From the NCBI RefSeq assembly GCF_022919135.1, contig NZ_CP095049.1, positions 806,001 to 870,000 on the forward strand: DNA of 64,000 nucleotides, given 5' to 3'. The translations under genes were made by a program, and so were the position numbers. This document shows, in pieces, positions 1 through 64,000 of this stretch. Numbering within the stretch: the first letter of the stretch is position 1; the number at the start of each line of letters is the position of its first letter. The DNA is from Hymenobacter cellulosivorans (GTDB taxonomy: Bacteria; Bacteroidota; Bacteroidia; Cytophagales; Hymenobacteraceae). The notes beneath the pieces were generated by a model. The model ran no database searches. It saw only the letters and a program-made list of their open reading frames with translations, and was not told the DNA's origin.

Positions 1-14
1 CCAAAAAGTAAGCC

Positions 15-902
15 CTAGGCCCCGGCGGCGCCCACGAACTTGAGCAGCTCCTGGTATATCACGTTGTCTTTCCAATAGAGCTGTAGCACCATCGGCACGT
101 GTTTTTTGCCGGGCAGCACCGCAAACTGCGGCTCCCGCCCCAATTCCTTCAGCTTTAGCCGAAACTTCTGGCTGCTGCTACTAATGGACGGGTAAGTTTC
201 GCCGCCGATAAACACCAGAAACGGTGGTGTGGCGGCCGTTACGTAGTACATCGGCGACACTGATTTCCACACGGCCGGGTCCTTGCCAAAGGGCACCAGA
301 TATTGCTCGTCGCCGCCGTACTGCATCTTGCGCAAGTAATCATACATATCCAGGCCGGCGGGGTCGTCGAGGATGGCGCCGCGCACGGGGTTGGTGGCCA
401 GCCCGCGGCGGCTGAACAGGGTGTTATCGGCGGCTAGCAAAGCGGCCAGTCCGCCCCCGGCCGAGTGGCCCATGGTAAAGAGCCGCTGCGGGTCGCCGCC
501 ATATTCGGCAATGTGCTGAGTGGTCCAGATGACAGCCCGGGCGCAGTCGTCGGCCATGGCGGGCACTTGCACCTTGGGCGCCAGGCGGTAGTTGATGACG
601 ACGGCCACCACGCCCTGCTTGGCCAGGCGCCGTCCGATAAAGGAGTAGAAGTTCTTGTTGCCGCTGTTCCAGCTGCCGCCGTGAATAAAGACCACCACCG
701 GATACGGCACTGTGGCCTTTTGGCGAGGCGCGTACACATCGAGGCGGTGCCGCTCGGTATCGAAGCCGGCTTCCGAGGCGGGCACGTAGGCCAGGTTGGC
801 AAACCGGCGGCTGGGCCGGGCCTGGGCCATTTCATTGGCTACCAGCACCAGCAGCAATACGGTAACAAACGCCGGCAAAGCCAGCAAACGGGAAAAACGC
901 AT
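15..902 (-). CDS. Secreted alpha/beta hydrolase (esterase/lipase, HSL/BD-FAE-like)
   Basis: A 295-residue protein with a hydrophobic signal peptide (about residues 1-28, ending near AQA). The oxyanion-hole motif HGGSW and the nucleophile elbow GHSAGG are both visible, followed by a late GKKH segment that could supply the catalytic His. This is the pattern of hormone-sensitive-lipase-like esterases acting on short acyl or acetyl esters. The signal peptide places it in the periplasm or outside. It is a stand-alone gene divergent from the TPR gene at 1106. The substrate cannot be read from sequence. Confidence 0.85.
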   Translation of the reverse strand: MRFSRLLALPAFVTVLLLVLVANEMAQARPSRRFANLAYVPASEAGFDTERHRLDVYAPRQKATVPYPVVVFIHGGSWNSGNKNFYSFIGRRLAKQGVVAVVINYRLAPKVQVPAMADDCARAVIWTTQHIAEYGGDPQRLFTMGHSAGGGLAALLAADNTLFSRRGLATNPVRGAILDDPAGLDMYDYLRKMQYGGDEQYLVPFGKDPAVWKSVSPMYYVTAATPPFLVFIGGETYPSISSSSQKFRLKLKELGREPQFAVLPGKKHVPMVLQLYWKDNVIYQELLKFVGAAGA

Positions 903-1041
903 AGACGGGAAAGGGTACGGCGAAGTTGGGCAGCGGGCCGGGAACCCGACGTGGCTCTATATACTTTATTGGGCAGCTCCCGGATTGGTGAACTAGCCCA
1001 GCCCAACGCGTCCGGGCGCGCGGGGTTGCCGGGCGCCGTCC

Positions 1042-1049
1042 TATATTTG
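1042..1049 (+). promoter_or_regulatory. Bacteroidota -7 box (TATATTTG)
   Basis: A perfect TAnnTTTG lies 57 nt before the ATG of the TPR gene. No well-spaced TTG/TTTG -33 box is present (the nearest TTG is only 13 nt upstream), so this is a partial match. Confidence 0.4.
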
Positions 1050-1105
1050 CCTGACGGCCTTCGGGCTGGCTTCTTTCCCGTCGTTTTTCTTAGTTGCTCT
1101 TTCCC

Positions 1106-1825
1106 ATGAAAAAATACCTGCTGCTCCTCGTCTGCGGTCTGGCCCTGGCCACCGCCCCGGCGCACGCCCAGCGTAAAACCAAAGTCAAAGTAAAAACCGA
1201 AGCCGCTGGCACGGCCGCCAACCGCCTGCTGCCGCTCTTCGGGGGCTTGTCGGTGGAGGCGGCTCAGCAGTTGGTGGGCCCTGCCTTCCTGGCCGACATC
1301 GAACGAAACTTTGCTTCCCGCGCCGAAGCCAGCAAGTTCTTTTCGGACAAAGGCTACGAGTATATCACCGAAAACCAGCCCGACACGGCCCTGTACCGCT
1401 TCAACCTGGCCTGGCTGCTGGATCAGAAAAACGCCGATGCCTACCGCGGCCTGGGCGTTATTGCCAGTCGCAACCCCACTGCCGACGAGTCCATCAGCCT
1501 GCTCACCCAAGGCCTGACGGTAGCCCCTACCAGTTCGCTCATACTTTCTGACCTGGGCACCAGCTACCTGATTCGCTACCAGCAAACCAAGAAGAAAAAA
1601 GACCTCGACCAGGCCCAGCAGCAGTTGGAAAAAGCGTTGGCAGCCGATGCCAACAACGCCTACGCCTGGCAGCAGATGGGCCGCGTACACTACCTGCGCG
1701 AGGACTATACCAAGGCCTGGGACGCCGTGCACAAAGGCCAAAACCTGAATGTAAGCAGCATCGACCTAGACCTGATCAGCGACCTGACGGCCAAGCTGCC
1801 CGACCCCAAGGGCATGTTCAAATAA
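1106..1825 (+). CDS. Secreted tetratricopeptide-repeat protein
   Basis: A 239-residue protein. I chose the ATG at 1106 because it opens a clean signal peptide (MKKYLLLLV to AHA/Q). A TTG 12 nt upstream is in frame but less likely. After a basic K/V-rich linker, residues about 75-225 contain TPR-like helical pairs, for example PDTALYRFNLAWLLDQKNAD and the NNAYAWQQMGRVHYLREDYT segment. TPRs mediate protein-protein contacts, so a periplasmic scaffold is likely. No enzymatic motif is seen. It ends about 75 nt before the barrel gene, with no terminator between them, so co-transcription is possible. Confidence 0.75.
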   Translation: MKKYLLLLVCGLALATAPAHAQRKTKVKVKTEAAGTAANRLLPLFGGLSVEAAQQLVGPAFLADIERNFASRAEASKFFSDKGYEYITENQPDTALYRFNLAWLLDQKNADAYRGLGVIASRNPTADESISLLTQGLTVAPTSSLILSDLGTSYLIRYQQTKKKKDLDQAQQQLEKALAADANNAYAWQQMGRVHYLREDYTKAWDAVHKGQNLNVSSIDLDLISDLTAKLPDPKGMFK

Positions 1826-1901
1826 GGCGGACCGACGGAGCCAGCAGCAACGGTAGGCGCCCGGCGTGCGTATTCGGGCTGCTCACCAACTGTATTTGGC
1901 C

Positions 1902-2636
1902 GTGAACATTCGCCTGACTTTCCTCGGCAGCTTGCTGCTTTTCTCGCTGTACGCGCACACTGCCGCGGCCCAGAGCCCCGAGCGGCGGCGCCGGCACTTC
2001 ACCAACTCGGCCCGCCCCTACCACCGTGGTCCGGTGTACCTGACCCTGGGGGGCGGCGCGGGTTTTTATAACGGCGACCTGGCCGAAAGCTTCGCCGACA
2101 ACCTGCCTGGTCCTAGTGGCAGCGTGGGCGTGCTCTACATGGTGCGCCCCCGGGTAATTCTGGGTAGCGAGCTGTCCGTATTCAAGCTCGGAGCCAAAGA
2201 CCAGCTGCCCGAACGTGGCTACGCTTTCCGCAGTACCAATGGGGCCCTGACCGGCTTCGTGCGCTACGAACTGACGCGGGACGAAAGCGAGTTTGCCGAT
2301 TCGCACGGACCTCCGGCAATGATTAAACCGTATATAAAGGCTGGCGTTGGGGCTCTGCTTTACACGCCCGAAGCATACTTGGGCAATGCCCGACCAGTGC
2401 CCAGCACCAATTTCCTGCCGACTGAGCGCAATGACTACCCCGCCACGGCCCTTATTGCGCCGGTTGGCCTGGGCCTGACCTTTCGCCTGATGCCCCAGCT
2501 CAATGTTTCGGCCGAAGGTTCCTACTACTTCACCACCACCGACCACCTCGACGACATCAGCCAGCGTGGCAACGCAGCTCGCAACGACGGATTTGGCCTG
2601 ATGGAACTCAAGCTTGAATACTCGCCCTGGCGGTAA
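1902..2636 (+). CDS. Outer-membrane beta-barrel family protein
   Basis: A 244-residue protein with a signal peptide (SLLLFSLYAHTAAAQ) followed by alternating hydrophobic/polar strands rich in Gly, Tyr and Phe (YLTLGGGAGFYNGDL, MVRPRVILGSELSVF). The last strand has the form LMELKLEYSPW, typical of small barrels that insert through BAM. I prefer the GTG at 1902. An in-frame GTG at 1866 would add 12 residues before the same signal peptide. No ligand can be inferred. A strong terminator follows. Confidence 0.7.
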   Translation: MNIRLTFLGSLLLFSLYAHTAAAQSPERRRRHFTNSARPYHRGPVYLTLGGGAGFYNGDLAESFADNLPGPSGSVGVLYMVRPRVILGSELSVFKLGAKDQLPERGYAFRSTNGALTGFVRYELTRDESEFADSHGPPAMIKPYIKAGVGALLYTPEAYLGNARPVPSTNFLPTERNDYPATALIAPVGLGLTFRLMPQLNVSAEGSYYFTTTDHLDDISQRGNAARNDGFGLMELKLEYSPWR

Positions 2637-2661
2637 GCATAGGGTTCGTAGCGCCCTTGCC

Positions 2662-2707
2662 AAGCGGGGCCTTCCTACTCACCGGTGAGTAGGAAGGCCC
2701 CGCTTTT
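2662..2707 (+). terminator. Rho-independent terminator after the barrel gene
   Basis: A perfect 22-bp inverted repeat centred on ACCGGT, with arms AAGCGGGGCCTTCCTACTC and its complement, followed by TTTTT. Confidence 0.85.
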
Positions 2708-2781
2708 TGCTTGGCAGCATCGGCTTCACTCAATGCAAAAAGAGGTTGCACGTTACCTTGGCGGTCCTTTGTCTTCTGTAT

Positions 2782-3726
2782 ATGCTGAAAAATTGTCTTG
2801 CCATCTTGTGCGTACTAGGGTTGCTGGCTTCAGCCCAGGCCCAACCCGCGTCAGTCAACCAACACGGTTTCTACATTCCGGCCAACCTGACGGAAGCCAA
2901 CGAGCAGCTCGACAAAATCCTTAGTCCCAAAGCCAAAGCTCACTTTAAGACGCTGGAGCCGAGCAATTTTGAAGATATCAACGGCATTTTCTTGCTCAAT
3001 GAGTGGGCAAAGGCTCCCAACGGCCAACCTAACCGCTTGGAACGATACCTGGACACCTTCATTCAGCCTAAGCCGGACCTGTGGCGCTACGATGCCGACC
3101 AAATGCGTAGCTACCTTATTTACCTCTCTTACCTGCGCTATCTGCGCAACCAGCCCTTTGACGTAAGCACCGAGGCCCGGAAGCTCAATGCTACGGCCGA
3201 TTCGTTGCAGCGCCTCAGTGACCTGCGCCACGCCCGCCACCTGACGGCCGACTCCATCAGCGGCATCTACATTCCTAAGAACCTGCCGGACGCCTTCCGC
3301 CAACTCGACCAGCTACTGACCGACACGGTTAAGCAGCAACTGCGCCACCCCGACCCGGAATACGGCCTCAGCCGGTTCCATTTTGGCCTGGGCCTCTGGA
3401 TGCGCAACAGCTGGCAGCTCTGGGGCGGCTCCCGACTGCAGCAGTATTTCGAAGCCAAAGGCGTGACACACCCCGATGATATGTCGGGCATCTTGCTTGA
3501 TACCTACAGCCAGTACCTAAACGGCAAAGCCCCAGACGAGGCGGGCATCAAGGCCCTTACCCAACTTGTGCCGCCCGTCGTAGCGCCGGGGCCGCCGCCA
3601 CCGCCGAAACTCTATTACTCCAAGCCATACCGGAAATTTCTGCGCCGCCGTCGAATCGATGATTTCAACAGCTTACCACCCGAAGCCTACGCCGAAGAGG
3701 TTGAGATTGTAAAGCCGCCACAGTAG
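2782..3726 (+). CDS. Secreted protein with two DUF6794-like repeats
   Basis: A 314-residue protein. The ATG at 2782 starts a signal peptide (MLKNCLAILC to ASAQA). Two homologous halves follow. Each begins with an IP-NL motif and a run of the form QLD..L (FYIPANLTEANEQLDKIL at about 33; IYIPKNLPDAFRQLDQLL at about 164). The second half keeps the hallmarks I associate with DUF6794: HFGLGLWMRNSW, LWGG and HPDDMSGILLDTY. The first half has lost most of these. The C-terminus has a proline stretch (APGPPPPPK) and then a basic/acidic tail. Function is unknown; the family name is from memory. Confidence 0.65.
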   Translation: MLKNCLAILCVLGLLASAQAQPASVNQHGFYIPANLTEANEQLDKILSPKAKAHFKTLEPSNFEDINGIFLLNEWAKAPNGQPNRLERYLDTFIQPKPDLWRYDADQMRSYLIYLSYLRYLRNQPFDVSTEARKLNATADSLQRLSDLRHARHLTADSISGIYIPKNLPDAFRQLDQLLTDTVKQQLRHPDPEYGLSRFHFGLGLWMRNSWQLWGGSRLQQYFEAKGVTHPDDMSGILLDTYSQYLNGKAPDEAGIKALTQLVPPVVAPGPPPPPKLYYSKPYRKFLRRRRIDDFNSLPPEAYAEEVEIVKPPQ

Positions 3727-3747
3727 CACAGCCTCACCGCAGAACTC

Positions 3748-3783
3748 AAAAAAGGCCCGTCATTGCTTGACGGGCCTTTTTTG
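3748..3783. terminator. Bidirectional terminator between convergent genes
   Basis: The stem AAAAAAGGCCCGTCA pairs with TGACGGGCCTTTTTT around a short loop. A-runs and T-runs on both sides would serve the gene ending at 3726 (+) and the M4 protease ending at 3805 (-). Confidence 0.85.
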
Positions 3784-3804
3784 ATTTTCAGAAAGCAGGC
3801 AAAC

Positions 3805-6255
3805 CTACTCCTTCACAAAGCGCTGACGGTAGGTCGTCTGTCCGTCGCTCACGGTCAGGGTGTACATACCTTTAGCCAGGCCGGCCACGTTCAGCTGGCC
3901 GTTGCCTTCGTAGCGGGTCACGCTGATGGCAGCACCACGCACGTCCAGCACTTGCACCGAAACAACTTCGGCGTTGTTGGGCAGAGCAATATTCAGGCGG
4001 TCCGTAGCTGGGTTCGGGTACACGTCGAACTGGCTCGAAACCCGGCTGGCCGAAATGCCATTCAAGCCCGCGAAGGTTGTGCCGCCACTGATGGTCACGC
4101 TGTAGTCTTCGGTTTCGCCGTAGCTGTAGGCATTGCAGCTGGTAGTGGCCGAGTTGTCGCTCATAACTGCCCGCAGACGGGTTTTGCCGTTTTTGGCGGA
4201 AACCGGAACCGTAAAGGAGGCCGAGCGAGTCGTGGTCGAGGTGCTGGCAGCCGTGCTTACTACCAGCTCACCCGCGTCGGTGAAGACGCCGTTCTGGTTG
4301 TAGTCGATGTATATCTTGAAGTACTCCGAATAAGCCGAGCCCGTGAAGCCCGCGCTGAAGCTGATGGTCTGGGTGGTGCCGGCCGTCAGGGTTGGAGCCG
4401 TCAGGGCCGTACCGTTGTAGTAGCCGGCATCAGCACCCGAAGAACGGGTCAGGGTACCCAGGCTCACGTAGTCGATGAATTCATAGGCTACGCTGTTGCC
4501 TTTCGAAGTGCAATACGTAGTCGGTGTAGGCGTAGTGCCACCGCCACCGCTGTAGGCTGCCCCAACGCCGACGGCGTACCAGGCATTGGTAACGGCCTGC
4601 ACCTGAGCCGAGCCAGCCCCGTACAGATCAGTAGCCGCCTGAATCGAATAAGTACGGGCCGCTGCGTAGTTCGACGAAGCTGTCAGGTAGACGCTTTCGG
4701 TGCGGTAGGCAATTTTGGCGGCGGCATCCATGCCCACACCAGTCACGTTGAAGGCGCTGCCGATGTCGTTGGTGCCGCTGCCCCCGGCCACCACGCGGTA
4801 AAACCAGTGGTTCAGTACGCCGCTGTTGGTGTGCACCCCGCCGTAGTCGTTCGACTGCGTCGGCGAAGTAGTGGTGGCCTTCCAGTAGGTGCCCTTGTAG
4901 GTATCGGGCTGACCTTCAGCGTTAGGGTTGCTCATCGAGCGCAGGCCGGGGCGCTGCTTGTCAATGTCTTCCCCAATAATCCAGGTCGACTTGGTCAAAC
5001 CCAGTTTGGCGGCAGTGTACTCCTCGATGGCCGCTCCCCAGATGTCGGAGAAGCCTTCGTTCATTGCCCCCGACTCGTTCTGGTAGGTCAGGTTGGCCGT
5101 TTTTTCGCACACGGCGTGGCCGATTTCGTGGCCGCACACGTCCAGGGCTGTCAACGGGCGGAAGCGGGTGGCCCCGTCGCCGTAGGTCATGACCGAGCCG
5201 TTCCAGTAGGCATTTTCGTAGCCCACCCCGTCGCCGGGCGTGTCGTCGAAGTGCACGTAGCTCTTGATTTTGGCGTTGGCATTGTCGTAGGAGCTACGGC
5301 CGTGTACCAGTTTCCAGTAGTCGAACGTGGCCTGGGCGCCGAAGTGCGCATCACCGGCCACGTTGTCGAAGTTGGCGTTGTTGTACTCAGTCCAGCTGTT
5401 GTCGGCGTCGGTGAAGTCGACGGCCGAGGTGTAGCTGTTGCCCTTGCGGCAGTTATAGGTTTCGATGCCCAGGCCGCGGGTGTACTCGCGCAGGCGGTAT
5501 TGCCCGGCCACTACCGTTTCGTTGGCCAGCGAGCGGGTGCCGCTGTAGGCCGTGGCAAACGTGGCGGTGCCCGCAGCGTGCTTGATAATAGCGTCCTGCA
5601 GTACCACGGTGCCCGTAGCAGCATCCACGTAGATGTAGGCGCGACTCAGGGGCAGCTGAGCATACACGTTGAACTTCCAGGCCAGCGTGGGCTTGCCCGT
5701 CTCCTGATTGTTCACGATTACCAGCTCACCCTGAGGCTTGTATGTGGCGGCGGGGTTGTTCTGCTCTTCTTTCAGGCCGGCTTCCTCGCGGGCATCCTGC
5801 CACATATACTTCTTGGCGCCCACAAACTGCAGCGCCGACTGCAACGCCGCCGAGGCACTGATGGCGGGCGTCACGTTCAGGTTGCCGATGCGCTCAAAGT
5901 TGCCCGACATACTTTGCACGCTGCCCTGCTTGGCGTGCAGCGTGTAGGAGGCGTGTTCTACCTTGATGCCTTTGTAATACTGGTCGTAGCGCTCGTGGGC
6001 ATAACCCAATGGGTCAATTTCCGTTTTGCTACGCAGCATCTGGTCGCTGGTGGCCAGCTGCAGCTGTTCGGCCAGAGCCTTGCGGGCGTCGTTGAGCGTA
6101 TAAGCAGGGGCATCGGCCCGGAAGGCTATCAGTTCCGGAGTACCTTTCTCCGATAGGACTTTTTGCTGAATGCCGGCTTTATCCTGCGCTTGGGTGGTAG
6201 AGCAAGCAAGGCCGCTAGCCAGTAGCACAGCTACTGCCGAGTACTTTTTTTTCAT
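3805..6255 (-). CDS. M4 (thermolysin-family) metallopeptidase with GEVED and T9SS sorting domain
   Basis: An 816-residue secreted zinc protease. A signal peptide is followed by an FTP/PepSY-type propeptide (about 40-210) and the M4 catalytic domain, with HEIGHA near residue 374 (two Zn-binding His and the catalytic Glu). About 20 residues later comes GAMNEGFSDIWG, which supplies the third Zn ligand. Downstream, GVHTNSGVLNHWFY fits the conserved M4 active-site His region. A GEVED-type domain (about 585-722, ending YGETEDYSVTI) precedes a C-terminal T9SS sorting domain (VYPNPATDRLNIALP to the end). It is expected to be exported by type IX secretion and autoprocessed. All key residues appear intact. 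Confidence 0.93.
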   Translation of the reverse strand: MKKKYSAVAVLLASGLACSTTQAQDKAGIQQKVLSEKGTPELIAFRADAPAYTLNDARKALAEQLQLATSDQMLRSKTEIDPLGYAHERYDQYYKGIKVEHASYTLHAKQGSVQSMSGNFERIGNLNVTPAISASAALQSALQFVGAKKYMWQDAREEAGLKEEQNNPAATYKPQGELVIVNNQETGKPTLAWKFNVYAQLPLSRAYIYVDAATGTVVLQDAIIKHAAGTATFATAYSGTRSLANETVVAGQYRLREYTRGLGIETYNCRKGNSYTSAVDFTDADNSWTEYNNANFDNVAGDAHFGAQATFDYWKLVHGRSSYDNANAKIKSYVHFDDTPGDGVGYENAYWNGSVMTYGDGATRFRPLTALDVCGHEIGHAVCEKTANLTYQNESGAMNEGFSDIWGAAIEEYTAAKLGLTKSTWIIGEDIDKQRPGLRSMSNPNAEGQPDTYKGTYWKATTTSPTQSNDYGGVHTNSGVLNHWFYRVVAGGSGTNDIGSAFNVTGVGMDAAAKIAYRTESVYLTASSNYAAARTYSIQAATDLYGAGSAQVQAVTNAWYAVGVGAAYSGGGGTTPTPTTYCTSKGNSVAYEFIDYVSLGTLTRSSGADAGYYNGTALTAPTLTAGTTQTISFSAGFTGSAYSEYFKIYIDYNQNGVFTDAGELVVSTAASTSTTTRSASFTVPVSAKNGKTRLRAVMSDNSATTSCNAYSYGETEDYSVTISGGTTFAGLNGISASRVSSQFDVYPNPATDRLNIALPNNAEVVSVQVLDVRGAAISVTRYEGNGQLNVAGLAKGMYTLTVSDGQTTYRQRFVKE

Positions 6256-6549
6256 GAATGCGTGGTTTGGAAAGTGGAAAAGGGTCGGATGTCGGAATGG
6301 CTACCGAGCGCTGGCAAGGTAATAATTTTTCAATACCAACTCACTTTCATTGCAACCTATGCCATACATATGATTGTTTTTATGAAATATTATCAAACAT
6401 AGTAAAGCTTGACCCACCGGCATTAAAGCGTTTTAATGCATTGATTAACACTTCGCCACGAATCGGCTACAATCATTTGCAAGGAGACAGACACCAAAAT
6501 TTTATACGTTTCCGAAACACTCGCTTCTTCCAACTAAACATAGATAAAT
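6256..6549. other. AT-rich divergent intergenic region
   Basis: 294 bases, clearly more AT-rich than the flanking genes, between the divergently transcribed M4 protease and SDR genes. It must hold both promoters, but no TTG-N20-TAnnTTTG pair is convincing; a TTTG at 6476 and TACGTTTC at 6505 are 25 nt apart, too far. A 99-codon open frame covers it but has no family features and is probably not coding. Confidence 0.4.
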
Positions 6550-7317
6550 ATGAATAAACGCTGGAACCTCGAGGGTAGCGTTGCCTTGGTAACCGGAGCT
6601 TCCAAGGGCATCGGGGCGGCCGTGGCCGAGGAGCTGCTGCGCTTTGGCGCCACCGTCATTGCCGTGGCCCGGGGTACCGCCGACCTCGAAGCCCAGGTGG
6701 CGCAATGGCAAGCTCAGGGACTGGACGCCCACGCCCTGAGTGCCGACCTGAGCCGCCCCGACGAGCGGGAAAACCTGCTGCGTGAAGTCAGTCGGCGCTG
6801 GCCCAAGCTCCACATCCTGGTCAACAACGTGGGCACCAACATCCGTAAGTCGACGGCCGTGTACAGCCCCGAAGACTACCGCCACGTGATGGAAACCAAC
6901 CTGGAATCCACCTTTGGCATGTGCCAGGCCGCTTATCCGCTATTGCAACTCAATGGCGGGGGCTGCATCGTCAATATTTCGTCGGTGGCCGGCCTGGTGC
7001 ACCTGCGCACGGGCTCAGTGTATGGCATGACCAAAGCGGCTATTATTCAACTGACCCGCAACCTGGCCGTGGAGTGGGCCCCGGATAATATCCGCGTCAA
7101 CTGCATTGCGCCCTGGTATATCCGCACGCCGCTGGCCGCGGGTGTGCTTAGCAATGAGCAGTATCGGCAAAGCGTGCTGGACCGCACACCGCTGCAGCGC
7201 ATTGGGGAGCCCGAGGAAGTCAGCAGCGCCGTGGCCTTTCTGTGCCTGCCCGCCGCCAGCTACATCACCGGCCAGACCCTGAGCGTCGACGGCGGCTTCA
7301 GCGTGAATGGGTTCTAG
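6550..7317 (+). CDS. SDR oxidoreductase, tropinone-reductase-like
   Basis: 255 residues, the usual length for a classical short-chain dehydrogenase. The Rossmann motif GASKGIG is at about residues 16-22, NNVG near 95, a catalytic Ser in NISSV, and the YGMTK Tyr/Lys pair near 157-161. The N-terminal WNLEG and the [20 protein letters not shown] segment resemble the plant tropinone-reductase-like branch. An NAD(P)H-dependent ketone/alcohol reaction in the cytoplasm is expected. The natural substrate is unknown. Confidence 0.85.
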
Positions 7318-7343
7318 GATTTCGCGCAGGCCAGTATTCAACC

Positions 7344-7497
7344 TGTCATTGCGAGCAGCGCGAAGCAATCCGTCCGCTGAAATGTGCTGAGTGTTCCAAA
7401 GTAAAAGCCCTTACTACTGCTTGTAGTAAGGGCTTTCTGGTAAAAGGCTGTTTGTCACAAGCAGAGGACGGATTGCTTCGCGCTGCTTACAATGACA
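7344..7497. repeat. REP-like palindromic element, copy A
   Basis: A 154-bp palindromic unit. The 32-nt outer arms (7344-7375 and 7466-7497) are complementary at all but two positions and contain GCAGCGCGAAGCAATCCGTC. An inner hairpin at about 7403-7436 has arms AAAGCCCTTACTAC and GTAGTAAGGGCTTT. The sequence between the stems matches the element at 38218-38394 in opposite orientation. It lies downstream of the SDR gene and could stop transcription. Confidence 0.85.
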
Positions 7498-7530
7498 GAT
7501 GCAGCAACAACAAACAGTCAGTTATGAACC

Positions 7531-8397
7531 TTATTGGTGCAGGGCAGCTTCGTAGCGGGTTAGGGCACCTTCGCTGGAAGCCAGGTAGAGGAAGGGTTCG
7601 ATGAGCTCGAGTTCCATGAGCAGAAACTCCCCGTTGGCGTCTACCCCATCGACGCGGGCGTAGAGGCAGTCTTGGGCAAACTGGGCAATGATACGGTCGG
7701 CGGCTTGGCGCAGGTGGGCGGGAGCCTCGCGGGGCTCGATGCCGCCGCCGAGGTAGTGCTGCACCCGGAAGTCGCCGGACTTGGGCGTCTTGAGTACGCA
7801 GTGGCTGAACTGGCCGCCGAGGTAAATCAGGGACCATTCGCCTTCGGTCTGAATCTGGGGCTGGAAGGGCTGAACCAGGAAATCTTCGTGCTGCACCAGC
7901 TCAGTGAGTTGAGGCAGGCGCTCGGCAGTTTCGAGGCGGGTCAGGGTAAAAGTGTTTTTGGCCCCACCGCTTACGGCCGGCTTCACCACCAGCTGGTCGC
8001 TGCCGAGCTTGTCAAACAGGTCGTCAATCACCACCTCGCTGCCTTTGGGGAGCCAGTGAGTAGGCACGATTTTGACGCCGGCCTGCTCCAGGTCGCGCAA
8101 GTATTTCTTGTCGGCGTTCCAGCGGATAATGCTCGACGGATTGAGCAGCTGAATGCCGGTAGCGTCCATCCGGTCGAGCCAGGCGTAGAAATCGTCGACC
8201 CGGTCGAAGTAGTCCCAAGGGGATTTGACCACCACTTTGTCGTAGCCAGCCCAGTCGACAGCCGGGTTGGTCCACACCCGCGGGGTTACCTGGTGGCCTT
8301 GCTCGCGCAAGTAACGGGTGAGCAGGCTGTCTTCATCTTCCACGGTGGGCGCGGCGTACTGCGTCAGACTTTCGCAGGTCACGAGGGCAATGTTCAT
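7531..8397 (-). CDS. ATP-grasp domain protein
   Basis: 288 residues. An N-terminal pre-ATP-grasp region (MNIALVTCES, with VVVKSPWDYF at about 54-63) is followed by the ATP-binding core: KKYLRDLEQAGVKIVPT, VVKPAVSGGAKNTF for the nucleotide-binding Lys and glycine loop, and the metal-binding end YARVDGVDANGEFLLMELEL. This pattern fits the glutathione-synthetase-like or DcsG-like ATP-grasp ligases, which make an amide or similar bond through an acyl phosphate. The substrate is not identifiable. It starts just upstream of the first M20 gene stop, in the same direction, so an operon with the two amidohydrolases is possible. Confidence 0.75.
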   Translation of the reverse strand: MNIALVTCESLTQYAAPTVEDEDSLLTRYLREQGHQVTPRVWTNPAVDWAGYDKVVVKSPWDYFDRVDDFYAWLDRMDATGIQLLNPSSIIRWNADKKYLRDLEQAGVKIVPTHWLPKGSEVVIDDLFDKLGSDQLVVKPAVSGGAKNTFTLTRLETAERLPQLTELVQHEDFLVQPFQPQIQTEGEWSLIYLGGQFSHCVLKTPKSGDFRVQHYLGGGIEPREAPAHLRQAADRIIAQFAQDCLYARVDGVDANGEFLLMELELIEPFLYLASSEGALTRYEAALHQ

Positions 8398-8406
8398 TGG
8401 GGTACC

Positions 8407-9723
8407 TTACTTTTTCAGGGTTAAATAATCGGCAGCCAGAGTGGCCAGGGTTTTAACGCCCAGCGTCAGCCCGCTTTCGTCGATGCGGAAGCCGGCGGTG
8501 TGGTGCGGGGCGGTAGTAGCGGGGTTGATGCCGGGCGTCATGCCGCCCACGAAGACGAACAGGCCGGGCACTTTTTCCTGGTAGTAGGCAAAGTCTTCGG
8601 CCCCGGTCACGGCCTTTTGCAGCACCACTTTGTCGGCCGAACCGGCGGCGGTGCGCAGCGAGGGCAGCATCCGCTCGGTTAGCTTCAGGTCGTTGAAGGT
8701 CACGGGTGTGTAGTTCACGATGTCGACTTCGGCCGTTGCGTTGGCACTTTCGGCAATGTTGGTGGCCGTGCGGCGGATATCGTCCCAGATTTTACGCTGC
8801 ATGTCCTTGTTGAGGGTCCGGATGGTGCCGGTGAGTTCCACCTGCTCGGGAATAATGTTGTTGCGGACCCCGCCGTGCACCATGCCCACGGTAATAACGG
8901 CGGCGTCCTCGGTCAGCTGGGTTTGCCGGCTGACAATGGTTTGCAGGCCCATCACAATCTGGGACGACACCACCACCGGGTCCACGCTCAGCCAGGGGTA
9001 GGCGCCGTGGGCCGACTTACCTTTGACTTTAATGGTAAACACGTCGGAGGCCGCCATTTCGCCCCCGGGCCGGTACTTAAGCGTCCCGACCTCGGTCTGG
9101 GCATTGATGTGCACCCCGAACACGGCATCGACTTTCGGATTGTCGAGCACGCCTTCTTTCACCATGAGCTTGGCGCCGCCTTCCACGCCGGGCAACGAGC
9201 CCTCTTCGGCGGGCTGAAAGATGAACTTCACAGTACCGGGCAAGTCCTTTTTCACCTGGCTCAATACTTCGGCCGCCCCCATGAGCATAGCTACGTGGGT
9301 GTCGTGGCCGCAGGCGTGCATCACGCCCACCTCCTGCCCGTTGTACTGGGTGCGGACCTTGCTGGCGAAGGGCAGCTCGTTTTTTTCCGTCACGGGCAGG
9401 CCATCCATATCAGCGCGCAGGGCTACGACTGGGCCGGGCTTACCGCCGCGCAGAATACCTACCACGCCGGTGCGGCCCACGCCGGTTTGCACTTCCAGGC
9501 CCAGGCTCTTGAGGTGAGCCGCCACGATGCCGGCCGTGCGCTTTTCCTCGTTGCCCAGCTCGGGGTTCTGGTGAAAGTCGCGCCGCCAGGCTATGACTTT
9601 GGCCTCCTCGGCCGTAGCCAGTTTGGCAATGCGCGCGTCGAGGGCCGTGTTTTGGGCTTGGGCGGTATGGGAAAGCAAAGCCCCCGTGAGCAGGGCAGCC
9701 AGGGCGTAAGGAGTTGACTTCAT
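8407..9723 (-). CDS. M20D family amidohydrolase, copy 1
   Basis: A 438-residue protein with signal peptide (LLSHTAQA). The N-acyl-amino-acid amidohydrolase/hippurate hydrolase pattern is complete: ELGNEEKRTAG, ALRADMDGLPV, the metal/catalytic segment MHACGHDTHVAMLMGAAEVL, PAEEG, the dimerisation-domain segment SAHGAYPWLSVDP, TGAEDFAYY and the late HHTAGF. It should remove an acyl group from an N-acylated amino acid or peptide outside the cytoplasm, using two metals. It is a tandem duplicate of the next gene upstream (9786-11102), of identical length. Confidence 0.88.
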   Translation of the reverse strand: MKSTPYALAALLTGALLSHTAQAQNTALDARIAKLATAEEAKVIAWRRDFHQNPELGNEEKRTAGIVAAHLKSLGLEVQTGVGRTGVVGILRGGKPGPVVALRADMDGLPVTEKNELPFASKVRTQYNGQEVGVMHACGHDTHVAMLMGAAEVLSQVKKDLPGTVKFIFQPAEEGSLPGVEGGAKLMVKEGVLDNPKVDAVFGVHINAQTEVGTLKYRPGGEMAASDVFTIKVKGKSAHGAYPWLSVDPVVVSSQIVMGLQTIVSRQTQLTEDAAVITVGMVHGGVRNNIIPEQVELTGTIRTLNKDMQRKIWDDIRRTATNIAESANATAEVDIVNYTPVTFNDLKLTERMLPSLRTAAGSADKVVLQKAVTGAEDFAYYQEKVPGLFVFVGGMTPGINPATTAPHHTAGFRIDESGLTLGVKTLATLAADYLTLKK

Positions 9724-9785
9724 CGGCGGAAAGGTCAGGTAGGTCGGGGGATAGAGGCAAAAAGGCGCGGAAGGTTGCCGGCCGG

Positions 9786-11102
9786 CTATTTTTTCATGCT
9801 CAGGTAGTCGGCGGCCAGCGTAGCCAGGGTCTTGACGCCCAGCGTGAAGCCACTTTCGTCGAGGGTGAAGCCGGCCGTGTGGTGGTCGGCGGTGGTAGCT
9901 ACGTCGCCACCCTTGCGCATGCCGCCCACGAAGACGAACACGCCGGGCACCTTTTCCTGGTACAGGGAGAAATCCTCGGCCCAGGTGTTGACTTTTACTT
10001 CCTTTACGTTGGCCGCCCCGCCCGCCACATTCTGCAGCGTGGGCAGCATCTTGGCCGTCAGGGGCAGGTCGTTGAACGTGACGGGCACGTAGTTCACGAT
10101 GTCGACTTCCACCGTGGCGCCGGCGCTTTCGGCAATGCCGGTGGCCGTGCGCCGGATGGCGGCCCAGATTTGCTCCTGAGCCTTTTTGTTGAACGTCCGG
10201 ATGGTGCCGCTCAGCTCCACATCGGCCGGAATGACGTTGTAGCGCACCCCGCCCTTGAGCGTACCTACCGTCACGACGGCCGCATCATCGGTCAGGTTTA
10301 CCTGCCGGCTCACAATGGTTTGCAGCCCCACGATAATCTGGGCGGCCGTCACCACCGGGTCGACGCTGCTCCAGGGCCGGGCCCCGTGGGAGCCTTTGCC
10401 AATGACCTTGATGGTAAACCGGTCGGAAGCCGCCATTTCGCCGCCCGGCCGGAACGAGAGGTTGCCGACTTCGGTCTGGGCATTGATGTGGAGCCCGAAA
10501 ATGGCCTCGACTTTCGGATTTTCGAGCACGCCTTCCTTAATCATGAGCTTGGCGCCACCTTCTACGCCGGGCAACGAGCCTTCCTCAGCGGGCTGAAAGA
10601 TGAACTTCACAGTACCGGGCAAGTCCTTTTTCACCTGGCTTAATACTTCGGCCGCCCCCATGAGCATGGCCATGTGAGCGTCGTGGCCGCAGGCGTGCAT
10701 CACCCCTACGGGCTGGCCCAGGTAGGTGGTTTTCGCCGTCGAGGCAAACGGGACACCCGAAGTTTCGGTGACGGGCAGCGCGTCCATATCAGCGCGCAGG
10801 GCCACGACTGGGCCGGGCTTACCGCCGCGCAGAATGCCTACCACGCCGGTGCGGCCCACGCCGGTTTGCACTTCCAGGCCCAGGCTCTTGAGGTGAGCGG
10901 CAATGATGCCGGCCGTGCGCTTCTCTTCATTGCCCAGCTCGGGGTTCTGGTGAAAATCGCGCCGCCAGGCTATGACTTTGGCTTCTTCAGCCACCGAGAG
11001 CTTGGCAATCCGAGCATTCAGCGCGGCGTTCTGGGCGGCGGCGGAGGTGGCTAAGTTTGCCAGCATACTGGAGGAAAGAATAGCAGAATAGAAGTATTTC
11101 AT
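9786..11102 (-). CDS. M20D family amidohydrolase, copy 2
   Basis: 438 residues from the ATG at 11102, which begins MKYFYSAILSSSM, a signal peptide. An in-frame start at 11135 would only add 11 residues ahead of it. It shares long identical blocks with copy 1, including the 20 residues before ALRADMD, and the MHACGHDAH motif. One difference is near the C-terminal metal site, where copy 1 has TGAEDFAYY and this copy has TWAEDFSLY. The loops between the metal motifs have also diverged, so the pair may differ in acyl-group or amino-acid preference. Spacing to copy 1 is 62 nt. Confidence 0.88.
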   Translation of the reverse strand: MKYFYSAILSSSMLANLATSAAAQNAALNARIAKLSVAEEAKVIAWRRDFHQNPELGNEEKRTAGIIAAHLKSLGLEVQTGVGRTGVVGILRGGKPGPVVALRADMDALPVTETSGVPFASTAKTTYLGQPVGVMHACGHDAHMAMLMGAAEVLSQVKKDLPGTVKFIFQPAEEGSLPGVEGGAKLMIKEGVLENPKVEAIFGLHINAQTEVGNLSFRPGGEMAASDRFTIKVIGKGSHGARPWSSVDPVVTAAQIIVGLQTIVSRQVNLTDDAAVVTVGTLKGGVRYNVIPADVELSGTIRTFNKKAQEQIWAAIRRTATGIAESAGATVEVDIVNYVPVTFNDLPLTAKMLPTLQNVAGGAANVKEVKVNTWAEDFSLYQEKVPGVFVFVGGMRKGGDVATTADHHTAGFTLDESGFTLGVKTLATLAADYLSMKK

Positions 11103-11197
11103 CAGAAGCCGGCGGGTCGGGAGTTGAGTCAGCAAGGTACAATACGGGGCTCATTTGCAGCATAGCTGTTTTTCCGCCGTAGCCGGGTGGCATCCAC

Positions 11198-11205
11198 TAT
11201 TTTTG
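11198..11205 (+). promoter_or_regulatory. Bacteroidota -7 box (TATTTTTG)
   Basis: A perfect TAnnTTTG lies 20 nt before the ATG at 11225. A pyrimidine-rich TTTTTC about 23 nt upstream could act as a weak -33 box. Confidence 0.4.
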
Positions 11206-11224
11206 CATTTCCTTTCTGCTTCCT

Positions 11225-11881
11225 ATGCCGCTGCCATCCGCCACAAGCTCCTCTCCGGCCGCTGCCGTTGCCACCTGGCCGCAGCTGTGGCGGCAACCGG
11301 CTTTCCGCTACCGCCTCCTCGGCATCCTGGCTGGGCTGCTGGCGTTGGGGGCCGTTATTCCGCGGTTTTTCGCCTTTATCCAGGCCCGGCCCGGCGTGGT
11401 ACTGCCCGACCCGGTGCTGGCCGCGCTGCCCGCCCACGACGTGTCGTGGCTCACCTTCGGGGTTATTTACCTGAGCATTGCCGGGGCGGTGGTGCATCTG
11501 GTACCCCGGCCGGCGCTGCTGCTGCGGGCGTTATGGGGCTACGGCCTGCTACACGGCTTCCGGCTGCTCACGCTCTGGCTCTTGCCTTTGGAGCCGCCCA
11601 CTGGCCTGGTGCTGCTCCACGACCCGCTGGTCGACAACCTGTTTTACGCCTCGGCCACGCCCATTACCAAGGACTTGTTCTTCTCGGCCCACACCGCCAC
11701 GGTACTCGTGCTGGGCCTCACCGTGCAGAACCGGGCTCTGCGGGTTGCCCTGCTGCTGGCCGCCGCGCTAATTGGGCTGCTCGTCATGGTACAGCACGCT
11801 CATTACACCTACGACGTGCTGGCCGCTCCGCTGTTTGCTGGCCTGAGCGTGTGGCTGGCCCGCCGCGTAGCCCGCTACTAG
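11225..11881 (+). CDS. PAP2-related membrane protein (sphingomyelin-synthase-like domain)
   Basis: 218 residues, with about six hydrophobic segments. The C-terminal half carries FFSAHTATVL and then HAHYTYDVLAAP, which match the His...His-x3-Asp arrangement of the PAP2 C-terminal/sphingomyelin-synthase-like family. These enzymes move a phosphate or phospho-headgroup between lipids at the membrane. It is convergent with the SDR gene ending at 11889, only 7 nt away. The specific reaction is not determinable. Confidence 0.75.
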   Translation: MPLPSATSSSPAAAVATWPQLWRQPAFRYRLLGILAGLLALGAVIPRFFAFIQARPGVVLPDPVLAALPAHDVSWLTFGVIYLSIAGAVVHLVPRPALLLRALWGYGLLHGFRLLTLWLLPLEPPTGLVLLHDPLVDNLFYASATPITKDLFFSAHTATVLVLGLTVQNRALRVALLLAAALIGLLVMVQHAHYTYDVLAAPLFAGLSVWLARRVARY

Positions 11882-11888
11882 CCTGACT

Positions 11889-12674
11889 TTACTTCAGGTG
11901 CTTCTCGTAAATATTGGCCGCAATTTTCTCGGTTAGGGCCTTGGGCACGAAGCCGGTAAGCCGGGCCGAAACCTTGTTCAGGGCCCCGGGGATTACCTCG
12001 GCCTCACCGGCCAGCAAAGCCGTAACGCCGAATTTGGCTACCTGCTCGGGTGTCATGGAGAGCTTGGCGGCCACTTCCTGCAGGCCCGCACTCATCCCGG
12101 CGCGGTCGGCAAAGTCGGTGGTGGTAGCGCCGGGGCTCAGGCAGGTCACCGATACGGGTGAGTCGCGCAGCTCGTAGCGCAGGCCCCGGGAGAAGGTGAG
12201 CAAAAACGCCTTGCTGGCTGCGTAGAGCGTGAGGGTGGGCACGGCCTGGTAGGCCGCCGTGCTGGCAATGTTGAGAATGTAGGCCTTGGGCTGCTGCTTG
12301 AGCAGGGGCAACAGCTGGTGGGTCAGCTCCACGGGCAGGAGCATGTTGAGCTGCAGCATGTTTTGCTGGGCCGCCAGCGGCAAGTCCTCAAACCGGCCCC
12401 AGAGGCCATAGCCCGCGTTATTGACCAACACTGCCAGCTCCTTCGTGTGCTGCCGCGCCCACTCAGCCAGCCGGGTTGCCGCGCCGGGCTCGGCCAAATC
12501 CAGGGGCAGGAAGCGGGCCTCGACGCCGTGCTGGGCACCCAGCTCGGTGGCTACCTGCGCGAGTTGGTCTTGGCTGCGGGCCGTGAGCAGCAGGTGGTAG
12601 CCGCGCCCGGCCAGTTCGGCGGCCAGGGCCCGGCCAATGCCGCGGGAAGCGCCGGTGATAAGAGCGTAGGGCAT
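11889..12674 (-). CDS. SDR family oxidoreductase (YqjQ/DltE-like)
   Basis: 261 residues. The nucleotide-binding motif GASRGIGRALA is at residues 7-17, NNAGYG at about 85, the catalytic Ser in NIASTAA and YAASK at about 151. The C-terminal NIYEKHLK end and the SPGATTTDF segment fit the classical SDR subgroup often annotated as YqjQ or DltE. NAD(P)H-dependent, cytoplasmic. An octamer-repeat element (12677-12786) separates it from the dioxygenase upstream on the same strand. Confidence 0.85.
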   Translation of the reverse strand: MPYALITGASRGIGRALAAELAGRGYHLLLTARSQDQLAQVATELGAQHGVEARFLPLDLAEPGAATRLAEWARQHTKELAVLVNNAGYGLWGRFEDLPLAAQQNMLQLNMLLPVELTHQLLPLLKQQPKAYILNIASTAAYQAVPTLTLYAASKAFLLTFSRGLRYELRDSPVSVTCLSPGATTTDFADRAGMSAGLQEVAAKLSMTPEQVAKFGVTALLAGEAEVIPGALNKVSARLTGFVPKALTEKIAANIYEKHLK

Positions 12675-12676
12675 AT

Positions 12677-12786
12677 GGTGAGTTGGTGAGTTGGTGAGAT
12701 AGTGAGTTGTCGTTCGGCTGGCGCTTGTTGCTCAATCCGCTCGGAATGAACATCAACTCACCAGTTCACCATCTCACTATTTCACC
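12677..12786. repeat. Inverted octamer element O1
   Basis: Left arm 12677-12708 is four octamers: GGTGAGTT, GGTGAGTT, GGTGAGAT, AGTGAGTT. Right arm 12755-12786 is the inverse: AACTCACC, AGTTCACC, ATCTCACT, ATTTCACC. Between them lies a core containing TTCGGCTGGCGC (12713-12724), which recurs inverted in the element at 52579. The last codons and stop of the dioxygenase at 12777 lie inside the right arm. Confidence 0.8.
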
Positions 12787-13592
12787 AGGTGTAAAAACCG
12801 CAGGTAAAAAGGCGTGGGGCTGTCGGGCTGCTTGGGGGCGTATTTGCCGCTGATGACGGGCACGTACATCACCCGGCGGCGGGAAGCCTCGCCCACCAGC
12901 GGCGACTGGGCCACGCGGTGCCACATCCGGCCGTCGTGCACGGTCAGGTCGCCGGGCTGGGTTTCGACGGCCAGCTCGTGGGGGTCGTACGACACGTCCT
13001 TGTAGTACTTCTTGCGAAACAGCAGCTGGTGTAGGCTCTGGCGGTGGGTGCCGGGAATAATGCGCAAGCCGCCGTTGGTGGCTGCGGTGCCATCCAGGTG
13101 CAGGCCCACATTGAGCATGGGCCCGATGCGCTTGCCGTAGAATACGTCGCGCAGCGAATCGGTGTGCCAGCCCATCTGGCTGAACTCCGAGCCCGGCACG
13201 TTCACGTAGTGGTTGATAACCAGGCCATCCTTCTCGTTTTCGCCCACCCGCCCGTTGGGGGCTTCCAGCAGCGGAAACAAGGCCTCAAACCGCGGGTCCT
13301 GGAGCAGTTCGTGCAGCACGGGGCTGTGCTGGGAAGCAAAGGCGAAGCGCTGCACGATGCGAGAGCCGTCTACGTCCTTGCCGTACTTGATGGGCACGCC
13401 GTTGACTTTTTCCACGCCTTCGGCCAGCCACCGCGCCTGCACGGCCTCCGTGGCCGCCAGAATTTGCTGCACCTGCTCGGGCGAAACAAAGGCGCGGAAG
13501 TGCAGAAACCCGTGCTGCCGAAAAAACTCCCGCTGCTCAGCCGTTAGCGTGGTTCCAAGAGTAAAACGCGGATAAGTAGGGAGTAAAGCCAT
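12777..13592 (-). CDS. Phytanoyl-CoA dioxygenase (PhyH) family protein
   Basis: 271 residues from the ATG at 13592 (MALLPTYPRF). An upstream in-frame ATG at 13658 would add 22 residues without recognisable features. The early segment EFFRQHGFLHFRAFVS is the typical PhyH opening. WHTDS supplies the Fe(II)-binding His-x-Asp and MWHRVAQSP the distal His. A following Arg (SRRRVM) could bind 2-oxoglutarate. It should be a non-haem Fe(II)/2-oxoglutarate hydroxylase of unknown substrate. The final codons Val-Lys-stop come from an octamer-repeat arm. Confidence 0.85.
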   Translation of the reverse strand: MALLPTYPRFTLGTTLTAEQREFFRQHGFLHFRAFVSPEQVQQILAATEAVQARWLAEGVEKVNGVPIKYGKDVDGSRIVQRFAFASQHSPVLHELLQDPRFEALFPLLEAPNGRVGENEKDGLVINHYVNVPGSEFSQMGWHTDSLRDVFYGKRIGPMLNVGLHLDGTAATNGGLRIIPGTHRQSLHQLLFRKKYYKDVSYDPHELAVETQPGDLTVHDGRMWHRVAQSPLVGEASRRRVMYVPVISGKYAPKQPDSPTPFYLRFLHLVK

Positions 13593-13803
13593 AGTGGTAA
13601 GCCAAGGGATACGGAGGAATAGCGGGGCGAAGGTACAAAAGCGGGGCCCCGCTGCCATTAGAGGAGCCTTAAAACCCCAAGTACCCCTACTTAGTTAGAG
13701 CCAAAATTGAGCGGGCAGCGCCCGTGAAGTACGCCGCCAGGTCGTGAAGTGCCTGTGAAGGCCTTAGTTTCTGATTCAGAATCAGCCGTGTATCTTAGCG
13801 GCA

Positions 13804-14604
13804 ATGTCTGGCTTTTCCCCGTTTTACTGCTTCCCTAAATCAGCGGCTTTGCTAGCCCTGGCCCTGCTGCTAACCGGCACTAGCCCGGCCCAGAGCACCT
13901 CGGCCCGGCTAGTGCCGTTCCGCCAGGGTACCAAGTGGGGCTACGCCGACCAGCGCCGCCGCTTGGTGCTGCCCCTGCGCTTCGACGAGGCCGGTCCTTT
14001 CGTGCAGGAGCTGGCCTGGGTGCGCATCGGGCCGCTTTATGGCTACATTGATGGAGGCGGCAACCCCGTCACGCCGGTGCAGTTTACCAAGGCCAGCACC
14101 TTCAGCCGCAACCGGGCCACGGTAGAGCTCAACGGCGAAACGTTTCAGATTGACGGCACCGGCCAGCGCTTGACCACCCCTCCCGAACCCGAGCCGGAAA
14201 CCGAGTTTCTAACCCAGGGCGACCTGACCCGGCAAAACGGCAAGGTGGGCTTCCGCTTCACCGTAGGCCAAGCCGTGGTGCCCAACGTGTACGACGAGAT
14301 TCTGGAAAACTACAACGGCCTGCTCTTCGTGCGCCAGGGCACCAAGTGGGGCGTGCTCAACAACAAGGGCAAAGTAACCCTACCCCTGGAGTACGACACC
14401 ATAAAGGCTATTGAGACCAACAACTTCGCCTATCCCGTAGTAGAGCAGCAGGGCAAGTTTGGCTACCTGGCCGAGGATGGTACCCTACTGGTAGCCCCCA
14501 AGTACCAGGCCGCCGAGCCCTTCGTGGCCGACGTGGCCCGCGTGACTACCGCCGACGGCCGCAGCGGCTACATCGACACCCGCGGCCGGGAGTACTTCGA
14601 CTAG
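13804..14604 (+). CDS. Secreted WG-repeat protein
   Basis: 266 residues. A signal peptide (ALLLTGTSPAQ) is followed by repeated beta units with the WG signature: GTKWGYADQRRRLVLPLRFD, GPLYGYIDGGG, GTKWGVLNNKGKVTLPLEYD, GKFGYLAEDGTLLVAPKYQ, GRSGYIDTRG. WG repeats are common in Bacteroidota surface or periplasmic proteins and are thought to be binding modules. No catalytic motif is seen. Confidence 0.85.
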   Translation: MSGFSPFYCFPKSAALLALALLLTGTSPAQSTSARLVPFRQGTKWGYADQRRRLVLPLRFDEAGPFVQELAWVRIGPLYGYIDGGGNPVTPVQFTKASTFSRNRATVELNGETFQIDGTGQRLTTPPEPEPETEFLTQGDLTRQNGKVGFRFTVGQAVVPNVYDEILENYNGLLFVRQGTKWGVLNNKGKVTLPLEYDTIKAIETNNFAYPVVEQQGKFGYLAEDGTLLVAPKYQAAEPFVADVARVTTADGRSGYIDTRGREYFD

Positions 14605-14653
14605 CCCGGCCCCGGCGGGCCGCCTCCCATAGGCTTCGCCGACAGTTTGAACA

Positions 14654-14907
14654 GGCACTACATATCCCCAAGCCCTGGTTTATAGACACGTACGCTTGAG
14701 TACTATACACGAAGGCCTCATTTATGCACACGCATAAGTGAATACTATACACGAAGGCCTGAGTTATGCACACTCATTGGTGAGTACTATACACAAAGGT
14801 CTGGTTTAGGTACCCGCACAACTGAATACTGTACACCACACCCTTTTTTAGGTACCCGCAGCGCTGAAGGAGGTATCCGAAGGCCTTGGCGTAGGCTCTG
14901 CATCAGG
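14654..14907. repeat. Tandem 42-bp repeats, about six copies
   Basis: Copies begin at 14697, 14739, 14781, 14823 and 14865, with exact 42-nt spacing and a diverged copy before 14697. The conserved start is TGARTACTATACAC, followed by GAAGGCCT in the first copies and drifting to GGTACCCGCA in the later ones. There are no unique spacers, so it is not a CRISPR array. The period is a multiple of three, but no convincing gene uses it. It fills most of the gap between 14605 and 15038. Confidence 0.85.
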
Positions 14908-14952
14908 CCAGACGGTATACCAAGGGCCTGATGCAGGGCCCTTGCAAGGGCC
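14898..14952. repeat. Double hairpin at the end of the 42-bp repeat block
   Basis: CTGCATCAGGCC (14898-14909) and GGCCTGATGCAG (14925-14936) form a perfect 12-bp stem with a 15-nt loop. Directly after it, GGCCCTTGCAAGGGCC (14937-14952) is a perfect 16-nt palindrome. Confidence 0.8.
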
Positions 14953-15038
14953 GGGGCGGCCGGGTGGGCGACCGGGCGGCCTGCGGTTCAGCAAGTTGCC
15001 GATTCGTGCCTATATTCCGCAAGCCAACTGCTGCCCCC

Positions 15039-15506
15039 ATGATGACCGTCGCCCCCACCGACCTTACCCGCCAGCTCGAAGCCCGCATTGCCCGCCGGGG
15101 CCAGCCCCCGCCCGCCGACGAGCACACCTTCACGCCCGCCCGCACCCTGGAGCGCCTTGAAGCCGAGCTGGCCCACCTGCTGCCCAACCGCAATAGCCGG
15201 GGCCGGCACACCCAGGCCCGCATGCTCTACGCCTTTCTGACCCACGAAACCCGCACCGCGCCCCAGTTGGCCGCCCTCGGGGGCGTGGGACGGGTAGCCG
15301 GCAGCTGGGCCCACGGCGGGCTGGTGCGGACCGGGCTGCTACACTACCAGCAGCAGGGCCGGTGGCGGCAGTATCGCCTTACCCGCTTCGGCGAAGACTG
15401 GCTGCTGGCCGTAGTGCGCAACGAAACCCCGCCCCCACGCCCCCGCAGTAGCCGCCGGGGTGCAGAGCCGTGTAGTCGCGGCGCAAGCCTTGAACGATAC
15501 TTCTAG
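15039..15506 (+). CDS. Hypothetical protein with winged-helix-like segment
   Basis: 155 residues from the ATG at 15039 (an ATG three bases later is equally possible). I do not recognise the family. The N-terminal half is basic and helix-prone (RQLEARIARRG, RTLERLEAELAHLLP). Residues about 65-130 resemble a winged helix: helix ARMLYAFLTHET, helix APQLAAL, and a wing LHYQQQGRWRQYRLTRFGEDWL. A DNA-binding or regulatory role is a guess. The C-terminal 25 residues are Pro/Arg/Ser-rich and may be read-through of non-conserved DNA. Confidence 0.5.
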   Translation: MMTVAPTDLTRQLEARIARRGQPPPADEHTFTPARTLERLEAELAHLLPNRNSRGRHTQARMLYAFLTHETRTAPQLAALGGVGRVAGSWAHGGLVRTGLLHYQQQGRWRQYRLTRFGEDWLLAVVRNETPPPRPRSSRRGAEPCSRGASLERYF

Positions 15507-15519
15507 CGACGCCAACGAC

Positions 15520-15539
15520 GAGACGCAAGTATGCGTCTC
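15520..15539. repeat. Short palindrome GAGACGCA-AGTA-TGCGTCTC
   Basis: A perfect 8-bp stem with a 4-nt loop lies between the hypothetical gene and the TonB pair. It could act as a weak terminator or be a small dispersed palindrome; only one copy is seen here. Confidence 0.5.
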
Positions 15540-15598
15540 TATCCCCTTTTGTCGTTAGCTCAACTAGCTTCTTATTCACGCTCCTATCCCGCCCGCCG

Positions 15599-16393
15599 AT
15601 GCTCGACCTGCCCCTGCTCAACGTGCGCCTGCGCGCCTGCCACGAAGACTGGCAGCAAATGATACCCACCGCGCAAGGCCGCCACTGCCGCAGCTGCGAC
15701 CGGGAAGTGGTAGACCTGACCGCCGCCACCCACGCCGACCTGCTGGTGGCCCGCGCCGCCTCCCCCGACGGGCGGGTGTGCGGCCGGGTGCGCCAGGCGC
15801 AACTGGCTGCCAACCAACCGGCTCCTTTACCCCGGCACATAGTGCTGCGGCCCCGGCTGCGCCAGTTTCTGGTGGCGTTGGTGTTGGTGTGTGGATTGGG
15901 CCTAACGAGCGGGGAAGCCTGGGCCCAGGTGCGCAAAGCCACCACCGCCCACAAGCCGGCGGCCCGCAAGCCCGTGACCCGCAAGCCGCCACCGCCGGAA
16001 TTGGAAACCGTTACGGTGTTCAGTGGAGACATAATTGCGCACGACCCGGAGCCGGAGGTAGTGCTTGAGGAGCCGGCCGTGTTCAGCTACGTGGAGCAGA
16101 TGCCCGAGTTTAAGGAAGGCGGAACGGCCGGCGCCATCCGGTTTGTGCAGCAACACCTGCGCTGGCCTCCCAACACGGGCCTGCTTGATGCCGAAGGCCG
16201 GGTGTTCGTCAACTTCATCGTGGGTCCCGACGGCAAGCTGCGGGAGTTTAAGGTGCTGAAAGGCATTCACCCGCTGCTGGACGCGGAAGCCCTACGGGTA
16301 GCACGGCTCCTGGATGGCCAGTTTACGCCGGGCCAGCAAAACGGCCGGCCCGTGGAGGTATACTACACCATTCCCGTCACGTTTCAACGCTAG
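15599..16393 (+). CDS. Energy transducer TonB with N-terminal Cys4 domain, copy 1
   Basis: 264 residues. The cytoplasmic N-terminus has Cys at 14, 30, 33 and 61 (ACHEDW, RHCRSC, RVCGR), a pattern I recognise from many Bacteroidota membrane proteins and which probably binds zinc. One membrane segment (about 84-105) ends in AWAQ. A short Lys/Pro linker (RKPVTRKPPPPE) leads to a TonB C-terminal domain (about 155-264: VEQMPEF, GRVFVNFIVGPDGKL, EALRVARLL, VEVYYTIPVTF). It would couple the proton-motive force to an outer-membrane receptor, but the linker is short for spanning the periplasm. Tandem paralogue 4 nt downstream. Confidence 0.8.
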   Translation: MLDLPLLNVRLRACHEDWQQMIPTAQGRHCRSCDREVVDLTAATHADLLVARAASPDGRVCGRVRQAQLAANQPAPLPRHIVLRPRLRQFLVALVLVCGLGLTSGEAWAQVRKATTAHKPAARKPVTRKPPPPELETVTVFSGDIIAHDPEPEVVLEEPAVFSYVEQMPEFKEGGTAGAIRFVQQHLRWPPNTGLLDAEGRVFVNFIVGPDGKLREFKVLKGIHPLLDAEALRVARLLDGQFTPGQQNGRPVEVYYTIPVTFQR

Positions 16394-16397
16394 TAAC

Positions 16398-17204
16398 ATG
16401 CTCGTCCTGCCCATTCTCAACGTGCGCCTGGCCGCCTGCCCCGCCGACTGGCAGCAGATGACGCCCACCGCCCAAGGCCGCCACTGCCAGAGCTGCAACC
16501 GGGAAGTAGTGGACTTCACCACCGCTACCCAGGCCGATTTGGCTGCCGCCCGCACGGCCGCGCCGAACGGGCATTTGTGTGGTCGTTTCCGGCAAGACCA
16601 GCTGGCCGCCCCGCCGCGGGTGCAATTGCGGCCCAAGCTGCGACGGTTCGTGGTGGCCCTTGTGCTGGTGTGCGGGCTAGGAATGACGAGCGGAGAAGCC
16701 TGGGCCCAGGTGAAAAAAGCAGGTGAGGCAACGCATTTTGAACCTGCTACCGAGTTACAACCCAAAAGTTTGGAGGCGCTGGGATTGGAAGCCTTGCAGC
16801 CGGCACCACAATTAAGCGACCAACGAAAAGAGCCGTTTCTGGGTGTATACGTAGAGCAAATGCCGAGTTACCCCGGGGGCATAGAAGGCTTGCTTGCGTA
16901 CTTACGGCAGAACCTGCGGTATCCACCCGACTCTACCGTTTCGGGCAAAGTGTTCGTCAGCTTCGTGGTCACCAAAACGGGGGCCGTTGCCGACGCCAAA
17001 GTTATCAAAGGCCTGGGCCCGGCCTTCGACGCGGAAGCCCTGCGCCTCGTGCAGCAAATGCCTGCCTGGGAGCCCGCCCGGCAGAATCAGCAGCCGGTAG
17101 CAGTTGCCTATACCCTCCCAATTCGCTTCGGTCCAGAGCTTCCGAGGGAACCAACGGCCAAGGAGGCCCGCCGCCAGGCCCGCGCACAGCGCCGTATACA
17201 GTAG
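16398..17204 (+). CDS. Energy transducer TonB with N-terminal Cys4 domain, copy 2
   Basis: 268 residues from the ATG at 16398, 4 nt after the stop of copy 1. An upstream in-frame start would overlap copy 1 and precede the conserved MLxLPxLNVRL opening shared by both, so it is rejected. Cys 14, 30, 33 and 61 are in the same positions as in copy 1. The membrane segment and AWAQ are conserved, the linker has diverged (EATHFEPATELQPKSLEALG), and the TonB domain (YVEQMPSYPGG, GKVFVSFVVTKTG, VAYTLPIRF) is intact. The two are probably co-transcribed and arose by tandem duplication. Confidence 0.8.
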   Translation: MLVLPILNVRLAACPADWQQMTPTAQGRHCQSCNREVVDFTTATQADLAAARTAAPNGHLCGRFRQDQLAAPPRVQLRPKLRRFVVALVLVCGLGMTSGEAWAQVKKAGEATHFEPATELQPKSLEALGLEALQPAPQLSDQRKEPFLGVYVEQMPSYPGGIEGLLAYLRQNLRYPPDSTVSGKVFVSFVVTKTGAVADAKVIKGLGPAFDAEALRLVQQMPAWEPARQNQQPVAVAYTLPIRFGPELPREPTAKEARRQARAQRRIQ

Positions 17205-17265
17205 CCTTCTACGGAAAACTTTCTATTTTCCCCGCATCCAACCCGAACCCCATCCCCTGCGCCTT

Positions 17266-18822
17266 ATGATTTTCACGCCCAGCCCCATGCTTTTGAAGCT
17301 GCTCTACACCCGCGGCAGCCTGCACAATACGCCCGAGGGCGTGGCCTTCAGCATCAAAAACCGCCTCGACACGGTGCGCATCACCCGCATCGACGCCGTG
17401 CTGATTGACGGGCAGCGCCTGGGCCTGGAGCAGATTGCCCTCGACCTGGGCAACGGCGATGTGCGCCCCGCCACGGTCTTCAACGCCGACTCGGCCGGCT
17501 ACGAGCTGCCCGTGGGCCAGGCTGCCACGTTTCACCTGGTCACGGAGCACCTGAAGGAAGGCATTCATAAAGTGTGCGTGCAGTTTGCCGCCGACCCCTT
17601 CGGCGACCTGAACGTGGAGGTGGAAGATGCTATTGTCAACCAGTCGGCGAGTCGCACCCGTATCCCGCGCCAGGACCAGGATGACTACTCCGAGGCCGCC
17701 ATTCAGGCCCGGCAGCGCTTTGCCGAGGAGTTTTCGGGCCAAGAGTTCAAGCACCTGAAGCACTACTCCTTCGATGCCCACGACCTGCAGGGCAACTGCG
17801 AGCATTTCACCGGCGTGGCCCAGATTCCGGTGGGGTTGGCCGGGCCCCTGACCGTGAACGGCGAGCACGCCCAGGGTGACTTTCTGATTCCGATGGCCAC
17901 TACGGAAGGCACTCTGGTAGCCAGCTACAACCGCGGCATCCAGGTACTTAACCTGTGCGGGGGCGTGAAGTGCACCGTCATCGGCGACGCCATGCAGCGG
18001 GCTCCGGTCTTTGTCTTCGACGACGCCCGCGGGGCCCGGGACTTTGGCAAGTGGGTGGAAGAGGAAATCGACAAGATCCGGCCTGAAGCCGAAAGCACCT
18101 CCCGCGTAGCCAAGCTCCAGTACATCGACACGTATCTGAGCAACAAGTTTGCCTACCTGCGCTTCAACTTCTCAACCGGCGACGCGGCCGGCCAAAACAT
18201 GGTGGGCCGGGCCACGTTTGCCGCCTGCTCCTGGATTCTGGAAAACTACAAGGGCGCCCCCATTCGCCATTTCTACCTCGAATCTAACTTCGCCACCGAC
18301 AAGAAAGCCAGCCAGATCAACGTGATGCGCACCCGTGGTAAGCGCGTGGTAGCCGAGTGCGTGATTAAGCGCGACATTCTGCAGCAGCGTATGCGCGTGA
18401 CGCCCGAGCAGCTGGCCTACCACGGGCAGGTGAGCAATGTGGGCGCCTTTCTGAGCGGGGCCAACAACAACGGCGCCCACTCGGCCAACGGCATTACGGC
18501 CCTCTTCATTGCCACCGGCCAGGACGTGGCCAACGTGTCGGAATCGTCGGCTGGCGTGCTGTACTCGGAAGTCACCAAGGAGGGCGACTTGTACCTGAGC
18601 ATTACCATTCCCTCGCTCATCGTGGCTACTCACGGCGGCGGCACTGGCCTGGCCACTCAGAACGAGTGCCTGCGGATGCTGGGCTGCGTGGGCCGGGGCA
18701 CGGTAAACAAGTTTGCCGAAATCGTGGCCGGCGTGGTGCTGGCCGGCGAACTGAGCCTGGGCTCCGCTATTTCCTCCTCCGACTGGGTCAGCAGCCACGA
18801 GCAGTACGGCCGCAACCGCTAG
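17266..18822 (+). CDS. Hydroxymethylglutaryl-CoA reductase with extra N-terminal domain
   Basis: 518 residues. The ATG at 17266 is preferred because an upstream in-frame start would overlap copy 2 of TonB. Residues about 150-518 are HMG-CoA reductase, with candidate catalytic Glu in NCEHFTG (about 178), Lys in DKKAS (about 346), Asp in GQDVANVS (about 420) and the C-terminal His in SSHEQYGR. GDAAGQNM and THGGGTGLATQ are cofactor/substrate loops, in the class I style. It reduces HMG-CoA to mevalonate for isoprenoids. The first 130 residues form a beta-rich region (LLYTRGSLHNTPEGVAFSIK) not found in the minimal enzyme. Confidence 0.88.
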   Translation: MIFTPSPMLLKLLYTRGSLHNTPEGVAFSIKNRLDTVRITRIDAVLIDGQRLGLEQIALDLGNGDVRPATVFNADSAGYELPVGQAATFHLVTEHLKEGIHKVCVQFAADPFGDLNVEVEDAIVNQSASRTRIPRQDQDDYSEAAIQARQRFAEEFSGQEFKHLKHYSFDAHDLQGNCEHFTGVAQIPVGLAGPLTVNGEHAQGDFLIPMATTEGTLVASYNRGIQVLNLCGGVKCTVIGDAMQRAPVFVFDDARGARDFGKWVEEEIDKIRPEAESTSRVAKLQYIDTYLSNKFAYLRFNFSTGDAAGQNMVGRATFAACSWILENYKGAPIRHFYLESNFATDKKASQINVMRTRGKRVVAECVIKRDILQQRMRVTPEQLAYHGQVSNVGAFLSGANNNGAHSANGITALFIATGQDVANVSESSAGVLYSEVTKEGDLYLSITIPSLIVATHGGGTGLATQNECLRMLGCVGRGTVNKFAEIVAGVVLAGELSLGSAISSSDWVSSHEQYGRNR

Positions 18823-18860
18823 ACCGGTGCCCTAGGCGCGCCTTCCGACAGCTCCTGCCC

Positions 18861-18958
18861 GTCATGCGGCGCTGGTCGAAGCATCTTTCCCGCACTGGTA
18901 AAAGTTAGTTACTACTGCAGCAAAGATGCTTCGCCTAGCGCCGCATGACGTTCTTTTT
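18861..18958. repeat. Long palindrome with GTCATGC arms (possible terminator)
   Basis: The arms GTCATGCGGCGCT..CGAAGCATCTTT and AAAGATGCTTCG..AGCGCCGCATGAC enclose about 33 nt of loop and are followed by GTTCTTTTTT. It lies 38 nt after the HMG-CoA reductase stop and can serve as its terminator. It shares its outer arm and T-run with the short hairpin at 33301-33340. Confidence 0.75.
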
Positions 18959-19102
18959 TACTCCGTAGCCGCTTCCTGCCGCTACTTAATATATTGGGTG
19001 CCAGCCCGACGGCGGGTAGCAGGCAACACTTTGCACCATGGGCGGGTCCTTGCCAAGGAAGTGCGTTCTTTACCCCCTGGTTGCTTAACCTTATTGCCTA
19101 TT

Positions 19103-20662
19103 ATGAAAAGACTCATACTACTTGGCCTAGTAAGTCTGCCCCACCTGCTGCGCGCTCAGGCGGCTCACCCCAACGTGCTGATCAGCGTGCAGAACTCGCC
19201 CAACGAGACGAGCATTGCCATCAACCCTAAGAACACCCAGCAGCTCATTGCCGGGGCCAACCTCAACAACCAGTACAGCTCGCTCGACGGGGGCCGCACC
19301 TGGACGTGGCGCACCCTGACCTCGCCCTATTCCGTGTGGGGCGACCCGGTGGTGGTGGCCGACACGACCGGCGCGTTCTATTACTTCCACCTGTCGAACC
19401 CTGGCGCCACTTCCTACTCGTTTCCGTTTATCGACCGGCTGCTGGTGCAGCGCACTGCCGCGGCTGCCCAGCCTTTCAGCTACCGCAGCTACTTTGCCCT
19501 GAACCCGCCCAAGCAGCAGGACAAGGAATGGGTGGCCGTAGACCGCAAAACCAACGCCCTGTACGCCACCTGGACCGAGTTCGACAACTACGGCAGCCTT
19601 AGCTCCCGCGACAGTACCCGGATTCTGTTCTCTAAATCCCTGGACCAGGCCCAAACCTGGAGCCCGCCCCAGCGCATCAGCTTCTACGGCGGCGACGCCG
19701 TGGATGAGGACGAAACCGTGGAAGGCGCCGTGCCGACGGTAGGACCTAACGGCGAAATCTACACCGCCTGGGCCGGGCCCCGCGGCATCGTTTTCAACCG
19801 CAGCCTGGACCTGGGCCAGACCTGGCTGCCCAAAGAGCGCACCATCGTGAGCCAGCCCGGCGGCTGGGATTACGCCGTGCCGGGCATTTCCCGGGCCAAC
19901 GGTTTGCCTGTAACGGTCTGCGACGTAAGCCCCGGCCCGCACCGCGGCACCATCTACGTGAACTGGACCGACCAGCGCAACGGCCCCTCCGACACCGACG
20001 TGTGGCTGACCCGCAGCACCGACGGCGGCCAGACCTGGAGCGCGCCCACCCGCGTCAACAACGATGCGCCGGGCCGCCACCAGTTTTTCACCTGGATGAC
20101 CGTCGACCAGAAAACCGGCTACCTGTGGTTTGTTTTCTACGACCGACGCAACTACACCGACACCCGTACCGACGTGTACGCCGCCCGCAGTACCGACGGG
20201 GGCCAGACGTTCCAGAACTTCCGAATCAGCCAGAGCCCGTTTGTGCCCAACGAAGACACCTTCTTCGGGGACTACAGCAACATCACGGCCCACGACAACG
20301 TGGTGCGCCCCGTCTGGACCCGCCTCGACAACACCCAGCTCAGCGTCTGGACGGCCCTGATTGACGTGACCGTACTGGCCTCGAAAGGGCCGGGCGCCCT
20401 GCCCGAGCTGACGCTGCAAACCTACCCCAACCCCGCCGCTCACACCCTGCACCTGGCCCTGGACCTTCCTACCGCCGCCCTGACCCACGTGGAGCTACGC
20501 ACCCCTACCGGCCAGCTGCTGCGCACGGCCCTGCACCAAAACCTGCCCGCCGGCCACCAGCAGCTAACCGTGCCGGTGCGCGACCTGCCCACCGGCGTCT
20601 ACCTGCTCGAAGTCAAGATTGGAGCCACCACTCTGCACCGCCGCGTGACGGTAATCCACTAA
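19103..20662 (+). CDS. Secreted Asp-box (sialidase/BNR-like) protein with T9SS sorting domain
   Basis: 519 residues from the ATG at 19103, which opens a signal peptide (MKRLILLGLVSLPHLLRAQ). Five Asp-box repeats are visible: SLDGGRTW, SLDQAQTW, SLDLGQTW, STDGGQTW and STDGGQTF, which mark a six-bladed propeller as in exo-alpha-sialidases. I do not see a confident set of the arginine triad and Asp/Tyr catalytic residues, so enzymatic activity is uncertain. The C-terminus is a T9SS domain (TYPNPAAHTLHLAL, with PTGVYLLEVKIG near the end). Confidence 0.82.
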   Translation: MKRLILLGLVSLPHLLRAQAAHPNVLISVQNSPNETSIAINPKNTQQLIAGANLNNQYSSLDGGRTWTWRTLTSPYSVWGDPVVVADTTGAFYYFHLSNPGATSYSFPFIDRLLVQRTAAAAQPFSYRSYFALNPPKQQDKEWVAVDRKTNALYATWTEFDNYGSLSSRDSTRILFSKSLDQAQTWSPPQRISFYGGDAVDEDETVEGAVPTVGPNGEIYTAWAGPRGIVFNRSLDLGQTWLPKERTIVSQPGGWDYAVPGISRANGLPVTVCDVSPGPHRGTIYVNWTDQRNGPSDTDVWLTRSTDGGQTWSAPTRVNNDAPGRHQFFTWMTVDQKTGYLWFVFYDRRNYTDTRTDVYAARSTDGGQTFQNFRISQSPFVPNEDTFFGDYSNITAHDNVVRPVWTRLDNTQLSVWTALIDVTVLASKGPGALPELTLQTYPNPAAHTLHLALDLPTAALTHVELRTPTGQLLRTALHQNLPAGHQQLTVPVRDLPTGVYLLEVKIGATTLHRRVTVIH

Positions 20663-20664
20663 AA

Positions 20665-20699
20665 CGCAAAAGGGCCGCTGACATCAGCGGCCCTTTGCA
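20665..20699. terminator. Bidirectional terminator between convergent genes
   Basis: GCAAAAGGGCCGCTGA pairs with TCAGCGGCCCTTTGC with a two-base loop, placed between the convergent genes ending at 20662 (+) and 20718 (-). Confidence 0.75.
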
Positions 20700-20717
20700 A
20701 TTGATGCAACCCGGCTT

Positions 20718-21245
20718 TTACAGCGGGTCGGCGGTTACTTTGAACTTGGAATCGGCACGTACGGTGATTTCACGGGCAATGGAGCGGTTCACGGTAGCCT
20801 CGGTGTGGAGCGTGTAGCTGGAGGCTTTGATGTACTTGTCGAGCTTGGTACCGCTGGCCGTCAGCTCAATGCTGGACACGCCCTTGGGCACGGCATCGAG
20901 GTAGGCCAGGGGCACGATGTCGTTCTGGTCGGTGCCGATGGAGATTTTGATCTTGCTCAGAAAGTCAAAATTCTCGGCCTGCGGGTCGGTGATGGTGAGC
21001 GTGAGCTTGCTCAGCGACACGTCTTTCACCAGGTCGGCGCTGGTGTTATTGTTCTTAAACGTCTCGTTGGCATTGACCGTGACGGGCACCGGCAGCACCA
21101 CGGGCGTGGCAATAAAGACCGAACTGGCCGGCACCTTGATGTTCTGCGACGACGAGATTTCGAAGGTCAGCAGCTGCTTGATCTTTTTGCAGCTCATGAA
21201 GCCCAGCAGCAGAAACAACGGGGCCAGAAGGATGACTTTTTTCAT
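20718..21245 (-). CDS. Hypothetical lipoprotein
   Basis: 175 residues. It begins MKKVILLAPLFLLLGFMSC, a lipoprotein signal with the modified Cys at 19. The mature part is beta-rich and Thr/Val/Ser-rich without cysteines (PVVLPVPVTVNANETF, SKLTLTITDP, TLHTEATVNRSIAREITVRA). I do not recognise a family. It is probably anchored to a membrane as an adhesin-like or structural beta-sandwich. Confidence 0.6.
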   Translation of the reverse strand: MKKVILLAPLFLLLGFMSCKKIKQLLTFEISSSQNIKVPASSVFIATPVVLPVPVTVNANETFKNNNTSADLVKDVSLSKLTLTITDPQAENFDFLSKIKISIGTDQNDIVPLAYLDAVPKGVSSIELTASGTKLDKYIKASSYTLHTEATVNRSIAREITVRADSKFKVTADPL

Positions 21246-21399
21246 GTTGGTCAGTTCTTGCAGAAGGTAAAGAAGAGGTTGGAAAACGATAACGCCGGCA
21301 CTAAAAGTTTAGTGCCGGCGGTTCGGTGGGCAATCTACTGACCAAATTCGCTTAATCCCAGAGCCAGTAGCTAAATCCGGCCCCGGTCAAGCTCATTTC

Positions 21400-22605
21400 T
21401 TAGTTCGTCAACAGTACTTTTTTCTTAGTTGACGTCCCCTTGTTGTTAGTCACAACCAGGAAATAGGCACCCCGGGGCAGGTTTTTGGTGGCAATAGAAG
21501 TCAAGCTCTCTTTCTTATACTCTACTACCAACTGTCCCTGCATGGTATAAAGCTTCGCACTCGCAACCGTGCCTTCGGAGGCTGGCAAGCTGAAGTTGAT
21601 GACATCCGTTGCTGGCACGGGATATACTTCAAGGTTCTGGGTTAACGTGGAGCTGGTTTCTTCTTCTTCTTTCGCCGGGCGGTAAGGCTCCTGGTCACCG
21701 GCATTGATGGTAATCGTCATCGAAATAGGCTGACCACACGCATCAATATAGCTGACGCTCAGCAGTCTTGAGTTCGTGTACGAAGGCGCCTGCAACTGAA
21801 TGCGGTTGGTACCCAGCCCACCAACAATCTGCCAGTCAGAGGGAATAGTCCAGTTGTAGTTGCTTCCCCCACCGGTTTCCCAAGCTCCGACAGAGTTCAG
21901 CGGAATAGCGTAAGGACCGGCTATCTGAGCAATCGTCGGCTCCCGGTAAAAAGTAACTGTGCTGGTCGTGCTTGTGAGCGGGCAGTTGCCATTATAGGCG
22001 GTTACTGTAACCGTGCCGGTGGTAGCATTCGTGTTGGGCACAAACCGAGCAACGCAGCCGCCGGCTTCCAGGTAGGTCAGGGGCCATCCTTCCGAGCACG
22101 ACCAATCATAGCGGGTAGCACCTTGTACCGATGCAATTCGGAAGGTCACTAAGCCTGCACTGCAATCCATGTAATCAGGATAGATCGGCCCAACCTGCGC
22201 TGTACCAATGACAACCTGTTTCTCGGCATCATTTCTACTATTCCATATCCCCCACCAGCTCGATCTTGTACTAACCTTAATCTTGCCTGTTCCTGAGCCA
22301 TTATTCCATTTAACCTCAATGGCTGGATAAGCATGTATAAAATACTCCATATCTGTAAAAGTGATGGAGGTAGTTCCAGGAGCTGGCTTTGCGCCTAATT
22401 GGTTGTGGCCGATAATCGTCCCTCCGGTCACTTCAAATGTGTACTCCCAGGTAGTGTTGATGTTGGTGTAGGCAGAATACCAGCCCGTTTCGTTAGGGCA
22501 CCCTGTCGAATTGCCGCTGATTTCAATACCGACAAGGTCGGCCCGAGCCTGAGTGGCTAAGCAGCAAAGTAAAAGGGCCAGCAAAAAGTAGAATTTGTTT
22601 TTCAT
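21400..22605 (-). CDS. Secreted T9SS type A sorting-domain protein
   Basis: 401 residues. A signal peptide (LLALLLCCLATQARA) is followed by a region of Ig/PKD-like beta units: EYTFEVTGGTIIGHNQLG, TRYDWSC, SNYNWTIPSDWQIVGG and LLSVSYIDACGQP. A T9SS C-terminal domain is present (VYPVPATDVINFSLP, with GAYFLVVTNNKG near the end). No enzymatic motif is seen; likely a cell-surface or secreted protein. Codon use and base composition look lower in GC than the neighbours by eye. An AT-rich region follows its start upstream (22606-22700). Confidence 0.75.
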   Translation of the reverse strand: MKNKFYFLLALLLCCLATQARADLVGIEISGNSTGCPNETGWYSAYTNINTTWEYTFEVTGGTIIGHNQLGAKPAPGTTSITFTDMEYFIHAYPAIEVKWNNGSGTGKIKVSTRSSWWGIWNSRNDAEKQVVIGTAQVGPIYPDYMDCSAGLVTFRIASVQGATRYDWSCSEGWPLTYLEAGGCVARFVPNTNATTGTVTVTAYNGNCPLTSTTSTVTFYREPTIAQIAGPYAIPLNSVGAWETGGGSNYNWTIPSDWQIVGGLGTNRIQLQAPSYTNSRLLSVSYIDACGQPISMTITINAGDQEPYRPAKEEEETSSTLTQNLEVYPVPATDVINFSLPASEGTVASAKLYTMQGQLVVEYKKESLTSIATKNLPRGAYFLVVTNNKGTSTKKKVLLTN

Positions 22606-22720
22606 GATAGGGTAGTATGATTAGGTGATTAATGAGTTCATAATATTAACACTATATAACAATAGTATACATAGTGAATAAATTATTTAACTGACTGGTA
22701 ACACAGCATACAACGAATCC

Positions 22721-22786
22721 GGCCCCGCACGGAGAACCAACGCATAGCCAGTTGCCTAGCTAATAGTTGGCGCTCCATGCGGGGCC
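22721..22786 (-). terminator. Hairpin downstream of the homogentisate dioxygenase gene
   Basis: The arms GGCCCCGCA (22721-22729) and TGCGGGGCC (22778-22786) are perfectly complementary, extended by imperfect pairing of GGAG..CCAAC with GTTGG..CTCC. It lies just past the stop of the minus-strand gene at 22816. There is no T-run directly after it. Confidence 0.55.
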
Positions 22787-22815
22787 GAACTCTATTTTCA
22801 GGTTATATAGGTGGC

Positions 22816-24023
22816 TCAGTCCATCATATCGGCTGAGCGGGGTGGCTCGTGCTTGAAATCCGGGTTCCAGCTCATCGGATACTTCTCATCCAGATAGGGC
22901 AGGGCGGCCTCGGTCAGGTACAGCGGCCGGAACGTGTCGACCATCACGGCCAGCTCGTGGGTTTCCTTTTTGCCGATGCTGGCTTCTACCGTGCCGGGGT
23001 GCGGCCCGTGCGGGATGCCGCTGGGATGCACCGTAAACGAGGCCAGGTCGATGCCTTTGCGCGACATGAAGTTGCCGGCCACATAGTACAGCACCTCGTC
23101 GGAGTCCACGTTGGAGTGGTTGTAGGGCGCCGGGATGCTGTCGGGGTGGTAGTCGAACAGGCGGGGCACAAAGGAGCAGATCACGAAGTTGTGCGCCTCG
23201 AAGGTTTGGTGCACGGGTGGCGGCTGGTGAATGCGGCCCGTAATCGGCTCAAAATCGTGAATACTGAAGGCGTAGGGGTAGAAGTACCCATCCCAGCCGA
23301 CCACATCGAAGGGCGAGTGGCCGTAGGTAAGTTGGTGCAAATAGCCTTCCTTCTTGATCTTAACCAGGTACTCGCCCGACTCGCGCACGTCGCCGGTAAT
23401 GAGCTGGTGCGGGGGCCGGATGTCCCGCTCGCAGTAGGGCGAATGCTCCAGCAGCTGCCCGAAGTGGTTGCGGTAGCGCCGGCAGGTTTCGATGGGGCTG
23501 AACGACTCGATAATGAGCAACCGCACCGGCCCCTCGTCGAAGTGAAGCTGGTGAATAATGGTGCGCGGAATCACGACGTAGTCGCCGGGCTCGAAGCGCA
23601 CGATGCCCAGCTGGCTCCACAGCTCCCCGCTGCCCTCGTGCACGAAAATTACCTCGTCGGCCAAGGCGTTTTTGTAGTAATAGTCCATGCGCCGCTCCGT
23701 GGGGTTGCAGATGCTCATGGTCACATCGGCATTGCCGATGAGGGTCTGCCGAGCCTGCAGGTAGTCGCCGCCGGTGGTGGTCTGGCTCAGGGTACGCAGG
23801 TGGCTGGGCTCCAGAGGCCGGTCTTTCAGCAGCTTGGGCGCGTAAGGCACCGGCTCCCCTACTTTCTTGATCTGCGTGGGGGGTGAATGTGATAGAGCAG
23901 CGACGAGACGCCATGAAAACCCAACGTGCCCACCAGCTGCTCGGAGTAGAGCGTGCCGTCGGGCTGGCGGAACTGGGTGTGGCGCTTGTGCGGAATCTGC
24001 CCAATACGATGGTAGTAAGCCAT
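22816..24023 (-). CDS. hmgA: Homogentisate 1,2-dioxygenase, split by a one-base frameshift
   Basis: The N-terminus MAYYHRIGQIPHKRHTQFRQ begins at 24023 in one frame and runs to HIHPP. The rest, from PPTQIKKVGEPVPYAP to the end, continues in the next frame. The join is a run of six G on the + strand (23878-23883); seven would restore HIHPPTQIKK and a 402-residue protein of normal family length. Metal-binding His/Glu segments are present (HQLHFDEGPV, FEAHNFVICSF, HPSGIPHGPHPG). The enzyme opens the homogentisate ring in tyrosine/phenylalanine breakdown. A sequencing error is my preferred explanation. Confidence 0.85.
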
Positions 24024-24179
24024 ACAAAACGAATTTTCGGGTGGGAAAACGGGTGGACTTGGGTTGGTGAAGGTAAGCAGCCCGGCCCAAACCCGCCACA
24101 CCTGCCGTTGGGCTTAGACATGGGCAGTGGTAGAGCTGGCTGCTGGTAATACGAACAGAAAACACTTATTTTTAGCCAG

Positions 24180-24764
24180 ATGAGAAAAAAATTTATCCTA
24201 GCGGTTCTATTGCTTAGTAGCGGCTGCAAAGCTTTCGACCCGGCCCTGCTCAATCCTACGGCCGAAACCCTGCCTACCCGCCTGCCCACGCTTACGCCCG
24301 AGGTGCAGAGTGAGCGTATCCTACTATCTTTTAGCCCGATGGCCGTGCCCAACGACGTGCGCATCCTTTTTGAGCGCGAAGTACGCGAGGTACTCAGTGA
24401 GCCGTATGGCAAGTCGCGGGGCTTTTTGGTGCTACACACCCGCCGGGTGAGTGCCCGGCCCGGCCTGGGCTTCACCTTTGCTTCGATCATGACGGCGGGC
24501 AGCCTTAACCTGTTTGGTTTTCCCTGGGCCCGCTACCGCTACGTCGTTGACGTGCAGCTCGACGTGCTCAACCAGCGCCGGGAGCTCATCGGTTCGTACC
24601 GGGGCACGGGGCAGGCTCGCGCTACGGCTGGCCTGTTTAGCCGCACCAACTATAGCCAGCCAGACCGGGTGCTGTATGTGCAATGCGTCCGGCAGGGCCT
24701 CGACCAGATCATCCCGCAACTACGTCCCGAAACGGCGCGTTTGCAAGCCGCACTGGCACTATAG
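24180..24764 (+). CDS. Hypothetical lipoprotein
   Basis: 194 residues. It begins MRKKFILAVLLLSSGCKAF, with a lipobox Cys at 16. The mature part has no motif I know; it alternates beta strands and polar turns (FGFPWARYRYVVDVQLDVL, LIGSYRGTGQA). A likely membrane-attached protein of unknown role. The start is 156 nt from the divergent homogentisate dioxygenase start. A TATTTTTA lies just before the ATG but no -33 partner is seen. Confidence 0.6.
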   Translation: MRKKFILAVLLLSSGCKAFDPALLNPTAETLPTRLPTLTPEVQSERILLSFSPMAVPNDVRILFEREVREVLSEPYGKSRGFLVLHTRRVSARPGLGFTFASIMTAGSLNLFGFPWARYRYVVDVQLDVLNQRRELIGSYRGTGQARATAGLFSRTNYSQPDRVLYVQCVRQGLDQIIPQLRPETARLQAALAL

Positions 24765-24801
24765 AGTCCCGCTACGTGTTACTGGCCCTGGTGCCGCGGT
24801 T

Positions 24802-24835
24802 TTTGTCGACAACGCGGCGCGGGTGCGTACCTTTG
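24802..24835 (+). promoter_or_regulatory. Bacteroidota promoter (TTTG-N22-TACCTTTG)
   Basis: TTTG at 24802-24805 and TACCTTTG at 24828-24835 are 22 nt apart, within the range accepted for the primary sigma factor of Bacteroidota. The transglutaminase gene starts 44 nt downstream. Confidence 0.65.
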
Positions 24836-24878
24836 CGCCTTCTCCGTTACTGCCACGGCTTCACTTTATCCCTTTATT

Positions 24879-25910
24879 GTGTCCTTCTCCTCTTCGCTGC
24901 CGAAAGCCTTTTCCCTGCTGCTGCTGGCCGGTACGCTGCTGTCCTGGAACGGCAAGTCGCCGGTGAGTACAGTGCCGGTGCGGGCCCGCACGTTTGCTTT
25001 CGAGTACACCGCTACCGTCAAGGACTTGCCGGCTCAGGCCAAGGAAACCGACCTCTGGATTCCGGTACCGCACTCTGATAAGTCGCAGGACATCAAGAAC
25101 CTGGTCATCACCTCGTCCTATCCCTACGAGCTACTCGATGCGGCCCACGGCAATAAGGTGCTGCACCTGCGCGTGCTCAACCCCGAGCCTGCCAGCTTTT
25201 CGGTCAGCATGAAGTTTGAGGCCACCCGCCGGGAACACAAAAACCCGGTGCTGGTGCCCGAAGCTGGCTCAAAAAAGGAGAAGGAAGCCGCCGACCCCGA
25301 CATGCAGCGCTGGCTGCAGGCCGACCAGCTCGTGCCCCTCGACGACAAAATTCGGCTCTGGGCCCAGGAAGTGGTAGCCAAGGCCAACGCCAAAACCGAC
25401 CTGGAAAAGGCTCAGGCCATCTACAACCACGTGGTTAGCACCGTCAAGTACGACAAAACCGGTCAGGGCTGGGGCCGCGGCGACATTTACTACGCCTGCG
25501 ACGCCCGCCGTGGCAACTGCACCGACTTCCACGCCGTGTTTATCGGGTACTGCCGTGCGGTGGGTATTCCGGCCCGCTTCAGCATCGGCTTCCCGCTGCC
25601 CACCGAGCGGGGAGAGGGCGAAGTGAAAGGCTACCACTGCTGGGCGGAGTTCTACACCAAGGCTACCGGCTGGGTGCCCGTCGATGCCTCCGAGGCCGCC
25701 AAGGACCCGTCGCGGCGCAACTACTTCTTCGGGGCCCACGACGAAAACCGCGTCGAATTCACCCGGGGCCGCGACCTGACCCTGGCTCCGCGCCAGCAGG
25801 GCTTGGCCCTGAACTACTTTATCTACCCCTACGCCGAAGTCGACGGCAAGCCCTTCACCTCCATCGACAAGCAGTTCCGCTACCACGACGTAGCGCGCGC
25901 CACCAAGTAG
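24879..25910 (+). CDS. Transglutaminase-like domain protein
   Basis: 343 residues from a GTG at 24879; no ATG lies close by. A hydrophobic start (AFSLLLLAGTLLSW) suggests export. Residues about 30-130 form a beta-rich N-terminal region (TFAFEYTATVKDLPAQAKE). The transglutaminase-like core shows the catalytic Cys in RRGNCTDFHAVF, the His in GYHCWAEFY and the Asp in GWVPVDAS. Such proteins act as proteases or crosslinking enzymes on peptides. Two terminators follow it. Confidence 0.8.
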   Translation: MSFSSSLPKAFSLLLLAGTLLSWNGKSPVSTVPVRARTFAFEYTATVKDLPAQAKETDLWIPVPHSDKSQDIKNLVITSSYPYELLDAAHGNKVLHLRVLNPEPASFSVSMKFEATRREHKNPVLVPEAGSKKEKEAADPDMQRWLQADQLVPLDDKIRLWAQEVVAKANAKTDLEKAQAIYNHVVSTVKYDKTGQGWGRGDIYYACDARRGNCTDFHAVFIGYCRAVGIPARFSIGFPLPTERGEGEVKGYHCWAEFYTKATGWVPVDASEAAKDPSRRNYFFGAHDENRVEFTRGRDLTLAPRQQGLALNYFIYPYAEVDGKPFTSIDKQFRYHDVARATK

Positions 25911-25928
25911 GACTAGGGCGCTGCCATC

Positions 25929-25986
25929 TGAAAGCGGGTCATTTCTTCTTGTTTACAGCCGGAAGGAATGACCCGCTTCACGTTTT
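25929..25986 (+). terminator. Terminator-like hairpin after the transglutaminase gene
   Basis: TGAAAGCGGGTCATT pairs with AATGACCCGCTTCA with one bulge, followed by CGTTTTAATT. Confidence 0.65.
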
Positions 25987-26047
25987 AATTAGACAGAAGG
26001 ATTAAAGCCATGCCTGGCTTTCACCTGTCGTCTTTCTTCCTCGACAC

Positions 26048-26097
26048 TAAAAAAGCCGCCCCGAACTTCCAACAGGAAATTCGGGGCGGCTTTTTTA
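26048..26097. terminator. Bidirectional terminator between convergent genes
   Basis: AAAAAAGCCGCCCCGAA and TTCGGGGCGGCTTTTTT form a 17-bp stem, with A-run and T-run ends for both strands. It serves the S41 protease (-) and probably the transglutaminase gene (+). Confidence 0.85.
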
Positions 26098-26111
26098 GTT
26101 ATCCGTAAGGC

Positions 26112-27799
26112 TTACTTGAGCAAGCCCAGCAAGGTCGAGCCGTCGTCACCCAAGGCGCGCAGGGCTTGCTGCAGTTCGGCATCCTGGTCGCGCAACACTT
26201 GGTAATAAGCCGTTTTGCCGTAGGCGCTACGGGCAATCAGGGCCTTGAGCTGGTCTTTGAGCAGGGTCGAGCACCGTCGCATCCCGGCCGCATCGGCGGG
26301 CACCCCATCGTGAGCGGCCTTAGCCGTCAGGGCCTGCAGCTGAGCATCCGAAATACGGAACGTACTATTGAACTGCTCGAAGCGCATGGCTTCCAGCTCG
26401 GTTTTGTGGTCCTGGTAGAAGTTCAGGGCAAACTCCCGCACCAGGTTGTGGCTCTGCAAACGGGTGTAATAAGCCGAGTACGCCGACGTGTCGCGGGCCA
26501 CAAAGAGGTCGGGCATGATGCCGCCACCACCGTACACGGTGCGGCCCTTGTCGGTGCGGTAGCGCAGCGAATCGGCGAAGTGGATGCTGTCGGCGTGGAA
26601 ATACTCCCCCGCTTCTGCCGCTGGGTTAGCTCCTGCTCATACTGCTCATAGCCGCCGCGGTACGACTTCTGAATCGAGCGGCCCGAGGGCGTGTAGTAGC
26701 GGGCAATGGTCAGACGCAGCTCCGAGCCGTCATTGAGGGCAATGGGCTGCTGCACGAGGCCTTTACCGAAGGTGCGGCGGCCCACTACTAAGGCCCGGTC
26801 GTGGTCTTGCAGGGCACCGGCCACTACTTCGGCGGCCGAGGCGCTGCCTTCGTCGACGAGTACGACCAATGGGCCTTCCTCAAACTCGCCCAGGGTGCGG
26901 GAGTAGGTTTGGGTGTCGTACACGTCGCCTTTGCCGTCGGTGTAAACAATCTTCTTGGTGCCGCCGATAAACTCGTCGGCCAACTTGGTGGCACGGTCGA
27001 GGTAGCCGCCGGGGTTGCCACGCAAGTCGAGCACAAGGCGGCTCAGGCCCTGGCGGCGCAGGTCGCCCAGAGCCTGCTTAAACTCGTCGTAGGTACCGCT
27101 GGCAAAGCGGCTTACTTTGATGTAGCCCGTCTGGTTGTCGAGCATGTAGGCCACGTCTACCGAGCTGTTGGGAATCCGGTTGCGGGTCACGAGCACGCTC
27201 ATGGGCTTGGCCTGCAGGCGGCGCTGCACCAGCAGCTGCACCTTGCTATGACGCGGACCGCGCAGCTTGCCAAACATTTGCTCGGTAGTGATATGCACGC
27301 CCGAAACCGACTCCCCGTTCACGGCCAGTATCCGGTCGCCGGGCTGAAGGCCAGCCTGCTCAGCCGGGCCGCCGCTCAAGGGTGAAACGACGGTTACGGT
27401 GTCGCGGAACAGGTTGAACTCCACGCCAACGCCATCGAAGTCGCTCTGTAAGAAGGCCGAAGCCTGCTGCTGCTGCCGGGCCGGGATAAAGACCGAGTGC
27501 GGGTCGAGGCGCTCCAGCATACGGCTGATGGCGTAGTCGGATAGGGCCTCAGCATCCACGGAGTCCACGTAGTCGCGGTCTACGTAGCTTAGGATTTCTT
27601 TGAACTTTAAGTAGCCCCGGGCCGTGCCATCGGGGTTTTGGTCGGAGGGCCGAAACGGGTTTGCTCCCAGCAAAATACCACAGGCCAGCACCAGAGCCAA
27701 TAACAGCGGCTGCCGTACCTGGGCCCGCGAGTTGCGGGGGGTAGCAGCCGGCGCATTCACCGGTTGGGGCGCCTGAGCATCGTTTGGCTCAACGTTCAT
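26112..27799 (-). CDS. S41 (C-terminal processing) peptidase, split by a one-base frameshift
   Basis: The first frame starts at 27799 (MNVEPNDAQAP), has a membrane segment (LLLALVLACGILLGANPF), a PDZ domain (AGLQPGDRILAVNGES) and the protease core with Ser in SASAAEVVA and Lys in GRRTFGKGLVQ. It reads correctly to LTQRQKRG and then turns to nonsense. The true continuation, EYFHADSIHFADSL to VYGGGGIMPDLFV and the C-terminal helices, is in the next frame. The break is a run of five C (+ strand 26606-26610); six would restore a 562-residue protein. It should cleave misfolded or tagged periplasmic proteins. Confidence 0.85.
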
Positions 27800-27860
27800 A
27801 AGCGACTGAGAGAGTAGAAGTTCGGACGATAAATGAGGCTGTTGAATAGCAGTAGGCTAC

Positions 27861-27868
27861 CAAAACTA
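27861..27868 (-). promoter_or_regulatory. Bacteroidota -7 box (TAGTTTTG, minus strand)
   Basis: Read on the minus strand this is TAGTTTTG, a perfect TAnnTTTG 61 nt before the S41 start. No TTG is found at the right spacing. Confidence 0.35.
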
Positions 27869-28014
27869 TTAAAACTTTTCCAAGAAACCGCAGGGCTACA
27901 TAGGACCATGAGCATTTTCCAATATCAGTACAATTTGTTCTGGATTAAGAACTATAATACTGAACTATGACTCGTAATTCTACAAATCAGCTTTCCGCTT
28001 AAATAACTGGAGCA

Positions 28015-28022
28015 CAAAGATA
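28015..28022 (-). promoter_or_regulatory. Bacteroidota -7 box (TATCTTTG, minus strand)
   Basis: Read on the minus strand this is TATCTTTG, the most frequent form of the box in this window. It would give a leader of about 210 nt for the S41 gene. No -33 box is evident. Confidence 0.35.
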
Positions 28023-28153
28023 AATGTAGTATTTTTCGAAGCTAGGTTCGTTTAGACGAATTCGTTTACAGACGGGTCCGATGCGGCCTTCTGGCAGCCT
28101 AATCCAGTTGAGCTTACTGGCGAAGACCATGTCACCATTCTTGCAGGCTGTCG

Positions 28154-28161
28154 TATCTTTG
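28154..28161 (+). promoter_or_regulatory. Bacteroidota -7 box (TATCTTTG)
   Basis: A perfect TAnnTTTG, 49 nt before the ruvX start. No TTG lies 19-22 nt upstream. Confidence 0.45.
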
Positions 28162-28210
28162 CGTAGCGGCTGGGGCCCAAGCTCCGGTCGCCGTCATTTT
28201 TACGCTTTCC

Positions 28211-28621
28211 ATGGGACGCATCCTTGCCATTGACTACGGGCACAAACGAGTCGGACTGGCCGTCACGGATCCGCTCCAGCTTATTGCCACGCCGCTCGAA
28301 ACCATTCACAGCCAGGACCTTTTGACCTACATCAAAACCCTGCACGCCCGGGAGCCGCTTTCGGCCCTGGTGATTGGCATGCCAAAGACGCTGCTCAACG
28401 AAGCCACCGACTCGACCAGCGCCGTAGTGGGCGTAGTGCGGCGCCTGCGCAAAGACTTTCCCGAAGTGCCGGTCCACGAAATTGACGAGCGTTATACCTC
28501 TCGCATGGCCCATGCGGCCATGCTGGCTGGCGGCCTATCCAAAAAGGACCGCCGCGACAAAGCTACCGTCGATAAGGTGAGTGCCACCCTGATTTTGCAA
28601 TCTTTCCTCGAATCCCGATGA
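28211..28621 (+). CDS. ruvX: Putative pre-16S rRNA nuclease / Holliday-junction resolvase homologue
   Basis: 136 residues, the normal size of YqgF/RuvX. The RNase H-like fold is marked by RILAIDYGHKRVGLAVTDP at the N-terminus, VIGMPKTLLNE in the middle and DERYTSRMA with a C-terminal KVSATLILQSFLES. The acidic residues in IDYG and DERYTS fit the catalytic set. The family processes pre-16S rRNA ends. Its stop overlaps the def start by four bases (ATGA), indicating translational coupling. Confidence 0.9.
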   Translation: MGRILAIDYGHKRVGLAVTDPLQLIATPLETIHSQDLLTYIKTLHAREPLSALVIGMPKTLLNEATDSTSAVVGVVRRLRKDFPEVPVHEIDERYTSRMAHAAMLAGGLSKKDRRDKATVDKVSATLILQSFLESR

Positions 28622-29226
28622 TTTATCCCATTGTTGCCTTCGGCGACCCGGTCCTGAAGTCCCGCGCCAAAGATATTCCGGCCGATTTGCCCGCCGACGA
28701 GCTCAAGCAGCTTATCGACGACATGTTTGCCACCATGTACCACGCCAATGGCGTCGGACTGGCCGCGCCCCAGATTGGCAAGAGCGTCCGCCTGTTCGTA
28801 ATTGACTCGGCCCCAATGGTGGGCGACGACGAGGACGAGGAAGCCGGTGAAGAAACCGAAGCCGATCCGACGGAGGCGCCCGTAAAGCGCGCTTTCATTA
28901 ACCCCGTGATGGTAAGTGAAACCGGCGAGGAATGGGGCTTTGAAGAAGGCTGCCTGAGCATTCCCGGCGTGCGCGAAACCGTGTACCGCCACGAAACCAT
29001 CGTGATTCGCTACGAGGATGAACAGCGCGTACAGCACGAGGAAACCTTCTCGGGCATGACGGCCCGCGTGATTCAGCACGAGTACGACCACTTGGAAGGC
29101 GTGCTGTTCACCGACCATATTTCCAGCTTTAAAAAGCAGCTCATCAAGGGCAAGCTCACCCGCATCAGCAAGGGCGACGTGAATGCCGACTACCGCATGC
29201 GCTTCGCCGGGCAGGGCCGCCGCTAA
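28618..29226 (+). CDS. def: Peptide deformylase
   Basis: 202 residues. The three deformylase motifs are present: GVGLAAPQIG, EEGCLSIPG (metal-binding Cys) and QHEYDHLEG (two metal-binding His and the catalytic Glu). It removes the formyl group from the N-terminal Met of new proteins. Between the first two motifs lies an acidic insert (DDEDEEAGEETEADPTEA), which I associate with Bacteroidota deformylases. Start overlaps the ruvX stop. Confidence 0.95.
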   Translation: MIYPIVAFGDPVLKSRAKDIPADLPADELKQLIDDMFATMYHANGVGLAAPQIGKSVRLFVIDSAPMVGDDEDEEAGEETEADPTEAPVKRAFINPVMVSETGEEWGFEEGCLSIPGVRETVYRHETIVIRYEDEQRVQHEETFSGMTARVIQHEYDHLEGVLFTDHISSFKKQLIKGKLTRISKGDVNADYRMRFAGQGRR

Positions 29227-29248
29227 GCCGCTAATTTTGAAGGAACAC

Positions 29249-29298
29249 AACTCGCCGGTCGGGCCGCAGAAAAGCGCGCCGGGCCGGCGAGTTTTTTT
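29249..29298 (+). terminator. Terminator after def
   Basis: AACTCGCCGG and CCGGCGAGTT are the stem ends, with imperfect GC pairing inside, followed by TTTTT. Confidence 0.8.
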
Positions 29299-29365
29299 GT
29301 TACTTAGGGGTTGCTGTTTACTCAGGACAACATATCCAATTAACGAAATTCCCTATTATTACTCT

Positions 29366-30343
29366 ATGCGTAAAACCCTTACTCTATTCTTGTTAGCGAC
29401 TTTATGGCTGCTGCCCCACCGGCCCCAGGCCTGGGGTTTTTTCGGGCACCGGCTGATTAACCGACTGTCGGTATTTACGCTGCCACCGGAGATGGTCGGG
29501 TTTTACAAGGCCAACATTGACTACCTAACTGAAAACGCCACCCGGCCCGATTCCCGCCGCTCGGTGGTGCCCGGCGAGGCCCCGCGCCACTTCCTCGACG
29601 TGGACGTGTACGGCGACAGTGCCCTGACCAAGCTGCCCCACAACTGGGCCGACGCCATTGCCAAGTACGGGGAAGACTCGCTGATGAAGCACGGCATTGT
29701 GCCCTGGCAGGTGGTGAAGATGAAATACCAGCTGACTGACGCCTTTAAAAAGCGGGACGCCGACCGGATCCTGAGCCTGTCGGCCGACATGGGCCACTAC
29801 ATTGCCGACGCCTGCGTGCCGCTGCACACCACCCACAACTACAACGGGCAGCTCACTGGGCAGCGTGGCATTCACGGGTTCTGGGAAAGCCGGATGCCGG
29901 AAATCCTGAGTGCCAACTACGACTTTTTCGTGGGCCAGCCGGTGTATCTGAAAAACCCGACCCAAACCATCTGGAACGCCGTGGGACGCTCCTACTCGGC
30001 CGTCGACTCGGTGCTGCGCTTTGAACGGGAGCTGACCAAGGACTTTGCCGAGGACCGTAAGTTTGGCTTCGAGGAGCGCGGCAACCAGACCGTGCGCGTC
30101 TATTCGCGGGACTTCACCAACGAGTATCACCAGCGCCTTAACGGGCAGGTAGAACGGCAGATGCGCCTGGCCGTGAAGCTGGTAAGCAGCTACTGGTACA
30201 CCTGCTGGGTCGATGCCGGGCAGCCGGACCTGGGCAAGCTGCCCCGCACGACTTCCGAAACCGAGAAGCAGCGCCTGGCCAAGGAATCGGCGGAGCTCAA
30301 GAACGCGCCGGCCCAGGCCGCTGTTCCGGGGCATGAGGATTAG
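29366..30343 (+). CDS. Zinc-dependent S1/P1-nuclease/phospholipase C-like protein
   Basis: 325 residues from the ATG at 29366, with signal peptide MRKTLTLFLLATLWLLP. The mature protein begins close to AWGFFGHRLINR; the Trp and His there match the N-terminal zinc ligands of the S1/P1 nuclease/phospholipase C fold. Further ligand candidates are APRHFLDVDVYG, DMGHYIADACVPLHTTHN and RGIHGFWES. The family cuts nucleic acids or phospholipids outside the cell. Which of the two cannot be decided here. Confidence 0.8.
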   Translation: MRKTLTLFLLATLWLLPHRPQAWGFFGHRLINRLSVFTLPPEMVGFYKANIDYLTENATRPDSRRSVVPGEAPRHFLDVDVYGDSALTKLPHNWADAIAKYGEDSLMKHGIVPWQVVKMKYQLTDAFKKRDADRILSLSADMGHYIADACVPLHTTHNYNGQLTGQRGIHGFWESRMPEILSANYDFFVGQPVYLKNPTQTIWNAVGRSYSAVDSVLRFERELTKDFAEDRKFGFEERGNQTVRVYSRDFTNEYHQRLNGQVERQMRLAVKLVSSYWYTCWVDAGQPDLGKLPRTTSETEKQRLAKESAELKNAPAQAAVPGHED

Positions 30344-30442
30344 GCCGAACCGGCTAATTTGCCTGCAACCCCTAGGTTGGTTTTGCTTCTTTTGCCGAAT
30401 CCTAACTGTTTCCTTCTCTCCCGCGAGCTTATCTACCTGTTG

Positions 30443-33283
30443 ATGTATAAACCGTTTGCCCTGCTGGCCGGCCTGGCTTTTCTGCAGCCCGCCGTTGCCC
30501 AGCAAACCCCGAAAAAGCCGCTTGACCACTCGGTCTACGACCAGTGGCAAAGCGTGGCCAACCAGAAAATCAGCCAGAACGGCAAGTATGTGCTGTTTCA
30601 GGTGAAGCCTCAGCAGGGCGACGGAACGCTTTATTTCAAGACAGCCGCCAACGAAACCCTGCGCCAGGTGAGCCGCGGCGACTCGGCCCAGTTTACGGCC
30701 GACTCCAAGTTTGCCGTCTTCAGCATCCGGCCCCCGTACCAGGTGGTGCGCCAGGCCAAAATCAAGAAGAAAAAGCCCGCCGACATGCCCAAGGACTCCC
30801 TGGGCGTGTACACCCTGGCCGGCAACAAGCTCAGCAAGTACCCCAACGTGAAGTCGTTTCAGCTGGCGGAAGAGGCGGCCGTGCTGGCTTTTCTGGGGGA
30901 GCGGCTGCCGGTGAAGGACGCGGCCAAAAAGGCGCCGACCGACACCATCAAGAAGCTCACCGACCAACTGCTGGAAACTAAGAAGGAAGGCGCCCCGCTG
31001 ACGGTGGTAAACCTGCTCACGGGCAAGACCAGCACGTTTGAGTACGTGACAGAGTTCCAGATCAGCAAGCCCGGCAACAAGGTGGGCTTTGCGGTGACGG
31101 CGCCCAAGGGCAACAAGGACGTGAAATCGGGGCTGTATGTACTGGACGTGGCCTCGGGCACGGCCAAGCTGGTCAGCGCGGGCAAGGGCGTGTACAAGAA
31201 CATTGCCTTCGACGAAGCTGGCAAGCAGGTGGCCTTCACGGCCGAGAAGCACCCGGAAAAAGCTCTGGCGAAGCCCTTTAGCCTGTACTACTCCGACCTG
31301 GGCGCCGACTCGGCCCGGGTGCTGCTGGCCCCGAGTGGGGCCCCGCTGCGCAAGGGCTGGTCGCCGAGCGGCTTTGGCAAGGTCTCGTTCAGCAAGAACG
31401 GGGAGAAGCTGTTTTTCGGCACGGCCCCTGACCCAATCCCGCAGGATACGAGCATCGTCGACTTTGAAACGGCCAAGCTCGACATCTGGAACTACAAGGA
31501 TGACTACCTGCAGCCCATGCAGCTCAAGACCCTGAAAAAAGATTTGCAGCGCAATTACTTGGCGGTTATTTACCCCAAGAAGGGTGGCAAGTTTGTGCAG
31601 CTGGAAAACGAGCACCTGCGGGACTCCTTCCTGCCCGAAAACACCAACGCCGAGTACATTCTGGCCGTGACGGACACCGGCAAGCGGGTCTCGATGCAGT
31701 GGGAAGGCACCACGCTCAAGCAGGCCTACCTGGTGTCAACGGTGAGCGGGGAGTTTGTGGCCATCAACCCCAAAGCGGCCAAAAGCCGGTTCCAGATGTC
31801 GCCCGACGGCAAATACGTGGTGTGGTACGACTACGCGAATAAGAACTGGTTTGCCTACGGCGTGGACGGGCGCAAAACCGTGAACCTGACCGGCAAAACC
31901 GGCGTGTCGTTTACCGACGAGGAAAACGACTCGCCCGACGACCCACAGCCCTACGGCTTGGCCGCCTGGACCAAGGACGACGCGGCCGTGCTGCTCTACG
32001 ACCGGTACGACATTTGGAAAGTAGACCCCAAAACCGGCGTGGCGGTGAACTTCACGGGCGGCGTGGGCCGCAGCACCAAGCAGATTTTCCGCTACACGAT
32101 TCCCGTCGACAAGAAGAAGTTCATCGAGCCTAAGGAAGAGCTGCTGCTGCTGGTGCAAAACGAAACGACCAAGCAGTGGGGCTACTCCCGCAAGAGCATC
32201 AATAGCTTAAAAGCCCCCGAGCAGCTGGTGATGGCGCCCTTCGGCTATTCCAACCTGATGCAGGCCAAAAAGGGCGACACGTTTATCTACACCAAGTCGA
32301 ACGTGAGCACCTCGCCCGACCTGTACGTGAGCCGGGACCTGAAAAAGGAAACCAAGCTGAGCAGCATCAACCCCCAGCAGAAGGACTACAACTGGTTTAC
32401 GGCTGACCTCGTGCACTGGACCACGCCCAAGGGCTATAGGGCCACCGGCGTGCTCTACAAGCCCGAGAACTTCGACCCCGCCAAGAAATACCCAATGGTG
32501 GTGTATTTCTACGAAAAGCTTTCCGACGGCCTTTACAAGTACACCGCCCCCGCCCCCACGCCTTCCCGCCTCGACATTGCCATGTTTGCCAGCAACGGCT
32601 ACCTGGTCTTCACCCCCGACATCAGCTACACCATCGGGGAGCCGGGCCCGTCGGCTATGGAATTCATCAACTCCGGCGTAGAGGATCTGAAGAAAAACAG
32701 CTGGGTCGATGGGGCCCACATCGGCCTGCAGGGCCAGAGCTGGGGCGGCTACCAGGTGGCCTACCTCATCACTCAAACCAATATGTATGCCGCGGCCTGG
32801 GCCGGCGCGCCCGTCGTGAACATGACCTCGGCCTACGGCGGCATCCGCTGGGAGTCGGGCATGAGCCGGCAGTTTCAGTACGAGCACACCCAGAGCCGGA
32901 TCGGCGGCACCTTGTGGGACCAGACGGACCGTTACATCCAGAACTCCCCCTTGTTCCACCTGCCCAAGGTGCAGACGCCGGTGGTGATTATGTCCAACGA
33001 CGCCGACGGGGCCGTGCCGTGGTACCAGGGCATAGAAATGTTTACCGACCTGCGCCGCCTGGGCAAGCCCGTGTGGCTGCTGCAGTACAACGGCGAGGCC
33101 CACAACCTGGTAAAGCGCGAAAACCGCAAGGATATTTCGGTGCGGGAGCTGCAGTTCTTCGACCATTACCTCAAGGGTGCTCCGGCCCCGGTATGGCTGC
33201 AGCGCGGCGTGCCCGCCGTGGAAAAAGGCCGCAACTGGGGCCTGGAAACCACGTCGAGCAGTGCGGTAAAAACGGCACCGTAA
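30443..33283 (+). CDS. S9 family (prolyl oligopeptidase) peptidase
   Basis: 946 residues. The ATG at 30443 starts a signal peptide (MYKPFALLAGLAFLQPAVAQ); upstream in-frame starts would disrupt it. A long beta-propeller region (about 40-600) is followed by the alpha/beta hydrolase domain. The nucleophile is in GQSWGGYQ (Ser about 765), the Asp in SNDADGAVPW (about 853) and the His in YNGEAHNL (about 886). It should release peptides from short oligopeptides in the periplasm. The length is larger than the common 700 residues because of an extended propeller. Confidence 0.88.
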   Translation: MYKPFALLAGLAFLQPAVAQQTPKKPLDHSVYDQWQSVANQKISQNGKYVLFQVKPQQGDGTLYFKTAANETLRQVSRGDSAQFTADSKFAVFSIRPPYQVVRQAKIKKKKPADMPKDSLGVYTLAGNKLSKYPNVKSFQLAEEAAVLAFLGERLPVKDAAKKAPTDTIKKLTDQLLETKKEGAPLTVVNLLTGKTSTFEYVTEFQISKPGNKVGFAVTAPKGNKDVKSGLYVLDVASGTAKLVSAGKGVYKNIAFDEAGKQVAFTAEKHPEKALAKPFSLYYSDLGADSARVLLAPSGAPLRKGWSPSGFGKVSFSKNGEKLFFGTAPDPIPQDTSIVDFETAKLDIWNYKDDYLQPMQLKTLKKDLQRNYLAVIYPKKGGKFVQLENEHLRDSFLPENTNAEYILAVTDTGKRVSMQWEGTTLKQAYLVSTVSGEFVAINPKAAKSRFQMSPDGKYVVWYDYANKNWFAYGVDGRKTVNLTGKTGVSFTDEENDSPDDPQPYGLAAWTKDDAAVLLYDRYDIWKVDPKTGVAVNFTGGVGRSTKQIFRYTIPVDKKKFIEPKEELLLLVQNETTKQWGYSRKSINSLKAPEQLVMAPFGYSNLMQAKKGDTFIYTKSNVSTSPDLYVSRDLKKETKLSSINPQQKDYNWFTADLVHWTTPKGYRATGVLYKPENFDPAKKYPMVVYFYEKLSDGLYKYTAPAPTPSRLDIAMFASNGYLVFTPDISYTIGEPGPSAMEFINSGVEDLKKNSWVDGAHIGLQGQSWGGYQVAYLITQTNMYAAAWAGAPVVNMTSAYGGIRWESGMSRQFQYEHTQSRIGGTLWDQTDRYIQNSPLFHLPKVQTPVVIMSNDADGAVPWYQGIEMFTDLRRLGKPVWLLQYNGEAHNLVKRENRKDISVRELQFFDHYLKGAPAPVWLQRGVPAVEKGRNWGLETTSSSAVKTAP

Positions 33284-33300
33284 GCTTAGGACAAACCCAA

Positions 33301-33340
33301 AAAAGAACGTCATGCTGAATTTAGCATGACGTTCTTTTTT
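33301..33340 (+). terminator. Terminator after the S9 peptidase gene
   Basis: AGAACGTCATGCT and AGCATGACGTTCT form a perfect 13-bp stem with loop GAATTT, flanked by an A-run and TTTTTT. Outer arm and T-run match the long palindrome at 18861-18958. Confidence 0.85.
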
Positions 33341-33360
33341 CTTGTGGCTCCTACCTAGCT

Positions 33361-34329
33361 TTACACCTCTTGCACCTGTGGCAGCCAGGTTACGAACTGG
33401 CGCAGACCTTCGGTCAGGCTGGTTTGGGGGGCGTAGCCGAGCAGGGTCTGGGCTTTGCGAATGTCGGCGAAGGTGATGTCCACGTCGCCGGCCTGCGGGG
33501 GCTCGAAGCGTAGCTCGGGCTCGATGCCCACAGCCTGCCCCACGGCCTCGATGAGTGTGAGCAGGGGCACGGGGCGGCTGTTGCCCAGGTTCACGGTTTC
33601 GAACACGCCGTGGTTAGTCAGCAAATACTGCAAGCCGCGGGCAATACCATCCACGGTATCGGCCACGAAGGTATAGTCGCGGGCGGTGCTGCCGGTGCCG
33701 AACACCGGAATGGCTTGCCCAGCCTGTAGCAGACGCACAAACTTGTGAATGGCCAGATCGGGGCGCTGCCGGGGGCCGTACACAGTAAAGAAGCGCGCAT
33801 TCAGCGCATCGAGCTGGTAGAGGTGATGATAGGTATGCACCAGCTGCTCGCCGGCCAGTTTGCTGGCGGCGTAGGGCGAAATGCAGGTAGCCAGCGTGTT
33901 CACATCCTCCCGAAAAGGCTTCTCGGCCGAGTTGCCATACACCGACGACGAGGAGGCAAAAAACAGCTTACGAACGCCTCGCTCCCGCATCCATTCGAGC
34001 AGGTGCAGAGTGCCCATAACATTGTTTTCCACGTAAGCGGCCGGCTGCTGCACCGAGGGCCCCACGCCGGCTTTGGCCGCCAGATGCACCACAATATCGG
34101 CCTGTACGGCGGGCAAGGCGGCCGGGCCCCGGCGCAGGTCAGCTTCGTAGAAGGTGAAGTGCGGGTGCTGGGCAAAGGCCGCCAGGTTCTGCTCCTTCAC
34201 CGCCCGTGGATACAGAGAATCAAAGTTGTCGAGGCCTACCACGCGGTAGCCGTCGTGCAGCAGCCGCTCGCACAAGTGGGAGCCGATAAAGCCGGCGCAG
34301 CCCGTAACAAAAACAGTAGATAGTGGCAA
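33361..34329 (-). CDS. NAD-dependent sugar-nucleotide epimerase (UDP-glucuronate-epimerase-like)
   Basis: 322 residues if the TTG at 34329 is used. The only ATG in frame is 135 nt further up and adds 45 unconserved residues, so I prefer the TTG. The Rossmann motif GCAGFIGSH is close to the start. GLDNF, HLAAKAGV, SSSVYG and YAASK (Tyr/Lys catalytic pair) follow, with RFFTVYGPRQRPD. It likely epimerises or dehydrates a UDP-sugar for surface polysaccharides. No glycosyltransferase genes are adjacent. Confidence 0.85.
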   Translation of the reverse strand: MPLSTVFVTGCAGFIGSHLCERLLHDGYRVVGLDNFDSLYPRAVKEQNLAAFAQHPHFTFYEADLRRGPAALPAVQADIVVHLAAKAGVGPSVQQPAAYVENNVMGTLHLLEWMRERGVRKLFFASSSSVYGNSAEKPFREDVNTLATCISPYAASKLAGEQLVHTYHHLYQLDALNARFFTVYGPRQRPDLAIHKFVRLLQAGQAIPVFGTGSTARDYTFVADTVDGIARGLQYLLTNHGVFETVNLGNSRPVPLLTLIEAVGQAVGIEPELRFEPPQAGDVDITFADIRKAQTLLGYAPQTSLTEGLRQFVTWLPQVQEV

Positions 34330-34630
34330 GCAGGTAGAAACGTAAGGATAATCGCCGGGCAAAAACAACGAGCAAATCGGTAGTGCTGGTTCAGCTTGCT
34401 TCAACGAAAAGGAGGCAGTAGGGTAATTGGCAGGCAAGCTAGGCAAAGATGACCCGCTTTCCATCTACCCGCCTCCTATAACCCGGTATTGTGACCGTAG
34501 TTTTCCCGATTGGCCTGGGGCAGGTGTCAGATGGGGGCAATTTTGTACAGGCTTGGTTTCAACAACTTTGTATATATTATCCTACTCTTACCCCCGTCCT
34601 CTATGCTCCACACCTCTTGTACCCGCGCTC

Positions 34631-34969
34631 ATGTCAGATTCGAAACCGGCTTCTTCAGCCGCCTCAGACCCGGGCTTACTCATCTCCTATGACGAGGGCC
34701 TTGCCTACGTTCAGCATTGGCTGAGCTCCCTTATGCACGGAGACTTAAAGCCCTGGACCGAAAAACAACAACTCAACTATTCCATGATTGTGAACCTCAA
34801 GAATGGCCGTATCCCGCGGCCCATTCCCCGATTGATTCAGAAAATCATGGCCATACTCGGCATCGAGCTGGAAGCCAAACGCGTCAGAAGGGGAACTGAC
34901 TACGTTGTGCAGTTTGCCATTCGGGACCCCAAGCAAATCCAACTCTTCCGCGCCCAAGCTTCTTCCTGA
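34631..34969 (+). CDS. Hypothetical small protein
   Basis: 112 residues from the ATG at 34631. I do not recognise a family. It has a Ser/Ala-rich start (MSDSKPASSAASDPG) and then a helical segment (EGLAYVQHWLSSLMHGD). A basic central region (LIQKIMAILGIELEAKRVRRG) is followed by a short beta-like end (YVVQFAIRD). No signal peptide, so cytoplasmic. Upstream in-frame starts exist but precede no recognisable feature. Confidence 0.5.
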   Translation: MSDSKPASSAASDPGLLISYDEGLAYVQHWLSSLMHGDLKPWTEKQQLNYSMIVNLKNGRIPRPIPRLIQKIMAILGIELEAKRVRRGTDYVVQFAIRDPKQIQLFRAQASS

Positions 34970-35335
34970 TGCCTCCCGTATCCGGCCCCCGAGTTTGGGC
35001 ACGGCGCACGAATTTCACTTTTTTAGGGCCTTTGGATCATCTACCGGTAGTTTTTCCGCTCAGGACGGTGGTAAGCTAGGTGTTCCAAGCCCCCTGAAAT
35101 TAAGAGAAGCCTTACAGTCCGGTGTGGTAGTTGGCCTGACTACCACACCGGACTGTACTTTTATGCTGGCTTTAGCCCCTTCGATATGCACCCAGCGGCC
35201 CAGGCTACATGGTCATGAGCTACGGAAGGAAGCTTGGGGAAATAGCGGGGCGCTGAACAGCCCAGCTAGAACTTTTGCCGTACTGCGCTATGCCGCCTGC
35301 CGGTCGGCCACCTGTGTACTTCTATGCTTTTGCCG
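34970..35335. other. Intergenic region with one strong hairpin
   Basis: 366 bases between the small hypothetical gene and the DUF486 gene. The only structure I see is the hairpin at 35113-35157. The rest has no gene-like frame with family features. Confidence 0.4.
35113..35163 (+). terminator. Perfect 18-bp hairpin
   Basis: TACAGTCCGGTGTGGTAG (35113-35130) and CTACCACACCGGACTGTA (35140-35157) are exactly complementary around a 9-nt loop, followed by CTTTTA. It is 143 nt after the stop of the upstream gene. Confidence 0.65.
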
Positions 35336-35707
35336 ATGAAAGGCTTCTATACCATCCTGCTGCTGACCATCTCCAACCTGTTCATGACCTTCGCCTGGTA
35401 CGGGCACTTACAGTTCAAGAAGATTTCGTGGCTGCACGGCCTGGGCCTGGTCGGCGTGATTCTGATTAGCTGGGGCCTGGCCTTTTTTGAGTACGTGTTT
35501 CAGGTGCCTGCCAACCGCCTGGGCTTCCAGGAAAATGGCGGCCCCTTCAGCCTGTTTCAACTCAAGGTGATTCAGGAAGTGGTGAGCTTGACGGTGTTCA
35601 CGCTCTGCGCCGTGTACGTATTCAAAACCGATAAACTGGGCTGGAACCACCTGTTGGGCTTCGGGCTGCTGGTGGCGGCCGTCTACGTCATCTTCAAGAA
35701 GTGGTAG
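35336..35707 (+). CDS. DMT-superfamily DUF486 membrane protein
   Basis: 123 residues. The ATG at 35336 is preferred over the one 12 nt upstream because it begins MKGFYTILLLTISN, the common start of this family. Four hydrophobic segments are visible, with conserved TFAWYGHLQFK, WGLAFFEYVFQVPANRLG and the FSLFQLKVIQEVV motif. The last segment ends AAVYVIFKKW. DUF486 proteins resemble half of a drug/metabolite transporter. The transported compound is unknown. Confidence 0.85.
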   Translation: MKGFYTILLLTISNLFMTFAWYGHLQFKKISWLHGLGLVGVILISWGLAFFEYVFQVPANRLGFQENGGPFSLFQLKVIQEVVSLTVFTLCAVYVFKTDKLGWNHLLGFGLLVAAVYVIFKKW

Positions 35708-35845
35708 GGTAGCCGTAGCGTTGACCCGGGCCTTTTCACCTAGCCCGGTATAGCCCAGCTTCGGGAAGCGCCGCGCCGGGGCAACTCCCCGAAACTGAAT
35801 GCGTAGGGAAAGCCGCGGGCCTGTGTAAGGCCTTTCCCGTTTCCT

Positions 35846-38185
35846 ATGCAAAAAATCTACCGCTGGCTGGCCCCGTTGCTGGCTGCTCTATTCCTGCTCC
35901 CTTCCTCCCTTCACGCTCAAAAAGTGGGCCTCGTGCTCAGCGGCGGCGGCGCCAAAGGCCTGGCCCACGTGGGCGTGCTCAAGCAACTCGAAAAAAACCG
36001 GGTTCCCATCGACTACATCGTGGGCACCAGCATGGGTGCCATCGTGGGCGCCCTGTACGCGGCGGGCTACTCACCCAAGGAAATCGAGGAAATTGTGCTC
36101 AAGCCCGAGTTTCAGAACTGGGTGTCGGGGGCGCCGCTCGAAGGCAAGGTGTATAACTACTACGACGTAGACCCCACCCCAGCTGCCCTGCACCTGCGCC
36201 TGGCCGTCGACTCGACCCTAAAAACGCGGGTGACGCCCAAGCTGGTCGACGACGTGACGCTGAACTACGTGCTGGCCACCATGCTGGCCCCGGCCGGCGC
36301 TATTTCGGGCTACGACTTCAACAACCTACTGGTGCCCTACCGGGCCGTGGCCTCGGAGGTATTTACCCGCGAAAAGGTGGTGCAGCGCAGCGGCTCGTTG
36401 TCGGATGCGGTGCGCAACTCCATGGCTTTTCCGCTGGCTTTTCGTCCCATCCGGCAGGCCGACGGCCGCTACCTCTTCGACGGAGCCGTGGTGGACAACT
36501 TCCCGACCGGTGTAATGCGCGAAGAATTTAAGCCCGACATCATCATCGGGGTAAACGTGGGCGACGTGGCCTTCAATAAGTACCCCAAGGAAAAGGACGA
36601 CCAGCTGCTGACCAGCACCCTGGTGTTTCTGGGCTCGAACGTGGCCGATACGACTTCGGTGGGCAAGAACGGCATCTTCATCCAGCCCAACCTGGACGGC
36701 ATCACCGCCGCCGACTTCAACAAGGTGCGCCAGCTGCTGCAGCTGGGCGAGCAGGCCGCCGATAAGAAGATGGAGCTGCTGCTCAAGCGGATTCCCCGCC
36801 GCGAAGACACCCTGGCCCTGCAGCAGCGGCGGCGGGCCTTCCAGGAAAAAGCGCCCCGGCCCGACTTCAAGCAGATAACCGTGCAGGGCCTGCCCCGCCA
36901 GCAGCAGGATTTCGTGCGCCGCTTCTTCGTGCGCAACGGCACTAGCTACTCCCCCGGCGACATTGAGGAAGGCTACTACCGCCTGGTCAACAACGACTTC
37001 TTCAACAACGTGTACCCCCGCATCCGCTACGACCAGAAGCAGGAAGGCTACGTGCTGGGCATTGATGCCCGCCAGAACAGCAACCTCACTGCCGACCTGG
37101 GCGTGATGCTCTCGACCCGCTCGATGAACAACTTCTACATCGGCGGGGCTTACCGGTACCTAAACCGCTACCTCTACACCGTGCGGGCTGATGCCACCAT
37201 CGGGCGCTTCTACAACGGGGCCCGGGGCTCGTTCCGAATCAGCATTCCGGGCCGGATTCCGCTGTATTTTGAGCCCACCGTCACGTTCAACAACTTCAAT
37301 TACCAGGACACCGGCGGCCTGCTGGGCTCCACGGCCCAGAACACCCAGCTCAGCCAGCGCGACTTCAAAACCGAGCTCCAGATTGGCTTCAGCCCCAACT
37401 ACCGCAGCCGCTACACCCTCAGCGGGGGCTTGTTCACAAACCGCGACCAGTACGCCAATACCGACGAAATCAGTTCCAACGCCACCCTCGACCTGGACCG
37501 CCTCCAGGGCGTCACGGCGGCCGGCCGCTTCGAGCGTAACTCCCTGAACCGCCGGCAGTATGCCGTTAGTGGCCGCCGCGCCGACTTCAGCGTGCGGGCG
37601 GTATCGGCCCAGGAAAAGTACACGCCCGGCACCACCGCCGGCGACCTAACCGAGCGTAGCCGCACCCACAATTTCCTGAAGGCCAGCCTCTTCATTGAAC
37701 AGTATTTCACCTTCAACAAAGTTGATTCGGTGGGCCGCAAGGTGAATGCCTGGGGCTACATCTTCGATGCCGTGGCTACTACCCAGGGTCCCTTTGCCAC
37801 CTACCGGGCTTCCCTGACTTCGGCCCCGGCCTTTTTGCCCCTGCCCGACTCCCGCACCCTGTTTCTAGACCGTTACCGGGGTACGGCCTACGCGGCCGTG
37901 GGCTTGCGCTATACCAAAGCCGTGCTGGGTCCGGTGGAGTGGCGCACCGAAATCTACGGGCACGTGCTGGTACGGCAGTGGGAGCGGCAGGAAGGCAACA
38001 CGCTGCTGGCCGAGCGCGGCAATACCATCAGCCGCCCCTACCTCACGGCCATGACCGGCTTTGTGTATCAAACGCCCGTGGGCCCGGCCTCTCTGCAGTT
38101 CATCCACTACGACGATGCCGACAACAAATTCGGCGTGTTTGCCCACATCGGCTACGTCCTCTTCCGCGACCGGTCGTTGGATTAA
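35846..38185 (+). CDS. Patatin-like phospholipase fused to POTRA and outer-membrane barrel
   Basis: 779 residues with signal peptide (LLPSSLHAQ). Patatin domain about 28-230: oxyanion GGGAKG, nucleophile GTSMG, and the catalytic Asp in FDGAVVDNFP. A POTRA-like segment follows at about 340-400 (ITVQGLPRQQQDFVRRFF, YYRLVNNDFFNNVYPRI), then an Omp85-type beta-barrel to the end (FGVFAHIGYVLF at the C-terminus). This is the order of type Vd autotransporters such as PlpD. It may deliver a lipase to the surface or act from the periplasm. Confidence 0.88.
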   Translation: MQKIYRWLAPLLAALFLLPSSLHAQKVGLVLSGGGAKGLAHVGVLKQLEKNRVPIDYIVGTSMGAIVGALYAAGYSPKEIEEIVLKPEFQNWVSGAPLEGKVYNYYDVDPTPAALHLRLAVDSTLKTRVTPKLVDDVTLNYVLATMLAPAGAISGYDFNNLLVPYRAVASEVFTREKVVQRSGSLSDAVRNSMAFPLAFRPIRQADGRYLFDGAVVDNFPTGVMREEFKPDIIIGVNVGDVAFNKYPKEKDDQLLTSTLVFLGSNVADTTSVGKNGIFIQPNLDGITAADFNKVRQLLQLGEQAADKKMELLLKRIPRREDTLALQQRRRAFQEKAPRPDFKQITVQGLPRQQQDFVRRFFVRNGTSYSPGDIEEGYYRLVNNDFFNNVYPRIRYDQKQEGYVLGIDARQNSNLTADLGVMLSTRSMNNFYIGGAYRYLNRYLYTVRADATIGRFYNGARGSFRISIPGRIPLYFEPTVTFNNFNYQDTGGLLGSTAQNTQLSQRDFKTELQIGFSPNYRSRYTLSGGLFTNRDQYANTDEISSNATLDLDRLQGVTAAGRFERNSLNRRQYAVSGRRADFSVRAVSAQEKYTPGTTAGDLTERSRTHNFLKASLFIEQYFTFNKVDSVGRKVNAWGYIFDAVATTQGPFATYRASLTSAPAFLPLPDSRTLFLDRYRGTAYAAVGLRYTKAVLGPVEWRTEIYGHVLVRQWERQEGNTLLAERGNTISRPYLTAMTGFVYQTPVGPASLQFIHYDDADNKFGVFAHIGYVLFRDRSLD

Positions 38186-38187
38186 GT

Positions 38188-38449
38188 GGTGAACTGGTGA
38201 GTTTGATGTTCACCGGGTTCTTGCGAGCAGGCACGACATTCCGTGCATGAAGCGGCGTCAATCCGTCCTCTGCTAGTGACAACCGTCCTTTTACCAGAAA
38301 GCCCTTTATTCCATCTGGCATAAAGGGCTTTTCACTGAAGGATACTCAGCACATTTCACAGGACGGATTGCCCCGGCTGCGCCTCGCAAGGACACTTTTT
38401 CAACTTACCATTTCACCACTTCACTATCTCACCGCTTCACTATCTCACC
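38188..38449. repeat. Octamer element O2 enclosing a REP-like unit
   Basis: Left arm 38188-38203 is GGTGAACT, GGTGAGTT. Right arm 38402-38449 is six inverted octamers (AACTTACC, ATTTCACC, ACTTCACT, ATCTCACC, GCTTCACT, ATCTCACC). Instead of the short core seen in the elements at 12677 and 52579, the interior is the REP-like copy B. The left arm begins 2 nt after the patatin stop; the aquaporin stop lies inside the right arm. Confidence 0.75.
38218..38394. repeat. REP-like palindromic element, copy B
   Basis: Reverse-complement relative of the element at 7344-7497. Shared blocks include CAATCCGTCC, GAAATGTGCTGAGT, AAAGCCCTT..AAGGGCTTT, CTGGTAAAAGG and AGAGGACGGATTG. The inner stem here is AAAGCCCTTTAT paired with ATAAAGGGCTTT, different from copy A but still complementary. 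The outer arms are less symmetrical than in copy A, with an extra insertion (GCACGACATTCCGTGC) on one side. Confidence 0.8.
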
Positions 38450-39281
38450 GCTTCCTGCGGGTACACTGGGGGCTCGGTGGCGTGGGGCGTGGAGGCGTGC
38501 GGGCTGTCGGGGCGGCTTCGCAGCCGGCCAGGATGGCGCAGGCCAGCTCCTCGCCTTTGTAGACACTGTTAAAGAAAACGGTAGCCAGCAGCATAGCCGC
38601 TATGGGCGCCACCCAATATAGCCACAGGCCGGTGTAGCTCTGGGCCGCCACGGCGCTGCCCAAGGTGCGGGCCGGGTTGAGGCTCATGCTGGAAAGCGGG
38701 CTTTCGAAGGTGATATAGAGCAGCAGCAGCACCCCAATCAGCCAGCCGGTCGACTTCTTCAGCCGCTCGTGGTGCAGGGCCAACAGCATGACTACCATCA
38801 GGATAAAGGAAATGACGAACTCGGCGCCGAAAGCCACCAGCTGCCCGTGCTCCTTGGGCTCGGTTACCAGGTAATTAACGGCCGGGTGGGCAAAGACAGA
38901 GCCTAAGGTCAGCTTGAGCAGCTGGCCCATCAGCAAAGCTCCGCTCAGCTGGGCCAGCATGTACCATAAGGCATCGGCCCGCCGGATTTTGCCCATTTGC
39001 CAGAAGGCAATAGTCACGGCCGGGTTAATGTGCGCCCCCGACTTCTTGCCCCATGGATTGTACACCAGCACCACAATAACCAGGCCCATGCCCAGCCCGA
39101 TACCGGCGCGGCGCAGCAAGTCCTGACCGGCCAGGGCCTGGTACACCGGCGACGCTGGGTACTCAAACAGGATGGTGAGCAGCGTGCCGCACAGCATAAA
39201 GAAACCGATGCCTGCCGCCTCCGCCGCGTAGTGCGACCAGTGTCGGTGCCAGGCGTGGCGCATTTCGGATAACAAGGTCAT
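38445..39281 (-). CDS. Aquaporin / MIP family channel
   Basis: 278 residues with six hydrophobic segments and two pore motifs: HINPAVT (NPA near 85) and LNPARTLGS (NPA near 202). The selectivity-filter Arg follows the second NPA. It passes water or small neutral solutes such as glycerol across the inner membrane. The last 25 residues (APTARTPPRPTPPSPQ...) are basic/proline-rich and look like recruited intergenic DNA; the TGA stop lies in an octamer-repeat arm. Confidence 0.9.
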   Translation of the reverse strand: MTLLSEMRHAWHRHWSHYAAEAAGIGFFMLCGTLLTILFEYPASPVYQALAGQDLLRRAGIGLGMGLVIVVLVYNPWGKKSGAHINPAVTIAFWQMGKIRRADALWYMLAQLSGALLMGQLLKLTLGSVFAHPAVNYLVTEPKEHGQLVAFGAEFVISFILMVVMLLALHHERLKKSTGWLIGVLLLLYITFESPLSSMSLNPARTLGSAVAAQSYTGLWLYWVAPIAAMLLATVFFNSVYKGEELACAILAGCEAAPTARTPPRPTPPSPQCTRRKR

Positions 39282-39346
39282 TGAATGAAAGACTACTCCT
39301 GAGCTTGGTGAAACGCTAACCCGGCGCTTCGGTTGTTACCGCCGAG

Positions 39347-41356
39347 CTAGGGCTGCACCAGAATCAGGGCTGAGGAGGCGGGTATGCTCAAGGGCTTCCC
39401 GGCTTCCACCGTCAATGTGCCCAGGCCCTTCTGGTTGATTTCCTGGCCCCGCAGCACAATGGTATAGCTGCCCGCCGGCAGGGGCACGGTAGTGGCCGCC
39501 CGGTTGCCGTTGAACAGCACCGTGATGGTACCCCAGTCATCCCCGCCAGCGTGGCCTTGCAGCTGGTAACCGATAGTGTTGGCCGGCGTTGCGGGCAGGA
39601 ACGCTAAGTGCTTTTCGACCAGCTCCCGGGTGGGCAGCCGAAAGGCCGGGTGGGTGCGGCGCAGGCCGATGAGCTTGCGGTAAAACTCGTACACGCCCGG
39701 ATACTGAGCTTTGCGGGTCCAGTCGAGCTGGTTCACGTTGTCGGGCAGGTTGTAGGAGTTGTGGGAGCCGCCCTTGGTGCGCAGAAATTCGTCGCCGACG
39801 GGCAAAAACGGAATACCCTGGCTGGTGAAGACGATGGTGTTGCTGAGCACGTCCATCCGGATGAGCTCTTCTTCCGAGGCCCCGGGGTTGGCTACGGTGA
39901 GTTTGTCCCAGAGCACCCGGTCGTCATGGCAGGCCACGTAGTTGATGGCCTGGCTGGGCTCCTTGGCCCAGGGCGCTTTAGAGTAATTCACTTTGGCATA
40001 GTCGAGCTGGGGATGCTGGGTGGCGGCCACGATGCCAAACTTCACGCTTTCTTCCAGGCCGGGCTGCCCGCTGGCAAAACCAGCCTCGTTCTGGCGGGCG
40101 TAGTGACCCTTCACCGCGTCGCGCAACTCGTCGCCGAAGGCGGCAATGCGGTCCAGCTTGGACACGTTGGCTTTCACGGCCCGCTCGGTTTCGGGCAGCG
40201 GGCTGCTGCCGGCCGTCCAGCCTTCCCCGTAGATAAAGATGCTGTGGTCAATTTCATCCAGGGCCACGCGCACGGCCCGCATGGTGCGCAAGTCCAGCAC
40301 GCCCATGAGGTCGAAGCGGAAGCCATCCACGTGGTACTCCCGGGCCCAGTACGCCACCGATTCCACGATGAGCTTGCGCACCATGGTCCGCTCGGAGGCC
40401 ACTTCATTGCCGCAGGCGGTAGCGTCGGAGTAGGTGCCATCGGGTTTCTGGCGGTAGTAATAGCCGGGCACGAGCTGGTCGAAGGAGCTGCGGGCCGCGT
40501 CGGCGGTGTGGTTGTACACCACGTCGAGCACCAGGCGCAGGTCGTGGCGGTGCAGGGTTTGCACGAGCTGCTTAAACTCCCGGATGCGGGCGGCGGGGTC
40601 AGCGGGGTTCGTAGCGTAGGAGCCCTCGGGCACGGAGTAGTGCAGCGGGTCGTAGCCCCAGTTGTAGCGGTTTTCGCTCAGCCTGCTTTCATCCACGGAG
40701 GCAAAGTCGTTGGTGGGCAGCAGGTGCAGGTGCGTAATGCCCAACTCCTGCAAGTGCTGCAAGCCGGTGCTCACGCCCTGCGGGCCCGCAGTACCGGCCT
40801 CAGTCAGGCCCAGCAACTTGCCCTTGTGCTCGATGCCCGACTGCGGGTGCATACTCAAATCCCGCACGTGAGCCTCGCCAATGACGATGTCGGTAGCCTG
40901 CTTGAGCTCGGGCCGTCGGTCGTCGGGCCAGGCGGGCGGACTCACGGTGGCCGGGTCGAGCAGGGCCCCGCGCAGACCGTTGATGCCCACGGCGTGCACA
41001 TACGGGTCGGGTACTTCGGCCATCTGCCGCCCCCCGATGGTGGCCTGCACCACGTAGAACCGACCCGGGGGCTGGGCCGGCAGCTGGTACACCCAGGTCC
41101 CGCCCACCGACTTTTCCATGGCGTAGGTGGCTGCCGGGGCTCCCCCTTCGCCTTCGGTATACAGCTTGAGCTGCAGGGCTTCGGCAGTGGGGGCCCACAC
41201 CCGCAACCGGGCTTGCCCGCGCACAAACGTCAGGCCCAGGTCGGAGCCGGTGTAGGTAGGATACGCGGCAAAATCGGGAATCTTGGAGCCGGTTTTATGG
41301 GAAACAGCGCAGGCAGAGGCCACCAGGAACAGGCTTAGGAGGAGCAAAAACTTCAT
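39347..41356 (-). CDS. pulA: Pullulanase-type glycoside hydrolase (GH13), lipoprotein
   Basis: 669 residues. The lipobox LVASAC puts the anchor Cys at 16. An N-terminal CBM48-like domain (about 40-130, LRVWAPTAEALQLKLY) precedes the GH13 barrel. YNWGYDPLHYSVPEGSYA is the type I pullulanase signature. The nucleophile Asp is in DGFRFDLMG (about 348), the acid/base Glu in YGEGW (about 376) and the third carboxylate in the NYVACHDD segment. It should debranch alpha-1,6 bonds of pullulan, starch or glycogen at the cell envelope. Confidence 0.88.
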   Translation of the reverse strand: MKFLLLLSLFLVASACAVSHKTGSKIPDFAAYPTYTGSDLGLTFVRGQARLRVWAPTAEALQLKLYTEGEGGAPAATYAMEKSVGGTWVYQLPAQPPGRFYVVQATIGGRQMAEVPDPYVHAVGINGLRGALLDPATVSPPAWPDDRRPELKQATDIVIGEAHVRDLSMHPQSGIEHKGKLLGLTEAGTAGPQGVSTGLQHLQELGITHLHLLPTNDFASVDESRLSENRYNWGYDPLHYSVPEGSYATNPADPAARIREFKQLVQTLHRHDLRLVLDVVYNHTADAARSSFDQLVPGYYYRQKPDGTYSDATACGNEVASERTMVRKLIVESVAYWAREYHVDGFRFDLMGVLDLRTMRAVRVALDEIDHSIFIYGEGWTAGSSPLPETERAVKANVSKLDRIAAFGDELRDAVKGHYARQNEAGFASGQPGLEESVKFGIVAATQHPQLDYAKVNYSKAPWAKEPSQAINYVACHDDRVLWDKLTVANPGASEEELIRMDVLSNTIVFTSQGIPFLPVGDEFLRTKGGSHNSYNLPDNVNQLDWTRKAQYPGVYEFYRKLIGLRRTHPAFRLPTRELVEKHLAFLPATPANTIGYQLQGHAGGDDWGTITVLFNGNRAATTVPLPAGSYTIVLRGQEINQKGLGTLTVEAGKPLSIPASSALILVQP

Positions 41357-41397
41357 AGAGTAAAGTTGCTCAAAAACAGGCAGGGTTGAGAATCGAG

Positions 41398-41431
41398 CTG
41401 TCCTTGCTTCACCTTGCTCGCAAGGACACAG
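41398..41431. repeat. Solo hairpin with REP-like outer arms
   Basis: CTGTCCTTGC (41398-41407) and GCAAGGACA (from 41420) are complementary around TTCACCTTGCTC. The arm matches one end of REP-like copy B (GCAAGGACA at its right edge). Confidence 0.6.
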
Positions 41432-41437
41432 AAAAAG

Positions 41438-42211
41438 CTATAACCTATTCTTCCCCACAAACTCCCGCAGCAGCCGGGCTACTTCCTGCGGAGCCTCCAG
41501 GGGCGGCAGGTGGCCCACGCCACCCAGAATTTCCAGGGGCGTGTTGTCGGGCAGGTAGGGCAAGGTTTCCAGGCCGTGGACCGAGGGCGACATAATCGGG
41601 TCGGCGCTACCGGTGAGGATAAAGCAGGGCACTTGCACCAGGCATAGGCGGGCGGCAATATTCTCCCGGCTGCCATAGCGCATCCACGCGTCCCAGGCCG
41701 GGTGCGAGGCGCGCAGGTTGTCTGCGATAATACTGGCCTTTACCGCCTCCGAGACAGGGCGCACCACGATTTTATTGAAAGTAGCGGCGGCGGCTTCCGG
41801 GCGGCCAAAGGCTTTGAGCGAGGCACTGCGCTCCTCGTCCGTCATGGGTTCGATGGTAGGCGGCGACGGGGCCACCAGCACTAATCCGCGCAGGCCCACT
41901 GGCTGTTCTGAGGCCACAAACATGGCCATTTTGGCGCCCATCGAATGGCCGACCAGCACGAAGCTGGTCAGGCCGCGCTGCTTGATGAAGGCCAGTATGT
42001 CGGCCGCGTAGTCTTCCACGGCGTAGCCCAAAGGCGGGGCCGGAGCTTGTCCGAAGCCGCGCAGGTCGGGAGCCAGGCAGTGGAAATCGGCACTCAACTC
42101 CTCCAGCACCAGCCGCCATTCCTGGCCGCTGCCGGCCCAGTAGTGCAGAAAAACGAAGGTCAGCGGCCCGGTGCCGGCTTCCAGGGCGGGTAAATCAACG
42201 GGTTGGGGCAT
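41438..42211 (-). CDS. Alpha/beta-fold hydrolase
   Basis: 257 residues from the ATG at 42211 (MPQPVDLPAL); a TTG at 42271 would add 20 residues. FVFLHYWAGSG forms the oxyanion region, GHSMGAK the nucleophile elbow, LTGSADPIM carries the Asp, and GVGHLPPLEAP the His. This is the standard catalytic triad of single-domain esterases or lactonases. No signal peptide, so cytoplasmic. The substrate is unknown. It ends close to a solo hairpin repeat. Confidence 0.82.
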   Translation of the reverse strand: MPQPVDLPALEAGTGPLTFVFLHYWAGSGQEWRLVLEELSADFHCLAPDLRGFGQAPAPPLGYAVEDYAADILAFIKQRGLTSFVLVGHSMGAKMAMFVASEQPVGLRGLVLVAPSPPTIEPMTDEERSASLKAFGRPEAAAATFNKIVVRPVSEAVKASIIADNLRASHPAWDAWMRYGSRENIAARLCLVQVPCFILTGSADPIMSPSVHGLETLPYLPDNTPLEILGGVGHLPPLEAPQEVARLLREFVGKNRL

Positions 42212-42274
42212 GAGTCGGGCAGTAGCTTTTCCATGACGTACGGAAAGCACCCGGCTTTCGGGTAAGCTCAACCA

Positions 42275-43207
42275 TTACTTCCACCGAATTTTCTGTCCGG
42301 CCTGCCCCACTTGCAGCCGCGCGGGCAGCTTGGCCAGAATTACGTCGCGCAGCGTAGCCAGCAGCGGCAGCCGCACGAAGCCGTGATGCACCACCAAGCT
42401 TACCTCCCGCACCGGCTCGGGCCCCACAAAGCGCTTCACCATCGGGTTCTGGCCCACTTCCTCCAGCACCGACAGCTCGGGTACCAGCGTGTAGCCGTTG
42501 GTGCGCGCCACCAGCTGCTTGAGCGTTTCAATGGAGCCGCTTTCGTAGGTGTAGGGCCGGGGCGTGGTCGGGGCGGGCGGGTTGCACAGGTTGAGCACCT
42601 GATGGCGAAAGCAGTGCCCCTGCTGCAAGAGCCACAGGCCGTCGGCGTCGAGGTCAACGGGTTCGAGCAGCGCTTTGGTATACAGCGGATGTCCTTCGGC
42701 CACATAGCCCAGAAATGGCTCTTCCAGCACCGGAATTTCGCGCAAAGCCCGGTCGTCGAGGGGCGTTACGAGCAGGCCCACGTCGAGGGTGTGCCCCTTG
42801 AGCCGCTCCATTATCTGGGCCGACTGCAGCTCCTCTACGTGCAGGTGCAGGCCGGGGTAGCGCTCGGCCAATTCGACCAGAAACAGCGGCACTAAGTAGG
42901 GTGCCAGCGTGGGAATGACACCTAGACGCAGCTCGCCCACCACGTCGCCTTTTTCGAGCTGCACTACTTCCTGCAATTGCTGCACCTCGCGCAGCACTTG
43001 CCGGGCCTGCTGCACTACTTTGGCCCCCACCGCCGTGGGCCGCACGCCCTTGGGGGTCCGGTCGAAGAGCAGCACGCCCAGCTCTTCTTCCAGTTTCTGC
43101 ACCTGCATACTGAGCGTGGGCTGAGTCACAAAGCACTTCTCGGCGGCCAGCACGAATTGCCGGTGCGTATCCAGGGCCACGAGGTATTCCAGCTGCTGTA
43201 CGGTCAT
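42275..43207 (-). CDS. oxyR: OxyR-type LysR regulator of the peroxide response
   Basis: 310 residues. The winged-helix N-terminus begins MTVQQLEYLVALDTHRQF, followed by a helix-turn-helix (FVTQPTLSMQVQKLEEELG). The redox centre GHCFRHQVLNLC places cysteines at 199 and 208, exactly the E. coli OxyR positions, so H2O2 sensing by disulphide formation is likely. The catalase gene at 47177 is a natural target. A minus-strand TATCTTTG ends about 5 nt upstream of the start codon, which would give an almost leaderless message. Confidence 0.88.
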   Translation of the reverse strand: MTVQQLEYLVALDTHRQFVLAAEKCFVTQPTLSMQVQKLEEELGVLLFDRTPKGVRPTAVGAKVVQQARQVLREVQQLQEVVQLEKGDVVGELRLGVIPTLAPYLVPLFLVELAERYPGLHLHVEELQSAQIMERLKGHTLDVGLLVTPLDDRALREIPVLEEPFLGYVAEGHPLYTKALLEPVDLDADGLWLLQQGHCFRHQVLNLCNPPAPTTPRPYTYESGSIETLKQLVARTNGYTLVPELSVLEEVGQNPMVKRFVGPEPVREVSLVVHHGFVRLPLLATLRDVILAKLPARLQVGQAGQKIRWK

Positions 43208-43315
43208 GGGGCAAAGATAAGGGTTGACTATACCCTGCTCCGGTTCTATCAGGCTCTCTTATACAACAAGCCGGCAACCCATCCGTAGTTCAGGTGCTTA
43301 CTGTTTGCGCGGCGC

Positions 43316-43993
43316 ATGAAATTATTACTGGTCGAGGATGAGCCCAAGCTGGCTTCGTTTATTCAGAAAGGCTTCCAAAACGAAGGCTACGAGCTGGACG
43401 TGGCCTTCGACGGCCAGATGGGCCTCTCGCTGTTCCGGCAAAACAGCTACGATTTGATTGTGCTCGACGTAAACCTGCCCTACATCAACGGCTTCGCGCT
43501 CTGCCAGCTCATCCGGGCCGACAACGCCCGCGTGCCGGTGCTCATGCTCACGGCCCTCGACAGCCTGGAAGACAAAACCCAGGGCTTCGAGGCCGGGGCC
43601 GACGATTACTTGGTCAAGCCCTTCAAGTTTCAGGAGCTGCTGCTGCGGGCCCGGGCCCTGACCAAGCGCAACGCCACGGAAGCCAGCGTGAAGCGCACCC
43701 TGCGCATGGCGGACCTGGAGCTCAACCTGGAAAGCAAAACCGTAACTCGGGCCGGGCAGCGCATCGACCTGACGGCCAAGGAATACGCCCTGCTGGAACA
43801 CCTGCTGCTGCACCGAGGCAAGATCGTTTCCCGCGTCGACATCACCGAGAAAGTCTGGGAGCTGGACTTCGACACCAACACCAACGTCATCGACGTCTAC
43901 ATCAGCCACCTGCGCCGCAAGCTCGACAAAGGTCACGAGCCCAAACTCATCCACACCGTGGTCGGCATGGGCTACGTGATGCGGGAAGAATAA
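43316..43993 (+). CDS. OmpR-family response regulator
   Basis: 225 residues. The receiver domain has the acidic pair (VEDEP), phospho-acceptor Asp51 in VLDVNLP, the Thr of MLTALDS and Lys in LVKPF. The C-terminal winged helix shows LTAKEYALLEHLLLH and DVYISHLRRKLD. It is paired with the histidine kinase that starts 126 nt downstream and should bind DNA when phosphorylated. The signal and targets are unknown. Confidence 0.92.
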   Translation: MKLLLVEDEPKLASFIQKGFQNEGYELDVAFDGQMGLSLFRQNSYDLIVLDVNLPYINGFALCQLIRADNARVPVLMLTALDSLEDKTQGFEAGADDYLVKPFKFQELLLRARALTKRNATEASVKRTLRMADLELNLESKTVTRAGQRIDLTAKEYALLEHLLLHRGKIVSRVDITEKVWELDFDTNTNVIDVYISHLRRKLDKGHEPKLIHTVVGMGYVMREE

Positions 43994-43997
43994 GGGA

Positions 43998-44117
43998 AAA
44001 TGTGAGGAATGTGAGAAACGAGGTCCTGTCCTTGCTTGGCTTCACTCGCAAGGACGCATTTCCCACATGTAGCCTCATTAGCACCTGAGCACATTCCAAC
44101 CCACTAGCACATTAACC
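43998..44117. repeat. Composite repeat between response regulator and kinase (O4)
   Basis: AATGTGAG occurs twice (43999 and 44008). GTCCTTGC (44028-44035) and GCAAGGAC (44048-44055) form a hairpin related to REP-like ends. A right part with repeated AGCACATT-type units (44056-44117, spaced mainly by 8 nt) follows. It looks like a looser relative of the octamer-plus-REP arrangement at 38188. Confidence 0.45.
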
Positions 44118-44119
44118 CC

Positions 44120-45489
44120 ATGCTGATTCGCAATAAGCTCATTCTGCGGTTTATGGCGCTGGTGTTTGCCATTCAGCTGTGCCTGACGGGGTTTATCTAT
44201 TACTACAGTGCCCGGGCGCGGGAATTGCGCTTTTACCACCGGCTGGAAGGCAAGGCCGAGCAGACGGCCAACCTGCTTATTCACCGCCTCGACCTGGACC
44301 CCGACGTGCTGCGCAGCTTCCGCAAGAAAGACTTGCTGACCATGCACAATGAGCGCATCAGCATCTATGATGCGCAGCGGCGGCTGGTATTTCACCTAAG
44401 CCAGGAAGACGAGCCCGCCCCGTCCCGCGACGCGGAGTATTTTGATAAGATTACCCGCAAGAAACCAGCGCGTTTCCGGCAGGGCAAGATCGAGACCCTG
44501 GGCATTCTGTACCGGCACAAAAAGCGGGATTTTCTGGTGTTCGTGGCCGGGCGGGACCAGTTCGGCGGCCGGGAATTCGACACGCTGACGTCGATTCTGC
44601 TTTGGGGCAACCTTGGGGCATTGGTGCTCATTATCGGGCCGCCTGGCTGTTTGCCGACCGGTCGTTGCGGCCCTTGCAGCGCATGGTGGCCGAGGTAAAG
44701 GGCATTACAGCCTCCAACCTGAAGCGGCGGGTGGACGAGGGCAACCGGCAGGACGAAATTGCCCAGTTGGCCATGACCTTCAACCAGATGCTCAGCGGCT
44801 TGGAGCATGCCTTCGAAAACCAGAAAAGCTTTGTGGCCCATGCCTCCCACGAGCTGCGCACCCCGCTGGCCAACGTGCTGGGCACCCTGGAAACGGCCTC
44901 GGCCTATGACACCGAGCTGCCCGCCGCCAAGCGCAGCATCGACTCGGCGGTGGAGGAAATCCAGAAAGTCATTGACCTGACCAACGGCCTGCTGGCTCTG
45001 GCCAAGGCCGACGACACGTCCTTTGCCCGCGCCCCTGTGTCGCTCGACGACGTGGTGCTGCAGGCCGTGGATGCCTGCAAGCTGCGCTACCCCGGCCGCC
45101 CCATTCAGGTGGATTTTGGGACCTGGCCTGAGTCGGTGGAGGAAGTATTCGGGATGCGCGGCAACGCCCAACTGCTGCAAACGGCCGTGCTCAACCTGCT
45201 CGATAACGCCTGCAAATACTCCGACCAGTCCGTGCGCGTGCAGCTAGGCTACCAGACGCGCCACACCTTGCAGCTCACCGTGGCCGATACCGGTCCGGGC
45301 TTGCCGCCCGAGGAAGCGGCCCGGGTGCTGGAGCCCCTCTTCCGGGGCCGCAACGGCCACGACAAGCCCGGCTACGGCCTGGGTTTGGCCATTACTCAGA
45401 AGATTATTCAGGTGCACACCGGCCGGCTGGTACTCGACTCCCGCGTGGGGCAGGGCACCACGGTGACGGTGCTGCTGCCGGCCGCGTAA
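44120..45489 (+). CDS. Sensor histidine kinase, split by a one-base frameshift
   Basis: The first frame (MLIRNKLILRFMALVFAIQL, a membrane segment, then a sensor region of about 150 residues) reads correctly to LVLIIG. The second frame continues AAWLFADRSLRPLQRMV with the HAMP domain, HisKA (HASHELRTPLANVLG, phospho-His) and HATPase motifs NLLDNACKYS, DTGPGLP and GYGLGLAI. The break is GGG at 44636-44638; GGGG would join them into a 456-residue protein. Partner of the response regulator upstream. A sequencing error is more likely than a pseudogene because both halves are well conserved. Confidence 0.85.
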
Positions 45490-45579
45490 GCTGCCGCGCG
45501 TTCAGGTTATTTTAATGTGGTAGTCAGACCACGTTAATGTCGGGGCCGGTCCTTTGCAGAGAACTTACGCAAGCACCCG

Positions 45580-45873
45580 ATGAAACCAACCACTCATGCG
45601 TCTCCCCCTGTGCTGGCCTGGCTGGCTATGCTGCTGCTCTCCTTTGGGCTAAATCTGTATCTGCTGCTACACCGCACGCCGGCCCCCACCGCCCCACCGC
45701 CGGCCTCCCCGGCTCAGCTCGTCAGCAACCCCGACGACGACGATGACGATACCAACGAAGAAGATGATGCATCCTGGGTGGCGCTGAGCGAGGAGCTCCG
45801 CCAAACGCGCCGCCAACTTGCCGAGTGTCAAAGCCATACTTCCGCGCCGGCCCATCGTATTGTCAGCCAATAA
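45580..45873 (+). CDS. Small membrane-anchored hypothetical protein
   Basis: 97 residues. One hydrophobic segment (LAWLAMLLLSFGLNLYLLL, about 11-29) is followed by a proline linker, a strongly acidic run (DDDDDDTNEEDD) and a helix (LSEELRQTRRQLAECQSH). I do not recognise the family. The acidic run might bind metal ions or keep the domain extended. It follows the kinase gene by 90 nt and may belong to the same transcript. Confidence 0.5.
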   Translation: MKPTTHASPPVLAWLAMLLLSFGLNLYLLLHRTPAPTAPPPASPAQLVSNPDDDDDDTNEEDDASWVALSEELRQTRRQLAECQSHTSAPAHRIVSQ

Positions 45874-45919
45874 ACTTGCCTCCCACCCCCTTTCCGCTCT
45901 CTATTCCGACCGATTTCCT

Positions 45920-46867
45920 ATGAAAAACCTGCTTTTTGCTTCGATTTTCCTATCCGCCTCGTGCAGCTCTCCCGCCACCAATTCGGCTGAGCCAACGGCC
46001 TCCGAAGCCGCGCTGCCGGTCCAGACCGTGAGTCAGCGCACAACTCAGCCGGCACCTAAAGCCGCTATGGCCTATGATTTTACCCGCCCGGTCGCTACGT
46101 ATTCCATGCCGTCCGAGCTGGCGGAGTTGTCGGGCATTGCCCTGGCCGGCAGCACCCATATTACCGGTATCGAAGACGAAACCGGCAACCTCTACGAGTA
46201 CAATCTGAGCACGAAGAAAGTCGACCGAGTCATTCCCTTCGCCGGCAGCGGCGACTACGAAGACGTGGCCCGCGTGGGCTCCGATTGGTTCATTATGCGC
46301 AGCGACGGAAAGCTGTTCCGCTACTCCGGCGGCAAAACCGAGGAATTTGAAACCGGCCTGAGCTTCGATAATGAAACCGAGGGCCTGACCTATGACGCGG
46401 CCTCGAAAACCCTGCTGGTAGCTTGCAAGGGCGAGCCGGGGGCCGGCCTTTCCTTTGGGCAACGTGCCATCTACCGCCTGAATCCCGAAACCTTCAAGGC
46501 CGAACCCAAGCCGGCTTACGTGCTCGACGTGGAAGCCATTCGCAGCTCCAGCCCGGCTACTGATGCCGCGGCGGGCAAGTCGGGCAAGAAGAGCAAAAAG
46601 AAAGGCGGCGGAAAAGGCTTTTCGCCCTCGGCCCTAGCCGTGCACCCCGTCACCGGGCACGTATTCGTATTGTCGGCCAAGCAAAACGGCATTGTGGAGC
46701 TCGACAAGAACGGGCAGCTACTGGCCGCTCAGCCCCTGCCCGACGACCTGTTTCCCCAGGCAGAAGGCATGACTTTCACCCCCAGCGGCGACCTGTACGT
46801 GGCCACCGAAGCGGGTAAAGGCTCGGGCGAGGCCAGCATTTACCTGTTCCGCACCCAGAGCCGGTAA
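45920..46867 (+). CDS. SdiA-regulated-like (YjiK-type) lipoprotein
   Basis: 315 residues from the ATG at 45920. Lipobox FLSASC, then a linker rich in Ala, Glu and Thr. The propeller-like domain contains ELSGIALAGSTHITGIEDE, YEDVARVGSDWFIMRSDG, NETEGLTYDAASKTLLVACK and AEGMTFTPSGDLYVATE, a set I associate with the SdiA-regulated domain. A lysine/glycine-rich insert (KSGKKSKKKGGGKG) interrupts it near residue 225. The biochemical role of this family is not established. A terminator follows. Confidence 0.7.
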   Translation: MKNLLFASIFLSASCSSPATNSAEPTASEAALPVQTVSQRTTQPAPKAAMAYDFTRPVATYSMPSELAELSGIALAGSTHITGIEDETGNLYEYNLSTKKVDRVIPFAGSGDYEDVARVGSDWFIMRSDGKLFRYSGGKTEEFETGLSFDNETEGLTYDAASKTLLVACKGEPGAGLSFGQRAIYRLNPETFKAEPKPAYVLDVEAIRSSSPATDAAAGKSGKKSKKKGGGKGFSPSALAVHPVTGHVFVLSAKQNGIVELDKNGQLLAAQPLPDDLFPQAEGMTFTPSGDLYVATEAGKGSGEASIYLFRTQSR

Positions 46868-47176
46868 GAGGATTCAACCGGTGTCGGCCGCTCATAAGTC
46901 TGCCGAAAACCACCTTTGCCCCCTCGTCATGTCGGTCAACGGGAGATATGACAGTTACATGGCTTGCTGTTCATACGGGTCAAGCAATTCTATATCAGCC
47001 CCGAGTTGAGCTGCTGCGGCAGGTCAGCTCGGGGCTTTCTGCTTTCAGTATCAATACATGCTATACCAATATCAACATTATCAATTTTCATTATACATCC
47101 TTAAGCTCAACCTTTGCTCCGCGCCGGTTCAGTCGGGCGCAGTCGACCTCCAATCTTTTTCTGCATTTCTTTTCTA
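46868..47176. other. Intergenic region before the catalase gene
   Basis: 309 bases. The first part contains the terminator at 46997-47039. The rest is AT-rich (CAATATCAACATTATCAATT) and is likely to hold the catalase promoter and OxyR site. I cannot point to a convincing -7/-33 pair. Confidence 0.45.
46997..47039 (+). terminator. Terminator after the SdiA-regulated-like gene
   Basis: AGCCCCGAG and CTCGGGGCT form the stem with further pairing toward the loop, followed by TTCTGCTTT. Confidence 0.65.
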
Positions 47177-48688
47177 ATGGAAGAATCCACTCAACCCAAG
47201 AAGCTGACTACGGCGGCGGGCCGCCCGATTTTCGAAAACCAGAACTCGGTTTCGGCCGGTGCCCGGGGCCCGCTGCTGCTGCAGGACTACTTTCTGCACG
47301 AAAAGCTGGCTCACTTCAACCGGGAGCGGATTCCGGAGCGCGTGGTGCACGCCAAGGGCTCCGGGGCCTACGGCACCTTCACCGTGACGCACGACATCAC
47401 CCATCTGACCCGGGCCAAGCTCTTCAGCAAAATCGGGAATGAGTGCCGCATGTTTGCCCGCTTCAGCACTGTGGGCGGCGAAAAAGGCTCGGCCGACACC
47501 GAGCGGGACCCCCGCGGTTTTGCGTTGAAGTTCTACACCGAAGACGGCAACTGGGATTTGGTAGGCAATAACACGCCGGTGTTCTTCGTGAAAGACCCGG
47601 TGAAGTTTCCCGACTTTATCCACACTCAGAAGCGCGAGGCGCGGAGCAACCTGAAGTCGCCGACGATGATGTGGGACTTCTGGAGCCTGAACCCCGAAAG
47701 CCTGCACCAGGTCACGATTTTGATGTCGGACCGCGGCACGCCCTACGGCTACCGCCACATGCACGGCTACGGCTCCCACACCTTCTCCCTGATTAACGCT
47801 AACAATGAGCGTACCTGGGTGAAATTCCACTTCCGCACCGAGCAGGGCGTCAAGAACTTCAGCAGCGACGACTCGGCCCAGATGAAGGCCCAGGATGCCG
47901 ACTTTGCCCAGCACGACCTGGTAGCGGCCATCGACAACGGTAATTTTCCCCGTTGGAAGATGTTCATCCAGACCATGACCCAGGAGCAGGCCCGCACCTT
48001 CCGCTGGAACCCCTTCGATTTGACCAAAGTGTGGCCCCAGGGCGAATTTCCGCTGCAGGAAGTAGGCGTAATGGAACTCAACGAAGTGCCCGTCAACTAC
48101 CACGCCCACGTCGAGCAGGCCGCTTTTGCCCCGGCCCACGTGGTGGACGGCATCGGCTACTCGCCCGATAAAATGCTGCAGGGCCGCCTCTTGGGCTACC
48201 CCGACGCGCAACGCTACCGCCTCGGGGCCAACTACGAGCATCTGCCCGTGAATGCCTGCCCCTACGGCTTCAGCAACTACCAGCGCGACGGCCAGATGGC
48301 CCTCGGCGACAACGGCGGCCCCGGCCCCAACTACTTCCCCAACTCCTTCGATGGCCCGATGGAAGACAAGACTGTAGGGGAACCCGCCGAACTGCTCGAC
48401 GGCCTCTACGCTGACCGGTTCGACCGCAACGAAGGCCCCGGCGACAACGACCACTACACCCAGCCCGGCAACCTGTTCCGCCTGCTCGATGCCCAGGCCC
48501 AGCGCAACCTCATCGACAACATCGTGGGCTCGATGAGCGGCATCAGCGGCCCGAAAAAGGACCTGATCATTCAGCGCCAGCTCTGCCACTGGTTCCGCGC
48601 CGACATCCGCCTGGGCATGGCCATTGCCAAAGGCCTGGGCGTGGATGTGGAGATGCCCACGCAACACGTAGCAGCCGCTACGGTTTAG
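47177..48688 (+). CDS. katA: Monofunctional haem catalase
   Basis: 503 residues from the ATG at 47177 (MEESTQPKKLTTAAGRP), preferred over an upstream in-frame start. Catalytic His58 is in VVHAKGSGAYG, the distal Asn131 in GNNTPVFF, and the proximal haem Tyr in GYPDAQRYRLG. The clade 3 small-subunit length fits. It converts hydrogen peroxide to water and oxygen. OxyR, encoded at 42275, is the likely regulator. Terminator follows. Confidence 0.95.
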   Translation: MEESTQPKKLTTAAGRPIFENQNSVSAGARGPLLLQDYFLHEKLAHFNRERIPERVVHAKGSGAYGTFTVTHDITHLTRAKLFSKIGNECRMFARFSTVGGEKGSADTERDPRGFALKFYTEDGNWDLVGNNTPVFFVKDPVKFPDFIHTQKREARSNLKSPTMMWDFWSLNPESLHQVTILMSDRGTPYGYRHMHGYGSHTFSLINANNERTWVKFHFRTEQGVKNFSSDDSAQMKAQDADFAQHDLVAAIDNGNFPRWKMFIQTMTQEQARTFRWNPFDLTKVWPQGEFPLQEVGVMELNEVPVNYHAHVEQAAFAPAHVVDGIGYSPDKMLQGRLLGYPDAQRYRLGANYEHLPVNACPYGFSNYQRDGQMALGDNGGPGPNYFPNSFDGPMEDKTVGEPAELLDGLYADRFDRNEGPGDNDHYTQPGNLFRLLDAQAQRNLIDNIVGSMSGISGPKKDLIIQRQLCHWFRADIRLGMAIAKGLGVDVEMPTQHVAAATV

Positions 48689-48716
48689 CTTACTACCTGA
48701 CCTGCCTTTTTCTGCA

Positions 48717-48756
48717 CAAACAGCCGGCTTCCGTAAGGAGGTCGGCTGTTTGGTTT
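48717..48756 (+). terminator. Terminator after catalase
   Basis: CAAACAGCCG and CGGCTGTTTG form the stem with CTTCC/GGAGG pairing inside, followed by GTTTT. Confidence 0.7.
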
Positions 48757-48772
48757 TCATTACTTTCAGTTA

Positions 48773-49357
48773 ATGAAGCAGGCAAACATCTTAACGTGGA
48801 TTCAAAACTGGTACCTCTCGCAGTGTGATGGAGAGTGGGAGCATGAATACGGAGTCAAAATTGAGACGCTCGACAATCCTGGCTGGTGGGTTAGAATAGA
48901 CCTGGCTTATACCGACTTGGAAGACATTCGCTTGGAAGTATCAGTTGGAGAATCAGCCGATGACTGGCACTACATCAAGGTAGTAGATAAAGTGTTTGAC
49001 GCTTCAGGTGACCCAACCAAGCTTGAGTTTCTACTAAATGAGTTCCGAGCTTTGGCTGAATTTGGAGAAGAAGCTTTTCTTCACCAGCATACAAGCTCCC
49101 GCGTTATTCCTATTGCCGAGGGATTTACGCTAGACAGAGGCCTGCCAAAACCGATAGGCAAGCTTCTCGAGCAGCTCATAGAGGCAGAGGGCGTAACAGC
49201 GCAGACTATGCCAGATAGAGGGCGCGAGTTAGCGCACAGAATAAAGCCAGCCCTGGAAGAGCTTGCTCAAACATCAGACACCGACATGGACAGGCTCCTG
49301 ATGCTGACTTACAACTACGGCTGGAATTATATTTATTCGAGACAAACCCTTCGATAA
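48773..49357 (+). CDS. Imm53-like immunity protein, without visible toxin
   Basis: 194 residues. The first half has the Imm53 pattern I recognise: WIQNWYLSQCDGEWEHEYGV, KIETLDNPGWWVRIDL and a following WHYIKV. The C-terminal 70 residues (LLEQLIEAEGVTAQTMPDRG to the end) are a helical region I cannot assign. Imm53 proteins neutralise contact-dependent or polymorphic toxins. No toxin or secretion gene is nearby. The DNA is visibly more AT-rich than the flanking catalase and glycosidase genes, which suggests recent acquisition. Confidence 0.7.
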   Translation: MKQANILTWIQNWYLSQCDGEWEHEYGVKIETLDNPGWWVRIDLAYTDLEDIRLEVSVGESADDWHYIKVVDKVFDASGDPTKLEFLLNEFRALAEFGEEAFLHQHTSSRVIPIAEGFTLDRGLPKPIGKLLEQLIEAEGVTAQTMPDRGRELAHRIKPALEELAQTSDTDMDRLLMLTYNYGWNYIYSRQTLR

Positions 49358-49369
49358 AACCTTACGCAC

Positions 49370-50707
49370 CTACACCTCCACCTTTAGCGTGGCGGGCTGC
49401 TTGGTTACCTGGAACATTTCCCCGTGGGGCACGATGGTAATCTGGCCGTACTCCTGCAAGAGCTGGCGGTAGGCTTCGGATACTTTGCGGGGGTTCCGGT
49501 CGAGGTCGTAGAGGCCGCAGGCGTTGACTTTACCCACTTTCTGGCTCAGGCCTATGTCCCAGTCGACCTGGTCGATGAGGGAATACCAGGTGAAGCCCAG
49601 CACCGGAATGCCTTCTTCGCGCATCCGGAGAATATTGACCCACTGCTTCCAGAGCCAGGTGGGCGCATCGTGGGCGTCGAAGACGTTGGTTTCGGTGTGC
49701 ATCACCGGCTTGCGGTAACGTAGGTAGTACTCGTGGGTGATGTTGTACCAGCCCAGCACGTCCACGCTGGTACACTCCTCGCCGTTGGGCAAGATGATTC
49801 GCTCGTTGCGGCCGTAGTAGTCGTTGCCCATCACCTGGTAGCCCGGCGGCTCACCGGCCATAAACCAGTCGTACTCCTCACGAGTCATCCCGTTGTCGTA
49901 GAGATAATTGAGCACGTCGGCGTCGGGGTGGTGGGCGTAGAGCAAATCCAGGGACAGGAAACGCAGCTTGTTTTCCAGCTTGATCCGGGCGCAGGGGTTG
50001 GCGCGCAGCTCGTGGATGTACTCGGCCGACTCGCTTTGCACAATGATGCAGTCGGGCCTCACCTGGGCAATCTGCTGGTTGGCCATGATGCTGGCGGCCA
50101 CAATGTGCTTCATGGCCGTCACGAAGGCCTGGTCGGAGCGCAGCTGCTCGTTCCAGATGCCGTCCTTGGCGCTCATGCGGGCCGTCACGAAAATCTCGTT
50201 GATGGGCGTGTAGTACCGCACCCAGGGGTAGCGCCGGGCCACGGCTTCGGCGTATTCGGCAAAGTACACCGGCAGCTCGGGGTTCTGGAAGTTGCCGAGC
50301 CAGTCGGGCAGGCCGAAGTGCAGCAGGTCCAGAATCGGGGTGATGTCCAGGCGCTGCATCTCGGCCATTACCTGGTCGGCAAACTCCCAGTCGTACTGGC
50401 CCGGCCCTTTATGAATGCGGTAGTAGGGCAATCCGTAGCGCAACACCTTCAGGCCCATGTCTTTTACCAGGGCCAAATCCTCTTTCCACCGGTCGTAGTG
50501 CCCGCACTCGGCCAGCAGGTCGCGCCGGGTTTTGCCATTGTCGATGGTGGGATAGGAGCACTCGATGCCGGTGGCAAACATGAAGTTGCCGGGCTCTCCG
50601 GTAGGCAGGCCGCTGCCGTCGCGCCCCCCGGCTCCGCCGTATTCGTCGCCGGCATAGTTGCCTTCCCCGAACCGGGCTTTGATATGCTTTAAAAAGTCTT
50701 TCGCCAT
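49370..50707 (-). CDS. Family 1-like glycoside hydrolase (clan GH-A)
   Basis: 445 residues from the ATG at 50707 (MAKDFLKHIKARFG). After a Gly-rich start it shows the beta/alpha barrel pattern of GH1: ATGIECSYPTID, GLKVLRYGLPYY, LLHFGLPDWLG, acid/base Glu in TPINEIF and nucleophile Glu in MHTETNVFD, with FTWYSLIDQVDWD near the end. It should hydrolyse beta-linked glucosides or related sugars. No signal peptide, so cytoplasmic. Confidence 0.75.
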   Translation of the reverse strand: MAKDFLKHIKARFGEGNYAGDEYGGAGGRDGSGLPTGEPGNFMFATGIECSYPTIDNGKTRRDLLAECGHYDRWKEDLALVKDMGLKVLRYGLPYYRIHKGPGQYDWEFADQVMAEMQRLDITPILDLLHFGLPDWLGNFQNPELPVYFAEYAEAVARRYPWVRYYTPINEIFVTARMSAKDGIWNEQLRSDQAFVTAMKHIVAASIMANQQIAQVRPDCIIVQSESAEYIHELRANPCARIKLENKLRFLSLDLLYAHHPDADVLNYLYDNGMTREEYDWFMAGEPPGYQVMGNDYYGRNERIILPNGEECTSVDVLGWYNITHEYYLRYRKPVMHTETNVFDAHDAPTWLWKQWVNILRMREEGIPVLGFTWYSLIDQVDWDIGLSQKVGKVNACGLYDLDRNPRKVSEAYRQLLQEYGQITIVPHGEMFQVTKQPATLKVEV

Positions 50708-50897
50708 ACGATGCTGGTTGACCAAAGCTTCCTGACAGAAGCAAGGACGGGGAAGTATTGACTCTGGTAGCTGATAAGGGCTAGGTAAATAATCTGTTGA
50801 GCCAGAGTTTGTTTGCGTTAGGGGTCATTGTTTGCTAAAACAACGCCGGTCTACCACCTTGCTCTTCGGGCACTGCTCGGGATATAAGACGCTCGGC

Positions 50898-52574
50898 CTA
50901 CTTCTGGTTTTCCAGGAATTTGTCGGCGGTGCGCAGGGCCAGGGCCATGATAGTCAGGGCGGGATTCACGCTCAGGGCGCTGGGGAACACCGAGTTGTCG
51001 CAGATGTAGAGGTTGGGCACGTCGAAAGCTTTGCCGTTGGCATCCACCACGGCGTCGTCGCCCGAAAGGCCCATGCGGGCCGTGCCGATGACGTGAGCCG
51101 AGCGGGGAAAAGCCCAGATATCGGTGGCGCCGGCGGCTTCCCAGATCTGCCGCATCAGCTTTTCGGCGTGGGCGTTCATCCGGATTTCGTTTTCGTGGTT
51201 GGTGAAGTGCAACCGGGGCTTGGGCAGGCCGCGGGCGTCTTTTTCCTCGGCCAGTTCCAGGAAGTTGTCGGCGTGGGGCAGACAGTCGCCCAGGATGTTG
51301 ATGCCGGCAATGTGGTTGTACTGCTGCATGTATTGGCGCAGCGGCTCACCCCATAGTTTACGCCCCCGGGCCACCTGTCCGGCAAACGTGACAGGCATGA
51401 TGCCTATGCTTTGCAGCAAGTAGCCACCGGCAAAATCGGCATCCTTGGGGCGGAAGGTATCCTGGGAAATCAACGAGCCGGGAATGCCCTTGAAGGGCCG
51501 GACTTCCTCGGCAAAGGTGCCGAAGACCTGCACGCCGGGGTGGGCCATAAAGTTGCGCCCCACGTGCCCGCTGCTCAAGGCCAATTCGTTGAGCAAAAGC
51601 AGCCGCGGCGTTTCGACGGCGCCGGCGCACAGAAACAGGTGGCGGCAGCGCAGGCGCTGCTCTACTCCATTCTGCTGATAGATAACGCCGGTGATTTTGC
51701 CCGTGTCGTCCCGCTCGATTTCCGTCACGTAACAGCCGGGCCGGATGTCGGCACCATAAGCGGCGGCCAGGGGCAGAAAGGTCACGTCCATACTGGCCTT
51801 GGCCCCGGTGCTGCAGCCGGCCTGGCAGAAGCCCCGGTTGGTGCAGGCCTCGCGCCAGCCTACGCCTTCCTGGTAATAGCGTGCCGACAGCGCTGCGTTG
51901 GCCGCCGGCGACGTCCTGATTCCCAGCGCCTCACAGCCCCGCTGCATGAGTTGGGCGGCGCCGTTCAGCGGCAGCGGAGCCAGCGGGTAGCCTTTGCGGC
52001 GGGCCGGCCCCCACGGATACGGCGTCGGGCCTGAAATACCCAGAAATTGCTCTAGTTCCTCGAAGTAGGGTTCCAGCTCCTCGTAGCCGAAGGGCCAGTC
52101 CTGACCCACGCCAAAGTCGCGGTGCAGGTGCAGGTCTTCGGGCTGAGGGCGTGGGGTGTAGGCCGTGTAGTGCAGCGTAGAGCCGCCGACACCGGTACCC
52201 GAGTTATTCTTGCCGAAGGCCACCGGGTCGTGGCCGGCCGAGAGCCGCTCGTCGTTCCAGAACAGAAATTCCTGGGCTTTTTCATCGGTGGCAAAGTCCT
52301 TTTTCGGGTCGTGCCAGGGGCCGGCCTCCAGGGCCACCACCTTCAGGCCGGCCATAGCCAGGCGGGCCAGCAGCGGCGCCCCACCGGCCCCAGTCCCGAT
52401 GACAATACAATCCACGGTTTCGGCGGGCAGCGGAATTTCCAGGGGCGCGGGTTCGGGCACGATGGGCCTTTCGACCATCGGGGCATCGGCCAGCAGGCTT
52501 TGGAGCAGCGGATCCTGAATTTCCGGCTTAACGGGGTTCAGAATGCCTTCTTCCAAGGTTTCTTCGTCGGGCAT
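50898..52574 (-). CDS. GMC family oxidoreductase
   Basis: 558 residues. FAD binding: DCIVIGTGAGGAPLLARL near residue 55, VVALEAGPW and the GVGGSTLHYTAY loop. The C-terminal catalytic region has SAHVIGTARMG and the NPALTIMALALR end. CTNRGFCQAGCSTGAK is the short Cys cluster seen in gluconate/sorbose-dehydrogenase-type members. Together with the subunit-3-like protein encoded upstream it probably forms a membrane-linked dehydrogenase of sugars or polyols. The octamer element at 52579 separates the two genes. Confidence 0.85.
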   Translation of the reverse strand: MPDEETLEEGILNPVKPEIQDPLLQSLLADAPMVERPIVPEPAPLEIPLPAETVDCIVIGTGAGGAPLLARLAMAGLKVVALEAGPWHDPKKDFATDEKAQEFLFWNDERLSAGHDPVAFGKNNSGTGVGGSTLHYTAYTPRPQPEDLHLHRDFGVGQDWPFGYEELEPYFEELEQFLGISGPTPYPWGPARRKGYPLAPLPLNGAAQLMQRGCEALGIRTSPAANAALSARYYQEGVGWREACTNRGFCQAGCSTGAKASMDVTFLPLAAAYGADIRPGCYVTEIERDDTGKITGVIYQQNGVEQRLRCRHLFLCAGAVETPRLLLLNELALSSGHVGRNFMAHPGVQVFGTFAEEVRPFKGIPGSLISQDTFRPKDADFAGGYLLQSIGIMPVTFAGQVARGRKLWGEPLRQYMQQYNHIAGINILGDCLPHADNFLELAEEKDARGLPKPRLHFTNHENEIRMNAHAEKLMRQIWEAAGATDIWAFPRSAHVIGTARMGLSGDDAVVDANGKAFDVPNLYICDNSVFPSALSVNPALTIMALALRTADKFLENQK

Positions 52575-52578
52575 AAAC

Positions 52579-52702
52579 GGTGAATGAGTGAATGAGTGAG
52601 ATAGTGAATGCTTGAATTAGTAGATGAGTGAGTTGTTCTGTTGCCGCAAGGCTGCGCCAGCCGAAAATCCACTTCACTCATTCACTCAATCACTCATTCA
52701 CC
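52579..52702. repeat. Inverted octamer element O3
   Basis: Left arm: GGTGAATG, AGTGAATG, AGTGAGAT, AGTGAATG, then CTTGAATT, AGTAGATG, AGTGAGTT (52579-52634). Right arm 52672-52702: CTTCACTC, ATTCACTC, AATCACTC, ATTCACC. The core includes GCGCCAGCCGAA (52654-52665), the reverse complement of the core in the element at 12677. The last codons and the TGA of the upstream gene lie in the right arm. Confidence 0.8.
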
Positions 52703-53307
52703 GCTGGCTCCCGGTCTTCTTTTTGGTTGAGGGTGATTTTGCTCCAGCCGGGCACGTCGGCCATGCCCACGTAGCCGATTTCTTCCTGGGCCAGGGGGTG
52801 GGCGTAGTAGTTTTCGGTCAGTTCGGCCAGCAGCTCCTCGAAGAAGCGGTTAGCCGACAGCGTATCCCAGAGTGGGCCCGGCGCGGTTTCGTTTTGCACG
52901 GCTTGCAGTACAGCGTCCTGCTGCAGGCCCGTCAGCTCCTCAAACGGGGCCCCGAATATAACCCGGGCGCTTTCCCGGATGCCACCCAGCCCCAGGCGGT
53001 AGGCTTCCCGATCGGGAGGCAGCACGTCGTAGCGCCAGCCATCGGAGCCGCCCGTGAGCAGGCGCTGGTCGATAGCCGGGGCCAGCTCGATGGGCGAGTC
53101 CCGGTCGGGCTGGGGAAACAGGCGGGCCGCCACCATGCGCAGCAGCTCGTAGGTAGCCGCATCAAAAAACTGGGGCTCGTAGTCGGGCGCGTCGAGGCGG
53201 GCCTGCAGGGCCGTACGCGTGGCTTCGGTCACAAGGTCGGTGGCCAGCAGGGCACGTACGGTGCCTGCGGGGTAAGCAGAAGAAGCCATATCGGGAAGGA
53301 AAGCCAT
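52690..53307 (-). CDS. Gluconate 2-dehydrogenase subunit 3 family protein
   Basis: 205 residues (199 if the ATG at 53289 is used). YELLRMVAARLFPQPDRDSP and the later ESARVIFGAPFEELTGLQQD segment are typical of the small subunit of GMC-type dehydrogenases. The C-terminal half holds LWDTLSANRFFEELLAELTE and YYAHPLAQEEIGYVGM, also conserved in the family. It is probably needed for assembly or export of the GMC subunit encoded downstream. Stop (GTG AAT GAG TGA) is made of octamer-repeat sequence. Confidence 0.8.
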   Translation of the reverse strand: MAFLPDMASSAYPAGTVRALLATDLVTEATRTALQARLDAPDYEPQFFDAATYELLRMVAARLFPQPDRDSPIELAPAIDQRLLTGGSDGWRYDVLPPDREAYRLGLGGIRESARVIFGAPFEELTGLQQDAVLQAVQNETAPGPLWDTLSANRFFEELLAELTENYYAHPLAQEEIGYVGMADVPGWSKITLNQKEDREPAVNE

Positions 53308-53580
53308 AAAAGATACGTTACTGACGAGCTAAGCGCCCGGAAGGTTATTGCCGTTGAGCTTCAGGGCACCTGTTTAACCGGCCCAGCGGGGTTTTGTCCG
53401 GCCAATTGATAAAATAATCAATGCGTTATGTGAATACAACCCGCTTACGCAAGCCGGGCTTAGCAGGTAAACCCCCTCCTACTCCGTGAACCGCCTATAT
53501 AGCCCAAAAGCAACACTCCGCTGGGTTTTGTCTACCTTGAACAGGATTTAATACTCTCTGCCGAACCACACCTGTTGCGG

Positions 53581-56500
53581 ATGAAACACCTTCTCTACTC
53601 ACTGCTGGCCCTGGGGCTGGCGCACCCGGCGGCCGCCCAACTCAGCGGCCCCAAAACCATAGACCCGGCCGGCACGGGCCCCGACAACTACCCGTCCTTT
53701 ACGGCCGCCATTACGGCCCTGAATGCCGGCGGCGTGAGTGCTGACGGCGTGCTGTTTCAGGTAAAAAGCGGGGCCGTCTTTACCGAAATTGTCCCAGCCA
53801 TTACCGTCAGCGGTACGGCTACTGGCCGCATCATCTTCCTCAAGGACGGTACCGGCGCCAACCCCAGGCTGCAGGGCACCGGCACCGGTGCCACCGACGC
53901 CGGCCTGACCCTGGACGGGGCCGACTACGTGACCATCAATGGCATCGACGTAGCGGATGCGGCCACCAACACTACGGCCGCTCAGCAGCTGGAATACGGT
54001 TTCTGGCTGAAAAACGGGGCAACCAACAACCTGGTGCAGAACAGCACCGTGGACCTGAACCGGGCCAATGCCACCAAAACCTCCGGAGTGTTTTTGCAGG
54101 ACGGCAACAACAACCTGAACCGGTTTCTGTCGAACACCATCCAGGACTGCTTCTACGGCTACAACTTCGACGCGGGCAGCACCAACTTCGACAACGGCAA
54201 CGAAATCGGGATGCTGGCGGGTGGGGCGGCCAGCCGGGTGCTGACCATCGGCGCCGGCGCTGCCAACGTGCCCACGGGCATCGTATACGGCATTTACTTG
54301 CGCAGCCAGACGATGGCCAAAGTGGCTAATACCGAGGTTGCGGGGCTGACGGGCACCAGTTCGGTGTACGGTATCTACTCGACGGGCACTACTAATACCG
54401 TCGACATCTCCGACAACCGCGTGCACGCGCTGACGGCCACCAACAGCTCGGGCGCGGCCCAGGGCATTTACGTCAACAGCGGGGTGCTGCACACTATCTT
54501 CCGCAACTACACCTACGACATTGCCGCCACCGGCGCTACGGGCTTTGCCTCAGGCATGGACATCACGGCGGGCACGACCAACAACGTGTACAACAACTTC
54601 GTCTACGACATCCGGGCTCTGGCCAGCACGGCTGGCACCTCGGTGCGCGCCCTAAGTTTCCGGGGCGGCACCAACAACTACTGCTACCACAACACGGTAG
54701 TCCTGACCGGTGCGCCCACGGCCGCTACCAATAAGAGCGGGGCTTTCTTTGTATCGGGCACCACGCCGGTTGACTTACGCAACAATATCTTCGTCAACCT
54801 GATAACCCTGCCCAGCGGTGGCGGGGGTGTAGCGGCGGCCTTTTTCAAAAGTACTGCTGTGCTGACCAACTTAGCCGCGGCCTCGAACAACAACCTGTTC
54901 TATGCCGGCCCGCCCTCGGCCGAAAAGCCGATTTTCTATGGCGTCGCCACCACCCCGGCCGTCGACCAGACCCTGGCCCAGTACAAGCTGCGCGCCGCCC
55001 CGGCCGACCAGAGCGCCGTGACCGAGAACGTGCCCTTTATCAACCCGCTGACCGACCCGCATCTGCAGGCCGGAGCGGTTACCCAAGCCGAAAGCAGCGG
55101 CCAGAGCCTGGTAAACTCGCCGCTGCCCGTGCCCACCGACATCGATAACACCGCCCGCACCGTGGCCACTCCCGACCTGGGCGCCGATGAAGGCACCTTC
55201 CAGAGCGTAGACGTTTCGGGGCCCAGCATTGCTTACCAGCGCCTGCCTAACACGGCCAGCCCCGGCAACCGCAACTTGAGCGTGCTTATTTCTGACCCCA
55301 GCAGCGTGGCCTCCGGCACAGCTGGTCCGCGCCTGTACTACAAAAAGAAAACCGACGCCAACGTCTTTACCGAGCCCAACGATGCTACCGGCAACGGCTG
55401 GAAATGGGTAGCGCCCGGCGCGGCCTCCGGTGACAGCTACACCTTCACCCTCGACGTGACCAAGCTGCGCAGTGCGCCCGTCGCCGACGATTCTGTGCAG
55501 TACTTCTTGGTAGCTCAGGACCTGGCTGCTACCCCCAACGTGAGTGCCTCGCCCGGGGCTGGCTTTGCCGCTACTTCGGTGGCTAGCATTACCAGCGCCC
55601 CCACTAAGCCACATGCTTACCGCATACTGGGTTTGCTCAGCGGCATCAAAACCGTGGGCACTGCCGCTACTGCCGATTATCCCACGCTCACCGCGGCCGT
55701 AGCTGATTTGAACACCAAGGAGCTGGGCGGCCCCCTGACGCTGGTGCTGCAGGACGCTACTTACCCCACCGAAACCTACCCCCTGACGCTGAGCGCTAAC
55801 CCCGGCAGCAGCAGCGCCAACTCGATTACCATTCGGCCCGCCAGCCTGCGCGCCGTAACGCTGAGTGCCAACGCCCCTAGCCCGCTCTTTATCATTGATG
55901 CCAGCTACGTGACCCTGGAGGGCACATCGGCCGTCGGCAACAGTGGCAGCCTCGCGCTGACCAACGCCGGCACGGTCGCCAGCAGCAGCGGGGTATTCGT
56001 GACGGGCCGCGACGTGACCCTGCGTGGCCTCAGCATTCAGGGCAGCAGCTCGGCTACGGCCTACGGCGTGGCTTTCAGCGGCGCTACCAACGGCACCGTA
56101 CGGGGCTGCACCATCACCCGTACCAATACCGGCATTCAGGCCCAGGCCAACTGCGTCAACTTCACCGCCGCCGGCAATACCATCGGCAGCAGCACCGCCG
56201 CCGACAAGATTGGCACCAGCGGCATCGTGATTACGGCTACCCAGGGCTTTGCACTCACTGGCAACACCGTTGCCGGCGTGACGCGGGCCGCGAGCCCCTC
56301 CGTGGCCGGCATCGTGGTGGGCACTACGTCGGTTGATGGCGTTATTGCCTCCAACCAGATTCGGGACATCGTACACACCGGCACCGGCACTTCCGGCACC
56401 TACGGGGCCTACGGCATCCGCTTGTCGGCCTCTGGCGCAGCTGCCAACGTGTCCGTGGTGAACAACATGATTTCGGGCATTCTGAGCGCCGGCGACGACG

Positions 56501-57570
56501 GGGTTTCCTTTACGCCCCAGGGCGTGTACATAAGCACCGGCGGAGGCTATAAACTGGTTTTCAATACGATTCGCCTCACCGGCAACGTGATTTCGGGTAC
56601 CACGCCCATCACCGGCGCCGTTACCATTGCCAGCACCGTAAGCGACGTAACGCTGGTCAACAACATCCTGGTAAACCAGCAGACAGCCACGCCCAGCGGG
56701 GGCCGTACCTACGCCGTGTACGCGGCCGGTACCACTTCGCCCTTCACCCTGATTGACAACAACGCTTACTCGGTGCAAGGCACTACGGCCAAGCTGGCTT
56801 ACCTCAACGGGGCTGAGCACACCACGCTGGCCGCCCTGCGGGCCGTCACTACCCAAGACGCGAACAGCCTGCTGGCCAACCCGGTCTTCAGCCTGACCAC
56901 GGCCGGCGACCTGCACCTGGTAACGGACGCCAACTGCAACCTCGACGGCAAAGCCCGCCCCGTAGCCAGCGTGACGGCCGACATCGACAACAACGTGCGC
57001 AACACGAGCACGCCCGACATCGGGGCCGATGAATTTGCGGCTACGGCCCGCGTGGCTCCCACGGCTCCCAACAAATTCGGTGTGCAAAACCAGGCCATCC
57101 CCAGCCTGACGGCCACCACCGCCGCGGGTGGTACGGCCGTGTGGTATAATGATGCCGCCCTGACCCAGCGTCTGTTTGCCGGCCCCAGCTACGCCACCGG
57201 CCGCACGACTATGGGCACCTATACCTACTACGTGGTTGATTCGCTGAATGCCTGTGTGAGCCCGGCTACTTCCGTACGCCTCACCATCGTGGGTCCCGAC
57301 GCTACCGTAGCGGCCCTGCGCGACCTGAACGTTTCGTGCTTTCCCAACCCCGCCCACGGCCTGGTGACGCTGCGGGTAGAGGGCCCGGCCCGCACGATTT
57401 CGGCTGAGCTACTCGACGCCCTGGGCCGCCCGGTGCTAACCCAGCAGGTGCGCCACGATGCTCCCGCCACCCAGCACCCGCTCAAGCTGCAGGGCCTGGC
57501 CAAAGGCATCTATCTGCTCCGCCTCACCACTGAAGGCCAAACCACCGGCCGCCGGATTGTGGTAGAGTAA
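53581..57570 (+). CDS. Large right-handed beta-helix protein with T9SS sorting domain
   Basis: 1329 residues from the ATG at 53581 (MKHLLYSLLALGLAHPAAAQ). Two homologous blocks begin KTIDPAGTGPDNYPSFTAAI and KTVGTAATADYPTLTAAVAD and continue as parallel beta-helix turns rich in Asn, Thr and Gly (TNNLVQNSTVDL, NGTVRGCTITRTNTGI). Each block ends with an NPxF...ADIDNxxR...DIGADEF-type motif. An Ig-like domain (NKFGVQNQAIPSLTATT) and a T9SS C-terminal domain (CFPNPAHGLVTLRVEG) follow. Likely a secreted adhesin or a polysaccharide-binding or -cleaving protein; no catalytic residues are identified. Confidence 0.82.
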   Translation: MKHLLYSLLALGLAHPAAAQLSGPKTIDPAGTGPDNYPSFTAAITALNAGGVSADGVLFQVKSGAVFTEIVPAITVSGTATGRIIFLKDGTGANPRLQGTGTGATDAGLTLDGADYVTINGIDVADAATNTTAAQQLEYGFWLKNGATNNLVQNSTVDLNRANATKTSGVFLQDGNNNLNRFLSNTIQDCFYGYNFDAGSTNFDNGNEIGMLAGGAASRVLTIGAGAANVPTGIVYGIYLRSQTMAKVANTEVAGLTGTSSVYGIYSTGTTNTVDISDNRVHALTATNSSGAAQGIYVNSGVLHTIFRNYTYDIAATGATGFASGMDITAGTTNNVYNNFVYDIRALASTAGTSVRALSFRGGTNNYCYHNTVVLTGAPTAATNKSGAFFVSGTTPVDLRNNIFVNLITLPSGGGGVAAAFFKSTAVLTNLAAASNNNLFYAGPPSAEKPIFYGVATTPAVDQTLAQYKLRAAPADQSAVTENVPFINPLTDPHLQAGAVTQAESSGQSLVNSPLPVPTDIDNTARTVATPDLGADEGTFQSVDVSGPSIAYQRLPNTASPGNRNLSVLISDPSSVASGTAGPRLYYKKKTDANVFTEPNDATGNGWKWVAPGAASGDSYTFTLDVTKLRSAPVADDSVQYFLVAQDLAATPNVSASPGAGFAATSVASITSAPTKPHAYRILGLLSGIKTVGTAATADYPTLTAAVADLNTKELGGPLTLVLQDATYPTETYPLTLSANPGSSSANSITIRPASLRAVTLSANAPSPLFIIDASYVTLEGTSAVGNSGSLALTNAGTVASSSGVFVTGRDVTLRGLSIQGSSSATAYGVAFSGATNGTVRGCTITRTNTGIQAQANCVNFTAAGNTIGSSTAADKIGTSGIVITATQGFALTGNTVAGVTRAASPSVAGIVVGTTSVDGVIASNQIRDIVHTGTGTSGTYGAYGIRLSASGAAANVSVVNNMISGILSAGDDGVSFTPQGVYISTGGGYKLVFNTIRLTGNVISGTTPITGAVTIASTVSDVTLVNNILVNQQTATPSGGRTYAVYAAGTTSPFTLIDNNAYSVQGTTAKLAYLNGAEHTTLAALRAVTTQDANSLLANPVFSLTTAGDLHLVTDANCNLDGKARPVASVTADIDNNVRNTSTPDIGADEFAATARVAPTAPNKFGVQNQAIPSLTATTAAGGTAVWYNDAALTQRLFAGPSYATGRTTMGTYTYYVVDSLNACVSPATSVRLTIVGPDATVAALRDLNVSCFPNPAHGLVTLRVEGPARTISAELLDALGRPVLTQQVRHDAPATQHPLKLQGLAKGIYLLRLTTEGQTTGRRIVVE

Positions 57571-57590
57571 CCGCAGCGTAAGGTTTTCAT

Positions 57591-57635
57591 CAAACAAAGG
57601 CGGCGCTTCCGGTTCGGAAGCGCCGCCTTTGTTTG
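57591..57635 (+). terminator. Strong terminator after the beta-helix gene
   Basis: CAAACAAAGGCGGCGCTTCC and its exact complement surround a 5-nt loop, making a 20-bp perfect stem. Confidence 0.85.
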
Positions 57636-57755
57636 ATAAGCCTTCTCTTATTTCATCCTACGCAAAGCGTATGTCAAATGAAGGATGACACAGATTCAAC
57701 AACGACGCAGTCAAGATTCCTCGCTCTGCTTGGAATCACGCTCGGCTGTTGCTAC

Positions 57756-58688
57756 CTACTGGTCGCTGGAGAGCTTGCCGCCGGTGACGTGCACCAGACT
57801 GCCGGTCATGAAGGAGCCGTCCTGGGAAGCCAGCAGCACGTAAGCTGGGGCCAGTTCCTCGGGCTGACCGGGCCGCTGCAAAGCCACTTCGTAGCCAAAC
57901 TTCTCGATTTCCTCGGCGGGCATGGTAGCCGGAATGTTGGGCGTCCAGACCGGGCCGGGCACCACACAGTTGACCCGGATGTTCCGCTCGCCCAGGTGAG
58001 TGGCCAGGCTCTTAGTGAAGGCGTGAATGGCTGATTTGGTAGCGGTGTAATCAATCAGCAGTGGGTTGCCGGTGAGGCCCACGATGCTGCCGGTGTTGAT
58101 GATAGAGTCGCCGGCCTGCAGGTGGGGCAACGCCGATTGGGCCATCCAGATATAGCCCAGGATGTTGGTATCGAAGGTGCGCCGGATCTGTTCCTCGGGA
58201 ATGTCTTCGAACTTCTCCTGGGCCATTTGGAAGGCGGCATTGTTAACCAGAATATTAAGCCCCCCCAGCTCAGCCAGGGTGCGGCGTACGGCCTGCCGGC
58301 ACTGTTCCGGGTCGCGTACGTCGAGCTTGAGCAGAATGCAGCGGCGCTTACGCTTTTCCACCTGGCGCTTAGTTTCCTCGGCGTCCACGTCGTTTTCGTT
58401 GTAGAGCACGGCCACGTCGGCGCCTTCCAGGGCAAAGGCAATGGCTACGGCCCGCCCGATGCCAGAATCGGCGCCGGTGATGAGGGCAATTTTACCTTCC
58501 AGCTTGCCGGCGGCTTTGTAGTTGGCAAAGTCGGTGTCGGGCTGCTGCTGCATATCGGCCTGCTTGGCCGGGTAGGGCAGCTTTTCAGCTTTCATGTCCT
58601 TGGCCGTGGGGCGTTTTTCGGGCTTGGGCGCGGCGGTTTTCTTTGGGGCAGGGGCTTTGGCGGTGGCCGGTGCTTTTTTGGCAGCCAT
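57756..58688 (-). CDS. SDR oxidoreductase with basic N-terminal tail (general-stress type)
   Basis: 310 residues from the ATG at 58688. The first 45 residues are Lys/Ala/Pro-rich (KKAPATAKAPAPKKTAAPKP), followed by LPYPAKQADMQQQPD, an N-terminal extension common in YghA/YhdF-type SDRs. The Rossmann motif is GADSGIG, NNAAFQ follows, and YTATK holds the catalytic Tyr/Lys. NAD(P)H-dependent, probably stress-related. The histone-H1-like tail is unusual and could bind nucleic acid or another protein. Confidence 0.85.
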   Translation of the reverse strand: MAAKKAPATAKAPAPKKTAAPKPEKRPTAKDMKAEKLPYPAKQADMQQQPDTDFANYKAAGKLEGKIALITGADSGIGRAVAIAFALEGADVAVLYNENDVDAEETKRQVEKRKRRCILLKLDVRDPEQCRQAVRRTLAELGGLNILVNNAAFQMAQEKFEDIPEEQIRRTFDTNILGYIWMAQSALPHLQAGDSIINTGSIVGLTGNPLLIDYTATKSAIHAFTKSLATHLGERNIRVNCVVPGPVWTPNIPATMPAEEIEKFGYEVALQRPGQPEELAPAYVLLASQDGSFMTGSLVHVTGGKLSSDQ

Positions 58689-58776
58689 AGTGCAGAGCAT
58701 AAGGAGTTAGAGCTTAGACTTACGTAAAACCGGCCGAATGGTCGAGTTACGCCCCCAGCCTTGCGCTCTGCCTCGG

Positions 58777-58807
58777 TTGCAGGCCCCACCGAATCCGGAT
58801 ACTTTTG
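58777..58807 (+). promoter_or_regulatory. Bacteroidota promoter (TTG-N20-TACTTTTG)
   Basis: TTG at 58777-58779 and TACTTTTG at 58800-58807 are separated by 20 nt, the ideal spacing. The membrane-protein gene starts 56 nt downstream. Confidence 0.7.
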
Positions 58808-58862
58808 CCGGGTTGGCTTCAGGCTGTAGTGTCGCGCGGCTGCTTCTTTCATCACCTTGCCC

Positions 58863-60554
58863 ATGACTCAGAAAGTTTCCTGGCCGCTGCTCAACCGCCT
58901 GGCTTTCGGGCTGGCCGTGCTGCTGCGCTGGGCCCACGAGCTGGCTATGCCCCAGCTCACGCGCGACATGCAGACCCAAACGGAAAGCGCCGTGAACCTG
59001 CTGCGGGGCCACGGCGTGAGCGTGGCGCGCGTGAATTGGCAAGACCTTTCCCAGCCCATTTTCGAGCCCCTGAACCTGTGGCCGCCCGGCTACGCCTGGC
59101 TGATGGCCGGTTTGCTGCAGATTTCGCCGAGCGTGCTGCTGGCTACCCAGCTCATGCACTGGGCGGGGCTGTTGGGTTTGCTGCTGGCCTGGTGGTATCT
59201 GCTCAAGCCCTTGCGCCCCAGCATGGTACCGTGGGCCCCGGCGGCCTTTTTCCTGTTCTGGGGCCTAAGCAATGCGCCGTTTCACCTGCTCTTCGGCACC
59301 GATCTGCTGGCGTTGGCACCTTACTGCGGCGGCCTGGCCCTGCTGCTCCACCTGCTCACCCGACCGGCGGCAGTTCGGCGGCAGTCGGCCGGCTACGCCG
59401 CGGCCCTGGCTATGAGCAGCCTGGGGTTTGCGGCCTGTTTAATGCGGTTTGCCTACTACCCCCTGGCTTTTTTCTTGCCGCTGGCCCTGCTGCTGTTTGG
59501 CTGGCGCTGGCGCCCTCCGCTGCGCCGCCCGGCCCTGGCAGCTTTGCTATGGCTGACGCTGCTGGTAGCCAGCCTGGTACTCTACCAAGCCCGTGTGGCC
59601 GGCGACGCGTACTACCTGACTCAGTTTTACACCCAACTAGCCACTGAGCCTGCCAACCGCGCCACGCTGGGCCTCTATTGGCATCATCTGCGTCTGTTCG
59701 ACCCGGTTTTTTACCACAGTCTCTTTTCCAACGAGCTGGACTTCAGCCGCCTGCCCCAGGGCCAGCTGGTACGAATGGGTGCCGTGTGGCTGGTTTCGGG
59801 CCTGGTGACGGTGCTGCTGGCCGTTGGGCTAAGCCGGGAGTGGCGGGCCGCTCGGCACCGGGGCCGAATCTGGCCCACGCGTCGCCTGCTGTTTTACGCT
59901 CTAGCCCTGGCTACGGCGCTGCTTAGCGCGGGGCTGCTGGTGGCCTTTTCGCTGCGTTACCCGGCCGCGCTGGTCGGCTGGTTTGCGAATGCCTACTGGA
60001 CGTACGTGGCCGACACGCGGTATTTTCTGCCGGTATTCATCAGCATCTCGGCGGTAGTACTGGTGTTGGTGCTGGCCCGTCCACCCCGGCTGCCGGCGCC
60101 GGTGCGGCTGCTGGGGCTGAGCGTGCTGGGCGCTTCGTTGCTGTTGTCGCTTGTCACCCGCGACCGGCGTACAATCCAGCTTGTGTTTCAGCAACCTAAC
60201 TTTTCCATCGACAAAGTGCCCGGCCAGCCCGCCGACGTGCGCCGCCTCGACTCGCTGCTGCGTACTGCCGGGGCGGGGCAACCGGTGCTGTTTGGGCGCA
60301 ACTACTACAACAAGCGCGTAGAAATAGCGGCCCGACTGGCCGGCCACCTCATCCTCGACGCCGACTCGCTGTTTGCTCACCAGCCTTTGCGCACCAGCCG
60401 GCCCGTGCTGATGTTGTTCGATTTGAACCCGAACGCCCCGGCTAGTCCGGCCGTGGTGGAGTTTCTGCGCCAGCACCGGGCCCAGCCCCAGCTCGGACTG
60501 CCAACCCTGGGTGCCCAGATTTTGCGCCTGGAAATCCGGCCGAAAAGCCCGTAG
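58863..60554 (+). CDS. Polytopic membrane protein, possible GT-C glycosyltransferase
   Basis: 563 residues from the ATG at 58863 (a TTG 6 nt upstream is also possible). About ten hydrophobic segments fill residues 40-420 (LGLLLAWWYLLKPL, FFLPLALLLFGWRW). Between the first two are a polar loop with QPIFEPLNLWPPGYAWLM, reminiscent of the acidic first loop of GT-C mannosyltransferases. The C-terminal 140 residues are soluble. I do not recognise a specific family. Terminator follows. Confidence 0.6.
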   Translation: MTQKVSWPLLNRLAFGLAVLLRWAHELAMPQLTRDMQTQTESAVNLLRGHGVSVARVNWQDLSQPIFEPLNLWPPGYAWLMAGLLQISPSVLLATQLMHWAGLLGLLLAWWYLLKPLRPSMVPWAPAAFFLFWGLSNAPFHLLFGTDLLALAPYCGGLALLLHLLTRPAAVRRQSAGYAAALAMSSLGFAACLMRFAYYPLAFFLPLALLLFGWRWRPPLRRPALAALLWLTLLVASLVLYQARVAGDAYYLTQFYTQLATEPANRATLGLYWHHLRLFDPVFYHSLFSNELDFSRLPQGQLVRMGAVWLVSGLVTVLLAVGLSREWRAARHRGRIWPTRRLLFYALALATALLSAGLLVAFSLRYPAALVGWFANAYWTYVADTRYFLPVFISISAVVLVLVLARPPRLPAPVRLLGLSVLGASLLLSLVTRDRRTIQLVFQQPNFSIDKVPGQPADVRRLDSLLRTAGAGQPVLFGRNYYNKRVEIAARLAGHLILDADSLFAHQPLRTSRPVLMLFDLNPNAPASPAVVEFLRQHRAQPQLGLPTLGAQILRLEIRPKSP

Positions 60555-60575
60555 CGGCTCAGGGTATAGCCATAC

Positions 60576-60610
60576 AAAAAGCCCGGCTGCATCACGCAGC
60601 CGGGCTTTTT
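60576..60610. terminator. Bidirectional terminator between convergent genes
   Basis: AAAAAGCCCGGCTGC and GCAGCCGGGCTTTTT form a perfect 15-bp stem with loop ATCAC. Confidence 0.85.
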
Positions 60611-60635
60611 GCAAAACGCGGATTAGTCCTGAGAA

Positions 60636-61754
60636 CTACTGGCCTACACCGGTTGGGGCCTCGGCCATCGTGGGGTAGTCGATGTAGCCGTCGTCGTCGC
60701 CGGCGTAGAATTTGGCCGGCTCGGGCGTGTTCAGGGCCGCGCCCTGCTCGAAGCGCTCTACCAAGTCGGGGTTGGCAATGAAGGGCACACCGAAGGCAAT
60801 CAGGTCGGCCTCGTTGTTGGCCAGCGCCTTCTCGGCCGTTTCGTGGGTATAGCCGCCGTTCAGGATAAAGGGACCGGTGAAGATCTTGCGCAGGTGAGCC
60901 GCTACCAGCTCCTGGCCGGGCTGCGGGGCCATGGGGTGGCCGGGCAGGGCCTCAATCACGTGCAGGTAAGCAAGGCCCAGCTTATTGAGCTGCTCGGCTA
61001 CGTAGCTGAACGTTTTTACGCGGTCCGAGTCGTTGATGCCGCCCATGGTGCCCGTGGGCGAAAGGCGAATACCGACCCGGTCGGCGCCGAAGACCTCGGC
61101 GGCGGCCTGCACTACTTCCAGGGCAAATCGGGCGCGGTTTTCCACGCTGCCGCCGTACTCGTCGGTGCGCTGGTTGGAGCCATCCTGAATGAACTGGTCG
61201 ACCAGATAGCCGTTGGCGCCGTGAATTTCCACGCCGTCGAAGCCGGCTTCCTTGGCGTTGGCAGCGGCTTTGCGGAAGTCTTCTACCACGGCTTTCACCT
61301 CGGCCGTTTCCAGGGCCCGGGGCGTCGGAATTTCCTGCATCCCATTGATGGTGTAAGCCTGCACGCCGGTGGGCTGCACGGCCGACGGAGCTACGGGCAG
61401 CTCACCGTTGTGGAAATCGGGGTGGGAAATGCGGCCCACGTGCCAGAGCTGAATGAAAATCCGGCCCCCGGCGGCGTGCACGGCGTCGGTTACCTTGCGC
61501 CAGCCCGCTACTTGGGCTTCGGAATAGATACCGGGCGTGAAGATATAGCCCACGCCCTGGGGCGAAACCTGGGAGCCTTCACTGATGATAAGGCCGGCCG
61601 AGGCACGCTGCTCATAGTAGGTCACCGTCGAGTCGGTGGGCACGTTGCCTTCATTTTTGGCCCGGCTGCGGGTCATAGGCGCCATTACCAGGCGGTTGGG
61701 CAGCGTGAGGGCACCCATCTGGAAGGGCGAGAAGAGGTTGGAATCTTGGCTCAT
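60636..61754 (-). CDS. Old yellow enzyme family alkene reductase
   Basis: 372 residues. SPFQMGALTLPNRLVMAPMT is the FMN-binding start, IQLWHVGRISHPDF supplies the flavin contact region, and GFDGVEIHGANGYLVDQFI with RTDEYGGSVENRARF completes the pattern. FILNGGYTHETAEKAL and DLIAFGVPFIANPDLVERF lie near the phosphate-binding site. It reduces activated C=C bonds (enones, nitro compounds) with NAD(P)H. Stand-alone gene, cytoplasmic. Confidence 0.9.
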   Translation of the reverse strand: MSQDSNLFSPFQMGALTLPNRLVMAPMTRSRAKNEGNVPTDSTVTYYEQRASAGLIISEGSQVSPQGVGYIFTPGIYSEAQVAGWRKVTDAVHAAGGRIFIQLWHVGRISHPDFHNGELPVAPSAVQPTGVQAYTINGMQEIPTPRALETAEVKAVVEDFRKAAANAKEAGFDGVEIHGANGYLVDQFIQDGSNQRTDEYGGSVENRARFALEVVQAAAEVFGADRVGIRLSPTGTMGGINDSDRVKTFSYVAEQLNKLGLAYLHVIEALPGHPMAPQPGQELVAAHLRKIFTGPFILNGGYTHETAEKALANNEADLIAFGVPFIANPDLVERFEQGAALNTPEPAKFYAGDDDGYIDYPTMAEAPTGVGQ

Positions 61755-61866
61755 GGTTGAGAATCGTAACGTCGGAATACAGGAACCGGCGCTTAGGGCC
61801 GGCTGGTTGACGCTTCCAAACCAATGTAGCTACATAAATGTTTTCAGCCCTCCCTTTTATTGCTGC

Positions 61867-63596
61867 TTACTGCACTACAATTTCCACCCGCCGGTTGCGG
61901 GGCCGTTGCTGCGGGTCGCGGTTATCGGCCACGGGTCGGGTGCCGCCATAGCCCCGGGCCGTGAGCCGCACCGAGTCGATGCCCTGCTGCACTAAATAGC
62001 GACGCACCACCTGGGCCCGCTGCTCGGAGAGAAGCAGGTTTTTAGCTGGTTCGCCCACGTTGTCGGTGTGGCCCGCTATTTCCAGGCGCAGCGCAGGCTC
62101 GGCTTGTAGCTTTTTTGCCAACGCATTCAGCGCTGGGCGGGAAGTGGGCAGCAGGGTGGCCGTGCTCTGGGTGAAATACAGGTTGGATAGCGTGACGGCC
62201 GCGCCTTTGCTCAACGCACTCAGGTCGGGCAGCTCAGTTACCGGCGCGGCTACCCGAACGGCCAACGGCTTGGGCGCAGCTACCACCGGCCGAACTGGCC
62301 GGACCGCGGCCACCGTGGGCTTCGGCCCAGCCACCGGAACCTTCGCCGGCTTGACGGCCACGACAACGGGTTCGGGTAGCGGCCGGGGCAGCTCGGGATA
62401 CAAATACTGCTTGGGAATCACTGTCAACTTGGCCCGGTCCTTCGCCGCAAAGGCTGCTTCCAGCGTGGCAGGGTTGCCCAAGGCCGTCGGCCGCGCCCAC
62501 GACAGCACCGCCCCCGACACGCCCTGCACATTCTTGTAAGCCAGATCAATCTGGTAAAAATAGCCCGCTTCCAGCTGGTAGACCATGTCTACCGGAATAG
62601 GAGGCTTGCGGGAGCCAAAATACGCCGGCTCGTACTTTTCCATACTCAGCACGTCGTCGCCGGCAAAGCGTACGTCGGTGGCATCGTCCCACTCGGTATG
62701 CAGCACGTAGATTCCCGATTCGGGGCGTAGACGTAGCCCGTCCAGCGCACCGAAAAGCCCTGCCCGGGTGCGCCCGGCGCGGGCGGAGCTCCTTTCCAGG
62801 TCACGTTTACCACCGGCTCTACCCGACTGTGCACTGCCGCTCCGCGCACTGAACCCGCGTAATACGTAGCCTGCAGCCCGATGCCGCCCGGCAGCTTGCC
62901 GGCCACCGTCACGCCCCGGCTCGGCTTCACGGCCGTAGCGGTGGCAGGGACTGTTTTGCCTGGTGGAGCCGATATAATACGAATGGTGCCTTCCGTCGAA
63001 GCTGCTTTCGACGGGGCCACAAAGGGCTCGGCCGTGACGGGCAGATTTACATATAGGCTTTGGGTTGGTACCGGCACCGGTTCGGCCGTAGAGCCCGGCA
63101 GTTGCCAGGCCAGCAAGGCCTTGGTATCCCGCTCCACCTGATAATATTCCACCCGCACCGAGTAGTAGCGGCCAGCCGTGAGCTTCATTTGGGCAGTAAA
63201 CCGGGTAATGGGCTGGTCGACCCAGGAATCCAGGATCTGGCGGCCCCCGACCCACACCCGCATGCCGTCATCAGTGGCCATGGTGAAGGTATAAACCCCG
63301 GTTTTAGGAGCCAGAATGTAGCCCGTCCAGCGCGCCGAAAACCAGGTACTGGGTACGCCCGGCCCCGGCGACACAAAGAACTTAATAGGCTGGCCGGGGC
63401 CGTTTTGCCGTCGGCTCCAGTCGAAGTTGACGGCAGGGTCCTTGCGGGTCAAAACCAGCTTTTCGAAGTTTTTACCCTCGTAATATTGCCCACGCAGCCC
63501 GTGTTCGGCGGGCGTGGCGGCGGTTTGGGCCCATAGCCCCCAGCCGGGCAGCAGCAGTAAGGTTATAAGAATCGCGAGGCGTAAGCGTGGCAGCAT
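61867..63596 (-). CDS. PA14-PA14-OmpA envelope protein, split by a one-base frameshift
   Basis: Start at 63596 (MLPRLRLAILITLLLLPGWG, signal peptide). First PA14-like domain about 26-165 (LRGQYYEGKNFEKLVL, FTMATDDGMRVWVGG), second from about 255 (LQATYYAGSVRG). The first frame reads correctly to GYVYAP and then breaks; the next frame continues ESGIYVLHTEWDDATDVRFA through a Val/Pro-rich linker to an OmpA C-terminal domain (EIAGHTDNVGEPAKNLLLSE, NRRVEIVVQ). The break is GGGG at 62722-62725; five would give a 576-residue protein. OmpA binds peptidoglycan, and PA14 often binds carbohydrate. Confidence 0.82.
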
Positions 63597-63676
63597 AGAG
63601 TAAGGAAGTGTTGGGACGATAAGGTAATAACCAGCCGGATGAGGGCGCAGAGCTAACGAAGCTGCACCGCACAAAA

Positions 63677-63707
63677 TTGGATTCCGGAATTTCCCGCTGT
63701 ATCTTCG
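63677..63707 (+). promoter_or_regulatory. Candidate promoter of the SAM riboswitch/metH transcript
   Basis: TTG at 63677-63679 and TATCTTCG at 63700-63707 (one mismatch to TAnnTTTG) are 20 nt apart. The riboswitch begins about 10 nt downstream. Confidence 0.6.
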
Positions 63708-63716
63708 CTTTGTTAC

Positions 63717-63857
63717 TTATCCAGAAAGACCGAGGGATTGGGCCCGACGACGTCTTAGCAACCTGAAATAAAACAAGGTGCTAACTCCCATTCTAGAGCC
63801 TCGGCTGTGGAAGAAGATAAGAACAGGACGCGCCCCTGCGCGGCTCTTTCTGGATAG
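63717..63857 (+). ncRNA. SAM-I riboswitch (S-box leader)
   Basis: The closing stem P1 is TATCCAGAAAGA (63718-63729) paired with TCTTTCTGGATA (63845-63856). Inside are the conserved blocks GAGGGATTGGGCCCGACGA, TTAGCAACC, AAGGTGCTAACTCC and AGATAAGAAC, in the order of the SAM-I aptamer (P2 kink-turn, P3, P4). The arrangement upstream of metH fits repression when SAM is abundant. No terminator is obvious between 63858 and the ATG, so the expression platform may be translational or use the P1 strand itself. Confidence 0.92.
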
Positions 63858-63894
63858 GCACTTTTTCGCCGCTAGTTTCCTTAACTGAGCCGAT

Positions 63895-64000
63895 ATGCAA
63901 CCAGCCACGCTCCGCCGCCCCGACTCCCCGCTTTACGATATTCTCCAGCAGCGCATCCTTGTGCTCGATGGCGCCATGGGCACCATGATTCAGCGCCACA
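63895..64000 (+). CDS. metH: Methionine synthase MetH, N-terminus only (runs off the window)
   Basis: The ATG at 63895 opens a frame that continues beyond the window end. After about 20 leader residues it reads RILVLDGAMGTMIQ, the characteristic start of the homocysteine S-methyltransferase domain of cobalamin-dependent methionine synthase. Only 35 codons are visible, so domain content and completeness cannot be judged. The SAM-I riboswitch directly upstream strongly supports the assignment. Confidence 0.85.
   Translation, partial: MQPATLRRPDSPLYDILQQRILVLDGAMGTMIQRH

Follow-up and report, generated by a model that had tools for sequence, protein, structure and literature searches.

The window, i.e., the whole stretch of 64,000 nucleotides analysed from Hymenobacter cellulosivorans (contig NZ_CP095049.1, positions 806,001 to 870,000), carries a 110 bp palindrome at 12677-12786, here called O1. 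Flanking it are two minus-strand genes, assigned by Pfam to the short-chain dehydrogenases (11889-12674, PF00106) and the PhyH family (12777-13592, PF05721). Four RGTGARWN octamers, a GTTC/GAAC core and four inverted octamers make up the palindrome:

12677..12708, plus strand: left arm, four octamers, read directly as GGTGAGTT GGTGAGTT GGTGAGAT AGTGAGTT
12709..12754, no strand: core of 46 nt, with GTCGTTC at its left and GAACATCA at its right end
12755..12786, minus strand: right arm, reading inward on the minus strand (12786-12755) GGTGAAAT AGTGAGAT GGTGAACT GGTGAGTT
12777..12779, minus strand: TAG stop codon of the PhyH-family gene 12777-13592, at the junction of right-arm units 1 and 2

Direct reading bears out the initial annotation, which had described inverted runs of RGTGARWN and a gene (12777-13592) ending with GTG AAA TAG inside the right arm. 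The consensus, also read directly, is free of GGG tracts. On the other side, the short-chain dehydrogenase gene has its start codon (minus strand, 12672-12674) 2 nt downstream of the point where the left arm begins. A 30-nt stretch extending from the core-side end of the left arm into the core is found again in another copy, L043, at about 5.743 Mb, which indicates some copying between loci.

As RNA, O1 is predicted to fold at -57.4 kcal/mol on the plus strand (z -7.5) and at -49.8 kcal/mol on the minus strand (z -8.0), the latter being the strand of both flanking genes. Such stable folds on both strands favor a hairpin selected by the host at gene 3' ends, where RNA structure behind the stop codon would block 3' exonucleases, Rho entry or read-through between genes, but no terminator-like site accompanies them: a scan for intrinsic terminators (a G+C-rich stem followed by a T run) returned 0 sites at 12500-13000. 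The promoter scan gave nothing for O1. The Rfam scan of the window yielded no family above the gathering score, and none at O1, except a SAM riboswitch (RF00162) at 63714-63823, scoring 68.1 bits.

The same arrangement had been proposed for positions 38188 and 52579. This is accurate for the second (O3), which repeats the overall plan of O1 with a longer, ragged left arm of seven scored units. The first (O2) agrees only in outline, since two left units there face six right units about 200 nt away, the interval holding a second palindrome and a terminator-like hairpin.

38188..38203, plus strand: O2 left arm, two octamers, 2 nt past the TAA (38183-38185) of the patatin-family gene 35846-38185
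38251..38378, no strand: inner palindrome of O2, a member of a second repeat family, with arms at 38251-38272 and 38357-38378 and a central terminator-like hairpin
38402..38449, minus strand: O2 right arm, six scored units, holding the TGA (38445-38447) of the MIP-family gene 38445-39281
52579..52634, plus strand: O3 left arm, GTGAATGA-type octamers, upstream of the GMC oxidoreductase gene (50898-52574), with 4 nt between it and the start codon
52671..52702, minus strand: O3 right arm, four octamers, with the end of the gluconate 2-dehydrogenase subunit 3 gene (52690-53307) inside

The last of these genes terminates within the O3 right arm with the codons GTG AAT GAG TGA. The second palindrome family (CATTGCGAG...GAAGCAATCCGTCC, with a AAAGCCCTTT/AAAGGGCTTT terminator-like hairpin in its center) is itself dispersed, occurring in the window at 38251-38378 and 7343-7498 and matching the genome 26 times with at most three mismatches (reversed control, 0); several octamer elements hold it between their arms. 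A further octamer type, ATGTGCTG/ATGTGCTA, was recognized by eye in three relatives (G039, G046 and G036), where its arrays enclose the CATTGCGAG palindrome as outer arms, and likewise by eye as a shorter remnant only in this genome, at window positions 43993-44078.

Copy number and placement at gene ends

The window matches three consecutive units with at most two mismatches 13 times; 100 shuffles that preserved dinucleotide composition averaged 0.02 matches. The genome as a whole (G000; 6,101,666 bases in one contig) holds 58 exact three-unit matches vs. 4 for the reversed pattern, and 327 vs. 50 with two mismatches. At least one exact match is present in 91 of 120 Hymenobacter genomes, G000 counted in, with a range of 0 to 232 per genome; 29 of the 120 have none. 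Scarcity of copies, which the initial annotation had named as evidence against a genuine element, is thus the opposite of what was found. A few genomes, G065 among them (154 matches vs. 133 in the control), also score high with the reversed pattern, so that match totals there mean little and the G065 figure is untrustworthy. Among genomes of named species, octamers followed by GTTC occur at no fewer than 80 loci (at least 120 stretches); 78 of the 80 listed belong to Hymenobacter, and the other two are single matches in other phyla that probably arose by chance. Viral contigs contributed one match.

Loci of G000 were picked by exact or one-mismatch three-unit matches among those listed, a selection from which weak copies are missing. 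After removal of out-of-phase duplicate records they comprise 52 distinct two-armed copies, and the genome total is perhaps around a hundred. The raw array records numbered 104, and 42 one-armed ones were left out of the two-armed counts; loci of other species were picked for GTTC beside the array. Exactly four units form 39 of the 52 left arms and 34 of the 52 right arms in G000, as well as 105 of 164 arms in other species. The palindromes are typically 93-125 bp long, their outer end is usually RGTGA and their innermost unit usually GTGAGTT; GTTC begins 3-4 nt beyond this unit in 24 of 47 G000 arms, which had not been chosen for GTTC. The middles of the 52 copies fall mainly into groups of 29, 38-39 and 46-48 nt, and longer ones, up to 358 nt, belong to copies in which other repeats are nested. 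Within the unit GTGA is near-fixed, and A and G are mixed at positions 1 and 6. A preserved GTGA whose neighboring positions vary between A and G could be expected of binding sites for a nucleoid or RNA-binding protein arrayed at 8-nt steps; because one and the same site carries different dialects in related species, as described below, we regard this explanation as extremely improbable.

Placement, stop codons and arms were analysed for elements with a called gene on each side, which kept 46 of the 52 G000 copies and, with 82 elements from loci of other Hymenobacter, gave a set of 128. Genes were called by a simple codon-score finder trained on conserved genes of the window, which recovered 44 of 47 known ends with 52 predicted. 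As many as 118 of the 128 elements lie within -45 to +5 nt of a stop codon. Their flanking genes are oriented minus-minus in 45 cases, plus-plus in 41, plus-minus in 39 and minus-plus in 3. Divergent pairs are thereby depleted relative to a background of 102 neighboring gene pairs from the window and three 20-kb stretches (3 of 128 vs. 19 of 102, p 5e-5), and convergent pairs are in slight excess (p 0.03). The stop codons of 164 gene 3' ends overlap an arm in 83 cases, lie 0-5 nt outside in 73 and further away in 8; arm edges admit units with 5 of 7 matches, and some of the overlaps may be one weak unit too long. For 92 gene starts, whose calls are less sure than those of stops, the corresponding figures are 2 overlapping an arm, 50 at 0-8 nt outside and 40 further. 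The enrichment of flanking stops in the arms that the initial annotation had anticipated is therefore present (83 of 164 stops vs. 2 of 92 starts). The octamers are also not equally common inside coding sequence, as had been considered: 9 of 90 array records fall inside called genes, and all nine are three-unit records of chance-like appearance. A weak four-unit record at 13813-13844, at the start of gene 13804-14604, looks like chance.

Around co-directional pairs the stop side lies within -45 to +5 nt in 80 of 86 cases and the start side in 47 of 86, which indicates that the element is anchored to the stop codon and does not merely fill gaps. This anchoring, together with the small number of divergent pairs, would also be expected of the host-selected hairpin.

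Inward stop codons and unit length

Over their last 32 nt, 238 of 256 octamer arms are closed by stop codons in every frame when read inward; outward, 212 of the 256 are fully open. The asymmetry follows from a single consensus unit and counts as one fact, not many. The initial annotation had seen in the 8-nt period a design that places stops in all three frames; as a consequence of the unit this is real, but as a common design or purpose it does not extend to the heptamer arrays of the genus. In 1.7 Mb from eight genomes, inverted arrays number 23 at period 7, 23 at period 8 and 15 at period 14 (twice 7), followed by 4, 1 and 3 at periods 6, 9 and 12, none at 10, 11 and 13, and 0-4 at each remaining period between 4 and 13. 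The Hymenobacter heptamer arrays (19 pairs) follow the same inverted plan as the octamers, stand mostly at stop codons and have a GTTC/GTTT-like core start in 9 of the 19 pairs. Their arms close three frames inward in 7 of 38 cases and none in 9 of 38 (last 28 nt), and the CAGTTGT and AAGCTGC types are mostly without inward stops, yet occupy the same places as octamers. With plan and place retained and inward stops often missing, stops are not what these arrays have in common. The window alone contains no heptamer pair; three pairs occur in L068-L070.

A stop-codon device, with the 8-nt period selected for closing all three frames, would account for the closed inward and open outward reading of the octamer arms, for the 83 of 164 flanking 3' ends that use an arm-overlapping stop, and for the prevalence of periods 7, 8 and 14 over 6, 9 and 12; given that CAGTTGT and AAGCTGC arms are mostly stop-free inward at the same places, and that periods 10, 11 and 13 would serve equally but gave no arrays, we judge it very unlikely. 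Inward stop codons may still matter for tolerance of the element.

Orthologous sites, arm agreement and origin

Orthologous loci with and without the element, a comparison suggested at the outset, both exist among the relatives. Nine G000 copies are readable in G015, where by eye seven are octamer arrays (O1, O2, O3, L002, L048, L049 and L050), L051 retains a right-arm remnant and L066 has no array. In G039 the array is clear at L050 and degraded at L049, with no element at L002, L048, L051 or L066. At L066 the element stands in place of a gap and the old start codon. Sites lacking the element in G039 or G015 point to gain or loss. At the O1 site, arrays are present in three relatives that keep both genes (G015, G036 and G005), and GTG AA(A/G) TAG recurs there at the stop position. 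The left-arm dialect is different in each; in G015 and G036 neither arm has the dialect found in G000, and in G005 the two arms are of two different dialects. The O3 arms in G039 and G046 likewise both differ in dialect from G000. By eye, the O2 site has octamer outer arms with a second palindrome inside in each of five syntenic relatives, the nested family being the same in G039, G046, G036 and G005 and another palindrome in G015. Across 30 loci at the O3 boundary, the window's included, many carry RGTGA octamers, others octamers of the ATGTGCTG and CTGAGTCG types, and others an unrelated palindrome. Between G001 and G003 (88% identical in aligned stretches) some copies are near-unchanged and some have their center replaced by another palindrome; at one G003 site the left arm is made of heptamers and the right arm of octamers. 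This mixed site and the two dialects of O1 in G005 suggest that arms can be replaced singly. The array at L050 1541-1572 (GGTGATTTAGTGARATAGTGATTTAGTGAGTT) lies close to a start codon and, unlike most of those compared, hardly differs between G000, G015 and G039; it is a candidate for a regulatory role.

Both arms are of one dialect in 42 of 44 G000 copies. Arm agreement was scored at degenerate positions outside the innermost unit, with arms swapped between elements as controls. In other species an element's own arms agree at 0.815 vs. 0.754 ± 0.012 when swapped within species (74 elements, reached in 0 of 500 shuffles), and at 0.817 vs. 0.762 when swapped within species and dialect (70 elements, 0 of 500). 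For G000 agreement is 0.737 vs. 0.608 (46 elements, 0 of 500), and with the dialect held fixed 0.745 vs. 0.714, a marginal result matched in 9 of 500 shuffles (16 of 500 in an earlier test). When six species were tested one at a time, agreement was above all shuffles in none of them; it tied with the highest shuffle in H. citatus and was below the shuffled mean in H. piscis. Agreement is perfect in 22 of 128 elements. The outer unit strings are nearly all distinct in G000 (81 of 83 arm strings), which argues against recent copies of one master, and in three other species 16 of 19, 10 of 13 and 15 of 15 are distinct.

These observations bear on the possibility of a mobile palindromic element, MITE- or REP-like, that a transposase would move and that would become fixed only at sites where it does no harm. 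Dispersal and the range of 0 to 232 exact matches per genome are what such an element would produce, as are the empty sites in relatives and the stretch that O1 and L043 have in common. Genomes with a strong Y1 match (36, among the matches listed) tend to have more array matches (Mann-Whitney p 0.008, with kinship ignored and the reversed control included), but match number is no different between genomes with any Y1 hit and those with none (p 0.45), and G000 itself has no match to Y1_Tnp (PF01797), the one transposase family searched. Among 14 of the 26 strong-Y1 loci, 4 contain period-7 or period-8 arrays, all of them at least about 270 nt away from the gene; the frame read at L310 and L312 was not the Y1 gene itself. 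Of the MITE hallmarks, the element has inverted arms and shows no target site duplication, duplication lengths being equal to the shuffled expectation (n=128). With the lack of a shared master string in G000 and the one match among viral contigs, this makes a transposase-driven origin decidedly unlikely in our view. Y1_Tnp (PF01797) as the direct mobilizer was rejected after searches of G000, the 120 Hymenobacter genomes and 12 chosen genomes. The strong Y1 (RAYT-like) genes at L303-L309 and L311-L315 adjoin other palindrome families, e.g., AGCCCAGGGCTTTAGCCCTGGG, CCCCAGCGGGGCGAC and CCGCGTAGCGG.

The host-selected hairpin gains from sites common to several species and from the conservation of GTGA. 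Orthologous arms differ at 3.5-15% of GTGA positions vs. 27-38% of others (181 pairs that are not independent, some loci entering twice; mean flank divergence 17%), a contrast inflated by the detection of arms with the same consensus. The low divergence of GTGA could mean host function. On the transcribed strand, however, G-U pairs do not exceed A-C mismatches (48 vs. 48 for plus-plus and 56 vs. 70 for minus-minus flanks), which speaks against selected RNA pairing. A hairpin needed by the host also fits poorly with the 29 of 120 genomes lacking an exact three-unit match and with the G003 copy whose arms do not match. The available text of PMC4692102 describes heptamer arrays of Xanthomonas as mostly transcribed, in keeping with a role at the RNA level. 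On this evidence we consider selection by the host unlikely, if worth serious attention.

The reading we tentatively prefer, with slightly less than even confidence, takes O1 as a member of an intergenic repeat family dispersed in Hymenobacter, sited at gene 3' ends, in which the palindrome itself maintains the likeness of the two arms. The element would be mostly inherited in place. In a folded strand, one arm could template the other during replication or repair, which would make the arms alike; unit strings and dialects would shift through slippage and conversion from other copies; and selection would restrict a near-neutral element to harmless places. The inward stop in every octamer would let the element overrun the last codons of the upstream gene and keep translation out of the hairpin. 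A broader proposal, possible although we doubt it, is a class of resident, self-templating inverted tandem arrays, in which 7- or 8-nt units would form a string peculiar to each locus, the other arm would mirror it, and both arms would be rewritten together between species. If such a class existed, a pattern would be kept and spread by hairpin copying without a transposase, unit length would be set by that process, and gene-end position and core plan would persist while the strings change.

Comparison with known repeat systems

Cyanobacterial STRR heptamers and SDR5 are among the repeats with which such arrays may be compared. The closest likeness in the literature searched is with the heptamers of Rehm et al. 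2015, GGGAATC in Xanthomonas and GGGGA(C/T)T in Nostoc, which are G-rich and form quadruplexes (PMC4692102). In the available text of that paper, the Xanthomonas heptamers show a clear preference for four units, include 70 and 75 cases of two convergent sites, lie near or overlapping stop codons, are scarce between divergent genes and are dispersed; transcripts start or stop in their quadruplex-forming arrays more often than in a control set (PMC4692102). The octamer element resembles them in its tandem units, four-unit preference, convergent pairs, position at stop codons, avoidance of divergent pairs and dispersal. It differs in having a period of 8 instead of 7, no GGG in its consensus, and a GTTC/GAAC core of which the same text makes no mention for the Xanthomonas or Nostoc heptamers (PMC4692102).

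MacGregor 2015 described direct repeats of the heptamer TAACTGA in Beggiatoaceae, Cyanobacteria and five Bacteroidetes (PMC4679880). According to the available text, the forward repeats hold stop codons in all frames, which is stated as probably controlling their distribution, and they lie mostly just upstream of start codons, with one inverted case in 170 sets (PMC4679880). Our arrays are likewise tandem, can overlap the ends of open reading frames and carry stops in all frames, but they are inverted, stand at stop codons and have an 8-nt instead of a 7-nt unit. The initial annotation knew of no described element with this design; in the literature searched, the statement holds for the octamer unit and the core, whereas all-frame stops from a 7-nt repeat had been printed in 2015 (PMC4679880).

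REP sequences are palindromes of 20-40 bp tagged GTAG or CGTC, tied elsewhere to Y1 transposases in RAYT systems, and the GTAG type often gives flanking open reading frames a TAG stop, as far as the available part of the source describes them (PMC3733652). The octamer element is also a high-copy palindrome that supplies stops to neighboring genes. An identity with REP/RAYT was nonetheless rejected, as the element typically measures 93-125 bp and has no GTAG or CGTC tag, G000 has no Y1, and no array stands beside the strong Y1 genes of relatives. The 155-bp Correia form, RUP (107 bp) and CIR are small intergenic repeats with stops in all frames, and RUP is said to offer the best evidence of transposition by terminal inverted repeats; unlike in the octamer element, arms of tandem units are not mentioned for them in the available text of the review (PMC2229807).

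No octamer element of this kind was found in the literature searched, mainly open-licence papers. Compared with the available text of PMC4692102 and PMC4679880, the features we have not seen described are the octamer unit, the core, the locus-specific and partly mirrored strings, and the species dialects at one site. On the best reading, the octamer element is a resident 3'-end hairpin repeat whose palindrome would maintain its symmetry, any function being putative. As far as their available text goes, the two papers leave the origin and function of 7-nt gene-end arrays open (PMC4692102, PMC4679880). In the 120 Hymenobacter genomes exact matches range from 0 to 232, units come in two lengths and several dialects, and one gene boundary can have different occupants; this variety makes the origin of such arrays and the likeness of their arms testable by strain comparison.
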